Shown: in pieces, positions 1-64,000 of the stretch
How the letters are laid out: each line of letters begins with the position of its first letter
Numbering within the stretch: the first letter of the stretch is position 1
Source: an uncultured Lachnospiraceae bacterium
GTDB lineage: Bacteria; Bacillota; Clostridia; Lachnospirales; Lachnospiraceae
Assembly (NCBI GenBank): GCA_947173495.1
Contig: CAMWFQ010000008.1
Coordinates: 62,001-126,000 of the forward strand
Direction: 5' to 3'
Length of the DNA stretch: 64,000 nt
Notes under the pieces: model-generated
Told to the model about the DNA's origin: nothing
Database searches by the model: none
What the model saw: the letters and a program-made list of their open reading frames with translations, nothing else
Translations under genes and position numbers: made by a program

Positions 1-1185
1 AGGTTAAAGGAAGCGGCTGAAAAGGCAAAGAAGGAACTGTCTTCAGCGACAACAACCAACATCAATCTGCCGTTTATTACCGCAACTGCTGAGGGACCGA
101 AGCATTTTGATATGAATCTGAGCAGAGCAAAATTTGACGAACTTACCCATGATCTGGTGGAAAAGACAGCGATTCCGGTTCAGAATGCAATGAGGGATGC
201 CGGACTTACCAATGGCGATCTGGGCCAGGTACTTTTGGTAGGCGGATCTACCCGTATTCCGGCAGTACAGGATAAGGTAAAGCAGCTTACAGGACATGAA
301 CCCAGCAAGAGCCTGAATCCGGATGAGTGTGTTGCACTGGGAGCGTCTATTCAGGGCGGTAAGCTGGCAGGCGATGCTGGCGCAGGCGAGATTCTTCTTC
401 TGGATGTTACACCGCTTTCTCTGTCTATTGAGACCATGGGCGGCATTGCAACCAGACTGATTGAGAGAAATACTACGATTCCCACAAAGAAGAGCCAGAT
501 TTTCTCCACTGCAGCAGATAACCAGACAGCGGTTGACATCAATGTTCTGCAGGGCGAAAGACAGTTTGCAAGAGATAACAAGTCTCTGGGACAGTTCAGA
601 CTGGATGGAATTCCTCCGGCAATGCGTGGAGTTCCGCAGATTGAGGTTACTTTTGATATTGATGCCAACGGTATTGTAAATGTTTCCGCCAAGGATCTGG
701 GAACAGGTAAGGAACAGCATATTACCATCACGGCAAGCTCGAATATGTCTGATGACGAAATCGACAAGGCGGTAAAAGAAGCTGCCGAATTTGAGGCACA
801 GGATAAGAAGAGGAAAGAAGCTATTGACACAAGAAACGAGGCGGATTCCTTTGTATTCCAGACAGAAAAAGCGTTAAGTGAAGTAGGGGATAAGATCGAT
901 GCTTCCGAGAAGGCTGCAGTGGAAGCCGATGTGCAGGCAGTAAAGGATATTCTGGAGAGAACCAAAGATCAGGAAATGTCTGATTCCGATCTGGATGCGT
1001 TAAAAGCGGCCAGAGAAAAGCTTACGTCAAGCGCACAGGCTTTGTTTACCAAGATGTATGAAAACATGCAGCAGGCAGGAGGGGCAGCAGGTCCCGATAT
1101 GGGAGCAGGTGCAGGTCCTGACATGGGCGGAGCCGATACAGGAGCAGCAGATGACGTAGTTGACGGAGATTACCGCGAGGTATAG
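1..1185 (+). CDS. dnaK: Chaperone protein DnaK (Hsp70), 3' part
   Basis: This is the C-terminal part of the Hsp70 chaperone. The frame is already open at the first base of the window, so the start codon and most of the nucleotide-binding domain lie upstream; the ATG at 112 is internal. The end of the ATPase domain is visible ([10 protein letters not shown], then [11 protein letters not shown]). It is followed by the beta-sandwich substrate-binding domain beginning [17 protein letters not shown], the helical lid, and a Gly/Ala/Met-rich tail ending DGDYREV. DnaK binds unfolded polypeptides in an ATP cycle driven by DnaJ and GrpE, and dnaJ follows 161 bp downstream, as is usual in Firmicutes. 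A long antisense frame across this gene is a codon-bias shadow. Confidence 0.97.
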
Positions 1186-1346
1186 TGCAAAAGCAGAAAG
1201 AAGATTTGGGAAACTGAATGATTTGCGGAAGGATGGCTCTCTGGAGTCATTCTTTCCGTCAATTGATATTATGCCGTCTCAGGCGGTGCACCGGATGGTG
1301 CCCCGGGCGGTATATTGTGCGTCAAAGGGCACGGGAGGAATTTGTA

Positions 1347-2507
1347 ATGGCAGAACAGAAACGCGACTATTATGAGGTGCTTGGCATTGATAAGAACGCA
1401 GATGATGCCGCCATAAAAAAAGCATACAGGGCGCTTGCTAAAAAGTATCATCCTGATATGAATCCCGGAGATGCAGAAGCGGAGAAAAAGTTTAAAGAGG
1501 CTTCTGAAGCTTATGCAATTCTGAGTGATCCGGAGAAGAAAAAACAGTACGACCAGTTTGGCCATGCCGCTTTTGAGGGCGGAGCCGGCGGATTTGGCGG
1601 TTTTGATTTTAACAGTGCGGATTTCAGTGATATTTTCGGAGATATTTTCGGAGACTTCTTTGGAGGAGGACGCAGAAGCCGGGGAAATAATGGTCCGATG
1701 AAGGGGGCCAACATCAGAACCAGTGTAAGGATTACTTTCGAGGAGGCTGTGTTTGGTGTTGAGAAAGAAATTGAGCTGACCCTAAAGGATGAATGTAAGA
1801 CCTGTCACGGAAGCGGTGCGAAGCCGGGAACCAGTCCGGAAACCTGTCAGAAGTGCGGTGGGAAGGGCCAGGTGGTATTTACCCAGCAGTCTTTCTTTGG
1901 AACGGTGCGGAATGTGCAGACCTGTCCCGAATGTAACGGTACAGGGAAAGTGATCAGGGAAAAATGCGGGGACTGCCACGGATCGGGCTATATCGCCAGC
2001 CGTAAGAAAATTCAGGTATCAATACCTGCAGGAATTGATAACGGACAGAGCGTTCGTATCAGGGATAAAGGAGAGCCGGGTGTGAATGGCGGTCCCAGAG
2101 GAGATTTGCTGGTGGAAGTGATTGTAGGACGCCATCCCATCTTCCAGAGACAGGATTATAACATTTATTCAACGGTATTCATTTCCTACGCGATAGCTGC
2201 TCTTGGCGGAGATGTGCTTGTGGATACTGTGGACGGCAAGGTGATTTATGAGGTAAAAGCAGGAACACAGACAGATACAAAGGTTCGTCTGAAGGGGAAA
2301 GGAGTGCCGACACTCAGAAATAAGGAGGTCAGAGGAGATCATTATGTGACGCTGGTGATACAGACACCTGAAAAACTGTCGCATGAGGCAAAAGAACTGC
2401 TAAAGCAGTTTGATGCTCTGACAGATGACAGCTTAAATGCCGCCAAGAATGTTCAGACAGTAAAAAATGACACCAAGAAATCCAAAAAGAAAAAGTTCTG
2501 GGAATAA
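1347..2507 (+). CDS. dnaJ: Chaperone protein DnaJ (Hsp40)
   Basis: DnaJ delivers unfolded clients to DnaK and stimulates its ATPase. The 386-residue product has the full type I layout: J domain at residues 1-70 with the HPD tripeptide (KYHPDMN), a Gly/Phe-rich linker, four CxxCxGxG zinc repeats ([32 protein letters not shown]) and the C-terminal peptide-binding domains. The frame is open further upstream, to 1218. The ATG at 1347 is preferred because it sits 8 bases after GGGAGG and gives the family N-terminus [13 protein letters not shown]. It probably shares transcripts with dnaK. A strong terminator follows the stop. Confidence 0.97.
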
Positions 2508-2513
2508 GACATT

Positions 2514-2548
2514 AAAGGAAGAACCGATAAGCAGTTCTTCCTTTTTTT
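2514..2548 (+). terminator. Rho-independent terminator after dnaJ
   Basis: An AAGGAAGAAC...GTTCTTCCTT stem with a 9-nt loop runs directly into seven T residues. It starts 7 bases after the dnaJ stop and closes the dnaK-dnaJ transcript. Confidence 0.93.
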
Positions 2549-2550
2549 GA

Positions 2551-2647
2551 TGCGCAGGGGTGTGTATGGAAAATTGCTGCTATGCAGCACACACCCCGCG
2601 CGGCGAGTAGGGGAAGATAAACCTTCCCTACTCGATTTTCGCTGCGC
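2551..2647 (+). repeat. Dispersed two-hairpin repeat, copy A
   Basis: The first hairpin pairs GGGGTGTGT (2557-2565) with ACACACCCC (2589-2597) and has an inner GCTGC/GCAGC stem. After a GCGCGG-type linker comes a second hairpin, CGAGTAGGGGAAG (2604-2616) with CTTCCCTACTCG (2623-2634), then the shared tail GATTTTCGC. The same architecture recurs near 3.5, 25.8-26.0 and 59.1 kb. This copy lies in the convergent gap between dnaJ and the next minus-strand gene. Confidence 0.8.
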
Positions 2648-2715
2648 GGGAAAATTCTTTTCCTGATCAATTATAAAGGCGGTTATAGAAAAAGACCCGC
2701 CTGCATACACTGGTA

Positions 2716-3324
2716 TTACGGGAGCATCTCCTCCAGAGTGGAAACAATGTGGTCCGAGAGGCGTGTGTTCAGATTCCGGGCTATGGGAATCAGATCCGCA
2801 ATCCGCCCGGACATGCCTTCCTGCTGATAAATCGTGGCCAGCAGCTTATAGGTGGCACTGATATCGCTCCGGGTTTCTACGGCGAATTCCAGAACCTGAC
2901 GTGCCGGTTCTGTCTGGCTATGATCATACAGGATTTTTGCCCAGCTCTGAAGAGTGAGAACAAGGGTTGTGTAATTCTGATCATACCGGGACAGGCAGTC
3001 AATGTTTGGAGCGCCGTACATCAGTTTCAGATCGGTATTGCTGATGCCGGTAAAATTAACGATGGGAGACTGAGAAAGCATCCGCAGGGTTTCATGATAC
3101 TCGGCGACAGAGGGATGATCGGCCATAACATCCATAGGGAGCGTATCAAAGGGGATTTGGATATAATCAAGGTCATCAAGTGATTTGCGGCGTGTGCTGT
3201 TGGCCAGTGCCTCTCTCTCCCAGAAGCTCTTATTGGTCTTTGCTTCCCTGTTCCGGCTTTTGTGGAGTTCATATCCCAGCCAGATGCAGAAGACGATAAA
3301 ACTTGCAAAAAAAGGGAATCTCAT
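2716..3324 (-). CDS. Membrane-anchored TPR-like protein of unknown function
   Basis: I do not recognise a named family. The 202-residue product begins with a hydrophobic segment (about residues 5-18) followed at once by a basic stretch, which suggests one N-terminal membrane anchor with the rest cytoplasmic. Residues 110-200 are helical and contain paired helices resembling tetratricopeptide repeats (VLTLQSWAKILYDHSQTEPARQVLEFAVE, then ISATYKLLATIYQQEG). It is a single gene convergent with dnaJ, with the copy A repeat between them. A role as a scaffold is possible but nothing in the neighbourhood defines one. Confidence 0.75.
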   Translation of the reverse strand: MRFPFFASFIVFCIWLGYELHKSRNREAKTNKSFWEREALANSTRRKSLDDLDYIQIPFDTLPMDVMADHPSVAEYHETLRMLSQSPIVNFTGISNTDLKLMYGAPNIDCLSRYDQNYTTLVLTLQSWAKILYDHSQTEPARQVLEFAVETRSDISATYKLLATIYQQEGMSGRIADLIPIARNLNTRLSDHIVSTLEEMLP

Positions 3325-3365
3325 TTATAATATCCTTTCAAAGAGGTTTATTTTGGAGGTACAAA

Positions 3366-3473
3366 ATGTTTAATTTTTATCATAAAAAAAGCAGAAAAAC
3401 AATATCGGCGGTCATCATAGTCTTACTCATTCTGGCTATGATAATTCCAACTATAGCATCTTTTATGTACTAA
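3366..3473 (+). CDS. 35-residue single-pass membrane peptide (Prli42-like size and layout)
   Basis: A short frame starts at ATG 3366, 7 bases after TTTGGAGG, a convincing ribosome binding site. The product MFNFYHKKSRKTISAVIIVL continues as one hydrophobic helix ending IPTIASFMY. A basic N-terminus of about 11 residues followed by a single membrane segment and almost no tail is the layout of Prli42, the tiny membrane anchor of the stressosome in Listeria and Bacillus. The resemblance is in length, charge and hydrophobicity, not in proven sequence identity, so function is left open. It is divergent from the TPR-like gene. Confidence 0.6.
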   Translation: MFNFYHKKSRKTISAVIIVLLILAMIIPTIASFMY

Positions 3474-3480
3474 GGCAAAT

Positions 3481-3578
3481 TTTTTATGCACACGGGCGTC
3501 CGGAGGAAGATTGACAGCAGAAGCTGAGGAGCGATCTGCACGCAGGCAGAAAATCTTCCCTGTTTGATTGAGAATAAA
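3481..3578 (+). repeat. Dispersed two-hairpin repeat, copy B (degenerate)
   Basis: This stretch begins TTTTATGCACACGGGC, matching the start of the repeat block near 25.79 kb (TTTTTTATGCACACGGGC). It keeps the inner CAGC-AGAA-GCTG stem and the trailing CTTCCCTGTTTGATT, but the outer stems are largely decayed. It occupies the gap between the small membrane peptide and the VanW gene. Confidence 0.55.
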
Positions 3579-3604
3579 AAAGCCATGGAAAATGAGGAGG
3601 CAAT

Positions 3605-5188
3605 ATGAAAAAATTCATTAAGGGCATAATCTGCTTTTCTTTCATATTCATGATAGCAGGATGGCAGGTGCAGGCTCAGGATATGGCGCAACCCAGTGCG
3701 CGGGCCGGGGCGCAGGATGATGCCTGGAAAGAAAACAGAATTCTGCCGGGAATCTACATAGAAGATATATCCCTGGAGGGGAAAAACGCGAAAGAGGCGC
3801 AGACGCTGGTGGAGGAATATGTAAACGGCCTCAGCGGAAAGCGGATCGCACTGACGGGGATAGATGGAAATACAGTAGAAGTCACGCCGGAAGATGTGGG
3901 ACTGTACTGGTCCAATCAGGGGATCATAGAAGAAGCAGCCCAAATCGGCCAGAGAGGCAATGTGATACAGCGCTATAAGGTAAAAAAGGACCTTCAGTAT
4001 CAGAATAAAGTATATCGGCTGGAATTTGATGTCGACCGGGAGAAGGCGGGACAGATCCTGACAGAACAGTGTTCTGTGTATAATGTGGAAGCAAAGGACG
4101 CCTCTCTTTCCAGAGAAAATGAAAGTTTTGTGGTCCACCCGGGCCAAAGAGGACAGGTAGTGGATGAGGAGGCTTCTCTGGAAAAAATCTGCAGCTTCTT
4201 TCGTGAAAGCTGGAACAGAGAGGACGCGGCGATCGATCTGGAGATTATAGTAGACGAGCCGAAAGGAACAGAGGAAGAGCTGGGCAAGGTGAAGGATGTA
4301 CTTGGAACATTTACTACAAGTTTCAGCAGCTCAGGACCTTCCAGAAGCGCTAATGTGAGAAACGGGTGTGCGTTGATTAACGGATCAACTCTGTATCCCG
4401 GAGATGAATTTTCCACTTATGAGGCGGTATCGCCGTTCAGTGAGGCAAACGGTTATTATATGGCGGGGTCTTATCTGAACGGACAGGTGGTGGACAGTCT
4501 GGGCGGCGGTATCTGCCAGGTTTCCACGACCCTTTATAATGCGGTACTTTTGTCAGAGCTGGAGGTTACAGAGAGACATAACCATTCCATGATCGTCACT
4601 TATGTGGATCCTTCGGCAGATGCCGCTATTGCAGAGTCCGCAGGAAAAGATTTCAAGTTTGTAAATAATACGGGAGCGCCTCTTTATATTGAAGGAGTTA
4701 CGTCAGACGATAAGCATATTACTTTTACGATTTACGGTATGGAAACCAGGGACAGCAGCCACAGTGTGCGCTACGAAAGCGAAGTGGTCAGCACAACCTA
4801 CCCTGACACAGAGGTGATTTATCCGAATGAATCGTTACCGGTAGGCTCTATTTCCGTACAGTCAGCACATATAGGCTATAAAGCAAATCTGTGGAAGATT
4901 GTTATGGAGAACGGGACAGAAGTGAGCAGGGAACAGGTCAATTCCAGCTCTTATAAGATGGTGCCCCGGACTGCAACAGTGGGAGTTGCCACGGAGGATC
5001 CCAATATCCACAACCAGATGATGGAGGCAATCGCTACAAACAGTATTGATCATGTAAAAAATGTGGTATCATCGCTTACAGCGCCGCCGGCAGAAGGCGC
5101 CCCGGATCAGGGAGCGGCTCCGGAGGGAGGAGCCCCGGTTCCGCCGCCGGCTGAAGCAGCGCCCCCTGCGGAAGTTCCTGCTGAGTGA
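3605..5188 (+). CDS. VanW family secreted cell-wall protein
   Basis: The 527-residue product has a signal peptide at about residues 1-24 (KGIICFSFIFMIAGWQVQAQ). A region of roughly residues 50-230 resembles the putative peptidoglycan-binding domain often found before VanW. The VanW domain spans about 235-375, with the conserved core GDEFSTYEAV and SLGGGICQVSTTLYNAVLLS. A C-terminal beta-rich stretch resembling a G5 domain follows, then a Pro/Ala/Glu-rich tail of about 35 residues. VanW proteins are wall-associated and their biochemical role is unsettled, so no enzymatic claim is made. ATG 3605 follows ATGAGGAGGCAAT, a strong binding site. The next gene starts 9 bp after the stop. Confidence 0.88.
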   Translation: MKKFIKGIICFSFIFMIAGWQVQAQDMAQPSARAGAQDDAWKENRILPGIYIEDISLEGKNAKEAQTLVEEYVNGLSGKRIALTGIDGNTVEVTPEDVGLYWSNQGIIEEAAQIGQRGNVIQRYKVKKDLQYQNKVYRLEFDVDREKAGQILTEQCSVYNVEAKDASLSRENESFVVHPGQRGQVVDEEASLEKICSFFRESWNREDAAIDLEIIVDEPKGTEEELGKVKDVLGTFTTSFSSSGPSRSANVRNGCALINGSTLYPGDEFSTYEAVSPFSEANGYYMAGSYLNGQVVDSLGGGICQVSTTLYNAVLLSELEVTERHNHSMIVTYVDPSADAAIAESAGKDFKFVNNTGAPLYIEGVTSDDKHITFTIYGMETRDSSHSVRYESEVVSTTYPDTEVIYPNESLPVGSISVQSAHIGYKANLWKIVMENGTEVSREQVNSSSYKMVPRTATVGVATEDPNIHNQMMEAIATNSIDHVKNVVSSLTAPPAEGAPDQGAAPEGGAPVPPPAEAAPPAEVPAE

Positions 5189-5197
5189 GAACAAAGG

Positions 5198-5836
5198 ATG
5201 AAGAGAGAGCAGACAGAGAATCAGGGAATTGAAAATCGAAAAGGCGCAGGCGTGGAAAATGACGGCGCCTTTTTGTCATATACAGAGCGCTGCAGAAAAC
5301 TGTCGGATAAGCATTGGCTGGTGGTAAGTAAGTGGATCGGTCTGGAAGGAACATGGCGGATCGCCACCCAAAGGTCTGAGGAGCTCTTAACCCGTTACCC
5401 GCCATTGCTTGTGGCGGCAGCGAAGGAGCAGAACAAGTGGCTTTCGGTGGAAAAGGAATCTGCGATAGCGGTACAGGCAGGCGCCGATGCGATTCGCGAA
5501 GTGAGATATGGCGGAATATTTGGTGCGTTGTGGGAACTTTCCCGGGAGCTGGGGAGAGGATTTTGTGTGGACCTGAAAAGAATCCCGGTGAGACAGGAAA
5601 CCATTGAGGTCTGCGAATGGTTTCACTTAAATCCATATGAACTTTTGTCAGGAGGGATGCTGCTTATGGCGGCGGCAGATGTGGGAACACTTTCAGAATC
5701 CCTTAAGGAGGCGGAGATCCCTTTTTCAGTGATCGGAAGTACCAACGGCAGCAACGACAGGATCGTGAAAAATGGGGAGAATGTAAGATACCTGGGACCG
5801 GTAGCATCAGATGAAATTTTTAAAATTATCAAATAA
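5198..5836 (+). CDS. AIR synthase (PurM/HypE) C-terminal-domain-like protein
   Basis: The 212-residue product resembles the C-terminal half of the PurM/HypE/SelD superfamily: a stretch like LLVAAAKEQNKWLSVEKESAIAVQAGADAIREV, then FHLNPYELLSGGMLLMAAAD, and the closing glycine-rich turn where HypE-type proteins carry the IGxV strand. The ATP-binding N-terminal half is missing, so it is unlikely to perform a complete AIR-synthase or HypE reaction alone. It sits 9 bp after the VanW gene and 27 bp before an Lrp-type regulator, suggesting one transcript. Its true substrate is unknown. Confidence 0.65.
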   Translation: MKREQTENQGIENRKGAGVENDGAFLSYTERCRKLSDKHWLVVSKWIGLEGTWRIATQRSEELLTRYPPLLVAAAKEQNKWLSVEKESAIAVQAGADAIREVRYGGIFGALWELSRELGRGFCVDLKRIPVRQETIEVCEWFHLNPYELLSGGMLLMAAADVGTLSESLKEAEIPFSVIGSTNGSNDRIVKNGENVRYLGPVASDEIFKIIK

Positions 5837-5863
5837 CAGGAAGACAGAAAGAGAGGATGATGT

Positions 5864-6346
5864 ATGAGAGAACAGATTTTGGCGATCATAGAAAAAAACA
5901 GCCGGATCGACATGAGAGAACTGGCGGTTATTCTGGGAGCGGAAGAAATAACCATTGCAAATGAGCTGAAGGCAATGGAGGAGGAAGGAATCATTTGTGG
6001 TTATCACACCATGATTGACTGGGAGAAAACATCGATTGAAAAGGTGACGGCTCTGATTGAGGTGAGGATCACGCCCCAGAGAGGACAGGGCTTTGATAAT
6101 ATCGCCGAGAGAATTTACAAATATCCGGAGGTAAACAGTGTCTACCTGATTTCGGGGGGATATGATCTTCTGGTAACGCTGGAAGGAAAATCCCTGAAGG
6201 CAGTCTCCAGCTTTGTATCTGATAAGCTTTCCACACTGGAAGGCGTGCTCAGCACAGCGACACACTTTATCTTAAAGAAGTATAAGGACCATGGCACCAT
6301 ACTTGCCAAAAAGTATGAGGATACCAGAGAGAAGGTGAGTCCATGA
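5864..6346 (+). CDS. Lrp/AsnC family transcriptional regulator
   Basis: The 160-residue product has an N-terminal winged helix-turn-helix (about residues 1-60, ending EEEGIICGYHTMID) and a C-terminal RAM ligand-binding domain (about 65-145) with the typical VNSVYLISGGYDLLVTLEG strand. Lrp/AsnC proteins form octamer-like assemblies that sense amino acids. Its stop overlaps the ATG of the aminotransferase gene by 4 bases (ATGA), so the two are translationally coupled. Control of the neighbouring aminotransferase in response to an amino acid is the simplest inference. ATG 5864 follows AGAGAGGATGATGT. Confidence 0.93.
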   Translation: MREQILAIIEKNSRIDMRELAVILGAEEITIANELKAMEEEGIICGYHTMIDWEKTSIEKVTALIEVRITPQRGQGFDNIAERIYKYPEVNSVYLISGGYDLLVTLEGKSLKAVSSFVSDKLSTLEGVLSTATHFILKKYKDHGTILAKKYEDTREKVSP

Positions 6347-7515
6347 GAAGCCCGTTAGCAGACAAGGCGGTCGCCATTAAACCCTCCGGAATACGAAAGT
6401 TTTTTGATATTGTAAGCGAGATGAAGGATGCGATTTCTCTGGGAGTGGGGGAGCCGGATTTTGACACGCCCTGGCATATCAGGGACGAGGGAATTTATTC
6501 ACTGGAAAAAGGGCGCACTTTTTATACTTCGAATGCAGGTCTGAAGGAATTGAGAGAGGAAATATCCGGATACATAAAGAGAACCCAGGATATTTCCTAT
6601 GATCCGGTTCATGAGGTGCTGATTACGGTAGGCGGATCAGAGGCTATCGATATTGCCCTGCGCGCCATGCTCAATCCGGGGGAGGAGGTACTGATCCCGC
6701 AGCCCAGCTATGTGTCTTACGAACCCTGCGCGATTCTGGCGGACGGCAGGCCGGTGATTATTGAATTGAAGGCGGAGAATGAATTCAGACTGACCGCGGA
6801 GGAGCTCAGGAGTGCTATCACAGACAGGACTAAGGTCCTGATCCTTCCGTTTCCCAATAATCCCACAGGGGCCATTATGGAAAAACAGGATCTGGAGGCC
6901 ATCGCGGAGGTTATCCGTGAAAAGGATATTTTTGTTATATCCGATGAAATATATGCGGAGCTTACCTATAAAGGGAAACATGTTTCCATCATAAGTCTGC
7001 CCGGTATGAAAGAGAGGACGGTGTTGATCAACGGCTTTTCCAAGGCCTACGCCATGACGGGATGGCGCCTGGGCTATGCCTGTGCGCCGGCACAGATCAT
7101 GGAACAGATGCTGAAGATCCATCAGTTTGCCATTATGTGTGGTCCCACGACCAGCCAGTATGCCGCGGTGGAGGCGCTCAGAAACGGCGATGATGACGTG
7201 GCGATGATGCGGGAGTCTTATAACCAGAGAAGAAGGTTTCTGATGCATGCCTTCAAGGAGATGGGACTGGAGTGCTTTGAACCGTACGGGGCCTTTTACG
7301 TATTTCCCTGTATCAGAGAATTTGGAATGACCAGCGAAGAATTTGCGGAAAGACTGCTTGCGGAAGAGAAGGTGGCAGTGGTTCCCGGAACGGCATTTGG
7401 AGACTGTGGAGAAGGATTTTTGAGAATTTCTTATGCTTATTCGCTGGAAAATCTGAAGCTGGCGCTGGGCAAGATCAATGCCTTTATCACAAGGCTCAGA
7501 AGTGAGAAAAAATAG
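6343..7515 (+). CDS. Pyridoxal-phosphate aminotransferase, class I/II
   Basis: The 390-residue fold-type I aminotransferase is of normal full length. The N-terminal ISLGVGEPDFDTP motif, the aromatic stacking region PQPSYVSYEP, the NNPTG turn and DEIYAEL are all present. The cofactor lysine lies in GFSKAYAMTGWRLGY (about K234), and the C-terminal substrate-binding arginine lies in FLRISYA. Members of this group move amino groups between aspartate, aromatic or other amino acids and 2-oxoglutarate; the exact substrate cannot be read from sequence. It overlaps the Lrp-type regulator by 4 bases and trmL starts 2 bp after its stop. Confidence 0.92.
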   Translation: MRSPLADKAVAIKPSGIRKFFDIVSEMKDAISLGVGEPDFDTPWHIRDEGIYSLEKGRTFYTSNAGLKELREEISGYIKRTQDISYDPVHEVLITVGGSEAIDIALRAMLNPGEEVLIPQPSYVSYEPCAILADGRPVIIELKAENEFRLTAEELRSAITDRTKVLILPFPNNPTGAIMEKQDLEAIAEVIREKDIFVISDEIYAELTYKGKHVSIISLPGMKERTVLINGFSKAYAMTGWRLGYACAPAQIMEQMLKIHQFAIMCGPTTSQYAAVEALRNGDDDVAMMRESYNQRRRFLMHAFKEMGLECFEPYGAFYVFPCIREFGMTSEEFAERLLAEEKVAVVPGTAFGDCGEGFLRISYAYSLENLKLALGKINAFITRLRSEKK

Positions 7516-7517
7516 TT

Positions 7518-8021
7518 ATGCATATCATTTTACACCAGCCGGAGATACCGGCAAATACCGGAAATATAGGAAGAACCTGTGTAGCTGCAGGAGCAGATCT
7601 TCATTTGATAGAGCCATTGGGATTCCGCCTTACCGAAAAAGAGATTCGAAGGGCCGGAATGGACTACTGGGAGCACCTGAACGTGACAAGGTATATGAAC
7701 TTTGAAGAGTTTAACTCCATGCATCCCGGCGTCAGGATCTGGATGGCAACTACGAAGGCAAAGCAGGTTTATACGGAAGTCTCATATGGAGAGGATGATT
7801 TTATTATGTTCGGTAAGGAAAGCGGAGGGATTCCGGAAGAGCTTCTTCTGGAATACGAGGCGACCTGTATCCGTATTCCCATGCTTTCCGAAATCCGTTC
7901 CTTAAATCTCTCCAATTCCGTGGCTATTGTTCTCTATGAGGCACTCCGTCAGCAGAACTTTGCCCGCATGCAGCGTGAAGGAGCGCTCCACAGACTGCAA
8001 TGGAGCAGCGAAAGTCAGTAA
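7518..8021 (+). CDS. trmL: tRNA (cytidine(34)-2'-O)-methyltransferase TrmL
   Basis: This small SPOUT methyltransferase (167 residues, the usual TrmL length) methylates the wobble ribose of certain leucine tRNAs using S-adenosylmethionine. The signature N-terminus HIILHQPEIPANTGNIGRTC is complete. The trefoil-knot loops GKESGGIP and IPMLSEIRSLNLSNSVAIVL, which hold the cofactor, are also present. It is the last gene of the run from the VanW locus. Its 3' end overlaps the 3' end of the convergent SIMPL lipoprotein gene by 7 bp, so there is no room for a dedicated terminator between them. Confidence 0.95.
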   Translation: MHIILHQPEIPANTGNIGRTCVAAGADLHLIEPLGFRLTEKEIRRAGMDYWEHLNVTRYMNFEEFNSMHPGVRIWMATTKAKQVYTEVSYGEDDFIMFGKESGGIPEELLLEYEATCIRIPMLSEIRSLNLSNSVAIVLYEALRQQNFARMQREGALHRLQWSSESQ

Positions 8022-8818
8022 AGCTGATATTCCACGGTGATTCGGGCTTCCACCTGAAGCTCTCCGGGCATGATGCCGGCAGTATCCTCCAAGGCTGCCT
8101 CCTTTCTGGCATTATACTGAGAGGCGAGTGCATAATCGGAATAGCGGGCCTGAGAATAGCCGCTGGTTTCCGTGATATTCAGTACGGCCCCCACATTACA
8201 TCCGGCGGCGTCCGCCAGTGCCTGGGCTTTCTGACGGGCGCTTCTTACAGCTGCTTCCAGAGCTTCCTGGTAGCACTGATCATACAGACTTGCCTGATAG
8301 GTGATGGACTGTATGGTATTGACGCCGGTGATGACGGACTGAGAGAGAATTTCGTCAAGCCTGCCAGGCCCGCGGAGCGGCAGATCCGAGACGGTAAGGG
8401 TGGTAACCGATTCATAACCGGTGATCCGTGCGGTATTGCCGCTGTAGTTGTAAACAGGGTTCATATAGTAATCCGTAGTCTGTATGGAAGTTTCTGCCAC
8501 CTCCAGTGATCTCAGACAGTCGATTACCTGACTGACGGCTTCACTGTTTTTTTGCTGGCAGGAAGCGGGATCACCTGCGCTTGAGCGGACAGAGTAGACG
8601 ACCTCGGCAATGTCGGGAACTACAGAGACCTCTTCGCTGCTGTTTACAAGGATGGAATTTCCCTCCACAGGGACAGGAAAATCCGGTTCGGAAACCGGCT
8701 CCGCGGGACAATCGGCCGCCGGAGGCTCCTGAGGGGACGCGCCGGAAGAGCTGGCAGCGCATCCGGTGAAAGCGGTGAGAAGCAGGGCTGCGATAAATAG
8801 TGTACGTATTTTTTTCAT
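8015..8818 (-). CDS. SIMPL domain (DUF541) lipoprotein
   Basis: The 267-residue product has a lipoprotein signal peptide with lipobox LTAFTGC (Cys20), so it should be anchored on the outer face of the membrane. The SIMPL/DUF541 domain follows, with the typical VVPDIAEVVYSV strand near the start, the VIDCLRSLEVAETSIQTTDYYMNPVYNY segment and the KAQALADAAGCNVGAVLNITE helix-turn. The biochemical function of SIMPL proteins is poorly defined. The ribosome binding site AAAAGGAGGAT sits 6 bases before ATG 8818 and can pair with a complementary segment 77 bases upstream in the same mRNA (see the regulatory feature at 8825-8936). Confidence 0.9.
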   Translation of the reverse strand: MKKIRTLFIAALLLTAFTGCAASSSGASPQEPPAADCPAEPVSEPDFPVPVEGNSILVNSSEEVSVVPDIAEVVYSVRSSAGDPASCQQKNSEAVSQVIDCLRSLEVAETSIQTTDYYMNPVYNYSGNTARITGYESVTTLTVSDLPLRGPGRLDEILSQSVITGVNTIQSITYQASLYDQCYQEALEAAVRSARQKAQALADAAGCNVGAVLNITETSGYSQARYSDYALASQYNARKEAALEDTAGIMPGELQVEARITVEYQLY

Positions 8819-8824
8819 TCAAAA

Positions 8825-8936
8825 ATCCTCCTTTTGTATCTTGATAGATCAGGCATGGATCTTGTTCGCTGCCTGTCGTTATAGCGAACGACAACCATTT
8901 TTGCTTGGCCTTTCCTATAAGATACGAAGGAGGATT
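8825..8936 (-). promoter_or_regulatory. Ribosome-binding-site-sequestering long hairpin before the SIMPL gene
   Basis: In the minus-strand transcript, AATCCTCCTTCGTATCTT (8936-8919) can pair with AAGATACAAAAGGAGGAT (8842-8825). This gives 7 bp and then 9-10 bp around a small internal loop. The second arm contains the whole Shine-Dalgarno sequence of the SIMPL gene. The 76-nt spacer holds its own perfect hairpin, TGTCGTT (8893-8887) with AACGACA (8880-8874). The pairing is seen directly; that it controls translation is inference. Confidence 0.65.
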
Positions 8937-8994
8937 CCTGTTTTATGGATCCGGATTATGAATTTGTTACATCAGAGAATGATCGTGAGGCGCT

Positions 8995-10419
8995 TCAGTC
9001 TTCATTTTCATCCTCATCCAGAGGAAGGGAGAAAATAAACTCAGATCCGACCCCTTCCGTGCTGATGACATTGATGTGCTCTCCGTGAGCATGGATGATT
9101 TCTTTAGTGATAGAAAGGCCCAGGCCGGTGCCCTTTTTATCTCTGCCGCGGGATAAGTCTGATTTGTAAAAGCGGTCCCAGATTAACTTCAGGTCGTCCT
9201 TGGGAATGCCGATTCCGCGGTCTTTTATGGATACGAATACCTTGTTATGCTTTTCGGTGGTCTCGATCTTGATAATGGAGTCGGGATGACTGAATTTGAT
9301 GGCGTTGTCCAGAAGATTGTAGAGTACCTGCTGGATTTTGCCTACATCGGCACTTACAAACAGCTCATCCCCGGTCAGGAGCAGTTCAATGGCAATGGTC
9401 TTGTTTTTGCACGTACCCTCAAAGGAGGCGGCGGTATTGCGTATGATTTTGTTAATATCGAAAACGTTTTTATCCAGAAGCATGCCCTTGGTATTCAGGT
9501 TATTTAATACCAGAAGACTGTTGGTGAGCTTAATCAGTCTCTCCGTTTCGTTTAAAACGATGGTCAGATATTTCTCATTAAGCTCCGGTGGGATAGTTCC
9601 ATCCAGCATCGCCTCCAGATAACCTTTGATAGAGGTTAAGGGAGAGCGGAAGTCGTGAGAAACATTGGCCACAAATTTTTTCTGGTCATCCTCGGAACGG
9701 GCGATCTCATTGGCCATATAGGAAAGGCTTGCTCCCAGATAGCCGATCTCATCTTCGCTGTCGATCTGAAGTTCATAATGCATGTTGCCGGAAGCATACT
9801 GTTCTGTGGCCTCTGTAATTCTGCGAAGAGGCAGGTATACCATTTCCGTAAAAAAGATCAGAATGATCAGAGACAGTAAAAATAGTATGATCAGCATTAA
9901 GTAGGAAATATTTAAAAGGCTGTTGCAGGAGGCGGTGATATTACTGATCGGGTAGTGGATCACGACATAGCCTCTTACTTTGTAGCCGGAGGTGATAGGG
10001 GCAAAGACACTAAGCTGGTTCTGGGTGAAACTGTCAAAAAAGGTTCCCACAGTGTAGTAGGAGCCTTCCGTGACGGTGGGGTCAAAGCCTTCGATGACGG
10101 TTTCATTCTCCACATCCACAGGCGCCTGAGAATCCAAGATCATAAGCCCGGAGGGGTTGATGATCCACAGATTGGCGGACAGGTAGGTGTCCAGAGCGTC
10201 CAGCTGCTTCTTGACGGTGTCCAGAGAGGTCTCATTATTGTACAGATCGGCAGCGTAGGTGTTGGCGATGAGAGTGGCCTCCCGGTAAAGAGCGTCCGCT
10301 TTTTCACGTCGGAGCTGTTCAAAGGTCATATTGCTTACAAAGGTGGCCACCACCACAAATCCAAAGAAGCCGAAGATAAAATAAGCAAGCAGAAATTTTA
10401 AGTAGAGAGTCTTCCTCAT
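8995..10419 (-). CDS. Two-component sensor histidine kinase
   Basis: The 474-residue membrane kinase has a first membrane helix at about residues 7-28, an extracellular sensor of about 135 residues and a second helix near 167-191. A HAMP linker, the HisKA domain with phospho-acceptor His255 (ANVSHDFRSPLTS) and an ATPase domain follow. The N box (LLDNAIKFSHP), G1 (KDRGIGIP) and G2 (GTGLGLSIT) motifs are all present, so it should be active. It is translated from an ATG that overlaps the response-regulator stop by 4 bases. The layout resembles PhoR/ResE-type kinases, but the signal cannot be named. Confidence 0.94.
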   Translation of the reverse strand: MRKTLYLKFLLAYFIFGFFGFVVVATFVSNMTFEQLRREKADALYREATLIANTYAADLYNNETSLDTVKKQLDALDTYLSANLWIINPSGLMILDSQAPVDVENETVIEGFDPTVTEGSYYTVGTFFDSFTQNQLSVFAPITSGYKVRGYVVIHYPISNITASCNSLLNISYLMLIILFLLSLIILIFFTEMVYLPLRRITEATEQYASGNMHYELQIDSEDEIGYLGASLSYMANEIARSEDDQKKFVANVSHDFRSPLTSIKGYLEAMLDGTIPPELNEKYLTIVLNETERLIKLTNSLLVLNNLNTKGMLLDKNVFDINKIIRNTAASFEGTCKNKTIAIELLLTGDELFVSADVGKIQQVLYNLLDNAIKFSHPDSIIKIETTEKHNKVFVSIKDRGIGIPKDDLKLIWDRFYKSDLSRGRDKKGTGLGLSITKEIIHAHGEHINVISTEGVGSEFIFSLPLDEDENED

Positions 10420-11117
10420 TGTCTTACCTCAAATTTGTATCCGATCCCCCAGATGGTGGCGATCCGCCATCCTGCATGGTCGTTTATTTTCTCCCGTAGG
10501 CGCTTGATATGTACGTCCACGGTTCTGGTATCTCCAATGTATTCGTAGCCCCATATCTGGTCAAGAAGCTGTTCTCTTGTAAAGACATGATTGGGTGAGG
10601 AGGCCAGAAAGTACAGAAGCTCCAGCTCTTTGGGGGGCATTTCCACCGTTTTGCCCATATAGATCACAGAGTAATTGGTCTGGTTAATCACAAGATCCGG
10701 ATATTCCACGCATTTGATATCGGAAGCGGCGGAGACAGCGGGGGCGGGTTTATATCTGCGTAAAACGGCCTTTACTCTTGCCACCAGCTCTTTTGAATCG
10801 AAGGGCTTTTCCATGTAATCATCGGCGCCCAGCTCCAGCCCCAGAACCTTATCAAAGATCTCTCCCTTGGCGGAAAGCATGATGATAGGGACAGAGGATT
10901 TGGCGCGGATTTCCCGGCATACCTGATAACCATCGATACCGGGAAGCATTAAATCAAGCAGGATCAGATTAGGGGAAAAGGAATCTGCCAGAAGCAGGGC
11001 GTTTTCTCCATCACCCGCGATCATGGTTTCAAAGCATTCCTTTGTCAGATACAGGGAGATCAGTTCAGCAATATTACTGTCATCATCCACAATTAAAATT
11101 TTCTGTCTGTTTACCAT
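10416..11117 (-). CDS. OmpR/PhoB family response regulator
   Basis: The 233-residue product has a receiver domain with acidic residues ILIVDDD, phospho-acceptor Asp55 (LILLDLMLPG) and the conserved lysine in EKPFDSKEL. A winged-helix DNA-binding domain follows (TREQLLDQIWGYEYIGDTRTVDVHIKRLREK). The frame is open up to 11294, but the upstream part is IS110 non-coding sequence. ATG 11117, behind GAGTGAGG, gives the family N-terminus VNRQKILIVDDD. A TATAAT hexamer lies about 12 bp upstream on the minus strand. The IS110 copy inserted close upstream has probably separated or replaced the original promoter. Confidence 0.94.
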   Translation of the reverse strand: MVNRQKILIVDDDSNIAELISLYLTKECFETMIAGDGENALLLADSFSPNLILLDLMLPGIDGYQVCREIRAKSSVPIIMLSAKGEIFDKVLGLELGADDYMEKPFDSKELVARVKAVLRRYKPAPAVSAASDIKCVEYPDLVINQTNYSVIYMGKTVEMPPKELELLYFLASSPNHVFTREQLLDQIWGYEYIGDTRTVDVHIKRLREKINDHAGWRIATIWGIGYKFEVRQ

Positions 11118-11149
11118 TGATAACCTCACTCGTATTATAAAGTAGTAGT

Positions 11150-11400
11150 GTTTATAGACCCTCTCCAAGGTCTTAATACTATTTCCATCATAGCCTCTCT
11201 TTACCTTTTCTATCGGTATGGCTATGATATATAAGATGCTGTGGACTGGTGTTACCTCGCTACCACTTGATGGTTTCAGAAAGTGTCCAGCCACAGTCTC
11301 TTTGCTTGATTGTTAATCAGTTAGATACCGCATGACGGTTTATTTTGAACGAGTTCACAACTGCAAAGAGCATCTGTGGTTCTAAAACAGTGTCAAATAT
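11150..11400 (+). ncRNA. Candidate IS110 bridge RNA region
   Basis: IS110-group elements encode a bridge RNA in the non-coding end upstream of the transposase. Here that end contains a perfect 9-bp stem ATCATAGCC/GGCTATGAT (11187-11195 with 11220-11228). A second stem-loop, CTGTGG-A-CTGG with CCAGCCACAG (11239-11249 with 11287-11296), has a 37-nt loop. A third stem, CTCTTTGC/GCAAAGAG (11298-11305 with 11363-11370), has a 57-nt loop. CCACAG at 11291-11296 can alternatively pair with CTGTGG at 11374-11379, extending the third stem. Pairings are read from sequence; the bridge-RNA role follows from the family. Confidence 0.6.
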
Positions 11401-11418
11401 ATACAAAGGAGATTTGCC

Positions 11419-12594
11419 ATGATTTACATTGGTATTGATGTCGCAAAAGACAAACATGACTGCTTTATCACAAATTCAGAAGGTGAAGCACTTTTTAACG
11501 CATTTACCATTCCAAACAATGCAGATGGATTCAATAACCTCTATCAAAAGATTTCTTCCCTGACTAAGGATTTTTCTAACGTAAAAGTAGGGCTGGAAGC
11601 CACCGGACACTACAATTACAATCTGTTAGGATTTCTCATTGATAAAGGTCTCCCCACCTTTGTCATCAACCCTTTACATACCAACCTGTTCCGTAAAAGT
11701 CTCAGCCTCAGACAGACGAAAACAGATAAAGTGGATGCCCATACGATTGCTCTTATGATGATGTCCGGAGTAAACTTACAGTCCTACTCAGACACATCTT
11801 ATCACAACGAGGAACTTAAGTCATTAACCAGATACAGATTTGATAAGGTAAAGGAACGGGCGAAACTGAAAACTTCTGTCTCCCGGCTCGTCAACATCCT
11901 TTTCCCTGAACTGGAAAAACTTGTACCTACACTCCATATGGTTTCTGTCTATTCGCTCCTCGCCGAACTTCCGTCCTCGGCCCAGATTTCCTCCTGCCAT
12001 TTAACACATCTCACTAAGCTGTTAGAGACTGCTTCTAAAGGACGCTATGGCAGGGAAAAAGCTATAGAGATCCGAAATGCTGCCAGACGGTCTATCGGAT
12101 CAAGTATGCCCGCTAAATCTCTTGAATTAAAGCATACAATTAAGCTTATTCAGGAACTAAGTTCAGAGATTGAAGAAATAGAAATCTCCATCAAATCCAT
12201 TATGGATGACATTCACTCCCCAATCCTCTCTATCCCTGGTATCAACTACCGGATGGGCGCAATGATCATCGCTGAGATCGGAGACTTCAACCGGTTTAGT
12301 TCCCCTGATAAGATCCTTGCTTATGCAGGACTTTCGCCTTCTACCTATCAATCAGGGCAGCTTGACAGCAGTTATTCCCACATGGAAAAGCGTGGCTCCA
12401 GGTATCTGCGCTATGCGTTATTTAATGCCACAAAATTTGTCTGCATATGGGACAATACCTTTGCGGCTTACCTTGCTAAGAAACGTGCGGAAGGGAAACA
12501 TTACAATGTTGCCATATCCCATGCCGCCAAGAAACTGGTGCGGGTTATTTACCAGATGGAAAAAACGGGACAATCTTATAAGCGAATGGCATAG
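11419..12594 (+). CDS. IS110 family transposase (DEDD recombinase)
   Basis: The 391-residue recombinase is complete and uninterrupted. The N-terminal RuvC-like DEDD domain shows the first Asp in YIGIDVAKDKHD, the Glu in VGLEATGHYN and the Asp pair in KTDKVDAHTIA. The C-terminal Transposase_20 domain carries SIPGINYRMGAMIIAEIGDF and the segment STYQSGQLDSS with the family's catalytic serine region. These proteins act with a bridge RNA to join element and target. ATG 11419 follows AAAGGAGATTTGCC. All expected catalytic residues are present, so the element may be active. Confidence 0.95.
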   Translation: MIYIGIDVAKDKHDCFITNSEGEALFNAFTIPNNADGFNNLYQKISSLTKDFSNVKVGLEATGHYNYNLLGFLIDKGLPTFVINPLHTNLFRKSLSLRQTKTDKVDAHTIALMMMSGVNLQSYSDTSYHNEELKSLTRYRFDKVKERAKLKTSVSRLVNILFPELEKLVPTLHMVSVYSLLAELPSSAQISSCHLTHLTKLLETASKGRYGREKAIEIRNAARRSIGSSMPAKSLELKHTIKLIQELSSEIEEIEISIKSIMDDIHSPILSIPGINYRMGAMIIAEIGDFNRFSSPDKILAYAGLSPSTYQSGQLDSSYSHMEKRGSRYLRYALFNATKFVCIWDNTFAAYLAKKRAEGKHYNVAISHAAKKLVRVIYQMEKTGQSYKRMA

Positions 12595-12618
12595 GCTCTA
12601 ACCTCATATCCCCTTTTT

Positions 12619-12638
12619 GAGCATCGTAAATGATGCTC
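12619..12638 (+). other. Short hairpin at the IS110 right end
   Basis: GAGCATC (12619-12625) pairs with GATGCTC (12632-12638) around a 6-nt loop, preceded by a run of five T. It is probably a subterminal structure of the insertion sequence. Confidence 0.5.
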
Positions 12639-12665
12639 TATTTGTCATGCAGTTTTCAAGGTACT

Positions 12666-12689
12666 AAGAATCGTTTTTCGATTCTTTTA
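12666..12689 (+). terminator. Terminator downstream of the IS110 transposase
   Basis: AAGAATCG (12666-12673) pairs perfectly with CGATTCTT (12679-12686) around five T, followed by TTAT. It would stop plus-strand transcripts before they run antisense into mutS2. Confidence 0.7.
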
Positions 12690-12789
12690 TATCTGAAATG
12701 CATTCCTGCAATTCATTCATAAATTTTCATTTTAGGTCTTGACTTTTAATAGTTAGACTTTCATTCTGCACAGAGATCAGAGCAGATCT

Positions 12790-15186
12790 TTATTCTTTAA
12801 ATACCACAATTGTGACACCTGAATCACCTTCTCCGTATTCTCCCAGGCGATAGGACTTCACATATTTTATCCGTTTTAAGTGGCTGTGAACGGCGCTTCT
12901 GAGAGCGCCTGTTCCTTTGCCGTGAACTACCCTTACAGAAGAGAGATGGGCCAGGTAGGCGTCATCCAGATACTTATCCAGCTCCGAAAGGGCTTCGTCT
13001 ACCGTACGTCCCAGAAGATTGATCTCTGAGGAAATATGCATGGCCTTTGACATTTTAACCTTTCCGGTGTGGCCGGCGCGGGGTAAGGAATCCTTTTGAG
13101 GAGAAGTCTCCGGACGGACCATAACCAGATCCTTTACATTTGCCTGAGAGCGCAGGATTCCGCACTGGATAAAAAGATTGCCTCTGTGGTCAGGGAGAGT
13201 GCTGACGGTACCGCTGAGTCCCATGGAGAGGATCTTTACGTGATCGCCGACTTTCAGCTGCTCCGGTTTTGGTCTGGCCTCCGATTTGGTTTCTGTGGAT
13301 TTTAAAGCCAGTTTATCATTTTTCTTCCCGATCTCCCCTCTCAGACGTTCACGCGTTTTTTCAAGCTCTTTTAAAGAAGCGCCGGGGCCGGCCTTCTGAT
13401 AGACGCGGATGGTCTCGTCCGCCACATCTTTGGCCTCCTGCAGAATATCCCTTGCTTCTTCATGGGCTTTTCGCAGAATACGGTCTCTTGCATTATCTAT
13501 TTTTTCGTTTTTAGCCTGTAGCTTTTCTTTCAATGCCACAATTTCTTCTTTATAGGCAGTGATTTCCAGCTGTTCCTTTTCGATAGTGAGGCGGCTTTCC
13601 TCCAGATCTGTGAGAAGGTCTTCAAAACTTTTATCTTCTGTGGAAATCTGTGCCCTTGCCGCGTCAATGATATAGTCCGGCAGTCCAAGTTTGGAAGAAA
13701 TAGCAAAGGCGTTGCTCTTACCGGGAATTCCGATGAGCAGACGGTAAGTGGGCGCCAGGGTCTCCACATTAAACTCACAGCAGGCATTCTCCACAAAATC
13801 GGTGGAGAGGGCATAAACCTTAAGCTCACTGTAGTGGGTAGTTGCCACTGTCCGGATCCCACGGGTGTGGAGATGATCCAGAATGGCAATGGCCAGGGCA
13901 GCGCCTTCCGTAGGGTCTGTCCCGGCTCCCAGTTCATCAAACAGACAGAGAGAATGCTCATCCGCGTGTTTCAGGATGGAAACAATGGTGGTCATATGGG
14001 AGGAAAAGGTACTAAGACTCTGTTCGATGCTCTGTTCATCGCCGATATCAGCGAAGACCTCTGTGAAAACAGAAAGCTCGGAGCGATCCAGGGCAGGGAT
14101 ATGAAGCCCCGCCTGACCCATAAGAACGAAAAGCCCCAGAGTTTTTAAAGAAACGGTTTTGCCGCCGGTATTTGGCCCGGTCACGACCAGAAGGTCAAAA
14201 TCTTTTCCCAGATGGATGTCGATGGGGACCACTGTTTTGGGAGAAAGCAGCGGGTGACGTCCCTTACGGATATGGATCGTACGTTCCGAATTAAAAAGCG
14301 GACGGGTGGCGTTTTCGTCCATGGCAAGGGAGGCCTTTGCAAAAACAAAGTCCAGGAAAGTCATGATACGCTGGTTTTCCGCGATTTCCGGAATATGTCC
14401 GGCGGCCTGTCCGCTTAAGTCTGCCAGAACGGCCTCGATCTCTTCCTTTTCTTTCAGGGCAAGCTCCCGCAGCTGATTATTCAGGCTTACTACTGCCGCA
14501 GGCTCAATAAAAAAGGTGGAGCCTGTTGAAGACTGGTCATGGATCATACCGGGCACCTGATTCTTATATTCGGCCTTGACAGGAATACAGTACCGGTTGT
14601 CACGCATGGTGACCACCGCATCCTGCAGATAGCTCCGGCAGGATCCGTTTACCATGGAATTTAACTGAGCATGGATCTTGTCCCCGGTGATGGCGATGGA
14701 ACGCCGCACATGCTTCAGTCCCGGACTGGCATCGTCGGCAATTTCTTCTTCGGATAGAATGCAGCGGTTAATTTCAGCTGCAAGCTGGGTTAAGGGCTCT
14801 AAGGTCTGAAAGAAAGGCGTTAAAGAGGTTTCCATCTCCTCCTCTTTGGGACCCCGGCCATAGGATTTGATTCGGCCGACATTATCCAGAAGCCCTGCAA
14901 TTTTTAAAAGCTCGGGAGCAGACAGGGTGCTTCCCACCTCCAGAGAACGCATAGACAGGGATACATCCCGGTTTCCGCCGAAGGAAGTAGATCCCCTGGC
15001 AAAAAGCATGGACAGAGCGTCGGCAGTCTGCTGCTGGGCGGAATTTATGGCGGAGAGATCTGTGGACGGCTTCAGGTCCCGGCACATATTCCGGCCGGGC
15101 GCCGAGGTGGCTTTCTCACAGAGCAGGCTTATAATTTTGGTGTATTCTAAAGTGTGAAGTACTTTTTCATTCATAACAGTGATCAT
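12790..15186 (-). CDS. mutS2: Endonuclease MutS2
   Basis: The 798-residue MutS homologue lacks the mismatch-reading N-terminal domain. In Firmicutes MutS2 acts in limiting homologous recombination and in rescue of collided ribosomes. The core and clamp domains precede an ABC-type ATPase with Walker A (VTGPNTGGKTVSLKT) and Walker B/D-loop (CLFDELGAGTDPTEGAALA). A long coiled coil and a C-terminal Smr nuclease domain follow (INLLGRTVDEAL, VHGKGTGAL). Family alignment favours MNEKVLHTLEY, four codons in at 15174, as the true start; the first ATG at 15186 is only one base from GGAAAGG. Confidence 0.95.
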   Translation of the reverse strand: MITVMNEKVLHTLEYTKIISLLCEKATSAPGRNMCRDLKPSTDLSAINSAQQQTADALSMLFARGSTSFGGNRDVSLSMRSLEVGSTLSAPELLKIAGLLDNVGRIKSYGRGPKEEEMETSLTPFFQTLEPLTQLAAEINRCILSEEEIADDASPGLKHVRRSIAITGDKIHAQLNSMVNGSCRSYLQDAVVTMRDNRYCIPVKAEYKNQVPGMIHDQSSTGSTFFIEPAAVVSLNNQLRELALKEKEEIEAVLADLSGQAAGHIPEIAENQRIMTFLDFVFAKASLAMDENATRPLFNSERTIHIRKGRHPLLSPKTVVPIDIHLGKDFDLLVVTGPNTGGKTVSLKTLGLFVLMGQAGLHIPALDRSELSVFTEVFADIGDEQSIEQSLSTFSSHMTTIVSILKHADEHSLCLFDELGAGTDPTEGAALAIAILDHLHTRGIRTVATTHYSELKVYALSTDFVENACCEFNVETLAPTYRLLIGIPGKSNAFAISSKLGLPDYIIDAARAQISTEDKSFEDLLTDLEESRLTIEKEQLEITAYKEEIVALKEKLQAKNEKIDNARDRILRKAHEEARDILQEAKDVADETIRVYQKAGPGASLKELEKTRERLRGEIGKKNDKLALKSTETKSEARPKPEQLKVGDHVKILSMGLSGTVSTLPDHRGNLFIQCGILRSQANVKDLVMVRPETSPQKDSLPRAGHTGKVKMSKAMHISSEINLLGRTVDEALSELDKYLDDAYLAHLSSVRVVHGKGTGALRSAVHSHLKRIKYVKSYRLGEYGEGDSGVTIVVFKE

Positions 15187-15312
15187 ACCTTTCCGGTAAC
15201 TGACAGGCTGACAGCCGCTGCGGGGTTACTGACTTATTGTAACATACTTTTGGAAAGGACACTAGAGAGAGAATGTTTTGCGTTTCTATACGGCAGGGTG
15301 CCGTCACTGTTC

Positions 15313-15352
15313 ACGGATCAGGAATGCGCTCAGGCTGCGCATTCCGTGAGAA
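15313..15352 (+). repeat. Hairpin repeat of the TGCGC/GCGCA type, copy 1
   Basis: GGAATGCGC (15321-15329) pairs perfectly with GCGCATTCC (15337-15345) around a 7-nt loop and is followed by GTGAGAA. The same hairpin-plus-CGTGAGAA layout, with a different stem sequence, occurs near 18.13 kb. No T tract follows, so it is not a simple terminator. The rest of the 340-bp gap between mutS2 and blaI holds the blaI promoter and operators, and nothing else I can assign. Confidence 0.55.
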
Positions 15353-15462
15353 CTTGATGCAGATGTGAGGAAAATACCGCCCCGAATTGTTGCTATGAGC
15401 GGCCCCAGGCCGTGAAAAGTAACGAATAGTTACAGAGGCGGGAAAAAGTGATCCGAAAACAG

Positions 15463-15491
15463 TTGACAAAATGTGTCTACAGGTGTAAACT
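15463..15491 (+). promoter_or_regulatory. blaI-blaR promoter
   Basis: TTGACA (15463-15468) and TAAACT (15486-15491) are separated by 17 bp. The spacer contains TGTGTCTAC, a half-site of the operator that follows. Confidence 0.85.
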
Positions 15492-15516
15492 TTATGTGTC
15501 TACAAAAGTAGACACA
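15472..15516 (+). promoter_or_regulatory. BlaI-type operators
   Basis: TGTGTCTAC occurs between the -35 and -10 (15472-15480) and again at 15495-15503. The second copy forms a perfect 9-bp inverted repeat with GTAGACACA (15508-15516), which abuts the Shine-Dalgarno sequence of blaI. Dyads with TACA/TGTA-type halves are the known binding sites of BlaI/MecI repressors, so autorepression is expected. Confidence 0.8.
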
Positions 15517-15526
15517 GGAGGCGGAC

Positions 15527-15919
15527 ATGAATAAAAAAATAACAATTTCAGACGCTGAGCTGAAAATACTGGAAACTTTATGGGCGGCAGAACAGCCGCT
15601 GAATGCGGCTCAGATCCGCAGTATTCTCAGTGAAAATGAGAACTGGGAGAGGACAACGGTCCTTACGCTGATTCAGAGACTGTTAAAGAAGGGTATGCTG
15701 TCTCAGGAGAAAAGGGAGGTGTACTATTATGCTCCCTGTATCAAAAGAGAGGAATATGTGGAAGAGGAGACGAAGAATTTCGTAAAAAAGTTTTATAAGG
15801 GAAGCTCCCGGAATCTGGCGGCTGCGCTGATGGACAGCGAAGCCTTAACCAGGGAGGATATTGAAGAGCTGAGAAACTATTTTAATCAGAATTATAAGGG
15901 AGCATCACGGAGGATATGA
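15527..15919 (+). CDS. blaI: BlaI/MecI/CopY family transcriptional repressor
   Basis: The 130-residue winged-helix repressor matches the usual length. The DNA-binding domain spans about residues 5-75 (ISDAELKILETLWAAEQPL, then TTVLTLIQRLLKKGML), and a short C-terminal dimerisation helix pair follows. BlaI-type repressors are cleaved when the partner membrane metalloprotease is triggered. The gene sits behind an operator dyad and overlaps the blaR1-type gene by 4 bases, the standard regulatory pair. No beta-lactamase or penicillin-binding protein gene lies nearby, so the controlled target is elsewhere or is the pair itself. Confidence 0.93.
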   Translation: MNKKITISDAELKILETLWAAEQPLNAAQIRSILSENENWERTTVLTLIQRLLKKGMLSQEKREVYYYAPCIKREEYVEEETKNFVKKFYKGSSRNLAAALMDSEALTREDIEELRNYFNQNYKGASRRI

Positions 15920-18114
15920 ATATGGAGAAAGTGTTTGCGTGTGTGTTGTCTTTGTCGCTTTCGGGGGCTGTGACAGGGATAGGGCTTCTGCTGGTTCATC
16001 CTCTTACAAAGAAGTGCCTGTCAAAGAAGTGGAATTATTATATCTGGCTGCTTGTGGCGGTAAGGCTGATGATTCCTGTGCATATTGAAATGCCCAACAG
16101 CATTCAGCTTCCGGTAGAACCCATCTGGGAAAAGATGACTGGAAATCCGGCAGAGAGCATGGCGCTTCCGGCCAGGGAAGCTGCTTTTGGGGCAGCTGAG
16201 GAAATCCTCACGCAGGATGATATGGATGAGACAGAGAAACCGGCTGTGCAGCAGTCAGCTTCCTCTTCACAGGCATCCGCCCTGGGACAGAGCTCTCCGG
16301 TATTGCACAGGCCTTCTGATACGGGAAAGAAGATCTCGACGGCGGCGGCGCTGGGAATGATATGGCTTTTAGGCGCGGCAGCGGCTCTTTTAGTTAAAAT
16401 AAAAAATTACAGACGTTTTCACCGCTATATACAGGAAGGAAGCAATAAGATCACGGACTTTGAACGGAACAGTCTGACGGCAAATATGGCTGTGAGCGTT
16501 GGACTTGGAAAGATTCCGGTGGTGTGGGAAAGTGAAAGGATTCTGACGCCAATTACCGTAGGGCTTTTAAAACCATGTATTGTTCTGCCAAAGCAGCGCC
16601 AGGATACGTCACATTTATCTCTGATCCTTCATCATGAACTTGTCCACGTGAAGCGCGGGGATCTTTGGTATAAGTGGCTCTTTCAGCTGCTGTTGTGTAT
16701 TCACTGGTTTAATCCCGTATTGTATCTGGTGGGGAACAGAATCAACAGAGACTGCGAGCTTGCCTGTGATGAGGCTGTGCTTGCAGCGCTGAACCCGGAA
16801 GGAAGAAAAGCTTATGGAAATGCGCTGATCAATGCCGCCGAGCAGAATATAAAGTCTGGCAGAAATATTCCCTCTATGACGCTGGTGAACAGGAAGGAAA
16901 ATCTGAAGGAGCGCCTTAAGGGAATCCTGAGGTACAAAAAGCAGGGCAGAGGTAAAATGATACTTTCGGTAGTTGCTGCATTTCTCATGATCTTTCTTTC
17001 AGCCTGCGGCAGTGTGGAGGTGGCCCGGGATGCCATGCCGCTTACGGCGTTCAGGGAGGCTGGGGAAGAAGAGACAGAGGAAGGCTTCAGCAGACCCAAA
17101 GACGGACATATGTCCCTGGGAGAGCGGCTGATTTCCTCCCTGCTTCACTTTGATGTAGATGATTTTCTTGCCATGCAGAGGACCATTGACAAGAAAGGAA
17201 AGCCATGGCAGGTATATGAGGATGATGAGCTTCTGGCCGGAAAGGACGTGGAAGGTCAGTGGGCGGCTTTTTTCTACAGTGGAGGCGGGAAGACCGGGGC
17301 CATAGAGGGACGGGGCATGTTCATGAACGGTTCTGATTCCATTCTGATTACCCAGGCCGTGAAGGAGACGGAGATAGAGATGGAGTCTTCCTTTGACCTG
17401 CTGGAAGGAAGATATAAGATTGTGCATGTGAAGCCGGACAAAACGGTGGAAACACTGGTGGAAGAGGGGGAAAAGAAGAAGACTCTCATTACGCTTGAGG
17501 AAGGACGGAACGTGATTAAAATGGTTGGGCAGGGATGCAAGCTTAAAAACCTGAACATCCGTTTTCGGGGACAGAAGGAAGGCGGCAGCCTCGAAACGAT
17601 CTACTATTCCGAAGCCGGAGAGTATGCAGATCTCGTATGGGATGACATCCGGGAAGGAACAGCAGACAAAAAAAGTATTTTTGACACCATGATCTACATG
17701 GATAAAGAGCAGGTAAGTAAATTATTTGTCCTGATGCTGGAGCAGGGCGTTTCGCTGAATGCCGGAGAACTTCAGGAGGTGTTTATCTATTCCGACCCCG
17801 ATCTGTCTTTGGAGTATCTGACAGAGGCTGTTGAGAGCGGGGAGATAAAGCCGCTGACGAAAGAGCAGGTGCTGGCCATTCTTCCTTATACGGGCACAGG
17901 AGAGCGGGGCGTACTGTTTCAGGTACTGAAAGAGAATATGACCTTTGAAGTGCTGGAAGAGAGTATGCCTTACCTGGATGACGGAGAAAGGACAGAGCTC
18001 ATTTCCTGGTATATAGAACAGGGCAATACGCTCTCCTACTCTGAATTTGCAGAACTTGCTCCCTATTTAAGTCAGCAGACCATCAAGGAGATCGACAGGC
18101 TTCGGGGAACCTGA
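15916..18114 (+). CDS. M56 family metallopeptidase, BlaR1/MecR1-like
   Basis: The 732-residue membrane protein has four predicted membrane segments and a cytoplasmic zinc protease site HELVH (residues 240-244) followed by the ELACDEAVL motif, as in BlaR1. The fourth helix (KMILSVVAAFLMIFLSACGS) is near residue 360. The remaining 360 or so residues should lie outside the cell. That part does not resemble the penicillin-binding sensor of true BlaR1: no SxxK-type acylation motif with KTG is evident, so the inducer need not be a beta-lactam. Its start overlaps the blaI stop (ATGA), indicating translational coupling. Confidence 0.85.
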   Translation: MNMEKVFACVLSLSLSGAVTGIGLLLVHPLTKKCLSKKWNYYIWLLVAVRLMIPVHIEMPNSIQLPVEPIWEKMTGNPAESMALPAREAAFGAAEEILTQDDMDETEKPAVQQSASSSQASALGQSSPVLHRPSDTGKKISTAAALGMIWLLGAAAALLVKIKNYRRFHRYIQEGSNKITDFERNSLTANMAVSVGLGKIPVVWESERILTPITVGLLKPCIVLPKQRQDTSHLSLILHHELVHVKRGDLWYKWLFQLLLCIHWFNPVLYLVGNRINRDCELACDEAVLAALNPEGRKAYGNALINAAEQNIKSGRNIPSMTLVNRKENLKERLKGILRYKKQGRGKMILSVVAAFLMIFLSACGSVEVARDAMPLTAFREAGEEETEEGFSRPKDGHMSLGERLISSLLHFDVDDFLAMQRTIDKKGKPWQVYEDDELLAGKDVEGQWAAFFYSGGGKTGAIEGRGMFMNGSDSILITQAVKETEIEMESSFDLLEGRYKIVHVKPDKTVETLVEEGEKKKTLITLEEGRNVIKMVGQGCKLKNLNIRFRGQKEGGSLETIYYSEAGEYADLVWDDIREGTADKKSIFDTMIYMDKEQVSKLFVLMLEQGVSLNAGELQEVFIYSDPDLSLEYLTEAVESGEIKPLTKEQVLAILPYTGTGERGVLFQVLKENMTFEVLEESMPYLDDGERTELISWYIEQGNTLSYSEFAELAPYLSQQTIKEIDRLRGT

Positions 18115-18123
18115 AAGAAATAA

Positions 18124-18166
18124 CGATTCAGACAGGTCTGCGCATTTGCTGCGCAGGCCGTGAGAA
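18124..18166 (+). repeat. Hairpin repeat of the TGCGC/GCGCA type, copy 2
   Basis: GTCTGCGC pairs with GCGCAGGC (one G-T pair) around a 7-nt loop and is followed by CGTGAGAAAG. The stem differs from copy 1 near 15.32 kb, but pairing, loop size and 3' flank are kept. Confidence 0.5.
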
Positions 18167-18173
18167 AGCAGAC

Positions 18174-18212
18174 AAAGAAATGCGTTACTACTGGTAATTG
18201 CATTTCTTTTTT
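18174..18212 (+). terminator. Terminator after the blaR1-like gene
   Basis: AAGAAATGC pairs perfectly with GCATTTCTT around a 16-nt loop and is followed by TTTT. It separates the bla-type pair from dnaE. Confidence 0.88.
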
Positions 18213-18281
18213 GTTATGATAAAAAAGGTATGTTACGGCATGAAGGCCGCGATATAGAAGAAAAGGTAAAGGAGGTGTCTC

Positions 18282-19964
18282 ATGGCGTTTGTTCACCTGC
18301 ATGTCCATACAGAATACAGTTTGCTGGATGGATCCAATAAAATAACAGAATATGTCAAACGGGTGAAACAGCTGGGGATGGACAGCGCCGCCATCACGGA
18401 CCACGGTGTTATGTACGGCGTGATCGATTTTTATAAGGCGTGTAAGGCAGAGGGGGTCAAACCTATATTGGGCTGTGAGATCTATGTGGCGCCCAATTCC
18501 AGATTTGATAAGGAACTGACGGGTGGAGAAGACAGATATTATCATCTGGTTCTGCTTGCAGAGAACAATACAGGGTATGATAACCTGATGAAAATTGTCA
18601 GCCGTGGTTTTACAGAAGGGTATTATTATAAGCCCCGGGTGGACATGGAGATCCTGAATCAGTTCCATGAAGGGATCATTGCGCTCTCAGCCTGTCTGGC
18701 CGGGGAGGTGCAGCGGTATATTCAGAAAGGGCTGATAGAAGAGGCCAAAAAGGCGGCTCTGAAATACCGGGACTGCTTCGGAGAAGAAAACTTTTTCCTG
18801 GAGCTGCAGGACCATGGACTTCCCGAGCAGAGAATGGTGAACACCACACTTCTGCAGATGAGCAGAGAGCTGAATATTCCTCTGGTGGTCACCAATGACG
18901 TACATTACACTTATGCTGAAGATGAAAAGCCGCATGATATCCTGCTCTGTATACAGACGGGTAAAAAGCTTTCGGATGAAGACCGGATGCGCTATGTGGG
19001 AGGGCAGTACTATGTGAAAAGCGAGGAGGAGATGAAGGGTCTTTTTCCTTACGCATGGGAGGCTGTGGAAAACACCCAGCGGATTGCGGACAGATGTCAT
19101 GTGGAAATTGAATTCGGCGTGATCAAACTCCCGCATTTTGAAGTGCCTCAGGGGTATGATTCATGGACGTACTTAAACAGGCTCTGTTATGAAGGGCTGA
19201 AAGAGCGGTACGGGGAAGATGAGAATGCGCCGGCGGGAGATACCGGGCAGACATTAAAAGAGCGGTTGGACTATGAGCTGGATGTGATCCGGACCATGGG
19301 ATATGTGGATTATTTTCTGATTGTGTGGGATTTTATCAATTATGCCAAATCCAATCAGATCATGGTGGGGCCGGGAAGAGGATCGGCGGCGGGAAGCATT
19401 GTGGCTTATGTGCTGAAGATCACCAATATAGATCCTATCAAATATAACCTCCTGTTTGAACGGTTCCTGAACCCGGAGCGTATCTCCATGCCGGATATTG
19501 ATATTGACTTCTGCTTTGAAAGACGTCAGGAGGTCATTGATTATGTGAGCCGGAAGTACGGACCGGAAAAGGTGGTGCAGATCGTCACATTCGGAACGCT
19601 GGCGGCGAAAGGAGTCATACGGGATGTGGGCAGGGTTATGGATCTGCCATATGCCTATGTGGATTCGCTGGCCAAGATGATACCAAGAATTCCCAATGAG
19701 CTGAACATCACCATAGACAGAGCGCTTCAGGTCAATCCGGAGCTGCGCAATATGTATGAGACAGATGCGCAGGTGAAAGAGCTGATCGATATGAGCAAGT
19801 GCCTGGAGGGACTTCCAAGACATGCGTCCATGCATGCAGCAGGAGTCGTAATCTGTTCGAGACCGGCGGAAGAACTGGTGCCGCTCTCGAGAGGAGCCGA
19901 TGGCTCTGTCACCACCCAGTTTACGATGACCACCATCGAGGAACTGGGACTTCTTAAAATGGAT
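18282..19964 (+). CDS. dnaE: DNA polymerase III alpha subunit DnaE, exon 1
   Basis: This exon encodes residues 1-561 of the replicative polymerase: the PHP domain (VHLHVHTEYSLLDGS) and most of the palm, with catalytic Asp405 and Asp407 in MPDIDIDF. It ends with codon 561, GAT, the third catalytic aspartate in GLLKMD. The frame then runs into GTGCG, a group II intron 5' end, and would stop at 20048 after 27 foreign residues. The protein continues at 22585 with FLGLRTLTVLRDAV, exactly as in uninterrupted DnaE proteins. ATG 18282 follows AAAGGAGGTGTCTC. Production of the polymerase depends on splicing of the intervening RNA. Confidence 0.93.
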
Positions 19965-20745
19965 GTGCGAATTGTTCGCCGGCGAAACACTCCGGAAACG
20001 GAAACAATCCGGCGGAGCAGGCAGATGCGGTACCGCAGGCCTGCTTAACTGTCAGTTCGATCAGACAGGTGAAATCCCTGTTGCGGAGTAAATGTCGATA
20101 CTCCACCCCCTGATACTCCGACATGCGTTCTGCTCTTAACGGCAGAGGGTATGAAGCTCGGTGAAGGCGGCCCAAAAGAAGCCTAAGTGGATGAAATATA
20201 TAAGTAGGATTGGTACAAAAGTGGTCAGAACCCGCCTGTCTGAACGTATAAAGTAAAAAATACGGCGACGAAGTAGGCCGGGGGTCCTGTGAAAGATAAT
20301 ATGCTTACTTACCGGGAACCGCTGTTTGAAAAGCTCGTGATTAAGACTCCGGCGAAAGCCGGATGACAGGTTTGGCCGCGGCGGCGTTACTGTCCATTGA
20401 TGCCGCTGTCTCTGCCGCTGAGACGGTACCGGGCCTTATTCCATTCGACAAGGGGAGAAAGGCCGGCTGACGGGTTAAAGGCGGAAGCTAAGTTATCATA
20501 ATAAAAGGATAGAACGGACGGAACAATTGAACCTTAAAGGGAAATGACAAGGCAGTTAGGGGCCGATGTTCCCAGCAGAGTAGGAAATGACCTGCGGATT
20601 TAAGGGGCAGCAGCCCGTAGTACCGTTGAAAGCGGCTATAAACCGCCGGAGGGAAGGGGCATAGTTGTAAACGGAATATTGTAAGAGCAGTTTAATCGTC
20701 AGGGCTGAGCCTGACGAAAGGATGGATCGTCGCGGAGGTGATGCA

Positions 20746-22455
20746 ATGAGGATTAAGCTTAATAAGATTCCAGCAGACAAGAAGGAACTTGACCAACTCT
20801 TACAGGACATTTATATAACGGCAAAAAAGAATTATGAAAATCAGATACAGAGCAATTTTACAGGCATTCTGGAGGTGATCGCCTCCACTCCCAACATTAT
20901 GGAAGCGATCCGGAGGGCAGGAGAAAACCGTAGAATCAATGAGCCTTTTAAGAAAAACCATGATGAAGTGACAGAGATCGTGAGGACCAGGCTTTATGAT
21001 TACCATCCGGAAAAGATGCAGGAGGTCTGGATTCCTGAAGCGGGAAGGATGGAAAGCCGTCCTGCGGCAGGCATAACAGCGACTGACCAGATCATACGTG
21101 AGTGCATAAAAGGGATTCTGGAGCCTGTGGCGGAGGCACAGTTTTCGGAGCATTCCTATGGAATGCGGCCTATGCGGTCTGCAGATATGGCAGTCGCACA
21201 GATCAGGCAAATGAGTCTTGAGGGAAAGTTCTGGGCGGTAAAGGGTGAAATTAAGGAATTATATGCTCATATTGACCATAATGTCATGATCAGCAGTTTA
21301 TGGGGCATCGGCATTCGGGATAAACGGGTTCTCAGCATTATGAAGCAGATGCTGAAAACAGGAATTCTGAAAGAGAGAAGGCATCACATGCCGGGGGCCT
21401 TTCAGACGGATATTGCGATGCTGCTGGCCAATATTTACCTGACCCGGTTTGATGGACATTTCAGAGAGTTCAGCTATGTCCGGTATGCCGGTCAGTGGGT
21501 GATTCTGACAGAAAGCGCGGAAGAAGCGGAAAGGATCCGGCGGAAAGCAAAGAGGTGTCTGTGCGACGACTTACATCTGCAGTTGACAGAGGAAAACATA
21601 CAGATTACAGATATGCGCAGGCAGGTTCTTAAGTTCTTAAAACTTGAGATTGCAATGGGAAGGAAAAACGGGCAGTGGCTCTGTCGGATAATGCCTGAAA
21701 AGGAGGAGCTGCGCCGGCAGATCAGAAAACTGGCCTGTGAAGTATTTCGCGTGGGAAAAACCTGCGGTGATGATGAGGAGAGACTGATTCTGAACATTGT
21801 TATGGCAAATATCATGCTGACAAAGTTTATGAACGATTACAGCATGTGCGAGAAGGGAAGCGCCGCCTGCCGGAGCGATATATGGATGCTGCGGTGCACG
21901 GCATACAGAACGCTCAGAAACCATGGAGGGCGCTGGATACGGGCACAGGAAAGCGCCAATCTGATGGGGCTGCATCATGCCCGCAGAACCTGTATATCTG
22001 CAGTGAAATATAAAGGAATGTATATCGGGATCACAGATATCGCCTTTACCGGCTGGAGGGAGGCGGAATGCAAGGACCAGAGAGAAACACCTTACACGCC
22101 CGAGGGCCGGAAGCTTTATGATAAAAGAATGCAGAAAAGAGGACTGCGGGCGCTGGCAGATGAAGTGAACCTTTCCTCTCATGCGCTGGCAGTGGGAATG
22201 AGCGGAAATCCGCTGTATGATATGGAGTATTTTATGAACAGAGCCTGTGCATATAAGAGGGACAGAGGACGGTGCAGGATCTGCGGCGGTTATGTGAGAC
22301 CCGAGGAGGCAAGAATACTTCATGTGGACAGACAGCTTTCTGCGGACCGGATAAATAAGACGGAAAACCTCATTACAGTCCACAGATGTTGCCGCAAACT
22401 GATTCATAGTAATTCAGAGCCAAAAGAAGTGTCAGATAAAAGAATTACAGATTAA
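20746..22455 (+). CDS. Group II intron-encoded maturase-like protein with degenerate reverse transcriptase and HNH
   Basis: This 569-residue protein is colinear with LtrA-type intron proteins (RT, maturase X domain, HNH) but its catalytic residues are replaced. The first RT aspartate, usually GDIKGFFDNIDH, is Glu168 (VKGEIKELYAHIDH). The PQGG loop is AFQTD (218-222), yet LLANIYLTRFD follows normally. YADD is YAGQ (247-250). In the C-terminal HNH, the Cys pair CRIC (510-513) remains, but the HHI histidines read HVD (526-528) and CxxCH reads HRCCR. The frame is intact with no stops. ATG 20746 is used because GCGGAGGTG precedes it by 5 bases. Maturase help in splicing is the likely retained role; reverse transcription should be impossible. 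Confidence 0.9.
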   Translation: MRIKLNKIPADKKELDQLLQDIYITAKKNYENQIQSNFTGILEVIASTPNIMEAIRRAGENRRINEPFKKNHDEVTEIVRTRLYDYHPEKMQEVWIPEAGRMESRPAAGITATDQIIRECIKGILEPVAEAQFSEHSYGMRPMRSADMAVAQIRQMSLEGKFWAVKGEIKELYAHIDHNVMISSLWGIGIRDKRVLSIMKQMLKTGILKERRHHMPGAFQTDIAMLLANIYLTRFDGHFREFSYVRYAGQWVILTESAEEAERIRRKAKRCLCDDLHLQLTEENIQITDMRRQVLKFLKLEIAMGRKNGQWLCRIMPEKEELRRQIRKLACEVFRVGKTCGDDEERLILNIVMANIMLTKFMNDYSMCEKGSAACRSDIWMLRCTAYRTLRNHGGRWIRAQESANLMGLHHARRTCISAVKYKGMYIGITDIAFTGWREAECKDQRETPYTPEGRKLYDKRMQKRGLRALADEVNLSSHALAVGMSGNPLYDMEYFMNRACAYKRDRGRCRICGGYVRPEEARILHVDRQLSADRINKTENLITVHRCCRKLIHSNSEPKEVSDKRITD

Positions 22456-22491
22456 ACTGTTCTGACAATATTCCGGGTGTTTACAATGGAA

Positions 22492-22525
22492 CGCCGTGTG
22501 CGGTGAAAGCCGCATGCACGGTGTG
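22492..22525 (+). ncRNA. Group II intron domain V
   Basis: The catalytic core hairpin folds as GCCGTG with CACGGT, then TGCGGT with GCCGCA closed by a GAAA tetraloop (22505-22508). A 2-nt bulge TG lies at 22515-22516. The catalytic triad at the base reads CGC. Domain VI follows to the 3' splice site at 22584; I do not assign the branch adenosine. Confidence 0.85.
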
Positions 22526-22584
22526 AAGTGGGGGAAAACCTTCCTGACCGGGCAAAGCCGCAGGAGAGGGTTACCTATCACTAT

Positions 22585-24402
22585 TTTCTTGGACTGCGCA
22601 CGCTTACCGTGCTTCGGGATGCGGTGGCGCTGGTCGAAAAAGATAAAGGAGTTTCTATTGATCTTGATCATATAGATTTTGATGATAAAAAAGTACTTGC
22701 TTCTATCGGAACCGGGCGGACCGATGGGATATTTCAGCTGGAAAGCGGCGGTATGAAAAGCTTTATGAAGGAGCTGAAGCCGGAGAATCTGGAAGATATT
22801 ATTGCCGGGATCGCGCTCTACCGCCCCGGCCCCATGGATTTTATACCCAAGTATATCAGGGGGAAGAACCAGTCGGGAGCGACCACCTACTCCTGCCCTC
22901 AGCTGGAGCCTATTTTGTCGGCCACCTATGGCTGTATTGTTTACCAGGAGCAGGTGATGCAGATTGTCCGGGATCTGGGGGGATACAGCCTGGGGAGGAG
23001 CGATCTGGTACGACGGGCAATGAGTAAGAAAAAGCAGTCTGTGATGGTGAAGGAGAGAGCCAATTTTATATACGGAAATGAAAAGGAAGGAGTGCCGGGA
23101 TGCGTGGCCAACGGCATTCCCGAGGAAACAGCCTCTCAGATTTATGATGACATGATGGACTTTGCCAAATATGCCTTTAATAAATCTCATGCAGCCTGTT
23201 ATGCGGTAGTGGCTTATCAGACAGCTTACCTGAAATATTATTATCCGGTGGAGTTCATGGCGGCGCTTATGACTTCCGTGATTGATAATCCCAGAAAGGT
23301 GGCGGAATATATTGTGGTCTGCCGGAATATGGGAATCACCATTCTTCCTCCGGATATTAATCAGGGAGAGCGAAACTTTTCCGTGGATCAGAACGCTATC
23401 CGCTATGCCCTGACAGCCATTAAGAGTGTGGGGCGTCCGGTGATCGACGCGGTGGTGGAGGAGAGAGCGGCAAGAGGGCCTTATACCAATCTGAAAGATT
23501 TTATTACCCGTATGGCGGATAAAGATATTAATAAAAAGACCATTGAGAATTTCATCAAGGCAGGCGCTTTCGACAGCCTTCCGGGTACCCGAAAGCAGTT
23601 TATGAGCGCTTATGTGCAGATCATGGAAAGCATTATCCATGATAAGAAAAATAATATGGCAGGACAGATCAGCCTGTTTGATATCGTGGATGAGGATCAG
23701 AAGGAGGAATACGACGTCAGACTTCCGGATGTGGGAGAATATTCAAAAGAGATGATGCTTTCTTTTGAAAAAGAAGTCCTGGGAATTTACGTCAGCGGAC
23801 ATCCACTGGAGGAATGGGAGGAGCTGTGGAGAAAGGGGATCACCAATACCACAGCGGACTTTCTGCTGGACGAAGAGGGCGGCGAGCCTGCGGTGAAGGA
23901 TAATGCCACGGCGGTGATCGGAGGAATGATCGCGGATAAGCGGATCAAATACACCAAAAATGACAAGATCATGGCATTTCTCCAGGTAGAGGATCTTCTG
24001 GGGAGCGTGGAAGTGGTGGTTTTCCCCAGGGATTATGAGAAAAACAGCGCCAGACTGACGGAGGATAATAAAATTTTTGTCAGGGGCAGGGTATCTCTGG
24101 AGGAAGATAAGGATGGCAAGCTGATCTGTGAAAGAATCACTTCCTTTGATGAAATTCCCAGAAAGCTCTGGATTAAATTCAGGGAAAAAGAAGACTACGA
24201 AAAGTCAGCGGAGGAGCTTTTGGGGATGCTTGCGGATTCCGATGGAAATGACAGTGTCGTTATTTATATCGAAAACCAGAAGATGATGAAGCGGCTTCCT
24301 CCCAATCGGAATGTATGCGCAGATGAAGAGCTGTCCGGAAAGCTCAGCGAGCGGTTCGGAGCCGAAAATATAAAAATTGTCTGGGACGTGAAAAAAGATT
24401 GA
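22585..24402 (+). CDS. dnaE: DNA polymerase III alpha subunit DnaE, exon 2
   Basis: This exon encodes residues 562-1166: the rest of the palm and fingers (FLGLRTLTVLRDAV, FQLESGGMKSFMKELKPENLED, RPGPMDFIPKYI) and the tandem helix-hairpin-helix region. An OB-fold follows (VIGGMIADKRIKYTKNDKIMAFLQVEDLLGSVEVVVFP), then the C-terminal tail. With exon 1 the spliced protein is 1166 residues, a normal DnaE length. The open frame extends upstream into the intron to 22528, but that part is ribozyme sequence. No ribosome binding site precedes exon 2, so it is not expected to be translated alone. pfkA follows 56 bp downstream. Confidence 0.93.
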   Translation, partial: FLGLRTLTVLRDAVALVEKDKGVSIDLDHIDFDDKKVLASIGTGRTDGIFQLESGGMKSFMKELKPENLEDIIAGIALYRPGPMDFIPKYIRGKNQSGATTYSCPQLEPILSATYGCIVYQEQVMQIVRDLGGYSLGRSDLVRRAMSKKKQSVMVKERANFIYGNEKEGVPGCVANGIPEETASQIYDDMMDFAKYAFNKSHAACYAVVAYQTAYLKYYYPVEFMAALMTSVIDNPRKVAEYIVVCRNMGITILPPDINQGERNFSVDQNAIRYALTAIKSVGRPVIDAVVEERAARGPYTNLKDFITRMADKDINKKTIENFIKAGAFDSLPGTRKQFMSAYVQIMESIIHDKKNNMAGQISLFDIVDEDQKEEYDVRLPDVGEYSKEMMLSFEKEVLGIYVSGHPLEEWEELWRKGITNTTADFLLDEEGGEPAVKDNATAVIGGMIADKRIKYTKNDKIMAFLQVEDLLGSVEVVVFPRDYEKNSARLTEDNKIFVRGRVSLEEDKDGKLICERITSFDEIPRKLWIKFREKEDYEKSAEELLGMLADSDGNDSVVIYIENQKMMKRLPPNRNVCADEELSGKLSERFGAENIKIVWDVKKD

Positions 24403-24458
24403 AAACCGTATAAAATAGAGGTAATATATAGGGAGGAAAGAAAGGATGGAATTTACTT

Positions 24459-25433
24459 ATGGCGAAAGAGATTAAAACCATTGGAGTATTGACCAGCGGC
24501 GGCGACGCACCGGGCATGAATGCGGCAATCCGGGCGATTGTGCGTAAAGCGATTGGAAACGGTGTAAAGGTAAAGGGAATCAAAAAGGGCTATATGGGCC
24601 TTCTCAATGAAGAAATTATGGATATGCAGAAACATGATGTGTCTGACATTATTCAGAGAGGCGGTACCATTCTGGGCACGGCCCGTTGTGTGGAATTCAA
24701 GGAAGAGGAATTTCAGGAAAAGGCAGCGCAGATCTGCAGAAAACATGGTATTGATGGTCTGGTAGTCATTGGAGGAGACGGTTCCTACAGAGGAGCGCAG
24801 GCGCTTTCAAGACACGGGATCAACACCATTGGTATTCCGGGAACCATTGACCTTGATATTGCGTGTACGGAATATACGATAGGATTTGACACAGCTATCA
24901 ATACAGCCATGGCCGCCATCGATAAGGTAAGAGACACCTCTTCTTCCCATGAACGCTGCAATATTATTGAGGTTATGGGAAGAAATGCAGGTTACATCGC
25001 ATTGTGGTGCGGTGTGGCAAACGGTGCGGAGGATATTCTTCTTCCTGAAAAATATGATTTCAATGAGCAGAATATTATCAATAACATTATCACCAACCGA
25101 AAACGGGGCAAGACGCACCATATCATCGTAAATGCAGAGGGGATCGGACACTCAACCTCCATGGCCAGAAGAATAGAGGCGGCCACCGGAATCGAGACCA
25201 GAGCAACCATCCTGGGATACATGCAGCGTGGCGGTTCCCCGACCTGTAAGGACCGTTTTTATGCTTCTATTATGGGTTCTTATGCAGCGGACATTTTGTG
25301 CGAAGGCAAGACCAATCGTGTGGTGGGATACACCAACGGGGAATTTAAGGATTTTGACATTGAAGAGGCACTTAATATGCACAAGGAGATTCCGGAATAT
25401 CAGTTTAAGGTCAGCAAGATCTTATCACAGTAA
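24459..25433 (+). CDS. pfkA: ATP-dependent 6-phosphofructokinase
   Basis: This glycolytic enzyme phosphorylates fructose 6-phosphate to fructose 1,6-bisphosphate. The 324-residue length is standard. The ATP site LTSGGDAPGMNAAIRA and GGDGSYRGA, the catalytic loop PGTIDLDIACTEYTIGFDTA, and the substrate-binding MGRNAGYIAL and GYMQRGGSPTCKDR segments are all present. The catalytic loop reads TIDLD where TIDND is usual, a change at the residue between the two aspartates. The adjacency dnaE-pfkA is widespread in Firmicutes. The last codons and stop are part of a large inverted repeat that encloses the structured element downstream. Confidence 0.95.
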   Translation: MAKEIKTIGVLTSGGDAPGMNAAIRAIVRKAIGNGVKVKGIKKGYMGLLNEEIMDMQKHDVSDIIQRGGTILGTARCVEFKEEEFQEKAAQICRKHGIDGLVVIGGDGSYRGAQALSRHGINTIGIPGTIDLDIACTEYTIGFDTAINTAMAAIDKVRDTSSSHERCNIIEVMGRNAGYIALWCGVANGAEDILLPEKYDFNEQNIINNIITNRKRGKTHHIIVNAEGIGHSTSMARRIEAATGIETRATILGYMQRGGSPTCKDRFYASIMGSYAADILCEGKTNRVVGYTNGEFKDFDIEEALNMHKEIPEYQFKVSKILSQ

Positions 25434-25639
25434 ACCCCGTTCCGGAGCGTTTACGCGACAAGGGGCATTACTTTGCTACCGCAAAGTCGCAAATCTCTAA
25501 TTTGCGTCTGCCATCAGGGCTTATTTGTGACGCTCCGGTACAAATAGCTGTGTGAAAAATCAGCACATCAGTGTGATTTTTCACACTACCCCCATGCCGC
25601 TTTCTTGGCATCACCACAACATGAAAGGGGTTTACTGTG
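25426..25639 (+). other. Multi-helix structured element overlapping the pfkA stop
   Basis: An outer 13-bp perfect inverted repeat, CACAGTAAACCCC (25426-25438) with GGGGTTTACTGTG (25627-25639), encloses five more helices. CCGGAGCGT (25442-25450) pairs with ACGCTCCGG (25530-25538). Inside it, ACTTTGC-tacc-GCAAAGT (25470-25487) and CGCAAAT-ctcta-ATTTGCG (25488-25506) form hairpins. GTGTGAAAAATCA (25550-25562) pairs with TGATTTTTCACAC (25574-25586). ATGCC pairs with GGCAT (25594-25611). The outer arm includes the pfkA stop codon. I cannot match it to a known RNA class; it could be a structured 3' UTR, a non-coding RNA or a palindromic mobile unit. Confidence 0.6.
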
Positions 25640-25653
25640 GGCCTCCGGCGGAT

Positions 25654-25728
25654 GCGCAGAAAATGGGAGAGGAAGATGTCACTTCGTGACTCCATTTTCG
25701 CGCAGTTCAGCGCCGGAGCGCTGAACTG
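25654..25728 (+). other. Two further hairpins downstream of pfkA
   Basis: GCGCAGAAAATGG (25654-25666) pairs with CCATTTTCGCGC (25692-25703) with a small mismatch, and encloses GTCAC-ttc-GTGAC (25678-25690). It is followed at once by CAGTTCAGCGC-cgga-GCGCTGAACTG (25703-25728), a perfect 11-bp stem with a tetraloop. Confidence 0.6.
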
Positions 25729-25760
25729 TTTCATAGTAATCTGTACCGGAAGAGACAAAG

Positions 25761-25795
25761 AAGCCTGCCCTTGGTGGCGGGCTTTTACCTTTTTT
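25761..25795 (+). terminator. Terminator closing the pfkA transcript
   Basis: AAGCCTGCC (25761-25769) pairs with GGCGGGCTT (25776-25784) with one G-T pair, followed by a T-rich tract. It ends the structured 3' region of pfkA. Confidence 0.8.
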
Positions 25796-25891
25796 ATGCA
25801 CACGGGCACCCAGAGGAAAAATGTCAGCAGAGCTGACGGGTGCCCGGTGCGGCGAGTAGGGAGAAAAAGCCTTCCCTACTCGATTGTGCAG
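25796..25891 (+). repeat. Dispersed two-hairpin repeat, copy C (first of a tandem pair)
   Basis: GGGCACCC (25804-25811) pairs with GGGTGCCC and encloses GTCAGC-aga-GCTGAC. After the linker GGTGCGG comes CGAGTAGGGA with TCCCTACTCG and the tail ATTGTGCAG. The next copy repeats this unit with an 88-bp period. Confidence 0.85.
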
Positions 25892-25980
25892 GGGCACCCA
25901 GAGGAAAAATGTCAGCAGAGCTGACGGGTGCCCGGTGCGGCGAGTAGGGAGAAAAAGCCTTCCCCTACTCGATTGTGCAG
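25892..25980 (+). repeat. Dispersed two-hairpin repeat, copy D (second of a tandem pair)
   Basis: This copy is nearly identical to the preceding unit; the only difference I see is one extra C in the right arm of the second hairpin (CTTCCCCTACTCG). Such identity points to a recent tandem duplication. Confidence 0.85.
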
Positions 25981-26032
25981 GCCCGCAGAGAGGAATATGC
26001 CGCCAGAGCGGCGTCGGGCCGGGCGAGCAGGA
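25981..26032 (+). repeat. Dispersed two-hairpin repeat, copy E (partial, diverged)
   Basis: The sequence continues as a diverged first half-unit. GCCGC and GCGGC replace the GTCAGC/GCTGAC inner stem, and GGCCCG with CGGGCC replaces the outer stem, so both stems change on both sides. It ends GGGCGAGCAGGAGGG directly before the methyltransferase start and may supply its ribosome binding site (GGAGGG). Confidence 0.65.
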
Positions 26033-26043
26033 GGGCGTGACGG

Positions 26044-26919
26044 ATGATCACCAGTGTGTCGAACAAAAAGGTGAAGCAGCTCCTTTTATTACAGGAAAAG
26101 AGCCGCATCAGAAATAAGGAGGGAGTTTTCGCTGCGGAAGGGATTAAAATGTTTGAGGAGGCGCCGTTGCAGAGGGTCAGCGAGGTTTATATAAGCGAGT
26201 CTTTCTGCAAAAGACTTGAGGCGGAACCTTGTTTTTCAGCGCTGAGGGAGAAGCTTCGGGAATGTAGCGCGAAGGGAACGCATGTGGAACAGGTGTCAGA
26301 GGAAGTTTTTAGGAAAATCTCGGATACACAGACGCCCCAGGGAATTTTGTTTGTGATGAGGCAGTTTACCTATGTGCTGGAGGAAATGATAGAGCGTGCC
26401 CTGGCGAGACAGAGGGCAGGCGGAAGACCGCCGCTGTTTCTGATCCTGGAAGATATTCAGGACCCCGGGAATCTGGGAACGATGTTGCGCACAGGGGAGG
26501 GAGCGGGAGTAGATGGGATGATTATGAGCAGGGGAACAGTGGATATCTATAATCCAAAAACCATTCGATCTACCATGGGTTCCCTCTACAGGGTGCCCTT
26601 TCTGTATGCGGAAGATCTGGGAAAAGTGATCGAACTGCTTCAGCAAAATCAGATTCTGGTATATGCGGCTCATCTGCAGGGGAAGAAGTACTTTGACGAG
26701 GTTTCCTATGATACGGGCAGCGCATTCCTTATAGGCAATGAAGGAAACGGTCTGCGGGAAGAAACATCCGCAAGAGCGGATATGCTGTTAAAAATTCCCA
26801 TGGAGGGAGTGCTGGAATCCCTGAATGCGGCTGTGGCAGCGGCGCTTCTGCTGTACCAGACAGCGGGAGCGTATCGAAAAGCTTTGAAGATACAGGCAAA
26901 AGAGGAGGAGATCAGGTAA
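26044..26919 (+). CDS. TrmH/SpoU family RNA 2'-O-methyltransferase
   Basis: The 291-residue SPOUT enzyme should methylate ribose 2'-OH groups in rRNA or tRNA with S-adenosylmethionine. An N-terminal L30e-like substrate-recognition domain spans about residues 1-95. The SpoU domain carries the three signature motifs ILEDIQDPGNLGTMLRTGEGAG, FLIGNEGNGLREE and IPMEGVLESLNAAVAAALLLY. The exact target base is unknown. ATG 26044 sits after GAGGGCGTGACGG, derived from the end of repeat copy E. proC begins one base after the stop, so the two are cotranscribed. Confidence 0.92.
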   Translation: MITSVSNKKVKQLLLLQEKSRIRNKEGVFAAEGIKMFEEAPLQRVSEVYISESFCKRLEAEPCFSALREKLRECSAKGTHVEQVSEEVFRKISDTQTPQGILFVMRQFTYVLEEMIERALARQRAGGRPPLFLILEDIQDPGNLGTMLRTGEGAGVDGMIMSRGTVDIYNPKTIRSTMGSLYRVPFLYAEDLGKVIELLQQNQILVYAAHLQGKKYFDEVSYDTGSAFLIGNEGNGLREETSARADMLLKIPMEGVLESLNAAVAAALLLYQTAGAYRKALKIQAKEEEIR

Positions 26920-26920
26920 A

Positions 26921-27715
26921 ATGAAGATCGGTTTTATTGGCTTGGGAAATATGGCGAAAGCTATGATTAAAGGCATGCTGGAGAAAAAAACAGCAGCGCC
27001 GGAGGAGATCCTGGGTTCATCCAGAACCAGGGCAACAGAAGAGGTGATCAGGAAGGCATATGGAATCCGTATTCTGAAAAATAACCGGGAGACGGCAGCG
27101 GAGGCGGATATTCTGATCCTGGCAGTAAAGCCTCAGATGCTGCAGGAGGTGATCGATGAGATCAGAGACGATGTCCGGGAGGATACGCTGATCATCAGTA
27201 TTGCCGCCGGGAAGACCATATCCTGGCTGGAGGAGACCTTTAAAAGGAAGCTTAAGGTGGTGCGTTGTATGCCCAATACACCGGCCATGGTGGGAGAGGG
27301 CTGCAGCGGTGTATGTCGTAATACCAGGGTGACGGATGAGGAGATGAGGCAGTGCATGGAACTGATAAGCAGCTTTGGAATTGCCTGCGAGGTACCGGAG
27401 AAGCTTATAAATGCTGTCGGCGCTGTCTGCGGAAGCTCTCCGGCCTTTGTGTTTATGTTTTTGGAGGCATTGTCGGATGGAGCAGTGAAAGCAGGAATGC
27501 CCAGGAAGCAGGCCAGCCGGATGGCAGCCCAGGCGGTCCTGGGCAGTGCAAAGCTGATGCTTGAGAGCGGATTGCATCCGGGAGAGCTGAAGGATATGGT
27601 ATGCTCGCCGGGAGGAACGACCATAGAGGGAGTGCAGGCATTAGAGGAGTCAGGATTCCGGGGAGCAGTTATGAAGGCGATAGAGTCCTGTGTCGAAAAA
27701 TCCGAAAGAATGTAA
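26921..27715 (+). CDS. proC: Pyrroline-5-carboxylate reductase
   Basis: This enzyme makes proline from 1-pyrroline-5-carboxylate with NAD(P)H, the last step of proline synthesis. The 264-residue product has the Rossmann start MKIGFIGLGNMAKAMIKG, the substrate region VRCMPNTPAMVGEG, and the C-terminal signature CSPGGTTIEGVQALEESGFRGAV. Length is normal. It follows the methyltransferase by one base and reads as a two-gene operon. No other proline genes are in the window. Confidence 0.95.
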   Translation: MKIGFIGLGNMAKAMIKGMLEKKTAAPEEILGSSRTRATEEVIRKAYGIRILKNNRETAAEADILILAVKPQMLQEVIDEIRDDVREDTLIISIAAGKTISWLEETFKRKLKVVRCMPNTPAMVGEGCSGVCRNTRVTDEEMRQCMELISSFGIACEVPEKLINAVGAVCGSSPAFVFMFLEALSDGAVKAGMPRKQASRMAAQAVLGSAKLMLESGLHPGELKDMVCSPGGTTIEGVQALEESGFRGAVMKAIESCVEKSERM

Positions 27716-27786
27716 AAAAATCGTAACACATTTTGATATAAAAAGAATAAAAAAATGGTAATCCGGCCACCTTAAACTGTAGATTC

Positions 27787-27815
27787 TTGACAAACTTACG
27801 GGAATTTGTTACTAT
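27787..27815 (+). promoter_or_regulatory. Promoter of the SleB-type hydrolase gene
   Basis: TTGACA (27787-27792) and TACTAT (27810-27815) are separated by 17 bp, about 65 bp before the start codon. This is a good vegetative sigma-A match. Confidence 0.75.
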
Positions 27816-27878
27816 GAAGGTCACACTTGATGTAATAAATCTGTAATATATAGAATACAGGTTCAGGGAGGTGGCGAA

Positions 27879-28982
27879 ATGGATCAGAGAAGGAAGCTGC
27901 TGTCAGCCATGGCAGGTTTTGCGATGTTTTTATTTTTCTTTTCGGAAGGAAACATGACTGTCTGCGCAGGCGAGAAGGATAATTATGATTTTCCCAACGC
28001 CGGTGTTGCGGAGGTTCTCGCACCGGGAGCGCTGAAAAGCGGGGAACCGGTGGAGGAGCAGGAGGAGCTGGACATCAATGAGAAGTTTGAGGCCGAGAAG
28101 GAGCGAATGGAGCAGGAGCTGACCATGGTCAATGTGCAGAATGCGCTGAATGTCAGAGCCCAGGCCGATGAGGATTCTGAAAAGGTCGGGGTTTTGTATA
28201 AGGACTGTGGCGGTACAATTCTGGAACGCGACAATGGATGGACGAAGCTGAAAAGCGGCAATGTAATCGGCTGGGCCAAAGATGAATTTTTACTGTTTGG
28301 AGAAGAAGCCAAGGCGCTGGCGGAGGATGTGGGAAACTGGATCGTGACGCTGGATGTGGAGGCCGTGCGGGTGAGAGAGCAGCCCAGAGAGGACGCTGAG
28401 GTGTACGGACTTCTGGCCTACGAAGACTCGGTAGAATTTATCGAGACTGTGGGAGAGGGGTGGATCAGCGTGGACTTTGGTGATGAGATTGGTTATGTGG
28501 ATTCCGAGTACGTGAATGTAAAATTCCATATTGACGAGGGGGAAAGTATAGAGGTAATCAAAGCAAGGGAACGCGAGGAAGAAGAGCGCAGGCGCAAGGA
28601 AGAGGAAGCAAAGCGCAAAGCCAACCGGGGAGCGGTATCTGCGGATGCAGATGAGCTGAGACTTCTGGGGGCCCTGATCTACTGTGAAGCCGGAAACCAG
28701 TCTTATGAAGGAATGGTGGGTGTAGGCGCGGTGGTAATGAACCGGGTCAAGAGCGGCGCTTATCCGAATACCATTCACGCTGTTATTTATGCTTCGGGAC
28801 AGTTTACACCGGCGGCAACAGGAAAGGTGGCGAAGGTGTATGAATCGAACAAGGTTCCAGGCGCATGTCTGCAGGCGGCGCAGGCGGCTCTTGACGGAGA
28901 AACCACGGTAGGAGATGCTACGCATTTTAAACGTGCGGGTTCAAGAGAAGGGTACGTAATCGGGAATCACGTATTCTGGTAA
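27879..28982 (+). CDS. Secreted cell-wall hydrolase: two SH3-like domains and a SleB/CwlJ-type catalytic domain
   Basis: The 367-residue product has a signal peptide (LLSAMAGFAMFLFFFSEGNMTVCA, about residues 6-30). Two bacterial SH3-like repeats follow, at about 84-145 (TMVNVQNALNVRAQADEDSEKVGVLYKDCGGT) and 150-215 (LDVEAVRVREQPREDAEVYGLLAYEDSVEF). A charged Glu/Arg/Lys linker leads to a hydrolase domain at about 255-367 (LLGALIYCEAGNQSYEGMVGVGAVVMNRV) with the family glutamate in CEAGNQ. SleB/CwlJ proteins cleave spore-cortex or wall glycans. An SH3-bearing form like this may act on vegetative wall. ATG 27879 follows AGGGAGGTGGCGAA. Confidence 0.88.
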   Translation: MDQRRKLLSAMAGFAMFLFFFSEGNMTVCAGEKDNYDFPNAGVAEVLAPGALKSGEPVEEQEELDINEKFEAEKERMEQELTMVNVQNALNVRAQADEDSEKVGVLYKDCGGTILERDNGWTKLKSGNVIGWAKDEFLLFGEEAKALAEDVGNWIVTLDVEAVRVREQPREDAEVYGLLAYEDSVEFIETVGEGWISVDFGDEIGYVDSEYVNVKFHIDEGESIEVIKAREREEEERRRKEEEAKRKANRGAVSADADELRLLGALIYCEAGNQSYEGMVGVGAVVMNRVKSGAYPNTIHAVIYASGQFTPAATGKVAKVYESNKVPGACLQAAQAALDGETTVGDATHFKRAGSREGYVIGNHVFW

Positions 28983-29007
28983 GACAGGATTAAGAGGAGA
29001 ATAAAGT

Positions 29008-29448
29008 ATGAATTTAACAACGATTTGGCTGGTGGTTTTTGTCGCATGTATTGTGATTGAAATCATTACACTGGGGCTTACCACGATCTGGTTTGCAGGG
29101 GGTGCGCTGATTGCGGCGGCAGGTGCCGCTCTGGGAGCGCCGCTCTGGCTGCAGGCGGCTCTGTTTGTGACGGTGTCGCTGGTATTATTGTATTTTACCC
29201 GTCCCATAGCAGTGAAATACTTTAACAAGGACAGGGTAAAGACCAATGCGGAGAGCCTGGTGGGAAAGCAGGCTATTGTGACAAGTGAGATCGATAATCT
29301 TCAGGGTATCGGTCAGGTGACAGTCGGCGGGCAGGAGTGGAGCGCAAGAAGCACGGCAGAGGGAGTTACACTGCCTGTGGGGAGTGTTGTGATCATTCGT
29401 GCTATCAGTGGAGTGAAGCTGATGGTGGAGGAAAAGACACAGCAATAA
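29008..29448 (+). CDS. NfeD family membrane protein (short form)
   Basis: The 146-residue product has two or three N-terminal membrane helices (IWLVVFVACIVIEIITLGLTTIWFAGG, LWLQAALFVTVSLVLLYF) and a C-terminal OB-fold of about 65 residues (LVGKQAIVTSEIDNLQGIGQVTVGGQEWSAR). Short NfeD proteins partner stomatin-like SPFH proteins, and such a gene starts 67 bp downstream. Together they are thought to shape membrane microdomains; the role here is inferred from the pairing. Confidence 0.92.
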   Translation: MNLTTIWLVVFVACIVIEIITLGLTTIWFAGGALIAAAGAALGAPLWLQAALFVTVSLVLLYFTRPIAVKYFNKDRVKTNAESLVGKQAIVTSEIDNLQGIGQVTVGGQEWSARSTAEGVTLPVGSVVIIRAISGVKLMVEEKTQQ

Positions 29449-29515
29449 TCCCGGATACTTTTAACAGCATCGCTCAGCAGGGCGGATGCGGAATTTTGAA
29501 AAGGAGGAATTGAAA

Positions 29516-30436
29516 ATGGAGCTGTTGATTCTTGTATTGTTTGTTGTGGTGCTGGTTTTGCTGGCATCATGTATCAAAATTGTGCCACAGGCTTATGCCT
29601 ATGTGGTAGAGAGGCTGGGCGCTTACCAGGGTACCTGGTCGGTGGGACTTCATTTTAAGGTGCCGATCGTTGATAAGGTGGCAAAGAAGATCAATTTAAA
29701 GGAACAGGTGGTGGATTTTGCGCCACAGCCGGTGATCACGAAAGATAATGTAACGATGAGAATAGATACGGTAGTGTTCTTCCAGATTACGGATCCCAAG
29801 ATGTTTGCCTATGGTGTGGAAAATCCCATTATGGCCATTGAAAATCTGACGGCAACTACCCTTCGTAATATCATTGGCGACCTGGAGCTGGATCAGACGC
29901 TGACCTCCAGGGAGACCATCAATACCAAAATGCGGGCATCCCTGGATGAAGCTACAGATCCCTGGGGGATTAAGGTTAACAGAGTAGAGCTCAAAAACAT
30001 TATCCCTCCGGCGGAGATTCAGAATGCAATGGAGAGACAGATGAAGGCGGAGCGGGAGAGAAGAGAAGCCGTTACCCGTGCAGAAGGTGAAAAGAAGGCA
30101 AACGTAACCGTTGCAGAAGGGAAAAAGCAGGCAGCGATTCTTGAAGCGGAGGCGGAAAAACAGTCGGCTATCCTTCGTGCGGAAGCCCAGAAGGAAAAAA
30201 TGATCCGGGAGGCGGAAGGTGAGGCTGAAGCGATCCTCAAGGTTCAGCAGGCGACAGCCGATGGTATCAGAATGATCCGGGAGGCAGGAGCGGACGAAGC
30301 GGTTCTGCGGATCAAGGGCCTGGAGGCTTTTGAAAAGGCGGCGGACGGCAAAGCGACCAAGATCATCATTCCTTCAGAGATTCAGGGGCTTGCGGGACTT
30401 GTTGCATCTGTAAAAGAGCTGGCTGACAATAAATAA
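29516..30436 (+). CDS. SPFH/Band 7 domain protein (stomatin/QmcA-like)
   Basis: The 306-residue product has one N-terminal membrane helix (LLILVLFVVVLVLLASCI). The Band 7 domain spans about 25-190 (VPQAYAYVVERLGAYQGTWSVGLHFKVP, then ATTLRNIIGDLELDQTLTSR), followed by an Ala/Glu/Lys coiled coil built of repeated AEGEKKA-like heptads. Such proteins oligomerise into rings or cages in the membrane, usually with an NfeD partner, and nfeD precedes it here. The frame opens at 29486, but ATG 29516 lies 8 bases after AAGGAGG and gives a hydrophobic N-terminus, so it is preferred. Confidence 0.92.
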   Translation: MELLILVLFVVVLVLLASCIKIVPQAYAYVVERLGAYQGTWSVGLHFKVPIVDKVAKKINLKEQVVDFAPQPVITKDNVTMRIDTVVFFQITDPKMFAYGVENPIMAIENLTATTLRNIIGDLELDQTLTSRETINTKMRASLDEATDPWGIKVNRVELKNIIPPAEIQNAMERQMKAERERREAVTRAEGEKKANVTVAEGKKQAAILEAEAEKQSAILRAEAQKEKMIREAEGEAEAILKVQQATADGIRMIREAGADEAVLRIKGLEAFEKAADGKATKIIIPSEIQGLAGLVASVKELADNK

Positions 30437-30463
30437 GGCCGTTGACACAAAGAGGATGAACCA

Positions 30464-31450
30464 ATGAATTTGAAAGGCAGAAGTTTTTTAAAGCTGCTGG
30501 ATTTTACACCTGAGGAGATCTTATATCTGGTGGATCTGGCAGCAGAGCTGAAGGAAAAAAAGAAAAAGGGAATTTCCACTCAGGAGATGCATCGCGGCAA
30601 GAATGTTGCGCTGATTTTTGAAAAAACCAGCACCAGAACCCGCTGTGCATTCGAGGTGGCGGCCCACGATCTGGGAATTGGCGCCACCTATCTGGATCCT
30701 TCCGGGTCTCAGATCGGTAAGAAGGAAAGCATCGCAGATACGGCAAGAGTGCTCGGCGGTATGTATGAAGGAATTGAATACCGGGGATTTGAACAGGAGA
30801 TTGTAGAGGAACTGGCAAAATATGCGGGCGTTCCTGTGTGGAACGGCCTGACCAATGAATTTCATCCGACGCAGATGCTGGCGGATGTGCTGACAATCAA
30901 GGAAAAGCTGGGCCGTATCCGCGGCGTAAAGCTGACCTATATGGGTGATGCCCGTTATAATATGGGAAATTCTCTGATGGTAGTGAGTGCAAAGCTGGGA
31001 ATGCATTTTACAGCCTGCACCAGCCCGGATTATTTTCCTGACCGGAAGCTTGTGGAGCAGTGCAGAGAGATCGCAAAGCAGACAGGCGGAGAGATTCTCC
31101 TTACAGACAGTGTGGAGGAGGGAACCAGAGGCGCGGACGTGATATATACGGATGTGTGGGTATCTATGGGCGAGCCTGATGAAGTGTGGGGGGAGCGGAT
31201 CCGGAAGCTGTCTCCGTATCAGGTAAATGCAAAGGCGATGCAGAATGCCGGGGAAGGAGCAATTTTTATGCATTGTCTGCCGGCATTCCATGACCTGAAG
31301 ACCGGAATCGGACGGGAAATAGGAGAAAAGTTCGGCATCACAGAGATGGAAGTGACAGATGAAGTGTTTGAATCTCCGGCCTCAGTGGTTTTCCAGGAGG
31401 CTGAAAACAGGATGCATACCATCAAAGCAGTGATGGCAGCCACCCTGTGA
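30464..31450 (+). CDS. argF: Ornithine carbamoyltransferase
   Basis: This enzyme condenses ornithine and carbamoyl phosphate to citrulline, in arginine synthesis or, run backward, the arginine deiminase route. The 328-residue product has the carbamoyl-phosphate motif [14 protein letters not shown], the HPTQ loop ([12 protein letters not shown]), ornithine-binding [14 protein letters not shown] and the catalytic [10 protein letters not shown]. No arcA or arcC lies beside it, so anabolic use is plausible but not proven. The next gene starts 13 bp after the stop. Confidence 0.96.
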
Positions 31451-31463
31451 CAGGAGGATATGT

Positions 31464-31820
31464 ATGAAAGAGGCCGGAGAAAGAACAGTACTCTGCGGAG
31501 CAAATGCATATGAAAAGAAGTATTACTTTAATGAGAAATTCTCAGGCATACCGGACTCTGTGAAAGAGGAGCTTCATATTATCTGTGTACTTTTTACGGA
31601 GGAAGTGGGAGGAATTTTCACCATAGAATTCGAAGAAGATGGGAACGTCTCCATGCGGACTGAGTATTCCCAGGAGGATTATCTGTATGATGAGATCGGA
31701 AGCGGTCTGCTGATCAATGAGGTACGCCGTAAGCGGCAGGAATTGTTTGAGACTTTAAGATTATATTACAGAGTGTTTATTCTGCATGAGGATGTGGAGG
31801 AGCTGCTTCAGGAAGACTGA
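31464..31820 (+). CDS. Conserved small protein of unknown function
   Basis: The 118-residue soluble protein has no membrane segment. It contains KYYFNEKFSGIPDSVKEELHIICVLFTEEVGGIFTIEFEEDG, a beta-rich stretch typical of a family I recall as DUF6145 in Lachnospiraceae; I have not verified this. The C-terminal half is helical (INEVRRKRQELFETLRLYYRVF). It starts 13 bp after argF and is followed by dusB at 66 bp, so it is probably carried on the same transcript. ATG 31464 follows CAGGAGGATATGT. Confidence 0.75.
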   Translation: MKEAGERTVLCGANAYEKKYYFNEKFSGIPDSVKEELHIICVLFTEEVGGIFTIEFEEDGNVSMRTEYSQEDYLYDEIGSGLLINEVRRKRQELFETLRLYYRVFILHEDVEELLQED

Positions 31821-31886
31821 AGTGACGGCGAACAGGCTGTGTGTGAAACGATCGTTCGGAACGAAAAAGAAAAGGAATAAGCGGCA

Positions 31887-32867
31887 ATGACAGAGACGGC
31901 GAAAAAACTGCGGATAGGAGATGTGGTTTTGGACAATCATCTGATACTGGCGCCCATGGCAGGTGTAACAGACCTGCCTTTTCGTTTGCTGTGTCGGCAG
32001 CAGGGGGCAGGACTGGTATGCATGGAAATGGTCAGCGCCAAAGCCATTTATTATAATAACAGGAATACGAAGGAATTGCTGGAGATCCACCCCGGAGAGC
32101 TGCCGGTTTCTCTCCAGCTGTTCGGGTCCGATCCGATGATTGTCAGCGAGATGGCAAAAAGAATCGAGGAGCGTCCCTTTTCATTTCTGGATCTCAATAT
32201 GGGGTGTCCGGTTCCCAAGGTGGTCAATAACGGCGAGGGATCTGCACTGATGAAAAATCCGGTGCTTGCGGGAAAGATTATTGAACAGACGGTGAAGGCA
32301 GTTCAAAAACCGGTTACAGTGAAAATTCGGAAAGGATTTGATGAAAACAGTGTAAACGCCGTGGAGATGGCAAGAATCGCTCAGGAAAGCGGGGCGGCAG
32401 CAGTGGCAGTTCACGGCAGGACCAGGCAGCAGTATTATTCGGGAAAAGCAGACTGGGAAATTATCCGGCAGGTAAAAGAAGCAGTATCTATTCCTGTCAT
32501 TGGAAACGGCGATGTGACAGATGGAGCCTCAGCCAGGGCGCTGCAGGAACAGACCGGGTGCGATGGGATCATGATTGGAAGAGCCGTGAGAGGAAATCCC
32601 TGGATCTTCAGAGAGATTCTTCATTATCTGGAAACGGGAGAAGAAGCGCCCCGGAAGCAGCCGGGAGAGATACGGGATATGATTCTGTGCCATGCCCGTA
32701 TGGAGCTTGCGCTGAAGGGGGAATACACAGCTGTCCGCGAGATGCGTAAGCATATCGCATGGTATACCGCCGGGATACGGGGGGCTGCAATGTTCCGAAA
32801 AAGTGTCAATGAAGTAGAAACTTTTCAGGAGCTGTCACAGGCCGTAAATATGATTTTTTCGGAATAG
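31887..32867 (+). CDS. dusB: tRNA-dihydrouridine synthase (DusB type)
   Basis: This FMN enzyme reduces uridine to dihydrouridine in the tRNA D-loop with NADPH. The 326-residue TIM-barrel product carries the N-terminal LILAPMAGVTDLPFRLLCRQ, the NMGCPVPKVVNNGEGSALM segment with the catalytic cysteine, the FMN phosphate site VIGNGDVTDGASA and the GIMIGRAVRGNPWIF signature, then the helical tRNA-binding tail. A greA gene lies two genes downstream; dus-greA-lysS proximity is common in Clostridia. Confidence 0.95.
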   Translation: MTETAKKLRIGDVVLDNHLILAPMAGVTDLPFRLLCRQQGAGLVCMEMVSAKAIYYNNRNTKELLEIHPGELPVSLQLFGSDPMIVSEMAKRIEERPFSFLDLNMGCPVPKVVNNGEGSALMKNPVLAGKIIEQTVKAVQKPVTVKIRKGFDENSVNAVEMARIAQESGAAAVAVHGRTRQQYYSGKADWEIIRQVKEAVSIPVIGNGDVTDGASARALQEQTGCDGIMIGRAVRGNPWIFREILHYLETGEEAPRKQPGEIRDMILCHARMELALKGEYTAVREMRKHIAWYTAGIRGAAMFRKSVNEVETFQELSQAVNMIFSE

Positions 32868-32910
32868 GAAAAGGGATGTCTACATATGCTTTGCTATGGA
32901 GACGAATCAT

Positions 32911-33636
32911 ATGAATTTGTTTTATGCGGGAATTTTAAAGCAGGCCTGCCCGGACGACAGGAAAAAACTGATGAAGAAAGGGCTTCCCATTCAAAAACTG
33001 GAGCAGGATTTCCCCTATCTTCTGGGCGAGGGACGTTCAGCGGGCGGAAAATTACAGATCTATTATGCGCTTCTGCCGGAATACAGTGGGAAAACCTTAT
33101 GGAAAGGAAGGCCGAAGAAATGGAAAAGACAGAATGCAGAGCAGCTTGCAGAGCAGGCGATGGAAAGGGCCTTTCAGGAGCTGGAATGCAGGGAACAGAT
33201 CGTTTTTCCGGAGACAGACTGCGATTTCCGGCAGATACCGGTGGAGCTGCTGGCTGCCTGTCTATATCGGTACAGGCCCTTTGACAGAATCTGCATTTCT
33301 TTTCCGGAAGATGAGATGAGAGGCTGTGCGGAGCAGGTAATCCGGCTGATCACTCCCTATCTTCCCAGAATGCGGCAGGTAATGCTTGTGGGCGATGCGA
33401 AAGAGGAAGATGAGATATTGGAGAATTATCTTTATGAGGAATTTGGAATCGTCATGATGCGGGGACGGAGAGCGCCGTCCCATATGCTGTGGCTGAACCT
33501 GGGAGGGGAAAGGTACGATGGGATTCTGTCATCTATGGAATCATGTGCTCTGCAGTGTGTATATCCCGGAGGAGCATTGAAATTCCTTGACACTGTCGTA
33601 AAAAATGGTTATAATACGAAAGTTAATCAGAAATAA
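32911..33636 (+). CDS. Conserved protein of unknown function between dusB and greA
   Basis: The product is about 241 residues, soluble, and I do not recognise it. It opens MNLFYAGILKQACPDDRKKLMKKGLPIQKLEQDFPYLLGE, and the second half alternates beta strands and helices (LITPYLPRMRQVMLVGDAKEEDEILENYLYEEFGIVMM). An in-frame ATG five codons earlier (32896) is possible. ATG 32911 is preferred because ATGGAG lies about 9 bases before it. The greA promoter is embedded in its last 50 bp. Its fixed position beside dusB and greA suggests a housekeeping role. Confidence 0.7.
   Translation: MNLFYAGILKQACPDDRKKLMKKGLPIQKLEQDFPYLLGEGRSAGGKLQIYYALLPEYSGKTLWKGRPKKWKRQNAEQLAEQAMERAFQELECREQIVFPETDCDFRQIPVELLAACLYRYRPFDRICISFPEDEMRGCAEQVIRLITPYLPRMRQVMLVGDAKEEDEILENYLYEEFGIVMMRGRRAPSHMLWLNLGGERYDGILSSMESCALQCVYPGGALKFLDTVVKNGYNTKVNQK
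33587..33615 (+). promoter_or_regulatory. greA promoter
   Basis: TTGACA (33587-33592) and TATAAT (33610-33615) with 17-bp spacing are a perfect sigma-A consensus. It lies inside the 3' end of the preceding gene, about 70 bp before the greA start. Confidence 0.9.
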
Positions 33637-33681
33637 TATTAGAATTCATTTAAACATAAATGTATGGGAGGACAGTCGGCA

Positions 33682-34164
33682 ATGGAAGAAAAGAAAAACA
33701 TACTTACCTATGAAGGTCTGAGAAAATATGAGGAGGAGCTTCATGACCTTAAGGTGGTAAAAAGACAGGAAGTAGCGCAGAAGATCAAGGAAGCAAGAGA
33801 GCAGGGAGACCTGTCGGAGAATGCGGAATACGATGCCGCCAAGGATGAACAGCGCGACATTGAAGCAAGGATCGAAGAGCTGGAAAAGATTCTGAAGAAT
33901 GTGGAAGTGGTCGTGGAGGACGAGGTGGATCTTGACAAGATCAACATCGGATGCTGTGTTAAGATCAGAGATATAGAGTATAATGAGGATTTTGAATATA
34001 AAATTGTAGGTTCCACAGAGGCAAACAGCTTAAAGGGGAAAATTTCCAATGAGTCGCCGGTAGGAAAGGCTCTGATCGGTCAGAAACTGGGCGATATTGT
34101 GGAAGTCGAGACCCAGGCCGGTGTGCTGAAATATCAGGTGCTTGAGATTCAGAGATCCAATTAA
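33682..34164 (+). CDS. greA: Transcription elongation factor GreA
   Basis: GreA enters the secondary channel of RNA polymerase and stimulates cleavage of backtracked RNA. The 160-residue product has the coiled-coil domain (EKKNILTYEGLRKYEEELHDLK, then KEAREQGDLSENAEYDAAKDEQ, whose acidic loop reaches the active site) and the C-terminal globular domain (NESPVGKALIGQKLGDIVEV). The frame is open from 33664, but ATG 33682 is the family start and lies after GGGAGGACAGTCGGCA. lysS follows 22 bp downstream. Confidence 0.96.
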   Translation: MEEKKNILTYEGLRKYEEELHDLKVVKRQEVAQKIKEAREQGDLSENAEYDAAKDEQRDIEARIEELEKILKNVEVVVEDEVDLDKINIGCCVKIRDIEYNEDFEYKIVGSTEANSLKGKISNESPVGKALIGQKLGDIVEVETQAGVLKYQVLEIQRSN

Positions 34165-34186
34165 TGTCTGACAGGAGGGATAAAGA

Positions 34187-35701
34187 GTGGCGGCACAGCA
34201 GAATAACCAACCGCAAAAGGGCAACGGCGGCCAGGAACAGGATCTGGGACAGCTGTTAAAGATCAGAAGAGAAAAGCTTACTGCACTTCAGGAGGCGGGA
34301 AAAGATCCCTTTCAGATCACTAAATTTGATGTAACAGCCCACAGCGGGGAAATCAAAGAGAATTATGAACAGATGGAAGGAAAAAATGTTTCCATAGCCG
34401 GTCGTATTATGCAGAAAAGGGTAATGGGAAAGGCATCTTTCTGTAACGTTCAGGATCTGAAAGGAAATATTCAGTCCTATGTGGCAAGGGACAGTATTGG
34501 AGAAGAGCCTTATGCCGACTTTAAAAAATATGATGTAGGGGATATTGTGGGAATCACAGGAGAGGTCTTCAAGACCAAAACCGGAGAGATCTCCATTCAT
34601 GCAGCCAGTGTCACACTACTTTCCAAGAGCCTTCAGATCCTGCCGGAAAAATACCACGGGCTGACCAATACAGATATCCGCTATCGTCAGAGATATACGG
34701 ATCTGATCATGAATGAGGAAGTAAAGGAGACCTTTGTCAAGCGGTCAAAGATCATATCCGCTATCAGGAGATATCTGGATGACCAGGGATTTATGGAAGT
34801 GGAGACTCCCATGCTGGTATCTAATGCCGGGGGCGCGGCCGCGCGGCCCTTTGAGACCCATTTTAATGCGCTGGACGAGGATGTAAAGCTGCGTATTTCG
34901 CTGGAATTATACCTTAAGAGGCTGATTGTGGGAGGCATGGAGCGGGTATATGAGATTGGACGAGTCTTCAGAAATGAAGGACTGGATACCAGGCATAATC
35001 CGGAGTTTACGCTGATGGAGCTTTACCAGGCATATACAGATTACAACGGCATGATGGACCTGACGGAGAATATGTTCCGATATGTGGCCGGTGAGGTTTG
35101 CGGCACAACAACGGTTCCCTATGGGGAGCATATGATCGATCTGGGGAAACCCTTTGAGCGGATCACCATGGTGGAGGCGGTCAAAAAGTACACGGGTATT
35201 GATTTTGACCAGATTCCCGATACTGCCGCCGCCAAAAAGCTTGCGGATGAAAAGGAAGTCCACTATGAAGGAAGACATACAAAGGGCGATATTCTGAACC
35301 TGTTTTTTGAGGAATTTGTAGAAGAACATCTGGTACAGCCCACGTTTGTCATGGACCACCCGGTGGAGATTTCTCCTCTGACCAAGAGAAAGCCGGACAA
35401 GCCGGATTATGTGGAGCGTTTTGAGCTGTTTATCACGGGACGGGAAATGTGCAATGCCTATTCCGAGCTGAATGACCCTGTTGACCAGCGAGAGCGCTTT
35501 AAGGCGCAGGAGGCGGCACTGGCAGCGGGGGATGAGGAAGCGAACACAACGGACGAAGACTTCATGAATGCACTGGAAATCGGCATGCCGCCTACCGGAG
35601 GAATAGGATACGGAATCGACAGACTGGTGATGCTGCTCACGAATTCGCCGGCTATAAGGGATGTTTTACTGTTCCCGACAATGAAAAGTCTGGATAAGTA
35701 A
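34187..35701 (+). CDS. lysS: Lysyl-tRNA synthetase, class II
   Basis: This enzyme charges lysine to tRNA-Lys. The 504-residue product has an N-terminal OB-fold anticodon-binding domain and the three class II motifs: motif 1 around [16 protein letters not shown], motif 2 [17 protein letters not shown] and motif 3 [15 protein letters not shown]. Translation begins with GTG 34187 (GTG GCG GCA), 8 bases after AGGAGGG. The greA-lysS order is conserved in Firmicutes. No T-box precedes it here. Confidence 0.96.
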
Positions 35702-35945
35702 AAAGGATTGAAACAGGGGCATTTACAGGCATTTCAAATGGCTGATATTTGCAGTTTACGACAGAGTTACGACAAATGACGGGCATGGAATATCGTAAAA
35801 ATTTAAGACATCATTACTTATAGAGATATAGGTGGTGGTGTCTTTACAGCCTTCGGGAGGATTTTATGCCCGATAATGCGAGCATTATGATTGCCCGCAA
35901 CAGGAAGTCCGGGAAGAAACAGGAGGATGAAAGGAAACGGAACAG
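35702..35945 (+). other. Intergenic region after lysS with short direct repeats
   Basis: The 244-bp gap has no strong terminator that I can see. TTACGACA occurs twice 11 bp apart (35757-35764 and 35768-35775). A perfect ATAATGC-ga-GCATTAT dyad lies near 35875, inside the small frame listed next. I assign no function to the repeats. Confidence 0.4.
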
Positions 35946-35949
35946 ATGA
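35866..35949 (+). CDS. 27-residue basic peptide upstream of and overlapping the ArsC-like gene
   Basis: ATG 35866 follows TTCGGGAGG with ideal 5-base spacing. It encodes MPDNASIMIARNRKSGKKQE and seven more charged residues, then stops at TGA 35947-35949. The next gene starts at ATG 35946, a 4-base ATGA overlap typical of translational coupling. It is highly basic and hydrophilic. It may be a leader peptide or a small protein; nothing proves expression. Confidence 0.4.
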   Translation: MPDNASIMIARNRKSGKKQEDERKRNR

Positions 35950-36302
35950 TAAAGATAAAGGTATATTGCTACTCAAAGTGTACAACCTGCAAGAAAGCCC
36001 TGAAGTGGCTGGATGATAACAAGATTGAGTATCAGCTGATCGATATCAGAGAGAATCATCCGGATGAGGAGACGCTGCGTCAGCTCCATAAGAAGAGCGG
36101 TCTTTCACTGAAAAAGTTCTTTAATACCAGTGGACAGCTTTATCGGGAGATGGAGCTGTCGAAGAAGCTGCCTGATATGAGTGAGGATGATATGTTCAAA
36201 CTCCTGGCATCGGACGGTATGCTTGTGAAGCGGCCGTTGCTCATTACCAGGGATAAGGTGCTGACCGGATTTAAGGAGGATGACTGGAGGGAGGCGTTAT
36301 GA
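35946..36302 (+). CDS. ArsC/Spx family thioredoxin-fold protein
   Basis: The 118-residue product has the fold and length of arsenate reductase/Spx/YffB proteins. A CxxC pair (YSKCTTCKKALKWL, Cys12 and Cys15) is followed by the typical DIRENHPDEETLRQL and the closing RPLLITRDKVLTGFKEDDW. True Spx binds RNA polymerase alpha, while ArsC-type enzymes reduce arsenate. The CxxC spacing fits the Spx/MgsR side, but the two cannot be separated by reading alone. No arsenic genes lie nearby. Confidence 0.85.
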   Translation: MIKIKVYCYSKCTTCKKALKWLDDNKIEYQLIDIRENHPDEETLRQLHKKSGLSLKKFFNTSGQLYREMELSKKLPDMSEDDMFKLLASDGMLVKRPLLITRDKVLTGFKEDDWREAL

Positions 36303-36350
36303 GCAGACGGCAGGATCTCCGGAAATATTGGGAGGCGGGACTGAGCTAAA

Positions 36351-37094
36351 GTGCGTGATTTTGTGTTTGAATACATTAGAAAAAAATATAAGATTGAGCC
36401 GGAGTATCCCTGGGAAAAATATGACAGCAACGCTGTATTCAGGCATGCTGACAATAAAAAATGGTTTGCGCTTGTGATGAATGTCCGGAGAGACAAGCTG
36501 GGACAGCACGGGAATGAATATGTCGACGTGGTCAATCTGAAGATGGATGATATGTTCTTTCGGGACATGCTGATCCGGCAGGAGGGAATTCTGCCGGCAT
36601 ATCATATGAATAAACAGCATTGGATCACAGTGCTTTTAGATGGGACGGTTCCGGATGACAGAGTGTTTGATCTGATCGATATGAGCTTTACGGCTACTGC
36701 CTCTGCAAAGAAGAAGAAAAAGATCAGAGGCCCGAAAGAGTGGATCATTCCGGCTAATCCGAAGTTTTATGATATCGTCCGTGCATTTGATGAGACGGAT
36801 GAGATCAACTGGAAGCAGGGAGCCGGGATAAAAGCGGGAGATACCGTGTTCATGTATGTGGCGGCGCCGGTGTCTGCCATCCTGTATAAATGCAAGGTGA
36901 GGGAGACGGATATTCCGTACAGGTATCAGGATGGAAATCTGACCATCAGGGCAGTGATGAAGATAAAGCTGCTGAAGCGATATCATGCGGAGAAGTTTAC
37001 CTTTGAAGTGTTGAAAGAAGAGTATGGGATATTTGCTGTCAGGGGGCCGAGAGGAATACCGCATTCTCTGAGCGAGGCGTTGAAGGCGGAGTGA
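36351..37094 (+). CDS. MmcQ/YjbR domain fused to a PUA/EVE-like domain
   Basis: The 247-residue product has two parts. Residues 1-115 match MmcQ/YjbR (DUF419), a small DNA-binding-like fold (HADNKKWFALVMNVRRDKLG, VVNLKMDDMFFRDML, GILPAYHMNKQHWITVLLDGTVPDD). After a KKKKK linker, residues 125-245 resemble an EVE/PUA-like domain (EWIIPANPKFYDIVRAFDE, GDTVFMYVAAPVSAILYKCKV). EVE domains bind modified nucleobases and often occur in defence loci. The start is GTG 36351, as no in-frame ATG gives the full MmcQ domain. The AAA ATPase gene begins right at its stop. Confidence 0.8.
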   Translation: MRDFVFEYIRKKYKIEPEYPWEKYDSNAVFRHADNKKWFALVMNVRRDKLGQHGNEYVDVVNLKMDDMFFRDMLIRQEGILPAYHMNKQHWITVLLDGTVPDDRVFDLIDMSFTATASAKKKKKIRGPKEWIIPANPKFYDIVRAFDETDEINWKQGAGIKAGDTVFMYVAAPVSAILYKCKVRETDIPYRYQDGNLTIRAVMKIKLLKRYHAEKFTFEVLKEEYGIFAVRGPRGIPHSLSEALKAE

Positions 37095-37096
37095 AG

Positions 37097-37828
37097 ATGA
37101 ATAATAATGAGCAGCTTCCTATAAGGGGGCTGAGTATTGACTGGGATAAGATTGAGCCACGGAGTTATCTGAGAGGGATAGAATCAATTGCCGGCTTGCA
37201 TCAACTGGAGTTCCATAAGCCGATTACATTCTTTGTGGGTGAAAACGGAAGTGGGAAGTCAACGCTGCTAGAGGCAATAGCAGTGGCATATGGGTTTAAT
37301 CCGGAGGGAGGCACAAGGAATTACAGATTCTCGACCTATGACTCTCACTCGGAGCTGTGTGAAGCCGTTCGTCTGATCAAGGGATACCATAAGCCGGGCT
37401 GGGGATACTTTCTCCGCGCAGAGAGCTTTTATAATGTTGCCACCGCAGAGGATGAATACAGCAGAGAACCGGGCGGAAGACCGCAGCATTTCCATGAGAA
37501 ATCCCACGGAGAGAGTTTTCTTGTGATGGCACAAAGCAATTTTAAGTCCAATGGCATTTATCTTCTGGATGAGCCGGAGGCGGCATTGTCACCACAGAGA
37601 CAGCTTACGCTGCTGCTTGAGATCGTGGGATGCGCCCGTGCGGAATCACAGTTTATCATTGCGACACACTCCCCCATCCTGTTGAGTATACCGGATTCGG
37701 AAATCTTTTCATTCGATGACGGGCAGATCCATACATGCAGTTATGAAGAGACCGGCAGTTATCAGGTTACGGAGATGTTCATCAATAACAGGGAACAGAT
37801 ATTACACAGACTTCTGGATGCGGAATAA
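37097..37828 (+). CDS. AAA/ABC-type ATPase, stand-alone
   Basis: The 243-residue ATPase has Walker A FVGENGSGKSTLLEAIAV, a signature-like stretch SHGESFLVM, Walker B GIYLLDEPEAALSPQRQ and the switch histidine in FIIATHSPILLS. No membrane partner or nuclease is adjacent, so it is the COG3910-like predicted ATPase rather than a transporter subunit. ATG 37097 follows GGCGGAGTGAAG; a GTG two codons earlier overlaps the previous stop. Coupling to the MmcQ-EVE gene suggests a shared role, which I cannot name. Confidence 0.85.
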   Translation: MNNNEQLPIRGLSIDWDKIEPRSYLRGIESIAGLHQLEFHKPITFFVGENGSGKSTLLEAIAVAYGFNPEGGTRNYRFSTYDSHSELCEAVRLIKGYHKPGWGYFLRAESFYNVATAEDEYSREPGGRPQHFHEKSHGESFLVMAQSNFKSNGIYLLDEPEAALSPQRQLTLLLEIVGCARAESQFIIATHSPILLSIPDSEIFSFDDGQIHTCSYEETGSYQVTEMFINNREQILHRLLDAE

Positions 37829-37915
37829 TGTGCCGGGGATGCAGTTCTCATATCTGGAACTGTTTTAAAAATCTGATCTGCAAGGAGCAGAATGAACTGT
37901 ACAGGAGTAACGTTT

Positions 37916-39061
37916 ATGTCCTTTAAGATTGTACGGAATGATATTACCAAAATGAATACCCAGGCCATTGTGAATACGGCAAGCGCCCGACCGGCAGTGG
38001 GGGCAGGCTGCGACCACGCTGTCTATATGGCGGCAGGATATGAGGAGCTCCTTGATTACAGAAAGAAAAAGATCGGTTTTGTCAGGGAAGGCGATGCGTT
38101 CATTACGCCGGGATTTCATCTGCAGGCGCAGTATATTATTCATGCGGTAAGTCCTCTGTACAGGGATGGAAGGCAGGGAGAGGAAGAAATGCTTCGTTCC
38201 TGCTACCGCAAAAGTCTTGCGATTGCGGCAGAGAACGGTATTAAATCCATTGCGTTTCCACTGATTTCCACAGGAAGCTTCGGTTATCCGCGGGAAGAAG
38301 GAATGAGGATTGCCGTGGATGAGATAAAGGCCAGTCTTTCTACTCATGAAATGCAGGTTTATCTGGTGGTCTTTGATTCCGGGGCGACACGGCTTGGAGA
38401 GCGTATTTATCCGGATTTGGAAGCATACATTGATCAGAACTACGTCAGGGAAAAGGGCAGGGAAGAATATTGCGGCGTTTTTCCGGCTATGCCGGCTGCA
38501 CCGGACAAATCAGCTGTATCGGGTAAATCAGCTGCACCGTATAAGCCGACTGCACCGCATAAACCGGCCGCGCCGCGCATGCCGGCGCCAAACAGGGCAA
38601 TGCCACAGGCGCTGCCGGCAGTACCGCCCAAAAGAAGATTCCCAGGTCCCGGGAAAAAGGAGAAATATGAGGATGCTCTGGAAACGCTGGAGGGGGAGCT
38701 GGCAGTGCGGATGAAGCATATGTCGGACACATTTCCCCAGTATCTGATGTATTTAATAGAGCGCAAGGGAATGGAAAGCACAGAGGTTTACAAGAGGGCG
38801 GTTATAGACAGAAAGGTATTTTCGAAGATCAGGAACAACCCGGATTATCACCCGAAGAAAATTACGGCTTTATGCCTGTGTGTGGGAGCCAGGCTGAGCC
38901 TGGATGAATCAAAGGATTTGCTGTCCAGAGCAGGCTATGCGCTGTCCCCCTGCGATAAGACGGACATTATTTTTTCCTATTTTATAGAGCATGAAATCTA
39001 TGATATGATTGAGCTTGACATTCAGCTGGAGGAACATGGTCTGCCCTGCCTTATATCGTAA
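37916..39061 (+). CDS. Macro domain protein with Pro/Ala linker and C-terminal helical domain
   Basis: Residues 1-165 form a macro domain that should bind ADP-ribose or related ligands (FKIVRNDITKMNTQAIVNTA, PLISTGSFGYP). Residues about 190-250 are a low-complexity linker of repeated KxAAP and HKPxAP units. The last 125 residues form a helical domain (VIDRKVFSKIRNNPDYHPKKITALCLCVGARLSLDESKDLL) that I recall in Clostridia but cannot name; it looks like a helix-turn-helix-type module. ATG 37892 also has a binding site. ATG 37916 gives the family N-terminus MSFKIVRND and follows ACAGGAGTAACGTTT. Confidence 0.85.
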   Translation: MSFKIVRNDITKMNTQAIVNTASARPAVGAGCDHAVYMAAGYEELLDYRKKKIGFVREGDAFITPGFHLQAQYIIHAVSPLYRDGRQGEEEMLRSCYRKSLAIAAENGIKSIAFPLISTGSFGYPREEGMRIAVDEIKASLSTHEMQVYLVVFDSGATRLGERIYPDLEAYIDQNYVREKGREEYCGVFPAMPAAPDKSAVSGKSAAPYKPTAPHKPAAPRMPAPNRAMPQALPAVPPKRRFPGPGKKEKYEDALETLEGELAVRMKHMSDTFPQYLMYLIERKGMESTEVYKRAVIDRKVFSKIRNNPDYHPKKITALCLCVGARLSLDESKDLLSRAGYALSPCDKTDIIFSYFIEHEIYDMIELDIQLEEHGLPCLIS

Positions 39062-39069
39062 ATTTTTCA

Positions 39070-39097
39070 GAGGTCGCTTTCAGGGCGACTTCTTTTT
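39070..39097 (+). terminator. Terminator after the macro-domain gene
   Basis: GAGGTCGC (39070-39077) pairs with GCGACTTC (39085-39092) with one G-T pair and runs into five T. Confidence 0.85.
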
Positions 39098-39169
39098 CTT
39101 CCTGGTTTGTTATAGTGGATTTACAAACCAAAAGGAGGCTGCGCAGAGCGGCGGAAAGCGAGGCAGGAT

Positions 39170-39847
39170 ATGAGAAAGGGATTAACAGAGCTGGTATTTA
39201 TTTTGGACAGAAGCGGGTCAATGTCCGGGCTGGAGGCTGATACCATCGGCGGATTTAATGGGATGATTGAAAAGCAGAAGAAGGAAGAAGGAGAAGCGTT
39301 CGTATCAGTGGTTCTCTTTAACGATCAGACGCAGGTGCTCTATGACCGCGTGAATTTGCGGAAGATAGAGCCCATGAATGACAGGCAGTACTATGTCGGA
39401 GGATATACGGCGCTTCTGGATGCAGTCGGCGGTGCGATCCGCCATATTAAGAATGTCCACAAATATGCCAGAAAAGAGGATGTGCCGGAAAAGACACTCT
39501 TCATCATTACCACGGACGGGATGGAAAATTCCAGTCAGAAATACACTTATGAAAAGGTGAGAAAAATGGTGGAGCATGAGAAAAGGAAGTATCACTGGGA
39601 GTTTTTGTTCCTGGGAGCCAATATAGACGCGGTCCGGGTGGCAGGGCAATTCGGAATTCAGAAAAGCCGGGCGGTCAGGTATGAATGCGATGGAGCCGGG
39701 ACAAGACTGAACTATCAGGTGATGTCGAATATTGTCAGCTGCGCCAGGATGTCCGCAACTGCTATGGATATGGAGAACGCCATGGATGAGGAAACGCTCC
39801 TGGCTCCCATCCGCGAGGATTATGCACGCAGGCACAGAAGCAATTAA
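39170..39847 (+). CDS. Von Willebrand factor A domain protein
   Basis: The 225-residue protein is essentially one VWA domain. The metal-ion site is complete: DRSGSMSG (DxSxS), the threonine in GGYTALLDAVG and the aspartate in ITTDGMENSS. It has no signal peptide or membrane helix, so it should act in the cytoplasm as a metal-dependent protein-binding module. Such stand-alone VWA proteins often sit beside ATPases or stress genes, as here. A GGTTTGT/ACAAACC hairpin (39104-39129) lies between the upstream terminator and ATG 39170, and may affect expression. Confidence 0.88.
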   Translation: MRKGLTELVFILDRSGSMSGLEADTIGGFNGMIEKQKKEEGEAFVSVVLFNDQTQVLYDRVNLRKIEPMNDRQYYVGGYTALLDAVGGAIRHIKNVHKYARKEDVPEKTLFIITTDGMENSSQKYTYEKVRKMVEHEKRKYHWEFLFLGANIDAVRVAGQFGIQKSRAVRYECDGAGTRLNYQVMSNIVSCARMSATAMDMENAMDEETLLAPIREDYARRHRSN

Positions 39848-39950
39848 GCTTCCGTGTCTGCCGTAACCAGTGGCGCACCATATGAAAGTACAGAAACGGC
39901 AGCAAAAGTATTTACTGATAATGGACAATCTGCTAAAGTAAATATCTGGA

Positions 39951-39990
39951 TTCAGTACATTTATTGCGCAGACCGTAAGAAAGCATGTAT
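39951..39990 (+). repeat. Hairpin repeat of the TGCGC/GCGCA type, copy 3 (degenerate)
   Basis: GGATTCAG and ATTGCGCAGACCGTAAGAAAGCA match the flanks of copy 2 near 18.13 kb, but the left stem arm is lost. Confidence 0.35.
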
Positions 39991-40034
39991 TCTGTCGAGA
40001 GTAAATCCGGATTTCGCCGAAGGCTGAATAGTTA

Positions 40035-40074
40035 CTATGAAAGTCAAAGACTTTCATAGCATGGATGGCCATGC
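40035..40074 (+). promoter_or_regulatory. Hairpins in the leader of the ThrE-type exporter
   Basis: CTATGAAAGTC (40035-40045) pairs perfectly with GACTTTCATAG (40049-40059) around AAA. It is followed at once by GCATGG/CCATGC (40059-40074). They lie about 65 bp before the start codon. The rest of the 290-bp gap shows only repeat copy 3. Confidence 0.5.
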
Positions 40075-40138
40075 GGCCCGCGAAAGCGGCAGGCTGAGCA
40101 TGATGGGGGTTTACAGAGAAATCAGAGAGAAGGATGTT

Positions 40139-40933
40139 ATGAGCGAAACAAAACCGAAGCAGGATGATAATAAGGTTCTGGAGGCGGCCATGGAGGCCGG
40201 ACATATTCTGCTGGAAAACGGGGCGGAGATTTCCAGAGTGGAGGAAACCATGGAGCGGATATGCCGGCATTTCGGAGTGGAATCTGAAAGCTTTTTTGTG
40301 CTGAGCAACGGTATTTTTACAACAGGGAGCCAAAGCCCGGGGGGACAGTTTGCAAAGGTTTTGCATATTCCGGTAAAAGGAGCGCGGCTCGACAGGGTAG
40401 TGGCAGTTAATCAGCTTTCACGAGAGGTAGAAGAAGGGCGTTACAGTATAGAACAAACCAGACAAAGGCTGGAGCAGATACGGCGGATGCCGGGAAAAAG
40501 CTTCCGTATACAGGTATTGTCATCAGGAGCAGGCAGCGCCGGCTTTTGCTACCTTCTTGGCGGAAGCCTGACGGACAGTGCGGCAGCGTTTGTATCCGGT
40601 GTTCTGCTATATATTTATGTATTGTCGATCAGCAGATTTCATATATCCAAAATTACGAAGAATATATGCGGCGGTGCATGGGTTACATGTATCTGTATCC
40701 TTAGCTACCGTCTGGGAATGGGAGAAAATCTCAGCCAAATGATCATGGGCTCGATCATGCCTCTTGTGCCCGGAGTCCCGTTTACCAATGGGATACGTGA
40801 TATAGCGGATGGAGATTATATTTCCGGGGCAGTGAGACTTTTGGATGCAATTCTGGTGTTTTTGTGTGTGGCAATTGGTGTGGGAGTGATGTTTATTATT
40901 TATCACCGCGTGTTTGGAGGAATATTGCTATGA
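40139..40933 (+). CDS. Threonine/serine exporter, ThrE large-domain subunit
   Basis: The 264-residue product is the N-terminal half of a ThrE-type exporter, split into two proteins as in many Firmicutes. A cytoplasmic stretch spans about residues 1-115 (VLEAAMEAGHILLENGAEISRVEETMERICRHFG). Five or so membrane helices follow from AGSAGFCYLLGGSL to FLCVAIGVGVMFIIY, with the conserved MPLVPGVPFTNGIRDIADGDYISG loop. The frame opens at 40037. ATG 40139 is chosen because GAGAAGGATGTT precedes it and the family domain begins soon after. Its stop overlaps the next start. Confidence 0.9.
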   Translation: MSETKPKQDDNKVLEAAMEAGHILLENGAEISRVEETMERICRHFGVESESFFVLSNGIFTTGSQSPGGQFAKVLHIPVKGARLDRVVAVNQLSREVEEGRYSIEQTRQRLEQIRRMPGKSFRIQVLSSGAGSAGFCYLLGGSLTDSAAAFVSGVLLYIYVLSISRFHISKITKNICGGAWVTCICILSYRLGMGENLSQMIMGSIMPLVPGVPFTNGIRDIADGDYISGAVRLLDAILVFLCVAIGVGVMFIIYHRVFGGILL

Positions 40934-41367
40934 TGGGTCAGACGGCAGCCGCCTTTTTGGGTACAGTGGCTTTTTCGGTTCTTTATGGTGTGCCGCGGCA
41001 ATATTATGTTTACTGTGGTCTTGTGGGGGGCGCCGGCTGGCTGTTTTATTCAGTGCTGACAGGCTGTACCCCATGTACGGTTACAGAGGCTACGTTTTTT
41101 GCAACCTTCCTGGTGGTTCTGCTTTCCCGCTTCCTGGCAGTCTGGGAGAGGTGTCCGGCCACTGTGTTTTTAACGACCGGGATTTTTCCTCTGGTGCCGG
41201 GGGCGGGAATTTACTGGACTGCGTACTATCTTGTGACAGACCGTCCGGCGGAGGCGGCTGACAACGGATTTGCGGCGATTAAGGCGGCCTTTGCTATTGT
41301 GCTGGGGATTGTACTGGTGTTTGAAGTGCCGGACAGATTTTTCAGGACGAAAAGGAAGCACAGATAA
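40930..41367 (+). CDS. Threonine/serine exporter, ThrE small-domain subunit
   Basis: The 145-residue membrane protein has four or five helices (TAAAFLGTVAFSVLYGV, LVGGAGWLFYSVL, ATFFATFLVVLLSRFLAVW, IKAAFAIVLGIVLVFEV) and the PLVPGAGIYWTAYYL motif that mirrors the partner's PLVPGVPF. ATG 40930 overlaps the stop of the large subunit (ATGA), so the two are made together, probably as one transporter that exports serine or threonine. The open frame continues upstream, but that part overlaps the partner. Confidence 0.9.
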   Translation: MMGQTAAAFLGTVAFSVLYGVPRQYYVYCGLVGGAGWLFYSVLTGCTPCTVTEATFFATFLVVLLSRFLAVWERCPATVFLTTGIFPLVPGAGIYWTAYYLVTDRPAEAADNGFAAIKAAFAIVLGIVLVFEVPDRFFRTKRKHR

Positions 41368-41369
41368 AA

Positions 41370-41541
41370 TGAATATTTACAGTCACCAGGGAAGTGATTC
41401 CCGCGAGTTATGAGCCAGGCGCCTGCAAAGCAGACATTCATGACAATAGAAAACTTGCTTTCTATTGTATGGCGAATGACGCGGGGATTGACTTCGGATC
41501 AGGCGGTATAGCCCGGATTACAAGGGTGGTACCGCTTTTTT
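41370..41541 (+). promoter_or_regulatory. T-box-type leader without a matching gene (orphan, possibly truncated)
   Basis: AAGGGTGGTACCGC (41522-41535) is the conserved T-box sequence that pairs with uncharged tRNA acceptor ends. It forms the 3' arm of a terminator with GCGGTA (41503-41508), ended by six T. Upstream are a perfect 10-bp hairpin ACAATAGAAA/TTTCTATTGT (41443-41468) and smaller stems. Only about 170 nt lie between the exporter stop and the terminator, short for a full stem I, so the specifier codon cannot be read. The next gene is a sugar-binding protein with its own promoter. Confidence 0.75.
41503..41541 (+). terminator. T-box terminator
   Basis: GCGGTA pairs with TACCGC, followed by TTTTTT. 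The 3' arm is inside the T-box sequence, as expected for a transcription-attenuating T-box. Confidence 0.8.
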
Positions 41542-41601
41542 GTGTTCAGCCGTTTTCAAATCCTGCATGACCTGAATTATTTCATGCAACATAAATACAG
41601 G

Positions 41602-41651
41602 TTGACAGTTTCAAACAAGTGTGCTATTTTTAGATAAGGATAACGTTAACC
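41602..41651 (+). promoter_or_regulatory. Promoter and LacI-type operator of the sugar ABC locus
   Basis: TTGACA (41602-41607) and TATTTT (41625-41630) are 17 bp apart. GGATAACGTTAACC (41638-41651), an almost perfect palindrome with the central CG typical of LacI-family sites, overlaps the expected transcription start. It is the likely target of the LacI-type regulator at 46.2 kb. Confidence 0.7.
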
Positions 41652-41729
41652 TAAAACAAAATAAAGGTAATTTATGGTAAATGTTCAGACAATTTAAGCA
41701 GGAATGAAAGATGCGAAGGAGGGCCGACA

Positions 41730-43055
41730 ATGAAAATAAGAAAATGGATGATGATGGTATTGGGCAGCGCACTGACGATATCAGTCCTTGCAGGATGCAG
41801 CAGTACAGAGGAAACAGGGAGAAAATATCCGGAGGGCACATTCATGTATTGTTCTGCAGGACTACCGCAGTATAAAAAAGTATTCTTCGATTCCTTTCTG
41901 GAAAGAAAGGAAATTGAGGGAATTAATGTGGAGTACCAGGCGGCAGATGCAAGTACGCTTCAGCAGCAGATGCTTCTGGGTTTTCAGTCCGGAACCTATG
42001 AGGATCTCCCGGATGTGATCTATATAGGGCCGGCGGAAATTGCGCAGTTTCAGGAGTATGATATGCTGGTTGATTTGACGGATATTTTGGAGCCGCTGGG
42101 AGACCAGCTGGTAGATGGCGCGCTGGACTCCGTAACTTACAATGGAAAGATCTATGCTTATCCGGACGAAATCCGTCCGCAGGTACTGTATTATAACAGG
42201 GAGATTTTTGAAGAATATGAGATAGACCCTGCAAGATGCGAGACCATTGAAGGATGGATCGAAGTAGGGCGTGAATTAAAGGAGAAGTCGGATGGAAAAG
42301 TATATCTTTCTAATTACGACCCGGGAAAGAATACGTGGCGTTATTACTTAAGGCGCGGATTTATTCCCCAGGCCGGCGGCAGAATTTTTGATGAGGAAGG
42401 GAATGTTGTTTTCGGGGAGGATGAGGGGACAAAGCTGGCCATGAATACACTGGCAACATTGATGGAAGAAGAGCTTTTGATCTCCGCACCGTGGATGCAG
42501 CCGGCTTCTTTTGACGCTATGAGAAGTAATCAGATCGCAACATTCTATATTGGAGCATTTTATGATGAGCATATGCAGAAAAATGTACCGGATGATGCGG
42601 GAAAGTGGGGGATTCTTCCGGCACCGTATTTTGAAAAAATTGGCTTAAAGGGCGCTCCTGTGGGAGGAGGTGCGGCAATCGTTAAAAAACCGGATCTGAA
42701 GTATGCAGAGCTGTTTGAAGATATCTGGATGGACTACAATTTTAATTTTGAAGCAAGAAAAGAATATGTTCAGCAGATGATGGACGAAGGCGGACCGTAT
42801 TCCAACAGTGTAGTAAAGGAGGCGCTGGAAGATTCATTCTGGCAGCAGGGAGATGATTATTATGGAGGCCAGTCTTTGATGAAGGCCGAAGCGGATGGTC
42901 TGATGGGAGGTGCGCCTCCGCTGAAAACGGATTTGAACGATAATCTGGCGGATGGGATTATTTCGCCGGAAATCGAGAAGTTTCTGGCAGGAGAACAGAC
43001 AATAGAAGAGGCGCTTGTCAATGCTGACAGGCAGCTGAAAGAAAAAATAGAATAA
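41730..43055 (+). CDS. Sugar ABC transporter substrate-binding lipoprotein
   Basis: The 441-residue product has lipobox SVLAGC (Cys23), so it is tethered outside the membrane. It has the family 1 solute-binding fold, with GTYEDLPDVIYIGPAEIAQF, a central YNREIFEEYEIDP segment and the C-terminal helix EEALVNADRQLKEK. It delivers a carbohydrate to the two permeases encoded downstream. No ATPase gene is in the locus, so a shared MsmX-type ATPase is expected. The sugar is not identifiable. Confidence 0.92.
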   Translation: MKIRKWMMMVLGSALTISVLAGCSSTEETGRKYPEGTFMYCSAGLPQYKKVFFDSFLERKEIEGINVEYQAADASTLQQQMLLGFQSGTYEDLPDVIYIGPAEIAQFQEYDMLVDLTDILEPLGDQLVDGALDSVTYNGKIYAYPDEIRPQVLYYNREIFEEYEIDPARCETIEGWIEVGRELKEKSDGKVYLSNYDPGKNTWRYYLRRGFIPQAGGRIFDEEGNVVFGEDEGTKLAMNTLATLMEEELLISAPWMQPASFDAMRSNQIATFYIGAFYDEHMQKNVPDDAGKWGILPAPYFEKIGLKGAPVGGGAAIVKKPDLKYAELFEDIWMDYNFNFEARKEYVQQMMDEGGPYSNSVVKEALEDSFWQQGDDYYGGQSLMKAEADGLMGGAPPLKTDLNDNLADGIISPEIEKFLAGEQTIEEALVNADRQLKEKIE

Positions 43056-43079
43056 TTATTACGGTGGAAGGAGACGGAC

Positions 43080-44234
43080 ATGAGGCTTGATTTAAATGAT
43101 TTGCAATTGACAGATACGCATTGTCATGATTTTGCAATTGGCAGGGAAAATAGATCTTTTGCGAAGTGTGTTTCAATGACAGGAGATCCGCACCCTGACG
43201 AAGATGATGAGAGTACATTGACTTATATGAATTTGATGCGGTATATGCGAAGATATTATAAGATGCCGGAAGGCACGCCGGATGCAGAGGTGATTGCATA
43301 CCGGAATCAGCAATACCGGAAGGATCCGAAAGCATATGTAAAGAGACTGCGGGATAACAGCAAAATTCAGTATTATTGTGTGGATATTGGAGCTCCGGTA
43401 GAGGGAAAACTACATACAGCAGAGGAAGAGGCATTTTACAGGGATGTAATACCGGAAGGATCGGTTCGTGAGATTGTGCGGATTGAACCGATCATGAGAG
43501 AATTGTTTAAACAAAAACTGTCATTTCAGGAGTTTACAGACCAATTTCTGGTGCAGCTGCGGCAGATGATAGCGGAGCATAATGCAATTGGCGTCAAATC
43601 TGTGATTGGATATCATACAGGGCTGGCTATTGAGCCCGTAAGTGAAAAATGTGCGGAGGCCGGATATGATAAGTATGTGACAGGCACGGGAGAGGAACAG
43701 GATGAGAAGTCACTCAGAGATTATATGATCCCTCTGTCGCTGGATATCTGTAAGGAACTGGATCTGCCAATGCAGTTTCATACCGGTTTTGGTTCGGCCC
43801 CCATGTGTAACCTGAAAAAAATGAATCCCATTGGTATGTACGATCTGTTGAATGATGAGCGCTATAAAGGAAAGATTTCCATTGTGTTGCTGCATGCCGG
43901 CTATCCATATGTAAAGGAGACAGGAATTCTGGTGAATAATTACAGTAACGTGTACAGTGATTTTTCTTCTATGCTTTACACGGCATCCACGGCGACGTTT
44001 TCGGCAATTTTTGATATGCTTGCGATGGCGCCCACGAATAAAATCATGTATGCTTCCGATACTGGCGGATATCCGGAAACTACCTGGTTCGCGGCGAAGT
44101 ACTTTAAGGAGCAGCTGGCCAGGGCACTGGAAAAGTATATGTGTGATGAGATTATTTCCTATGAAAAGGCCATGGAGATTGCGGAAAACATTTGCTGGAA
44201 AACCGCATGCAGAGTTTACAAAAAGCTGAGTTAA
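43080..44234 (+). CDS. Amidohydrolase family 2 (TIM-barrel metal hydrolase)
   Basis: The 384-residue amidohydrolase-2 family protein has an N-terminal HxH-type metal motif (TDTHCHDF), a histidine in MQFHTGFGSAP, another in VLLHAGYPYV and an aspartate in YASDTGGYPET. These four metal or catalytic positions are typical of the family, including the FluG N-terminal group. It is inserted between the binding protein and the permeases of the sugar locus, so a role in processing the imported compound, or a sugar-acid derivative, is plausible. The reaction is not determinable from sequence. Confidence 0.85.
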   Translation: MRLDLNDLQLTDTHCHDFAIGRENRSFAKCVSMTGDPHPDEDDESTLTYMNLMRYMRRYYKMPEGTPDAEVIAYRNQQYRKDPKAYVKRLRDNSKIQYYCVDIGAPVEGKLHTAEEEAFYRDVIPEGSVREIVRIEPIMRELFKQKLSFQEFTDQFLVQLRQMIAEHNAIGVKSVIGYHTGLAIEPVSEKCAEAGYDKYVTGTGEEQDEKSLRDYMIPLSLDICKELDLPMQFHTGFGSAPMCNLKKMNPIGMYDLLNDERYKGKISIVLLHAGYPYVKETGILVNNYSNVYSDFSSMLYTASTATFSAIFDMLAMAPTNKIMYASDTGGYPETTWFAAKYFKEQLARALEKYMCDEIISYEKAMEIAENICWKTACRVYKKLS

Positions 44235-44267
44235 TGCAGAAGTAAAGGAATTTAGAGAGGAGCTTTT

Positions 44268-45164
44268 ATGGTTGGATCAAACAAAATCCGTAAGTGGATA
44301 AAGAAGTATAAGACGCCCTACCTGTTTATATCTCCGTTTTTCATTTTATTTCTTTTATTTCAGCTGGTTCCGATGGTACAGTCTTTTTATTACAGCTTTA
44401 CGGAATTTGACGGTATGCACACACCGGAATTTACCGGACTGAAAAACTACAGGAATCTGTTTAAGACCGGGAATTATGCCTTCTGGGACTCTTTGGAAAA
44501 CACAGTGATTTACTGGATGGTCTGCAGTTTTTTCATCATTGTTTTTGCTTTTGGGGTGGCACTGCTTCTGAATCGCGAAAAGCTGAAGGGGAAGGCGTTT
44601 ATCAAGACGGCGGCATTTCTTCCGTATGTTTGTGCCTCCATAGCAATTGCGCTGGTTTTTAATATGCTGTTCGACCATAACAGCGGACTGATTAACGATA
44701 TTCTGTCACGGCTTGGCTTTGAAAAAATAGGCTGGCTGACTACGTCGAAGTTTGCCAGAATACCGGTTATCATACTTTTTTGCTGGAGAAGTATTCCGTG
44801 GTACAGCATCATTATTCTCTCTGGACTATTAAGCATACCTGCCGATTACTATGAGGCTGCGACAATTGACGGGGGAAATGTGATACAGAAATTTTTTTAT
44901 ATCACAGTTCCCCTGATGAGAAATGTACTTTTCTTCTGCCTGATTACCACAACTGGCGATACGTGGAAGATGTTTAATGAATCCTATATTTTAAAAGGGC
45001 CGGCTTATTCCAATGCAACGCTTTTTCAATATATGTATGAAAATGCGTTTAAACTGTTTGATCTGGGATATGCGGCGGCAATCGGGTATATCCTGGCGAT
45101 GGTTATGATGGCGATTTCTGCTGCTCAGTTTATCTTTCGGAGGAAGCAGGGCAATAATGATTAG
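44268..45164 (+). CDS. Sugar ABC transporter permease (MalF/UgpA type)
   Basis: The 298-residue membrane protein has six predicted helices. The first is LFISPFFILFLLFQLVPMVQSFYYSF. The cytoplasmic EAA loop that docks with the ATPase reads YYEAATIDGGNVIQKFFYITVPLM. It pairs with the second permease 12 bp downstream. ATG 44268 follows AGAGAGGAGCTTTT. Confidence 0.94.
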   Translation: MVGSNKIRKWIKKYKTPYLFISPFFILFLLFQLVPMVQSFYYSFTEFDGMHTPEFTGLKNYRNLFKTGNYAFWDSLENTVIYWMVCSFFIIVFAFGVALLLNREKLKGKAFIKTAAFLPYVCASIAIALVFNMLFDHNSGLINDILSRLGFEKIGWLTTSKFARIPVIILFCWRSIPWYSIIILSGLLSIPADYYEAATIDGGNVIQKFFYITVPLMRNVLFFCLITTTGDTWKMFNESYILKGPAYSNATLFQYMYENAFKLFDLGYAAAIGYILAMVMMAISAAQFIFRRKQGNND

Positions 45165-45176
45165 GGGGTATGTGCA

Positions 45177-46013
45177 ATGGGGAGAAAAAAACGGTATTTT
45201 GCAGTAGTGGAATTTTTTTTGATTGTCCTGGTCTGTCTGGTCTGCCTGTTTCCGATTGTCTGGATCGTATTGATTTCCGTTAAACCGGTGACGGAATCTA
45301 TGATGGGGATATCGGCAATTATTCCAAAGGGGTTCACATTAGAGAACTATAAAAGGGTATTAAAGTTGATCCCCAACCTGCCGGTAAATTTTTTTAATAA
45401 TGTGTTCGTCTCGCTGGTGGGAACGGTAAGTACTTTGTTTTTCTGCTCTCTGGCCGGATTTGCGTTCGCAAAGTATGAGTTTCCGGGAAGAAATTTTTTA
45501 TATCTGTTTCTTCTTGCCACTATGATGATTCCTCAGGAGACAGGAGTGATTCCACTGTTTATTATTTTCAGGAAAATGGGATTGGTTAACAGTCTGTGGG
45601 GGCTGATTATTCCGCGGCTGGCTACGGCAGTAGGCATTTTTTATATGACAGAGTATATGCGGGATGTTCCATACGAAATTATGGAAGCCGCAAGGATGGA
45701 CGGATGCTCTGAGTTTATGATTTATGCAAGGATCGTCTGCCCTATCATCAAGCCGGGGCTTGCTTCATGGGCAATGTTGACGATGATAGCCCGATGGAAT
45801 GACTTCTTCTGGCCGCTGATTCTGCTGAGAAATTCTAAGAAATACACTTTGATGGTAGCAATTTCCCTGCTGCCGGCCAGCGATGGGCTGTCTACGCCGT
45901 GGCCTACGATTATGGCAGGCGTTTCGATTGCAGTTTTTCCGGTGCTGATCGCCTATATTATAATTCAGAGATTTCAGGTGGTGAATGTGGCAGCAGGCGC
46001 AGTCAAAGGATAG
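45177..46013 (+). CDS. Sugar ABC transporter permease (MalG/UgpE type)
   Basis: The 278-residue membrane protein has six helices. The first is FFLIVLVCLVCLFPIVWIVLISVKP. The EAA loop reads YEIMEAARMDGCSEFMIYARIVCPIIKPG. It completes the translocation pore with the upstream permease. ATG 45177 follows TAGGGGGTATGTGCA. It is the last structural gene before the LacI-type regulator. Confidence 0.94.
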   Translation: MGRKKRYFAVVEFFLIVLVCLVCLFPIVWIVLISVKPVTESMMGISAIIPKGFTLENYKRVLKLIPNLPVNFFNNVFVSLVGTVSTLFFCSLAGFAFAKYEFPGRNFLYLFLLATMMIPQETGVIPLFIIFRKMGLVNSLWGLIIPRLATAVGIFYMTEYMRDVPYEIMEAARMDGCSEFMIYARIVCPIIKPGLASWAMLTMIARWNDFFWPLILLRNSKKYTLMVAISLLPASDGLSTPWPTIMAGVSIAVFPVLIAYIIIQRFQVVNVAAGAVKG

Positions 46014-46202
46014 AAATAAAGGAAATAAATGAAAGAGAATGAAAGTGGAAAGGAAAGGTGATTGATGTTATAATAATCTCCATAAAGTAAGGCCATCAGA
46101 CTTATTTTTCAACCTGAACACATCCTGACAGAAAATACGTATTGACGGTACAGCTTTGCCGTTCCCTGAAAGAGCGCACCGTTTAGAGAGGAGGCGTTAT
46201 AT
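46014..46202 (+). other. Intergenic region before the LacI-type gene
   Basis: The 189-bp gap contains a TATAAT hexamer (TGTTATAATAATC, near 46070) that may be the regulator's promoter. A perfect AATACGTATT palindrome (46134-46143) is a possible autoregulatory site. No clear terminator follows the permease gene. Confidence 0.4.
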
Positions 46203-47198
46203 TTGGTTACGATTAAAGATATAGCGAAGGAGGCAGGGGTGAGCGCGATGACGGTTTCGAGAGTTGTCCATGGAAACAAGGAGAAAGTGTCGAAAGAGAC
46301 AACGGAGCGGGTCCAGAAAATAATAGACAGGACAGGATACATTCCCAACTCATCCGCACGAAGCCTGGTGGTAAAAAATTCCCGGATTATCGCTGTAATT
46401 ATCAATATGGAAGTGAACGACCGCCTTCTGATGTCTCCTCATAATGCGCTTCTTCTTGAAATAATGGCAAAAAAAATTCGCAGTGAATCCTACTATATGA
46501 TGATTCATTTTGTGAATACCGCATCTGAAATCACTCAGTGTCTGAAATCCTGGAGGGTGGATGGATGTATTTTGATGGGAATTCAGGGCGATGTAGTAAA
46601 AGACATTGAAAAAAGCAATCCTATCCCGAAAGTGTATATTGATACCAGGAACCATGACGTCTGCCATATCGGGATTGATGACCAGAGAGGCGGTTATCTT
46701 GCCACAGAATATCTGATCAAAAAGGGGCATAAAAAACTGATTATGGTCAGTGCGCCGGTCCTGTTTCCTGAGGAATCCGCGCATATGCGGTATTGTGGAT
46801 TCAGGCAGTGCATAGAAGAATACTGCCGAAAGAGCGAGGATGAATATGTTGGGGAGCACATCATAGAGAAAGACAGTGAAAAGGCGGGAGAAAGAATCCG
46901 GGCGCTGATGCAGGAGGGCTACACGGGGGCGTTTATTTTTGCAGATAATTTTGCCATAGAGATAATGGAGGATTTGAAAACCCATGGGATTCGAATACCG
47001 GAGGATTTTGCGGTAATCGGGTTTGATAATCAGCGGATGAGCTATTTTGTGACGCCAAAGCTGACTACGGTTTCTCAGAATGTGGAGGAAAAAGGATTAA
47101 ATGCGGTGAAGATGCTTTTTCAGATCATGCGTGGAGAGAAAGTGGAATGCAAATCGATCGTTTTGCCGCTCCAGCTTATCGAGAGGGAATCAGTATAA
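46203..47198 (+). CDS. LacI family transcriptional regulator
   Basis: The 331-residue product has an N-terminal LacI helix-turn-helix with hinge (VTIKDIAKEAGVSAMTVSRVV, YIPNSSARSLVVKNS) and a periplasmic-binding-protein-like sensor domain (DDQRGGYLATEYLIKKGHKKL, PEDFAVIGFDNQRMSYFVTPKLTTV). Translation starts at TTG 46203 after GAGAGGAGGCGTTATAT, a rarer start codon that may keep levels low. It most likely represses the sugar ABC operon through the palindrome near 41.64 kb. Confidence 0.93.
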   Translation: MVTIKDIAKEAGVSAMTVSRVVHGNKEKVSKETTERVQKIIDRTGYIPNSSARSLVVKNSRIIAVIINMEVNDRLLMSPHNALLLEIMAKKIRSESYYMMIHFVNTASEITQCLKSWRVDGCILMGIQGDVVKDIEKSNPIPKVYIDTRNHDVCHIGIDDQRGGYLATEYLIKKGHKKLIMVSAPVLFPEESAHMRYCGFRQCIEEYCRKSEDEYVGEHIIEKDSEKAGERIRALMQEGYTGAFIFADNFAIEIMEDLKTHGIRIPEDFAVIGFDNQRMSYFVTPKLTTVSQNVEEKGLNAVKMLFQIMRGEKVECKSIVLPLQLIERESV

Positions 47199-47220
47199 CA
47201 GTAACCGGTCGGAGGAAGGA

Positions 47221-48153
47221 ATGGATATAACAATGAAGAAAATTAAATTAGGCTCCAGCGATCTGGAGATACCGGCGATTGCGGTGGGGTGTATGAGGAT
47301 GAATAGCCTGGAGCTTTCAGAGGCAGAGGTATTTGTAAAGGAAGTTGTGGATATGGGAGCCGCATATTTTGACCATGCAGATATATATGGGGGAGGAAAG
47401 TGCGAAGAAATTTTCGGCTCTTTGCTGCATCGGAATCCCGGCCTCAGAGAAAAAATGATTCTACAGTCCAAAGCGGGTATTGTACCGGGGATTATGTATG
47501 ACAATTCAAAGGATTATCTTGTGAAGGCCGTAGATGGGATATTAAAACGTCTGCAGACAGATTATCTGGATGTTTTTCTCATCCACAGACCGGACGCCCT
47601 GGCTGATATGGAGGAAACGGCTGATGCGCTGGAAACTCTGTACCAATCAGGAAAGGTCAGATTTTTTGGGGTATCCAACTACAGAACCGGACAGATACGC
47701 CTTCTATCAAAGTACCTGGTGCACAGGATCATGGTAAACCAGTTGCAGCTGAGCCTGACCAATTCAACGATGATTCAAAGCGGTATGGAGGCCAATATGC
47801 TGACGGATGGAGCGGTTGACAGAGATGGCGAGGTCTTGGATTACTGCCGTATGAATGATATCACGATACAGACATGGTCGCCTTTTCAGTTTGGCGCAAT
47901 TGCAGGGACATTTCTGGGGAATCCGGATTTTCCGGAATTAAATCAGGAGCTGGACCATCTTGCAAAGAAGTACCATACGTCTGATACAGCAATTGCGGCA
48001 GCATGGATCCTCCGGCATCCGGCTGACATGCAGCTGATCGCCGGAAGCATGAAGGTAAGCCGCCTGCGCGAAATTTGCGATGCCGTGCACATTACATTAA
48101 CAAGGCAGGAATGGTACCGTCTGTATCTTGCGGCAGGACATATACTTCCGTAA
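47221..48153 (+). CDS. Aldo/keto reductase
   Basis: The 310-residue TIM-barrel oxidoreductase carries the family signature FDHADIYGGGKCEEIFG, with catalytic Asp and Tyr. The catalytic lysine is in LQSKAGI and the histidine in VFLIHRPD. NADPH binding at the C-terminal end is suggested by LIAGSMKVSRLREI. It resembles the YdhF-like group. The frame opens within the LacI gene, but ATG 47221, after CGGAGGAAGGA, is the better start. It may act on a product of the imported sugar. Confidence 0.92.
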   Translation: MDITMKKIKLGSSDLEIPAIAVGCMRMNSLELSEAEVFVKEVVDMGAAYFDHADIYGGGKCEEIFGSLLHRNPGLREKMILQSKAGIVPGIMYDNSKDYLVKAVDGILKRLQTDYLDVFLIHRPDALADMEETADALETLYQSGKVRFFGVSNYRTGQIRLLSKYLVHRIMVNQLQLSLTNSTMIQSGMEANMLTDGAVDRDGEVLDYCRMNDITIQTWSPFQFGAIAGTFLGNPDFPELNQELDHLAKKYHTSDTAIAAAWILRHPADMQLIAGSMKVSRLREICDAVHITLTRQEWYRLYLAAGHILP

Positions 48154-48285
48154 CACTTCCGTCGCCTGTTTTCCGCTTGTCTGCCGGCAGGCGAACAGGG
48201 CTGCAGCATATAGTAAGACGGTAAAAGGGCTTTAAAAGCGGGTCTGGTTATAAATACAACAGGAAAAATAATTATGATTGCTTCT

Positions 48286-48315
48286 TTGCACCGTTCTTCC
48301 CACTATCTATATTAT
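48286..48315 (+). promoter_or_regulatory. Possible promoter of the 48.4-kb gene pair
   Basis: TTGCAC (48286-48291) and TATTAT (48310-48315) are 18 bp apart, about 40 bp before the ribosome-binding-site hairpin. The match is moderate. Confidence 0.45.
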
Positions 48316-48352
48316 AGCACAAAACCACTGAAAAATAAAGACTTGTACGCAG

Positions 48353-48388
48353 CCTCCCATGGGATTATACTACATATCCTATGGGAGG
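48353..48388 (+). promoter_or_regulatory. Hairpin that buries the ribosome binding site of the next gene
   Basis: CCTCCCATGGGAT (48353-48365) pairs over 13 bp, with one G-T pair, with ATCCTATGGGAGG (48376-48388) around a 10-nt loop. The 3' arm contains GGGAGG, the Shine-Dalgarno sequence 10 bases before ATG 48399. No T tract follows, so it is not a terminator. Confidence 0.75.
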
Positions 48389-48398
48389 TGTTGCTTAT

Positions 48399-48932
48399 AT
48401 GGGAGAACAGAACTGGCTGGAGCTGATAAGCGGACGGAATTGGCTTAAGCAGGTGCAGGAGACCAATCAGTACACAGAAAGGTTCGGTCTGACACTGTCG
48501 GAAACAGATGCTGAGCTTTTACTGTCGGAAAGGAGCAAGATTCTGAAAACAGAGCGGAGGGTTGAATTCGGGGAAAGCATTCTGCCTCAGATCATTTATA
48601 CATTCTGCGATTCTGCCTATCTGTCACAGAGCGATTATGCTGAGATGCTTATACGCCTGCAGGAAATCTTTTATATGTACAAAAATGAGATGCAGGATGA
48701 AATTACGGACGAGGAGCTGCTGAATTTTATGAGGGAACAGTTTGAAAACGTATGCTGCGGAGATTTGGATTATCTGGAGAGTACCTGTCTGAATATTTTT
48801 GCGCAGGCAGTAAGAGCAGGATACAGGGGATATCACAGAAGCCGTGGAAAGGGGGAGTTTGCAGAGCTGGATATTGTCAAAAGGTGGGATAAAGAACTGT
48901 ACCTGGAAGCATTGAAAGAACTTTACGGTTAA
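48399..48932 (+). CDS. Uncharacterised protein (DUF6323-like), first of a pair
   Basis: The 177-residue soluble, mostly helical protein resembles the family I recall as DUF6323 (RFGLTLSETDAELLLSERSKILKTERRVEFGESILPQIIYTFCDS); this is from memory and unverified. It starts at ATG 48399. An in-frame ATG at 48381 lies within the ribosome binding site and is not used. The mRNA hairpin over its binding site suggests conditional translation. The next gene follows 23 bp downstream and is the usual partner. No function is known to me. Confidence 0.7.
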   Translation: MGEQNWLELISGRNWLKQVQETNQYTERFGLTLSETDAELLLSERSKILKTERRVEFGESILPQIIYTFCDSAYLSQSDYAEMLIRLQEIFYMYKNEMQDEITDEELLNFMREQFENVCCGDLDYLESTCLNIFAQAVRAGYRGYHRSRGKGEFAELDIVKRWDKELYLEALKELYG

Positions 48933-48955
48933 ATGGTTCGGGAAAGGAGACTGCT

Positions 48956-49834
48956 GTGGATTATAAAATGGAAGAACTGTTGCCCATCGTCTCGGAACTG
49001 GCGCAGAAATATACCGGGTACGAAAGTACTTCGGTCACATATGAAAAAGCGCAGATGCTTATGGGGGCTGTTTTATATTGCCTGAAAGAATATGAGCATT
49101 CTCTGGCAGGTGCAGAGAATCCGGCCGGAGCGAAAGGAGGGGTCCGGAAAGACAGCCTGAGCGTTAAGGACGGCTCTGCCAGGGAATGGTATGAAGCAGG
49201 CGCCAGGCTCGTACTTGAAAAGGCGGCCGGGATACGGGAAATTTTTAATGAACTGTCGGCTGGTTTCAGTGACTTCGGTGTAAAATGCCTGCATGATACG
49301 GTACAGAAAGGAATTCCGGAATTTTTAAAATGGTATGATGCCGCATTTTGCCCACAGGACACGATTTTAACGCTGGACTATCCTCTGCTTACGGACATCA
49401 GTTCCCTGAACGGAGTGGATGCAGTTTATCAGTATATCAGTGATGTACGGACAGAACAACGGTTTTTGGAGAAGCTGGAAAGAAAATATATAACGAATCT
49501 TCTGGAGCGGTATGATCCTTCCTACCGGGATATGGCGGAAAATATATGTAGAATTGTACTGCCCAATATCATAGGCCATATAGCGGTTAAAACGCCTTTG
49601 GGAGAAAGCGGGGCAGGTGTGGAGGAATATGCCGTACTGTCCGGTATATTTAAAGAAAAAACAATCCCTGACATAGAAAATACCATAAAGTACTTTATGC
49701 GAGGGATTGTGAACCGTTTCTATGAAAATAATAAGGATATCCTTGCTTACCTGTATCAGGATGCAGGGAACCTGGCCGTGCGCATCGGCACGGCGGCCCG
49801 GTATGAACGGCTGGATAAAGTTTTTCTTTTATAA
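48956..49834 (+). CDS. Uncharacterised protein (DUF6179-like), second of a pair
   Basis: The 292-residue helical protein resembles the family I recall as DUF6179 (YTGYESTSVTYEKAQMLMGAVLYCL near the N-terminus; LLERYDPSYRDMAENICRIVLPNIIGHI centrally); this is unverified. No membrane segment or enzyme motif stands out. Translation begins with GTG 48956, 7 bases after AAAGGAG; an ATG four codons later is possible. It is convergent with upp, and the shared hairpin between them serves upp. Confidence 0.7.
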   Translation: MDYKMEELLPIVSELAQKYTGYESTSVTYEKAQMLMGAVLYCLKEYEHSLAGAENPAGAKGGVRKDSLSVKDGSAREWYEAGARLVLEKAAGIREIFNELSAGFSDFGVKCLHDTVQKGIPEFLKWYDAAFCPQDTILTLDYPLLTDISSLNGVDAVYQYISDVRTEQRFLEKLERKYITNLLERYDPSYRDMAENICRIVLPNIIGHIAVKTPLGESGAGVEEYAVLSGIFKEKTIPDIENTIKYFMRGIVNRFYENNKDILAYLYQDAGNLAVRIGTAARYERLDKVFLL

Positions 49835-49873
49835 AAAGGCTTTGGGAGAATTGGCTGATCCGTCAGAGCCTTT
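49835..49873 (-). terminator. upp terminator
   Basis: AAAGGCT (49873-49867 in transcript order) pairs with AGCCTTT (49841-49835). On the minus strand it is followed by TTATAAAAG with a T-rich start. On the plus strand there is no T tract, so it mainly serves upp. Confidence 0.65.
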
Positions 49874-49888
49874 GGCTGTCCGCAGGAG

Positions 49889-50536
49889 CTATTTTGTACC
49901 GAAAATACGGTCTCCGGCATCTCCCAGGCCCGGACAGATATAAGCGTGATCGTTCAGGCATCTGTCAAGGTGGCCCACATAGATCTGAATATCGGGATGA
50001 AGCTCGTTCAGCTTTTGAAGACCTTCGGGTGCGGCGATGATGCACATGAACTTGATATGCTTTCCGCCATGCTGTTTGATGAAATTCACGGCTTCTGCGC
50101 CGGAGCCTCCGGTGGCAAGCATGGGATCCAGGACGATGATCGTTCGCTGGTCGATGGGCTCAGGGAGTTTACAGTAATATTCATGAGGCTCATGGGTCGC
50201 AGGATCCCGGTACAGACCGATATGCCCGACTTTAGCAGAAGGTACCAGGGCAAGCATTCCGCTCACCATTCCCAGACCGGCCCGGAGAATGGGGACGATG
50301 GCCATTTTTTTGCCTGAGATCATGGGCGTCATGCAGGTTTCAATAGGGGTTTTGACTTCCACATCTTCCAGAGGAAGATCGCCTAAGGCCTCATAGCCCA
50401 TCAGCATGGCAATTTCTTCTATCAGCTTCCGGAATTCATTGGTTCCGGTGTTTTCATCCCGCAGACGGGAAATTTTGTGTTGAATCAGAGGGTGGTTCAG
50501 TATAAACACGTTGTTCATATTCTTTAGTTGTTCCAT
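49889..50536 (-). CDS. upp: Uracil phosphoribosyltransferase
   Basis: This salvage enzyme makes UMP from uracil and phosphoribosyl diphosphate. The 215-residue product shows the [13 protein letters not shown] segment, the phosphoribosyl site [16 protein letters not shown] and the uracil-binding [17 protein letters not shown] end. ATG 50536 follows GGAGGACTGCC, so it is used even though the family's usual start [13 protein letters not shown] lies six codons further in. It is divergent from the uracil permease gene, giving a compact uptake-and-salvage unit. Confidence 0.96.
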
Positions 50537-50590
50537 GGCAGTCCTCCATAAACTGGCTTTGTCTTTGCAACAGAAAAAATCTCTAATAAA

Positions 50591-50619
50591 ATTTTAGTTC
50601 AACTCAGAGCTTAAGTCAA
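50591..50619 (-). promoter_or_regulatory. upp promoter
   Basis: On the minus strand TTGACT (50619-50614) and TAAAAT (50596-50591) are 17 bp apart, about 55 bp before the upp start. Confidence 0.75.
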
Positions 50620-50646
50620 CGGAAGAAAATATTATTTAAATTTCTC

Positions 50647-50675
50647 TTGTCCGCCAGTAAGGAATCCTTTATACT
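50647..50675 (+). promoter_or_regulatory. Uracil permease promoter
   Basis: TTGTCC (50647-50652) and TATACT (50670-50675) are 17 bp apart. A CGGTTT/AAACCG hairpin follows in the leader. I do not see a PyrR-binding consensus or attenuator terminator. Confidence 0.65.
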
Positions 50676-50738
50676 GGTAGAAGCGGTTTGAGAAATGACT
50701 TAAACCGGCAGACAAATGCATAACAGGAGGATAGTGAG

Positions 50739-52124
50739 ATGATGAAACAGCAGGAGGCGATTCTGGATGCCAGGACTCTTGGGGTTCCCAAGATGCTGAT
50801 TCTGGGATTGCAGCATATGTTCGCCATGTTTGGCGCCACCATTCTGGTACCAATTTTAGTGAACGTTTACTTCGAGGGAGAAGGACTTTCGATTCAGGTA
50901 ACTTTGATCTGTGCGGGACTGGGAACGTTATTTTTCCATCTTTGTTCCAAACTTAAAGTTCCTGCATTCTTAGGTTCTTCTTTCGCATTTCTGGGCGGTT
51001 TTCAGACAGTGGCACAGCTGGATACCGGTATTTTCGCAGATATGACTATGGGGGAAAAACTTCCCTATGCATGCGGCGGCATTGTGATTGCCGGCCTCTT
51101 ATATCTGGTGCTGGCGGCGGTTATAAAACTGATTGGTATCAAAAAGGTGATGAAATTTCTTCCTCCGGTGGTGACAGGGCCTATTATTATCTGTATCGGG
51201 CTTTCTCTGGCGCCTTCAGCGGTTTCCAATGCATCCAGTAACTGGCTTCTTGCAATCATTGCACTGGGAACCATCGTTATTTTTAACATATGGGGGAAGG
51301 GAATGCTTAAGATCATTCCGATTCTCATGGGGGTGGTCATTTCCTACGGAGCGGCGCTGATCTTTCATGCAGCCGGGATGACCAATGCGGACGGCAGCGC
51401 AATTCTGAATTTTGCCGGTGTGCAGGCAGCAGGATGGGTAGGACTTCCGCCCTTTCAGATCTGCAGATTTGACCTGACGGCAATACTGGTTATGGCGCCT
51501 ATTGCGCTGGCCACCATGATGGAGCATATTGGAGATATGTCCGCCATTTCCGCAACGGTAGGCGAAAATTTTATAGAGGATCCGGGTCTTCACCGAACAT
51601 TAGTCGGAGACGGACTTGCCACATCATTATCCGCGCTGGTATGCGGCCCTGCCAATACTACCTATGGTGAAAATACCGGCGTACTGGAGCTGAGCAGGGT
51701 TTATGATCCCAAGGTAATACGGCTGGCGGCCATATATGCCGTTGTGCTGAGCTTTATCCCCAAGATGGCCGAAATTATCGGTTCGGTGCCTTCTGCAATT
51801 ATCGGCGGTGTGAGCTTTATGCTTTATGGAATGATTTCGGCGATTGGAGTAAGGAACATTGTGGAAAACAGGGTGGATTTCACAAAATCAAGAAATCTGA
51901 TCATTGCGGCAGTGATCCTGGTCTGCGGTCTGGGCTTCAGTAACGGTCTGACCTTTGCGGCAGGAGGCACTTCCATTACCCTTACAGGACTTGCAATTGC
52001 AGCGATTGCCGGAATTCTGTTAAACGCGCTTCTTCCCGGCAATGATTATGTATTCGGAGATAACCCTCAGGGGGACACTACACGCGGCGTGGATATGCGT
52101 CCGAATTTTAAGGAAAAAAAGTAA
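50739..52124 (+). CDS. uraA: Uracil:proton symporter (UraA/PyrP, NCS2 family)
   Basis: The 461-residue membrane transporter has about 14 helices. The family signature appears in LGLQHMFAMFGATILVP. The conserved core follows: FLGGFQTVAQLD, PPVVTGPIIICIGLSLA, PIALATMMEHIGDMSAI and the QNxG-type region CGPANTTYGENTG. It imports uracil for the UPRT encoded by the divergent upp gene. ATG 50739 follows AGGAGGATAGTGAG. Length is slightly above E. coli UraA, within the family range. Confidence 0.94.
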   Translation: MMKQQEAILDARTLGVPKMLILGLQHMFAMFGATILVPILVNVYFEGEGLSIQVTLICAGLGTLFFHLCSKLKVPAFLGSSFAFLGGFQTVAQLDTGIFADMTMGEKLPYACGGIVIAGLLYLVLAAVIKLIGIKKVMKFLPPVVTGPIIICIGLSLAPSAVSNASSNWLLAIIALGTIVIFNIWGKGMLKIIPILMGVVISYGAALIFHAAGMTNADGSAILNFAGVQAAGWVGLPPFQICRFDLTAILVMAPIALATMMEHIGDMSAISATVGENFIEDPGLHRTLVGDGLATSLSALVCGPANTTYGENTGVLELSRVYDPKVIRLAAIYAVVLSFIPKMAEIIGSVPSAIIGGVSFMLYGMISAIGVRNIVENRVDFTKSRNLIIAAVILVCGLGFSNGLTFAAGGTSITLTGLAIAAIAGILLNALLPGNDYVFGDNPQGDTTRGVDMRPNFKEKK

Positions 52125-52145
52125 CAGAAGATCTGTCTAGCAGAT

Positions 52146-52188
52146 AAGCGGCGGGAGGACGGACAAGCCTGTCCTTTCCGTTGCTTTT
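52146..52188 (+). terminator. Terminator after the uracil permease gene
   Basis: AAGCGGCGGGAGGAC (52146-52160) pairs with GTCCTTTCCGTTGCTT (52171-52186) with several G-T pairs and one bulged T, followed by TT. It also insulates the flagellar operon downstream. Confidence 0.8.
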
Positions 52189-52245
52189 CAAAAATTTCAT
52201 GTCTTTACAGCTCTATGGCTGTTCAACAAATTTCCAATTTTCCTC

Positions 52246-52271
52246 TAAAGTCTTGGGGAAATAATCCGATA
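52246..52271 (+). promoter_or_regulatory. Sigma-D (FliA-type) promoter of flgM
   Basis: TAAA (52246-52249) and CCGATA (52266-52271) are separated by 16 bp, about 70 bp before the flgM start. The flaG and flagellin promoters have the same spacing. Confidence 0.85.
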
Positions 52272-52343
52272 CAAATAATGTAATCAAATTATGGGTAAAA
52301 TGCAGAAGGATAACGATTTAGATCCACGGAAGGAGGAATCCGA

Positions 52344-52619
52344 ATGCGTATTGAAGCTTATACACAGGTACAGAAGCTTTATGATACCAAGAAAACAGCG
52401 AAGACTCAGCTTAAGGATAAGGTGGGGGCCTCCGATCAATTACAGATTTCCAGTTTTGGTAAGGAGATACAGATTGCAAAGCAGGCCGTGGCAGAGAGCA
52501 GTGATATCAGGGAAGATGTGATTGCGCCTGTGAAAGCCAGAATTCAGGCAGGCACATATGAAGTGAGTGCAGAGAGTTTTGCTGACAAATTATTTCAGAA
52601 ATACGAAGAGATGAGGTAA
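52344..52619 (+). CDS. flgM: Anti-sigma factor FlgM
   Basis: FlgM binds sigma-D and blocks late flagellar transcription until it is exported through the completed hook. The 91-residue product shows the disordered N-terminus, then DQLQISSFGKEIQIAKQAV and the C-terminal helix VKARIQAGTYEVSAESFADKLFQKY that holds the sigma factor. ATG 52344 follows ACGGAAGGAGGAATCCGA. It is the first gene of the flagellar late operon and is driven by its own sigma-D promoter, giving feedback control. Confidence 0.92.
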   Translation: MRIEAYTQVQKLYDTKKTAKTQLKDKVGASDQLQISSFGKEIQIAKQAVAESSDIREDVIAPVKARIQAGTYEVSAESFADKLFQKYEEMR

Positions 52620-52622
52620 TCA

Positions 52623-53138
52623 ATGGCAAGTTTAATGGAGAATCTGATAGAAGTGTTGGATTTGGAAAGTCAGGAATATGAAAACTTGCTGGGGTTATCA
52701 GAGAAGAAAACACCGGTGATTATATCCGGTGAACTGGATGAATTAGCCAAAATCACGGATGAAGAACAGATCGTTGTCGGTAAAATCAACCGTCTGGAAC
52801 AGAAGAGACAGGAAGTATATACTGATATCGCTATTGTAATTAACAAGGATGTTAACACACTGATGCTTACGGACCTGATCGAAATGCTTTCATCAAGGCC
52901 CGAGGAGCAGCAGAAACTGGCTAGAGTACATGACAGACTACGGACTGCTGTGCATAACGTGAGAAGTGTGAACGAACAGAACAGGGTGCTTATACAGAAT
53001 GCCCTGGAAATGGTAGAGTTTGACATGAATATGCTGCAGTCCATGAAAGCGGCTCCCGAGACGGCTAATTATAACCGGGGCGCCTACAGTGCCGGAACCC
53101 ACATGGGGGTGGATGGCAGGTTTGATGCCAAGCAGTAA
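52623..53138 (+). CDS. flgN: Flagellar export chaperone FlgN
   Basis: The 171-residue helical protein begins 3 bases after the flgM stop. FlgN binds the C-termini of hook-associated proteins FlgK and FlgL and guides them to the export gate. A long N-terminal helix (LIEVLDLESQEYENLLGLSEKKTPVII) and a second coiled helix (DEEQIVVGKINRLEQKRQEVYTDI) match the fold. Sequence identity in the family is low, so position between flgM and flgK is the main support. Confidence 0.88.
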   Translation: MASLMENLIEVLDLESQEYENLLGLSEKKTPVIISGELDELAKITDEEQIVVGKINRLEQKRQEVYTDIAIVINKDVNTLMLTDLIEMLSSRPEEQQKLARVHDRLRTAVHNVRSVNEQNRVLIQNALEMVEFDMNMLQSMKAAPETANYNRGAYSAGTHMGVDGRFDAKQ

Positions 53139-53165
53139 TCCTTGCAGAAATTATGAGGTGATATT

Positions 53166-54836
53166 ATGTCTTTATTTGGAAGTTTGTACATTGGTGCAAG
53201 CGGATTGCAAACAAGTCAGAATGCGCTTAATACGACGGCGCATAACATGTCTAATATTGATACAGTGGGGTATGTCCGGCAGCAGGTGCAGCAGGGAACC
53301 CGCAATTATAATACTCTTTCCACCGCCAAGACTGCTATTTCCTATCAGCAGACAGGACTGGGTGTCAGTTATGTTCAGGTGAAACAGGTCAGAGATGAAT
53401 TCCTTGACAGAGCATATCGCCGTGAAACCGGCAGAGGTGCTTTTTATGAGGTTTCCGCCAATGCTTTTGATGAAGTGTACAAAATTTTTCAGGAGCTGGA
53501 GGGGGAATCTTTTTCTCTTGCAATTAATAATCTCTGGGCATCTGTCCAGGACCTTTCAAGAGACCCGGGTAATGCTGTGAATCAGGGCGTTTTCATTCAA
53601 CGCTGCAGCGAGTTTGTGAACAGAGCACAGGGCGTTTATACCAGCCTTTCCGAGTATCAGGATAATCTCAACAAACAGATCAGCCAGCAGATAGACACCA
53701 TGAATGCCTATGGAAGGCGGATTGCAGAGCTGAACCAGGCAATACAGAGGATTGAGGGAGGCGGAATAGAGAAAGCCAACGATTTAAAGGATGAGAGAAA
53801 TCTGCTGATAGATGAACTCTCCGCTATGGGGAGTATCGAGTGCAGAACCGACGCCTTTGGAAATGTTCTGATCCGTCTGGAGGGAAAAGAATTTGTCAAG
53901 ACGGATTCCGCCAATGAGATTAAACTGTATACGGATCCTGTAACCGGGTTTTATACGCCGTACTGGTCTCATCTTGCCAGGACTGACAAGGACGGCAATG
54001 TGCTGACCCAGACCAAAGCGGACGGTACAGTAGATCCCATAGGACTGGAAGGAGCAAGGCTTTTTAATATGAAGCAGACTATTTCCACCGAGAGCAATAC
54101 AGACATTGGAGCACTGAAATCCATGCTGTTTGCAAGGGGGGATAAGAGAGCAACTTTCAAGGATCTGGATCCCAAAACCTATAACAAGGAGATTTCACAG
54201 TCCGTTATGATGAACATGCAGGCGGAGTTTGACCAGCTGGTGCATCAGATCACCACGGAGGTCAACAGAGTCTTTTATGAGGCTGCTCTGGCAGCGAAGA
54301 CAGAGAACCCGGACAGCAATTATCTCTGTGATGCCAGCGGGAAGCCTTATCTGATATTTGATACCAATACCAATACCCACAGGGGAAGTTACGATGTTGC
54401 AGATTATGATGAGGGGGCCTATACAGTAGAAAATATTCTGATTAACGGAGAGCTGAAGCAGTCTCCTTCCCTTCTTGGATTTAAGAAGGATGATGATAAG
54501 ATTGATCAGGAGACTGCAGATAATCTGAAGAAGATTTTCACGGATGAGAAAATCACATTGAATCCCAATGTGAAGACCAAGACCAACTTTATCAGCTACT
54601 ATGACGACCTGATCTCCCAGGCTGCCAACACCGGCAATGTAATGATGGCCATCTGTGAGAACCAGCAGGAGACGGTGGATGGAATCTACGGGGCAAGAGA
54701 GCAGATCCTGGGCGTTTCCGCAGATGAGGAGATGAGCAACATGGTCATGTTCCAGAATGCTTATAATGCGTCCAGCCGGTATATCAATGTGATCAGTGAG
54801 ATGATGGAGCATCTGATCAGCACGCTTGGAAGGTAG
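53166..54836 (+). CDS. flgK: Flagellar hook-associated protein 1 (FlgK), first copy
   Basis: The 556-residue secreted protein forms the junction between hook and filament. The rod/hook N-terminal signature (SLYIGASGLQTSQNALNTTAHNMSNIDTVGYVRQQV) and the C-terminal helix (EEMSNMVMFQNAYNASSRYINVISEMMEHLI) that polymerise are both intact. The central domain carries LAINNLWASVQDLSRDPGN and RDEFLDRAYRRETG. A second full flgK-like gene follows 15 bp downstream. ATG 53166 follows ATGAGGTGATATT. Confidence 0.93.
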   Translation: MSLFGSLYIGASGLQTSQNALNTTAHNMSNIDTVGYVRQQVQQGTRNYNTLSTAKTAISYQQTGLGVSYVQVKQVRDEFLDRAYRRETGRGAFYEVSANAFDEVYKIFQELEGESFSLAINNLWASVQDLSRDPGNAVNQGVFIQRCSEFVNRAQGVYTSLSEYQDNLNKQISQQIDTMNAYGRRIAELNQAIQRIEGGGIEKANDLKDERNLLIDELSAMGSIECRTDAFGNVLIRLEGKEFVKTDSANEIKLYTDPVTGFYTPYWSHLARTDKDGNVLTQTKADGTVDPIGLEGARLFNMKQTISTESNTDIGALKSMLFARGDKRATFKDLDPKTYNKEISQSVMMNMQAEFDQLVHQITTEVNRVFYEAALAAKTENPDSNYLCDASGKPYLIFDTNTNTHRGSYDVADYDEGAYTVENILINGELKQSPSLLGFKKDDDKIDQETADNLKKIFTDEKITLNPNVKTKTNFISYYDDLISQAANTGNVMMAICENQQETVDGIYGAREQILGVSADEEMSNMVMFQNAYNASSRYINVISEMMEHLISTLGR

Positions 54837-54851
54837 GAAGGGGTGAAATAA

Positions 54852-56687
54852 ATGCCGTCACAATTTTTCGGATTATATATCGCAGGCTCGGGGCTTCGTG
54901 CCGCCAATGCCGCGTTAAATACTACAGCCAACAACATATCCAACGCACAGACTGTAGGTTACAGCCGTCAGCAGGTGACCCAGCAGGCCAACAATGCCCT
55001 GCGGACCTTTACCACTTATGGATGTGCGGGAGCCGGTGTTGACACCATAGCCATTGAGCGTGTGAGGGATCACTTTTATGATGTCAAGTACTGGGATAAT
55101 CACTGTAAATACGGGGAGTATTCCGCTAAACAGTATTACATGAAAATGATCGAGGATTATTTTGATGATAACAATACCAGCGGATTTACGGCCATTTTTA
55201 ATAAATTCAGCAATGCCCTGCAGTCTGTTACGACGAATTCCAGCAGTGCAGAGTCCAAGCAGCAGTTTATCGCGGCGGCCAAGTCCCTGACAGATTACTT
55301 TAACAATATGTACGGGAACCTTCAGGAGCTTCAGAAGGATATCAATCTGGAGATCAAACAGCATATAGATCAGATTAATTCTATTGCGCAGAAGGTTTCT
55401 ATTTTGAATAAGCAGATTAATACGATAGAGCTTTCGGGCACAACGGCCAATGAGCTGAGAGACCAGAGAGAGCTTCTGATCGATGAACTTTCAGAAATCG
55501 TGGATGTAGAGATCAGCGAGATACCGGTAATGGATGTGAACGATCCGAATCGGGAAACCGGGGCCAACCGTTATATTGTGCGTATTGCCGGAAGGCAGAC
55601 TCTGGTGGATGGAACTGATTACCATACCATCTCCTATGTGGCCAGGGATAACAACGAAAAGGTGAATCAGACAGATGCGGATGGTCTTTACCGTTTTATG
55701 TGGGACAACGGAAACGAGTTCAGCCTTGTAAATGCCGCCATGGGCGGAAAACTGAAGGGACTGGTGGAGCTTCGCGACGGCAATAACGGCGCAAATTTCG
55801 CAGGAAAAGTAACCAATGTCGACCTGACAGATAATAAGGTAAGCGTCCAGGTGGATGAGGAATACCTTAAAAACATGTCCCAGTGTAAGCTCTCGGATAC
55901 GGGAGGGGTTATCAATATTGGAAATACCCTTTACTATTATAAGAGCTGGGAATTTGACGGTACGGATACGTATACATTTACGCTGGACGACAGCAAGGGA
56001 CCGAAGATCGATGGAGGCAAAACAGGTAAAACGGCCCAGACAGAAAAGGAAATCAAATATCAGGGAATTCCTTACTATATGGAACAGATGAACTGGTGGA
56101 TCCGCGACTTTGCGGCGGCAGTGAATAACATTTTTAAGGCAGGTACAGATTATTACGGCAATTCCGGCGACGATAAGGTAAAGGATGCGGAGACGGGGTT
56201 CCTGTTTACAGGGGCAAAAGAAAACGGAGACGGCCAGTATACAGAAGGCGAGCTGACAGGGAAGGATTATTATAATCTGACAGCGGCGAATTTCACTATC
56301 AATGCTGCTCTGATTGGAGATTCCAATCTGCTGAGGACCAGAAGCAGCAGTGATGTGGGTGTGGAGGAGTGCGGAAAGATCCAGGAACTGGTTACTCTTC
56401 TTACCAGCAAAAAGGTTTTCAGCTTCCGCAACGGTACCGCAGGCCAGTTTCTGGAATCTATTTTGTCCGATATCTCTTTAAATGCCAGCGATGCCAACAC
56501 CTTTTATACCAATTATAATGCCCTTAAGAACAGCATTGATAACCAGAGATCTTCTATCTCCGGTGTGGATGAAGACGAGGAAGCAGTGAGCCTGATCAAG
56601 TTCCAGTATTCCTACACGCTGGCCTCTAAAATGGTGCAGACGCTGACAGAGGTTTATGACCAGCTGATTCTGCGTACGGGAGTATAA
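54852..56687 (+). CDS. flgK: Flagellar hook-associated protein 1 (FlgK), second copy
   Basis: The 611-residue product is also full FlgK by its ends: N-terminal GLYIAGSGLRAANAALNTTANNISNAQTVGYSRQQV and C-terminal DEEAVSLIKFQYSYTLASKMVQTLTEVYDQLI. The middle differs strongly from the first copy and is longer, with a variable surface-like region (about residues 290-490). The pair is thus ancient rather than a recent duplication. It could form a second junction zone or replace its neighbour under some condition; which copy is essential cannot be read from sequence. ATG 54852 follows AGGAAGGGGTGAAATAA. Confidence 0.9.
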   Translation: MPSQFFGLYIAGSGLRAANAALNTTANNISNAQTVGYSRQQVTQQANNALRTFTTYGCAGAGVDTIAIERVRDHFYDVKYWDNHCKYGEYSAKQYYMKMIEDYFDDNNTSGFTAIFNKFSNALQSVTTNSSSAESKQQFIAAAKSLTDYFNNMYGNLQELQKDINLEIKQHIDQINSIAQKVSILNKQINTIELSGTTANELRDQRELLIDELSEIVDVEISEIPVMDVNDPNRETGANRYIVRIAGRQTLVDGTDYHTISYVARDNNEKVNQTDADGLYRFMWDNGNEFSLVNAAMGGKLKGLVELRDGNNGANFAGKVTNVDLTDNKVSVQVDEEYLKNMSQCKLSDTGGVINIGNTLYYYKSWEFDGTDTYTFTLDDSKGPKIDGGKTGKTAQTEKEIKYQGIPYYMEQMNWWIRDFAAAVNNIFKAGTDYYGNSGDDKVKDAETGFLFTGAKENGDGQYTEGELTGKDYYNLTAANFTINAALIGDSNLLRTRSSSDVGVEECGKIQELVTLLTSKKVFSFRNGTAGQFLESILSDISLNASDANTFYTNYNALKNSIDNQRSSISGVDEDEEAVSLIKFQYSYTLASKMVQTLTEVYDQLILRTGV

Positions 56688-56732
56688 ATGGCTTTTGGCG
56701 CTGAACTTTTAAAGTAAGGAGAATGAGCATCT

Positions 56733-58319
56733 ATGAGAATGACGAACAAGATTATGCAGAATAATTCTCTGTATAATATCAATAATAATAAAATCATGCA
56801 GGATAAACTGAGTACGATGATGTCCACGCAGAAGAAAATCACAAGACCTTCTGATGATCCGGTGATTGCAATCCGTGCACTGCGTCTGCGTACCAGCGTG
56901 TCTGAGATGACGCAGTATTATGAAAAGAATGCGCCGGATGCGGAAAGCTGGCTGGATGTGACGGCGGGGGCCCTTGATACTGTAACAGAGGTGGTAACCA
57001 ATATGATCAAGCTGGCAAACCGCAGTGCCAACAAGGAATTTGGCAGCGAAGACCTTCAGGTGTTTGTGGAACAGTTCAAGGCTCTTCGGAACGAATTTTA
57101 TTCCACAGGTAATACGGACTATGCAGGCAGATACGTCTTTACAGGATACCGCACAGATACGACCTTAAGCTTTACGGAGGAAGTGGAGACGGAACAGAAG
57201 GAGAATCCGGGATATCCCAGCTATAAAATTACAGAGCAGGTGGGAATCACGGCCTTTGACCAGATCAACTATACCTGGACCGGTGAGCTGGCAGGGCTGA
57301 ATAAGAATAATTATCTGGATGCCAATGGAGTTCCTAAGGATATTACGGAACAGAAGGATGTCCAGAACGGAGATATGTACAGGCTCAGGCTGTCCTACGA
57401 TGTGGTCAGCGATGATGCCGCCAACGCGCCAGTCATAACCTACAAGGACAAAGCGGGAGTCGATCAGACGCTGACGGTTGCGGCCGCCCAGATCGTTTCT
57501 TCCTCAGACGATCCTTACAAAAAAGTACTTGATGATCCGAAAGCGATGATCTTTGTGCCGGACACAGGAGAACTTCTCTTCGGAAAGGACGCCTACAATG
57601 ATATCGCTGCCAATGTGACCCAGGATACGGAGTTCCAGGTGACCTATACCAAGAACGAGTGGAAGAAGGGTGATATGCGTCCTGAGCATTATTTTGCCTG
57701 TGAAAAGGAGTATATAAATGATGCCAAGGAAAAGAAAGAGGTTAAATATAACCAGGAATACCTGACTAAGGGAAATAAAAATAACCAGGCCATAGAATAT
57801 GATGTGGGCTATAATCAGAAGATACGGGTCAATACCACAGCGGACGAAGTGTTTAATTTGAATCTTGACAGAGATATTGATGATCTGGAAAGAGCGCTTG
57901 CAGATCTGGTGGAGATTGATGCCACCAAGAAGGATATTGAACTGAAGTTTAAGGAGATGGACGAAGGTAATCCCAATTACAGTGCCATGAAAAAACAGTA
58001 TGAAGCGGCAAATAAGGCATACGATTACATTCGCGAAAACATCCACAATATGTTTGAACATACCGTTACCAAAATGCAGGGATATCTGGATGCTACAGAT
58101 GTGGCGATCACCGATAATGGTACCAGGAGCCAGCGCCTTGATCTGATCAGCAATCGGCTTATGGATCAGAGAACCAACTTTAAGACGCTTCAGTCGGAAA
58201 ATGAAGATATTGATATTGCAGAAGTGGTGATCCAGCTCACCAGTACGGATCTTACCTATAACTCAGCGCTTATGGCGACAGGAAAGATCATGCAGACTTC
58301 CCTGATGAACTACATTTAA
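56733..58319 (+). CDS. flgL: Flagellar hook-associated protein 3 (FlgL), enlarged
   Basis: FlgL lies between FlgK and the filament. The flagellin-like N-terminal region (MRMTNKIMQNNSLYNINNNK, then QKKITRPSDDPVIAIRALRLRTSVSEM) and C-terminal region (DIAEVVIQLTSTDLTYNSALMATGKIMQTSLMNYI) are conserved. At 528 residues it is well above the roughly 300 of common FlgL. The extra length is a central insertion of about 200 residues, with acidic and lysine-rich stretches, that would face outward. ATG 56733 follows AAGGAGAATGAGCATCT. fliW follows 22 bp downstream. Confidence 0.92.
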   Translation: MRMTNKIMQNNSLYNINNNKIMQDKLSTMMSTQKKITRPSDDPVIAIRALRLRTSVSEMTQYYEKNAPDAESWLDVTAGALDTVTEVVTNMIKLANRSANKEFGSEDLQVFVEQFKALRNEFYSTGNTDYAGRYVFTGYRTDTTLSFTEEVETEQKENPGYPSYKITEQVGITAFDQINYTWTGELAGLNKNNYLDANGVPKDITEQKDVQNGDMYRLRLSYDVVSDDAANAPVITYKDKAGVDQTLTVAAAQIVSSSDDPYKKVLDDPKAMIFVPDTGELLFGKDAYNDIAANVTQDTEFQVTYTKNEWKKGDMRPEHYFACEKEYINDAKEKKEVKYNQEYLTKGNKNNQAIEYDVGYNQKIRVNTTADEVFNLNLDRDIDDLERALADLVEIDATKKDIELKFKEMDEGNPNYSAMKKQYEAANKAYDYIRENIHNMFEHTVTKMQGYLDATDVAITDNGTRSQRLDLISNRLMDQRTNFKTLQSENEDIDIAEVVIQLTSTDLTYNSALMATGKIMQTSLMNYI

Positions 58320-58341
58320 TCACACACAGACAGGAGCATAT

Positions 58342-58800
58342 ATGAAAATTAACACGAAGGTTTTCGGAGAAGTTGAGATAGCGGATGATAAAATCATAAG
58401 TTTTCCTTCAGGGATCATCGGATTTCCTGATCTGACAGAGTTTGCCCTGTTGCATGACGAGGAAAAGGGGGCGGGAGCCATTCACTGGCTTCAGTCTCTT
58501 CAGGAACCCGGATTTGCCATGCCGGTTATGGATCCTCTTCTGATAATGCCGGAATATAATCCGGAGGTAGATGATGAGCTTCTGAAGCATATCGGAGAGC
58601 TGAATGAAGAAGAAATTCTGGTTCTGGTTACGGTGACCGTTCCCACGGATCTTACTAAAATGACAGTCAACTTAAAGGGACCTGTCATCATCAATGCGGC
58701 AGAAAGAAAGGCGTGTCAGGTGATTGTGGAGGGAGAGGATTATGCGGTCAAATATCCCATTTACGAAATTCTGAATGCCAGAAAGAAAGCGGGTGAATAG
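58342..58800 (+). CDS. fliW: Flagellar assembly factor FliW
   Basis: The 152-residue protein binds free flagellin and also the translational regulator CsrA. When flagellin is exported, FliW releases it and sequesters CsrA, lifting repression of flagellin translation. The family core FGEVEIADDKIISFPSGIIGFPDLTEFALL and VTVPTDLTKMTVNLKGPVIIN is present. The csrA start codon follows the stop directly, the classic coupled pair. ATG 58342 follows CAGGAGCATAT. Confidence 0.95.
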   Translation: MKINTKVFGEVEIADDKIISFPSGIIGFPDLTEFALLHDEEKGAGAIHWLQSLQEPGFAMPVMDPLLIMPEYNPEVDDELLKHIGELNEEEILVLVTVTVPTDLTKMTVNLKGPVIINAAERKACQVIVEGEDYAVKYPIYEILNARKKAGE

Positions 58801-59019
58801 ATGTTAGCTTTATCCAGAAAAAGAAATGAGGCTCTGGTTATCAATAACAATGTGGAAATAACCATTCTCGAAATAAAGGGCGAGCAGGTAAAGCTGGGCA
58901 TCAGCGCACCGAAGGATGTCCCTGTGTACCGTAAAGAGGTCTATCTGCAGATCCAGGAGGCCAATAAGGAGGCCGTCAACACGGATGGACTTGAAGGGTT
59001 GAAAAGTCTGCTGGGATAA
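58801..59019 (+). CDS. csrA: Translational regulator CsrA
   Basis: This 72-residue RNA-binding dimer blocks translation by covering GGA-containing Shine-Dalgarno sequences. The family core MLALSRKRNEALVINNNVEITILEIKGEQVKLGISAPKDVPVYRKEVY is present, including the RNA-contact strand VPVYRKEVY. The ATG abuts the fliW stop (TAGATG), so the two are made together. The likely target is the flagellin mRNA at 63.0 kb, whose leader has several GGA motifs. The C-terminal tail is slightly longer than in Bacillus. Confidence 0.95.
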   Translation: MLALSRKRNEALVINNNVEITILEIKGEQVKLGISAPKDVPVYRKEVYLQIQEANKEAVNTDGLEGLKSLLG

Positions 59020-59061
59020 AGAGGTTTTATTACGATTTCATGCATTGGCGGAGTAGAAAAT

Positions 59062-59127
59062 CGAGTAGGGGATGTTTTTTTCCACTACTCGCGCACCGGG
59101 CAGGGGAATTTTCCCCTGCCCGATTTT
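59062..59127 (-). repeat. Dispersed two-hairpin repeat, copy F (inverted orientation)
   Basis: Read on the minus strand, this copy has the same order as the plus-strand copies. First comes GGGCAGGGGAA with TTCCCCTGCCC (59121-59098), then a CGGTGCG linker, then CGAGTAG with CTACTCG (59091-59062) and the tail ATTTTC. The first stem is a different sequence from all other copies but still perfectly paired. It lies between csrA and flaG. Confidence 0.75.
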
Positions 59128-59160
59128 GGAGGAAGCGGGGCATTTTTTATGAAAAATCTC

Positions 59161-59187
59161 TAAATATTTCCCCCATTTATCCGATAT
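59161..59187 (+). promoter_or_regulatory. Sigma-D promoter of flaG-fliD-fliS
   Basis: TAAA (59161-59164) and CCGATAT (59181-59187) with 16-bp spacing match the FliA/sigma-D consensus, about 70 bp before flaG. Confidence 0.88.
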
Positions 59188-59256
59188 AAACTAAAGAAGA
59201 CTTATAGACTCTAAGTACCAAACTAAATACTTTATATCACATGGAGGTGATTCAAA

Positions 59257-59706
59257 ATGGCAATAGAACCATTAAGCAGTGCCATGACATATCAGGCACA
59301 GGGAACGCCGCAGGCAAAGGCGGCGCAGAAACCGGCAGTAGAAAACACGGAGGTTACTGCCCAGGAGCAGGTAAACACATATGATGCCACAACCCTTAAG
59401 GTGGTAAATGTCGAGAAGCAGGACAGTCAGAACGGGCAGGACAGCGCGGCTTATAACAATGCCACACCTAAGGAACAGCAGCAGGCTGTCAGCGACCAGA
59501 TCAAGAAGGCTGTGGAGAAGCTGAACCAGAGCATGTCCCATTCGGAAGCAATTTTCGGAATCCACGAGAAGACCAACAGGGTGACGATCAAGATTGTAGA
59601 CAAGGATACCAAAGAGGTAATCAAAGAGATTCCTCCCGAGAAGACGTTGGATATGATCGCGAAAGCATGGGAGCTTGCCGGCATTTTGGTAGATGAGAGA
59701 AGATAG
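59257..59706 (+). CDS. flaG: Flagellar protein FlaG
   Basis: The 149-residue FlaG-family protein has a disordered Gln/Ala-rich first half. The conserved C-terminal domain follows (VEKLNQSMSHSEAIFGIHEKTNRVTIKIVDKDTKEVIKEIPPEKTLDMIAKAWELAGILVDERR). FlaG affects filament length or cap function in several bacteria. It lies 15 bp before fliD, the usual position. ATG 59257 follows ATGGAGGTGATTCAAA. Confidence 0.92.
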   Translation: MAIEPLSSAMTYQAQGTPQAKAAQKPAVENTEVTAQEQVNTYDATTLKVVNVEKQDSQNGQDSAAYNNATPKEQQQAVSDQIKKAVEKLNQSMSHSEAIFGIHEKTNRVTIKIVDKDTKEVIKEIPPEKTLDMIAKAWELAGILVDERR

Positions 59707-59721
59707 GAGGTAATTTGACAT

Positions 59722-61899
59722 ATGGCAATGCGTATGAGCGGCATGATGTCCGGACTTGATACGGAGAGCATCATCCAGGAGCTGGTAGCTGCCAGACGAA
59801 CAAAGGTTGATGCCAAAAAGAAAGCGCAGACAAGAATTGACTGGAAGCAGGAGGCGTGGAAAGAACTGAACGCCAAGCTCAAGAGCCTTCAGACCAAGTA
59901 TATTTCCAATATGCGTTTTTCTTCGGCTTACAGTAAGAAAACCACGAAAGTATCCGACAGCAGCAAGGTCAGTGTGATTACCGGTGAGAATGCGGTGAAC
60001 GGCGTGCAGTCATTGAAGATCAATAAGCTGGCTAAGACGGGCTATATGACAGGCGGAGAACTGGAGCTTAAGGATGGCGTGGATGGAAGCGTAAATGCGC
60101 TGACCAAGCTCAGCGAGCTGGAAGGATTTAATCTCGGATCCGGTGATAAGGGTACATTCACAGTTAAGAGCGCAGGCGGTACGGTAGACATTGAAGTGAC
60201 AGGAGATACCACGATTTCTGATGTGCTGAATAAGATTAAAGACGTGGGCCTGAATGCCAGTTTTGACGCTAAATGGGGTAGATTCAACATCAGTGCCACA
60301 CAGTCAGGCGCGGCAAATGACTTCAGTATCACGGCATCCGACGCAAACGGAGCGAATGCGCTGGCGGCCCTGGGACTGCAGACGGGTATCAGCAAGGGCG
60401 ATGCTACTTATGAGGAGTATAGTCTGTACGCGGAGTATTTTAGAAATAAAGGCGACTCCACTAATAAGTCAACAAAGAAAATTGAGCAAATGATTAAGGA
60501 TGACATTGCATCCCGAACCAATGCATATTTTAATGAGTATAAGAATCTGCAGACTTCTATTGAGGCTTCTCAGAAAGTAATTGATGATATAAATCAGAAA
60601 TATACCGATAAAGGCGAGACACTTGGAACGGTTGAATTTTATCAACAGGAAACCAAAAGGATTGCGGATGAGATCTCTGCTTTACAGAAGGCAAACGAAA
60701 CGAATCCTGATCCGAACTTTGACCAGAAACTTAAAGCGTTGCACGAAGAGTCAGAGGCTATTCGGGAGAAAAAGGCCGATGCCGAAACATTAAAGGCACA
60801 GCAGGAGAAAATTACCGAGTATACAGACCGGCAGGCTGAGATTGCAGGAGGCACTAAGGCGGATGGAACTGTTGAGGCTGGCTATATTACTCTTGCGGCA
60901 GATAAAAGCAGTGCAACGGCAGCTTCCAAACTTACAGATGAAGTTCAGAAGAGATATGATGACAAGGCAGCTTATGCTGCTGCTATAGTAAACGCAGATG
61001 GCACAGTAAACGATACGGCTCTTGGCCTCCCTTCAGATGCTGCCAAAAGAGCCTCCAAAGTCTCCGGCCAGAACGCCGAGATAGAGCTGAACGGAGCCAT
61101 CTACAGAAACGACAACAATACCTTCGAAATCAATGGCCTGACCTTCACAGCATTGAGTGAAACTACGGGCAATGAGGAAGTCACAGTAACCACCGAGCAG
61201 GATACCGATGGCATCTATGATATGGTCAAGAACTTCCTGAAGGAGTATAATGCACTTGTCAACGAGATGGATAAGCTCTACAATGCGGATCCGGCCAAGG
61301 GATATGAGCCTCTGACAGATGAAGAAAAGGAAGCTATGTCCGAGAAAGAGGTGGAGAAATGGGAGACGAAGATCAAGGATTCCATTCTTCGCCGGGATGA
61401 CAACCTTTCCTCTGTCAACAATGCTCTGCAGACGATTATGGCCGGCGGGATAGAGGTAAACGGGAAGACCATGTATCTCTATGACTTCGGTATCGATACA
61501 CTGGGGTATTTCAACGCGGCTGACAATGAGAAGCATGCGTACCATATTGACGGAGATCCGGATGATGCTTTTACGTCGGGAAATTCCGATAAACTGAAGA
61601 GCATGATATCCAACGATCCCGATACGGTAATTTCCTTCTTTACAAAACTGTCCTCGAACCTGTATAATAAGATGTTCGATATGTCCAAGTCAGTCGAGGG
61701 ATACCGTTCATTCGGTAATTTCTATGACGACAAGAAGATCAAGTCGGACTATGACAGTTATACCAGCAAGATCAAAGAGATGGAAATCAAGCTGGGCGAG
61801 TATGAAGATAAGTGGTATAGGAAATTCAGCAAGATGGAAACGGCTCTTGCTAAAATGCAGTCCAACATGTCTGCGGTAACCGGCTTATTAGGAGGCTGA
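59722..61899 (+). CDS. fliD: Flagellar cap protein FliD (hook-associated protein 2)
   Basis: The 725-residue cap protein inserts flagellin monomers at the filament tip. The N-terminal signature (MSGMMSGLDTESIIQELVAARRTKVDAKKKAQTRIDWKQEAWKELN) and the C-terminal coiled end (YDSYTSKIKEMEIKLGEYEDKWYRKFSKMETALAKMQSNM) are conserved. Residues about 245-430 are an inserted, highly charged coiled-coil-like region, more AT-rich in the DNA than the flanks. It makes the protein larger than common FliD and would face outward. ATG 59722 follows AGGAGGTAATTTGACAT. Confidence 0.93.
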   Translation: MAMRMSGMMSGLDTESIIQELVAARRTKVDAKKKAQTRIDWKQEAWKELNAKLKSLQTKYISNMRFSSAYSKKTTKVSDSSKVSVITGENAVNGVQSLKINKLAKTGYMTGGELELKDGVDGSVNALTKLSELEGFNLGSGDKGTFTVKSAGGTVDIEVTGDTTISDVLNKIKDVGLNASFDAKWGRFNISATQSGAANDFSITASDANGANALAALGLQTGISKGDATYEEYSLYAEYFRNKGDSTNKSTKKIEQMIKDDIASRTNAYFNEYKNLQTSIEASQKVIDDINQKYTDKGETLGTVEFYQQETKRIADEISALQKANETNPDPNFDQKLKALHEESEAIREKKADAETLKAQQEKITEYTDRQAEIAGGTKADGTVEAGYITLAADKSSATAASKLTDEVQKRYDDKAAYAAAIVNADGTVNDTALGLPSDAAKRASKVSGQNAEIELNGAIYRNDNNTFEINGLTFTALSETTGNEEVTVTTEQDTDGIYDMVKNFLKEYNALVNEMDKLYNADPAKGYEPLTDEEKEAMSEKEVEKWETKIKDSILRRDDNLSSVNNALQTIMAGGIEVNGKTMYLYDFGIDTLGYFNAADNEKHAYHIDGDPDDAFTSGNSDKLKSMISNDPDTVISFFTKLSSNLYNKMFDMSKSVEGYRSFGNFYDDKKIKSDYDSYTSKIKEMEIKLGEYEDKWYRKFSKMETALAKMQSNMSAVTGLLGG

Positions 61900-61905
61900 T
61901 AAAAC

Positions 61906-62292
61906 ATGGCGATGCAAAATGCTTATGCGCAATACAATAACAATAAGGTGATGACGGCTTCACCGGCGGAATTAACATTGATGCTTTATGATGGGGCCAT
62001 CAAATTCTGTAACATTGCAATTGACGCTGTGGAGCGCAAAGACATTCAAAAGGCACACACCAATATTATCAAAGTGGCAAATATCGTTGACTATCTTCGC
62101 AAGACACTGGATATGAAATATAAGGTGGCACAGGATTTTGAGCGTATGTACGTCTATCTGGACAGAAGACTGACAGAGGCCAATGTAAAGAAGAGTAAAG
62201 TCATATTGGAAGAAGTCAACGAGCATTTACACGCTATCCGCAGTACCTGGAAAGATGTTATGCGTATCAACCGGGAGAAAGGACTGCTATGA
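61906..62292 (+). CDS. fliS: Flagellar export chaperone FliS
   Basis: The 128-residue helical chaperone clamps the C-terminal D0 helix of flagellin and keeps it unfolded for export. The family N-terminus YAQYNNNKVMTASPAELTLMLYDGAIKFCNIA and the KAHTNIIKVANIVDYLRKTLDM helix are present. It starts 6 bases after fliD. Its stop overlaps the next start by 4 bases (ATGA), coupling it to the chaperone that follows. Confidence 0.95.
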   Translation: MAMQNAYAQYNNNKVMTASPAELTLMLYDGAIKFCNIAIDAVERKDIQKAHTNIIKVANIVDYLRKTLDMKYKVAQDFERMYVYLDRRLTEANVKKSKVILEEVNEHLHAIRSTWKDVMRINREKGLL

Positions 62293-62765
62293 TCGAAAAT
62301 TACCTTGGAATTCTGGAGGAAAGCCTTCAAAAGAAATCGGCGGTTCTGGATGAGATCGGCGAGTACAACAGCACCCAGGAACAGCTCTTGAAAGGAGAGA
62401 CTCTCTCTTTGGAAGCGTTGGATGAGAATATGGAGAAAAAGGACGCTCTTATTCAGAAGCTGGTGGATCTGGACGCGGGTTTTGAGTCCCTGTATGCCAG
62501 GATCAGCGAACAGCTCCTGATGAACAAGGACGCCTATAAGGCTCAGATCGGACGTCTCCAGCAGCTGATTCAGCAGGTGACAGAGAAAAGTGTTTCCATT
62601 CAGGCTCAGGAGGCCCGGAACAAAAAGCTGGTGGATGACTATTTCGCTAAAGAAAGAAACAGGCTCCGTCAGGGAAGACAGTCGTCAAAAGCAGCCTATG
62701 GCTATTATAAGAACATAAGCAACAGCAATACCGTATCGCCTCAGTTTATGGATCAGAAAAAATAA
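62289..62765 (+). CDS. FliT/FlgN-like flagellar chaperone
   Basis: The 158-residue all-helical coiled-coil protein is coupled to fliS by a 4-base overlap. This is the position taken by FliT in many flagellar operons. N-terminal ENYLGILEESLQKKSAVLDEIGEYNSTQEQLLKGE and the central LIQKLVDLDAGFESLYARI resemble FlgN/FliT helices. FliT-type proteins bind the cap protein FliD. The exact partner is inferred from position, since sequence similarity in this group is weak. Confidence 0.8.
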   Translation: MIENYLGILEESLQKKSAVLDEIGEYNSTQEQLLKGETLSLEALDENMEKKDALIQKLVDLDAGFESLYARISEQLLMNKDAYKAQIGRLQQLIQQVTEKSVSIQAQEARNKKLVDDYFAKERNRLRQGRQSSKAAYGYYKNISNSNTVSPQFMDQKK

Positions 62766-62787
62766 ATCAAAAAAATCAAAAAAGGTG

Positions 62788-62814
62788 TTAAGTATCGGAA
62801 AAACAATCCGATAT
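62788..62814 (+). promoter_or_regulatory. Sigma-D promoter of the flagellin gene, with internal dyad
   Basis: TTAA (62788-62791) and CCGATAT (62808-62814) with 16-bp spacing match the other two sigma-D promoters. TATCGGA (62793-62799) and TCCGATA (62807-62813) form a perfect 7-bp inverted repeat inside it, overlapping the -10 element. Confidence 0.82.
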
Positions 62815-62840
62815 ATAATACAGCTAAAACAGAACGAGGT

Positions 62841-63000
62841 GTTTCCTGAATCACGAGGCACTGAGTGCTGGAAACAAATTAGACAGATAATTTGTTTCGA
62901 TGCTTTATAGTGGTGGCTCTTGGAAGAGCGTACGACTTGCAGGAACCATTACAGCCAAAAATGAGCCGCAGGGAAGCGGCCTTAAATTCAAGGAGGAATA
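62841..63000 (+). promoter_or_regulatory. Structured flagellin mRNA leader with candidate CsrA sites
   Basis: The leader of about 190 nt holds GTTTCC...GGAAAC (62841-62875) and ACAAATTA-gacaga-TAATTTGT (62874-62895). GCTCT-tgga-AGAGC (62916-62929) has GGA in a tetraloop. GCCGC-agggaa-GCGGC (62965-62980) has GGA in the loop. AAGGAGG (62991-62997) is the Shine-Dalgarno sequence. GGA in a hairpin loop plus GGA at the ribosome binding site is the known arrangement bound by CsrA on hag mRNA. Confidence 0.7.
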
Positions 63001-63004
63001 TACT

Positions 63005-63856
63005 ATGGTAGTACAACACAATCTTACAGCAATGAACTCTAACAGAATGTTAGGACTGACAACCAAGACACAGGCTAAGTCAACAGAGAAGTTGTCTTCC
63101 GGTTACAAAGTAAACCGTGCAGCAGATGATGCAGCAGGTCTTGCAATTTCCGAGAAGATGAGACGTCAGATCAGAGGTCTTACACAGGCTTCCCTGAATG
63201 CACAGGATGGTATTTCCGCAGTGCAGACAGCTGAAGGTGCTCTGAACGAAGTTCATGATATGTTACAGAGAATGAACGAGTTGGCAGTTAAGGCAGCTAA
63301 CGGAACCAATCAGACAGAAGACCGTGCTTACATCCAGAGCGAGATCAACGCACTGATCGATGAAATCGATCGTGTTCAGCAGACAACAACCTTCAATGAG
63401 AGAATGCTGTTAAACGGATCCTTCAACAATGTTAATCTGTTTGTTGGTGCAGAAGGCACAAGTGCAAATGGTATCAAGGTGACTATTTCGGCAATGTCTG
63501 CATCAAATCTTGGCATTACAAGCCTTAAGAACAGCTCTCTTGCGGTTAATAGTGGATTTGTAGACAAGACCGGTTCCAAGGCTCAGACTTACATCAGCAC
63601 GATTAAGACTGCTCTGAGTAAAGTTAGTTCACAGCGTTCAAAGCTGGGTGCTATCCAGAACAGACTGGAGCACACCATCAGCAACCTGGACAATGTAGTG
63701 GAGAATACCACAGCAGCAGAAAGCCAGATTCGTGATACAGATATGGCTACAGAGATGGTTAAATACTCCAATAATCAGATTCTTGCTCAGGCAGGTCAGG
63801 CTATGTTGGCTCAGGCTAATCAGTCTAATCAGGGCGTATTGTCCTTACTTGGCTAA
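63005..63856 (+). CDS. hag: Flagellin
   Basis: The 283-residue protein is the filament subunit. The N-terminal D0/D1 segment (VVQHNLTAMNSNRMLGLTTKTQAKSTEKLSSGYKVNRAADDAAGLAISEKMRRQIRGL) and the C-terminal segment (LEHTISNLDNVVENTTAAESQIRDTDMATEMVKYSNNQILAQAGQAMLAQANQ) are nearly the whole protein. The outer D2/D3 domain is almost absent, so this is a short flagellin. The frame opens at 62900, but ATG 63005 follows AAGGAGGAATATACT and gives the family start. Expression should depend on sigma-D and on FliW-CsrA, both encoded upstream. Confidence 0.97.
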   Translation: MVVQHNLTAMNSNRMLGLTTKTQAKSTEKLSSGYKVNRAADDAAGLAISEKMRRQIRGLTQASLNAQDGISAVQTAEGALNEVHDMLQRMNELAVKAANGTNQTEDRAYIQSEINALIDEIDRVQQTTTFNERMLLNGSFNNVNLFVGAEGTSANGIKVTISAMSASNLGITSLKNSSLAVNSGFVDKTGSKAQTYISTIKTALSKVSSQRSKLGAIQNRLEHTISNLDNVVENTTAAESQIRDTDMATEMVKYSNNQILAQAGQAMLAQANQSNQGVLSLLG

Positions 63857-63882
63857 TATTAGAGTAGATAACTACCAAAGGG

Positions 63883-63917
63883 AAAGGGAGTTAACATCAG
63901 TTAACTCCCTTTTTTTA
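63883..63917 (+). terminator. Flagellin terminator
   Basis: AAAGGGAGTTAAC (63883-63895) pairs perfectly with GTTAACTCCCTTT (63900-63912) around ATCA and continues into T residues. This is a very strong terminator. Confidence 0.95.
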
Positions 63918-63947
63918 CAGTAAGCTGGTTCGCGATACGTGACAGCG

Positions 63948-63977
63948 TTTCCTTATGCGTAAGCCCGCATAAGGAAA
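63948..63977 (+). other. 12-bp perfect hairpin after the flagellin terminator
   Basis: TTTCCTTATGCG (63948-63959) pairs with CGCATAAGGAAA (63966-63977) around a 6-nt loop. No T tract follows on the plus strand. It may terminate or regulate something beyond the window edge. Confidence 0.5.
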
Positions 63978-64000
63978 ATTATTGCTGAATCAGTATGCGG

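Follow-up and report, generated by a model that had tools for sequence, protein, structure and literature searches.

A degenerate intron-encoded protein in the dnaE gene of a Lachnospiraceae bacterium: a candidate splicing-only maturase

Our analysis indicates that the dnaE gene of an uncultured Lachnospiraceae bacterium carries a group II intron whose encoded protein (IEP) has lost the catalytic residues of its reverse transcriptase (RT) and has kept an open reading frame. Comparison with relatives makes it probable that this protein is an immobile, splicing-only maturase, which would have lost its mobility functions, would still be translated and would help its own intron leave dnaE. The reading is supported by the lost catalytic residues, the open frame, the kept ribozyme, the single conserved dnaE and an intact sister intron at the same site in another genome. 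Against it stand a thumb (domain X) that is not preferentially conserved, a C-terminus 9 residues short, changes at conserved sites that are harsher than in most working proteins, and the occurrence of the altered form in one sequence only.

The interrupted dnaE gene and its intron RNA

The window is the whole stretch of DNA analysed, 64,000 nucleotides in length, and all of its features given here lie on the + strand. The intron (2,620 nt, 19965..22584) was delimited by Rfam matches inside it and by a junction identical in two relatives, contig L032 and the dnaE of genome G853 (L038). It begins with GTGCG and ends with CTATCACTAT, a 3' end common to both of these relatives, and it is inserted between the Asp and Phe codons of KMD/FLGLR in DnaE. 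Exon 1 (18282..19964, DnaE residues 1-561) and exon 2 (22585..24402) were defined by their ORFs, by spliced translation and by comparison with congeners, in which the gene is uninterrupted. When joined, they give an open DnaE of 1166 amino acids.

The interrupted copy is the sole dnaE found in the genome. The genome holds this DnaE and one other C-family polymerase (a 1,540-aa frame with a split match), which we take to be PolC-like; DnaE is essential in Bacillus. A dnaE match was found in 34 of 37 genomes of the genus, in one piece in 33 of them and split only in the window's genome. In a tree of 31 sequences, including 30 of the 33 congeners with an uninterrupted gene, the window's dnaE is nested among intron-free congeners (support on the path 31-87%), and its tip measures 0.61 substitutions per four-fold site (107 sites), or 0.76 in a tree of fewer congeners. 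The six congeners nearest at four-fold sites have 88-92% of DnaE residues in common with it despite differing at 49-51% of those sites, and DnaE is thus under strong selection. Since dnaE is conserved here and no intron interrupts it in any of the 33 congeners in which it was detected, the intron must be spliced out of dnaE in this bacterium.

The ribozyme is well preserved. Its 5' part matches Rfam RF02004 (group-II-D1D4-5; 20044..20292; 49.1 bits, cut-off 34.5), and domains V and VI match RF00029 (22489..22584; 54.8 bits, cut-off 40). Domain V is intact, with a CGC triad common to this intron, L032 and L059 (the triad and the branch-point A were assigned by eye). A likely EBS1, GTCCATT (20392..20398), was assigned by complementarity and is an identical heptamer in the sister intron of G853; it pairs with AATGGAT at the end of exon 1, the last pair being U.G. 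The features by which a group II intron is recognised are therefore present, namely a domain V/VI core, domain I, a 5' GUGYG, a conserved 3' end and a candidate EBS1-IBS1 pairing. A consensus structure with 112 pairs was derived for the sister together with eight plasmid-borne relatives, the window's intron being left out. Of the 110 pairs present in the sister, the window's intron forms 104 and breaks 6; among the 104, 61 are unchanged, 11 have one side changed and 32 have both. A control in which the partner was slid gave 38-49% paired. The result was robust to the doubtful 5' end of relative L068, with 88/93 pairs formed when that end was corrected and 124/129 when L068 was dropped. Among 63 pairs with a clear ancestral state, 45 are unchanged, 15 are changed yet paired and 3 are broken. 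In the domain V triad region the sister has AGC (L038:6548-6553), compared with CGC in the window (22491-22496), L032 and L059, and by eye the partner strand of this AGC is also changed.

A maturase acting in trans on this intron is unlikely, because the genome yielded a single match to group II domain V when 150 of 372 first-look candidates were scored, and the sole other RT match is not a group II maturase. In that match the RT forms a fusion with an archaeo-eukaryotic primase domain of the TOTE type (AEP-TOTE), adjoining cas1 (L002:1-2214 and 2513-3430, in G000:C5:210751-214251, - strand). Genome G036 has a similar match with the same 935-aa open frame, and the fusion in the window's genome is likely a CRISPR adaptation RT.

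Lost motifs and the open reading frame

The IEP spans 569 codons (20746..22455) and is preceded, four bases 5' of its ATG, by the ribosome binding site GGAGGTGA (20734..20741), which is also found in the sister intron; the open frame and strong binding site reported in the first-pass annotation of this DNA are thus real. The same annotation described three altered RT signatures, and alignments with the sister and with relatives bear this out. The catalytic Asp of motif A is Glu at residue 168 (21247..21249), PQGG has become FQTD (21400..21411) and YADD has become YAGQ at residues 247-250 (21484..21495), so that the catalytic Asp triad is absent (E168, G249, Q250). Further, RPLGIP reads RPAAGI and most of the NKGSxTxGxDG block is deleted. 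The 26 relatives of the RT reference set all have YADD, and 24 have PQGG and two PQGS (L046 and L052 were left out for an in-frame stop and L057 as partial; L100 was also left out). These relatives are invariant at 45 RT residues, of which the window protein keeps 24, substitutes 19 and deletes 2. When six of the 26 were each left out in turn, every one retained all, or all but two, of such invariants. From the invariants of 14 closer relatives it keeps 40/68 in the RT, 3/5 in X, 7/9 in D and 3/4 in HNH.

The HNH domain presents a milder case. The first His of HHV is Leu at residue 525 (22318..22320), where all 14 close relatives have His. The His of CH is Arg at residue 550 (22393..22395), where 12 of the 14 have His and two have Asn or Phe. 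The window protein retains the second His of HHV as well as the Cys of CRIC and HRCC, and the HNH Cys pairs are present. The earlier claim that the HNH histidines had been replaced therefore stands for residues 525 and 550, with less weight than the RT claim. Judged from the altered residues, second-strand cleavage has very probably been lost along with reverse transcription. The sister protein aligns with the window protein in one frame from end to end, with four internal deletions in the latter (10, 1, 1 and 29 residues, the last at 21453..21454, before YAGQ) and a C-terminus that is 9 residues shorter and may reflect a late stop. The variation at residue 550 among relatives and this short C-terminus slightly lower our confidence in a splicing-only maturase.

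The protein is still recognizable as a member of its family. It scores 148.6 bits (E 2.5e-43) against TIGR04416, the NCBIfam model for group II RT/maturases, which is below the curated cut-off of 300, and 37.7 bits against Pfam RVT_1, which passes the gathering threshold of 29.6 (the sister scores 127.9). An AlphaFold model (pLDDT 76.6, pTM 0.70), whose input alignment consisted of YADD-type relatives, had group II RTs as its Foldseek matches. As a prediction, this means that the sequence is compatible with the fold and nothing more.

The other two + frames of the same DNA contain 31 and 38 stops. It had been argued in the annotation that random decay should bring stops, and our simulations agree: neutral change of 40-46% of codons, starting from either the sister or the window protein, produced a mean of 12-17. 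In the window protein, 19 of the 43 undeleted RT invariants are substituted (44%) and there are zero internal stops. Free decay is unlikely on this count, and neutral change does not readily account for the open frame. These numbers bear directly on the possibility that the IEP is a decaying relic, its ribozyme splicing alone or with host RNA-binding proteins and its frame open for lack of time. A relic would agree with the fast evolution of the protein in most domains, thumb included (X tip 1.05, compared with 0.19 in the sister), with a ribozyme so well preserved that self-splicing is conceivable, and with the presence of the altered form in one genome and its short C-terminus. The missing stops, the kept ribosome binding site and substitutions that are milder than neutral nevertheless make a relic improbable.

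The chemistry of the substitutions was compared by mean BLOSUM62 score. Differences between the window protein and the sister average -0.06, within the range of four YADD-type pairs (-0.03 to -0.15) and above neutral expectation (-0.51 to -0.62). On the window protein's branch alone, 90 of 233 conserved sites have changed, compared with 21-64 on 13 other tips; substitutions on this branch average +0.03, compared with -0.48 to -0.70 in neutral simulations, and the conserved-site changes are harsher than in 11 of the 13 working tips. This test is weaker than the stop count because some of the changes perhaps date from a time when the IEP was active. An ordinary dN/dS is not given since the two proteins differ at 71 of 94 four-fold sites and dS is saturated.

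The number of changes also raises the question of assembly or base-calling errors, or of a chimeric contig, in a draft genome of 52 contigs with a contamination estimate of 4.35%. Such artefacts are highly improbable, given 90 conserved-site changes without a frameshift, paired changes in the intron RNA, dnaE flanks that group with congeners and a GC3 in the IEP (0.543) like that of dnaE (0.576 and 0.555).

The first-pass annotation had proposed a splicing-only maturase that lost its mobility functions. The absent catalytic residues, the single conserved dnaE and the intact ribozyme support that proposal, except that the losses are not confined to RT and HNH; this narrower version was rejected, as thumb X has changed as much as the palm. 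Among sites of known ancestral state, changes were counted at 58/143 in RT, 12/25 in thumb X, 9/35 in D and 7/18 in HNH (RT compared with X+D+En, p = 0.56, a test of low power with few sites outside RT). Branch lengths on a fixed topology (window tip/sister tip) are 1.01/0.05 for RT, 1.05/0.19 for X, 0.38/0.39 for D and 1.14/0.00 for HNH, which places RT and En above D, but X equally high; the domains are short. The thumb X motif GLMNYY has lost its invariant G and Y. By sequence comparison, relaxation appears to be broad, and thumb X does not appear to be specially preserved.

Two further explanations were weighed. The frame may be open for translation itself (for example, to shield a long intron from transcription termination before exon 2) and not for the function of its protein; an open frame and a strong ribosome binding site would suffice for this, and the protein sequence does drift fast. 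It predicts chemically neutral substitutions, however, and those observed are as mild as between two working enzymes; nor is D accelerated (0.38 compared with 0.39). We therefore consider this very unlikely. A different possibility is that the protein has been repurposed, for instance for DNA or RNA binding by its retained D domain or for regulation of dnaE. Its least-changed stretch does lie in D (1 of 16 sites changed, sister residues 463-510), a segment chosen post hoc among 12 and followed by a D stretch with 8 of 19 changed, and the protein may retain residual DNA binding. However, the IEP is still surrounded by a conserved ribozyme, the gene around it depends on splicing, and no second copy of the IEP was found in the genome, so that repurposing seems quite unlikely. 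A splicing maturase could itself account for the kept D domain. In a group IIC intron, contacts of the maturase thumb and DBD to D6 are needed for branching (PMC10733145), and, by analogy with that intron, which is of another class than the window's, a role in branching could explain the kept domain without DNA targeting.

Relatives at the same dnaE site

The dnaE of G853, which came from a sample of 150 genomes in the family of the L032 genome, carries a full intron at the identical site. Its 621-aa IEP has YADD, PQGG, GDIKGFF, HHVD and CH and is 49% identical to the window protein. A second ORF of 196 aa with a lipoprotein-like start follows this IEP in the G853 intron (L038:5892-6482, +), and it had no Pfam match at E <= 0.001. 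The L032 contig, from a Eubacteriales MAG, encodes a C-terminal IEP fragment in which the HNH motif is present; after it come the same intron 3' end and dnaE exon 2. The L032 protein is 58% identical to the window protein in its best segment, and its RT part is not on the contig. A run of N (a scaffold gap) lies inside this third dnaE-site IEP at L032:300-309. The three introns are alike in insertion site and ribozyme type.

A scan of genome contigs for relatives of the protein gave one, L032, and no dnaE sequence was found in the flanks fetched for the remaining 25 relatives. No relative was found in the viral contigs scanned; the 3'-junction pattern occurred in 16 viral stretches, none of which then continued with a DnaE reading or was preceded by a domain V motif. 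The window protein and the sister group together with 100% support in a tree of 15 IEPs. Because the window protein groups with an intact same-site protein, its intron most likely descends from an active one at the dnaE site.

No sequence other than the window's was found to carry the altered form. No other YAGQ orthologue appeared at E <= 1e-60 in overlapping samples of the family (299 genomes), class (391) and phylum (333), and in the genus (37 genomes, E <= 0.001) 17 others had distant RT matches only, the best at 3.5e-30 with 36% over part of the protein. The annotation had suggested looking for orthologues with the same change at the same site and had named, as one of two findings that would refute its reading, an intact YADD protein at this site with no conservation of the altered form. 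G853 and these samples bring half of that finding. Taken together, the intact sister and the lack of a YAGQ orthologue in these samples point to a loss within this lineage, from an active ancestor, and not to a long-fixed maturase lineage.

Known systems and a possible route to host dependence

The annotation was right that immobile introns of this sort are rarely described in bacteria. Passages of a 2015 review (PMC4424553) call degenerated IEPs rare there and name one, O.i.I2 of Oceanobacillus iheyensis, in radC, whose frame is kept open and whose maturase activity is thought to be retained. By that published description, on which the comparison is based in place of sequences, O.i.I2 and the window's intron are both bacterial group II introns in a host gene of DNA maintenance, with an IEP that lacks YADD and other motifs and has no stops. 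They differ in that O.i.I2 belongs to the ML class and lies in radC, whereas the window's intron lies in dnaE with an HNH remnant and an intact same-site sister. The window protein is accordingly a further case of a very rare bacterial kind, with one precedent named in those passages.

A similar likeness holds for MatK of the chloroplast trnK intron and other organellar maturases, which have lost RT motifs, reside in introns of essential genes and act in splicing, the role that is proposed for the window protein. The loss of RT motifs with an open frame is thus common to O.i.I2, MatK and the window protein. In contrast, MatK clearly keeps domain X and binds several introns, according to passages of the same review (PMC4424553), whereas domain X is not conserved relative to RT in the window protein (X 12/25 compared with RT 58/143 changed, at low power) and its genome yielded one group II domain V. 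TeI4h of Thermosynechococcus is also a bacterial IEP with a broken YADD motif. It has YAGD, and with YADD in its place mobility rose from 2.5e-5% to 3.4% at 37 C; YAGD is the only departure named in the passages of that paper, where related introns are described as abundant in its genome (PMC2882425). A YAAA IEP was assayed in splicing, according to an excerpt of another report (PMC12590461). No report of the present case was found in open-licence literature on dnaE introns, degenerate maturases, radC and Lachnospiraceae, among the matches listed.

Based on these observations, we infer a role for the protein in splicing and a dependence of the host on it. The dnaE of this species would first have received a mobile intron whose IEP was active, most simply after the species split from the sampled congeners, since the site is empty in those congeners. 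The RT and the endonuclease would then have ceased to be under selection, while the ribozyme and the ability of the protein to fold and bind RNA would have remained so, because DnaE cannot be made without splicing. Whether a bacterial mobile intron has in this way become an obligate immobile splicing factor for a DNA polymerase gene, within the branch of one species (at most about 0.6 substitutions per four-fold dnaE site), is in our estimation an evenly balanced question.

If this is true, the domestication of a maturase, a process known chiefly in organelles, could be observed in an extant bacterium, while another bacterium still has an ancestor-like form at this site. It was by losing mobility while keeping splicing that selfish introns became host-dependent in organelles. 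A degenerate form, an intact form at the same site and 33 intron-free congeners would together make it testable which parts of an IEP splicing needs, and how far the host has come to depend on them.
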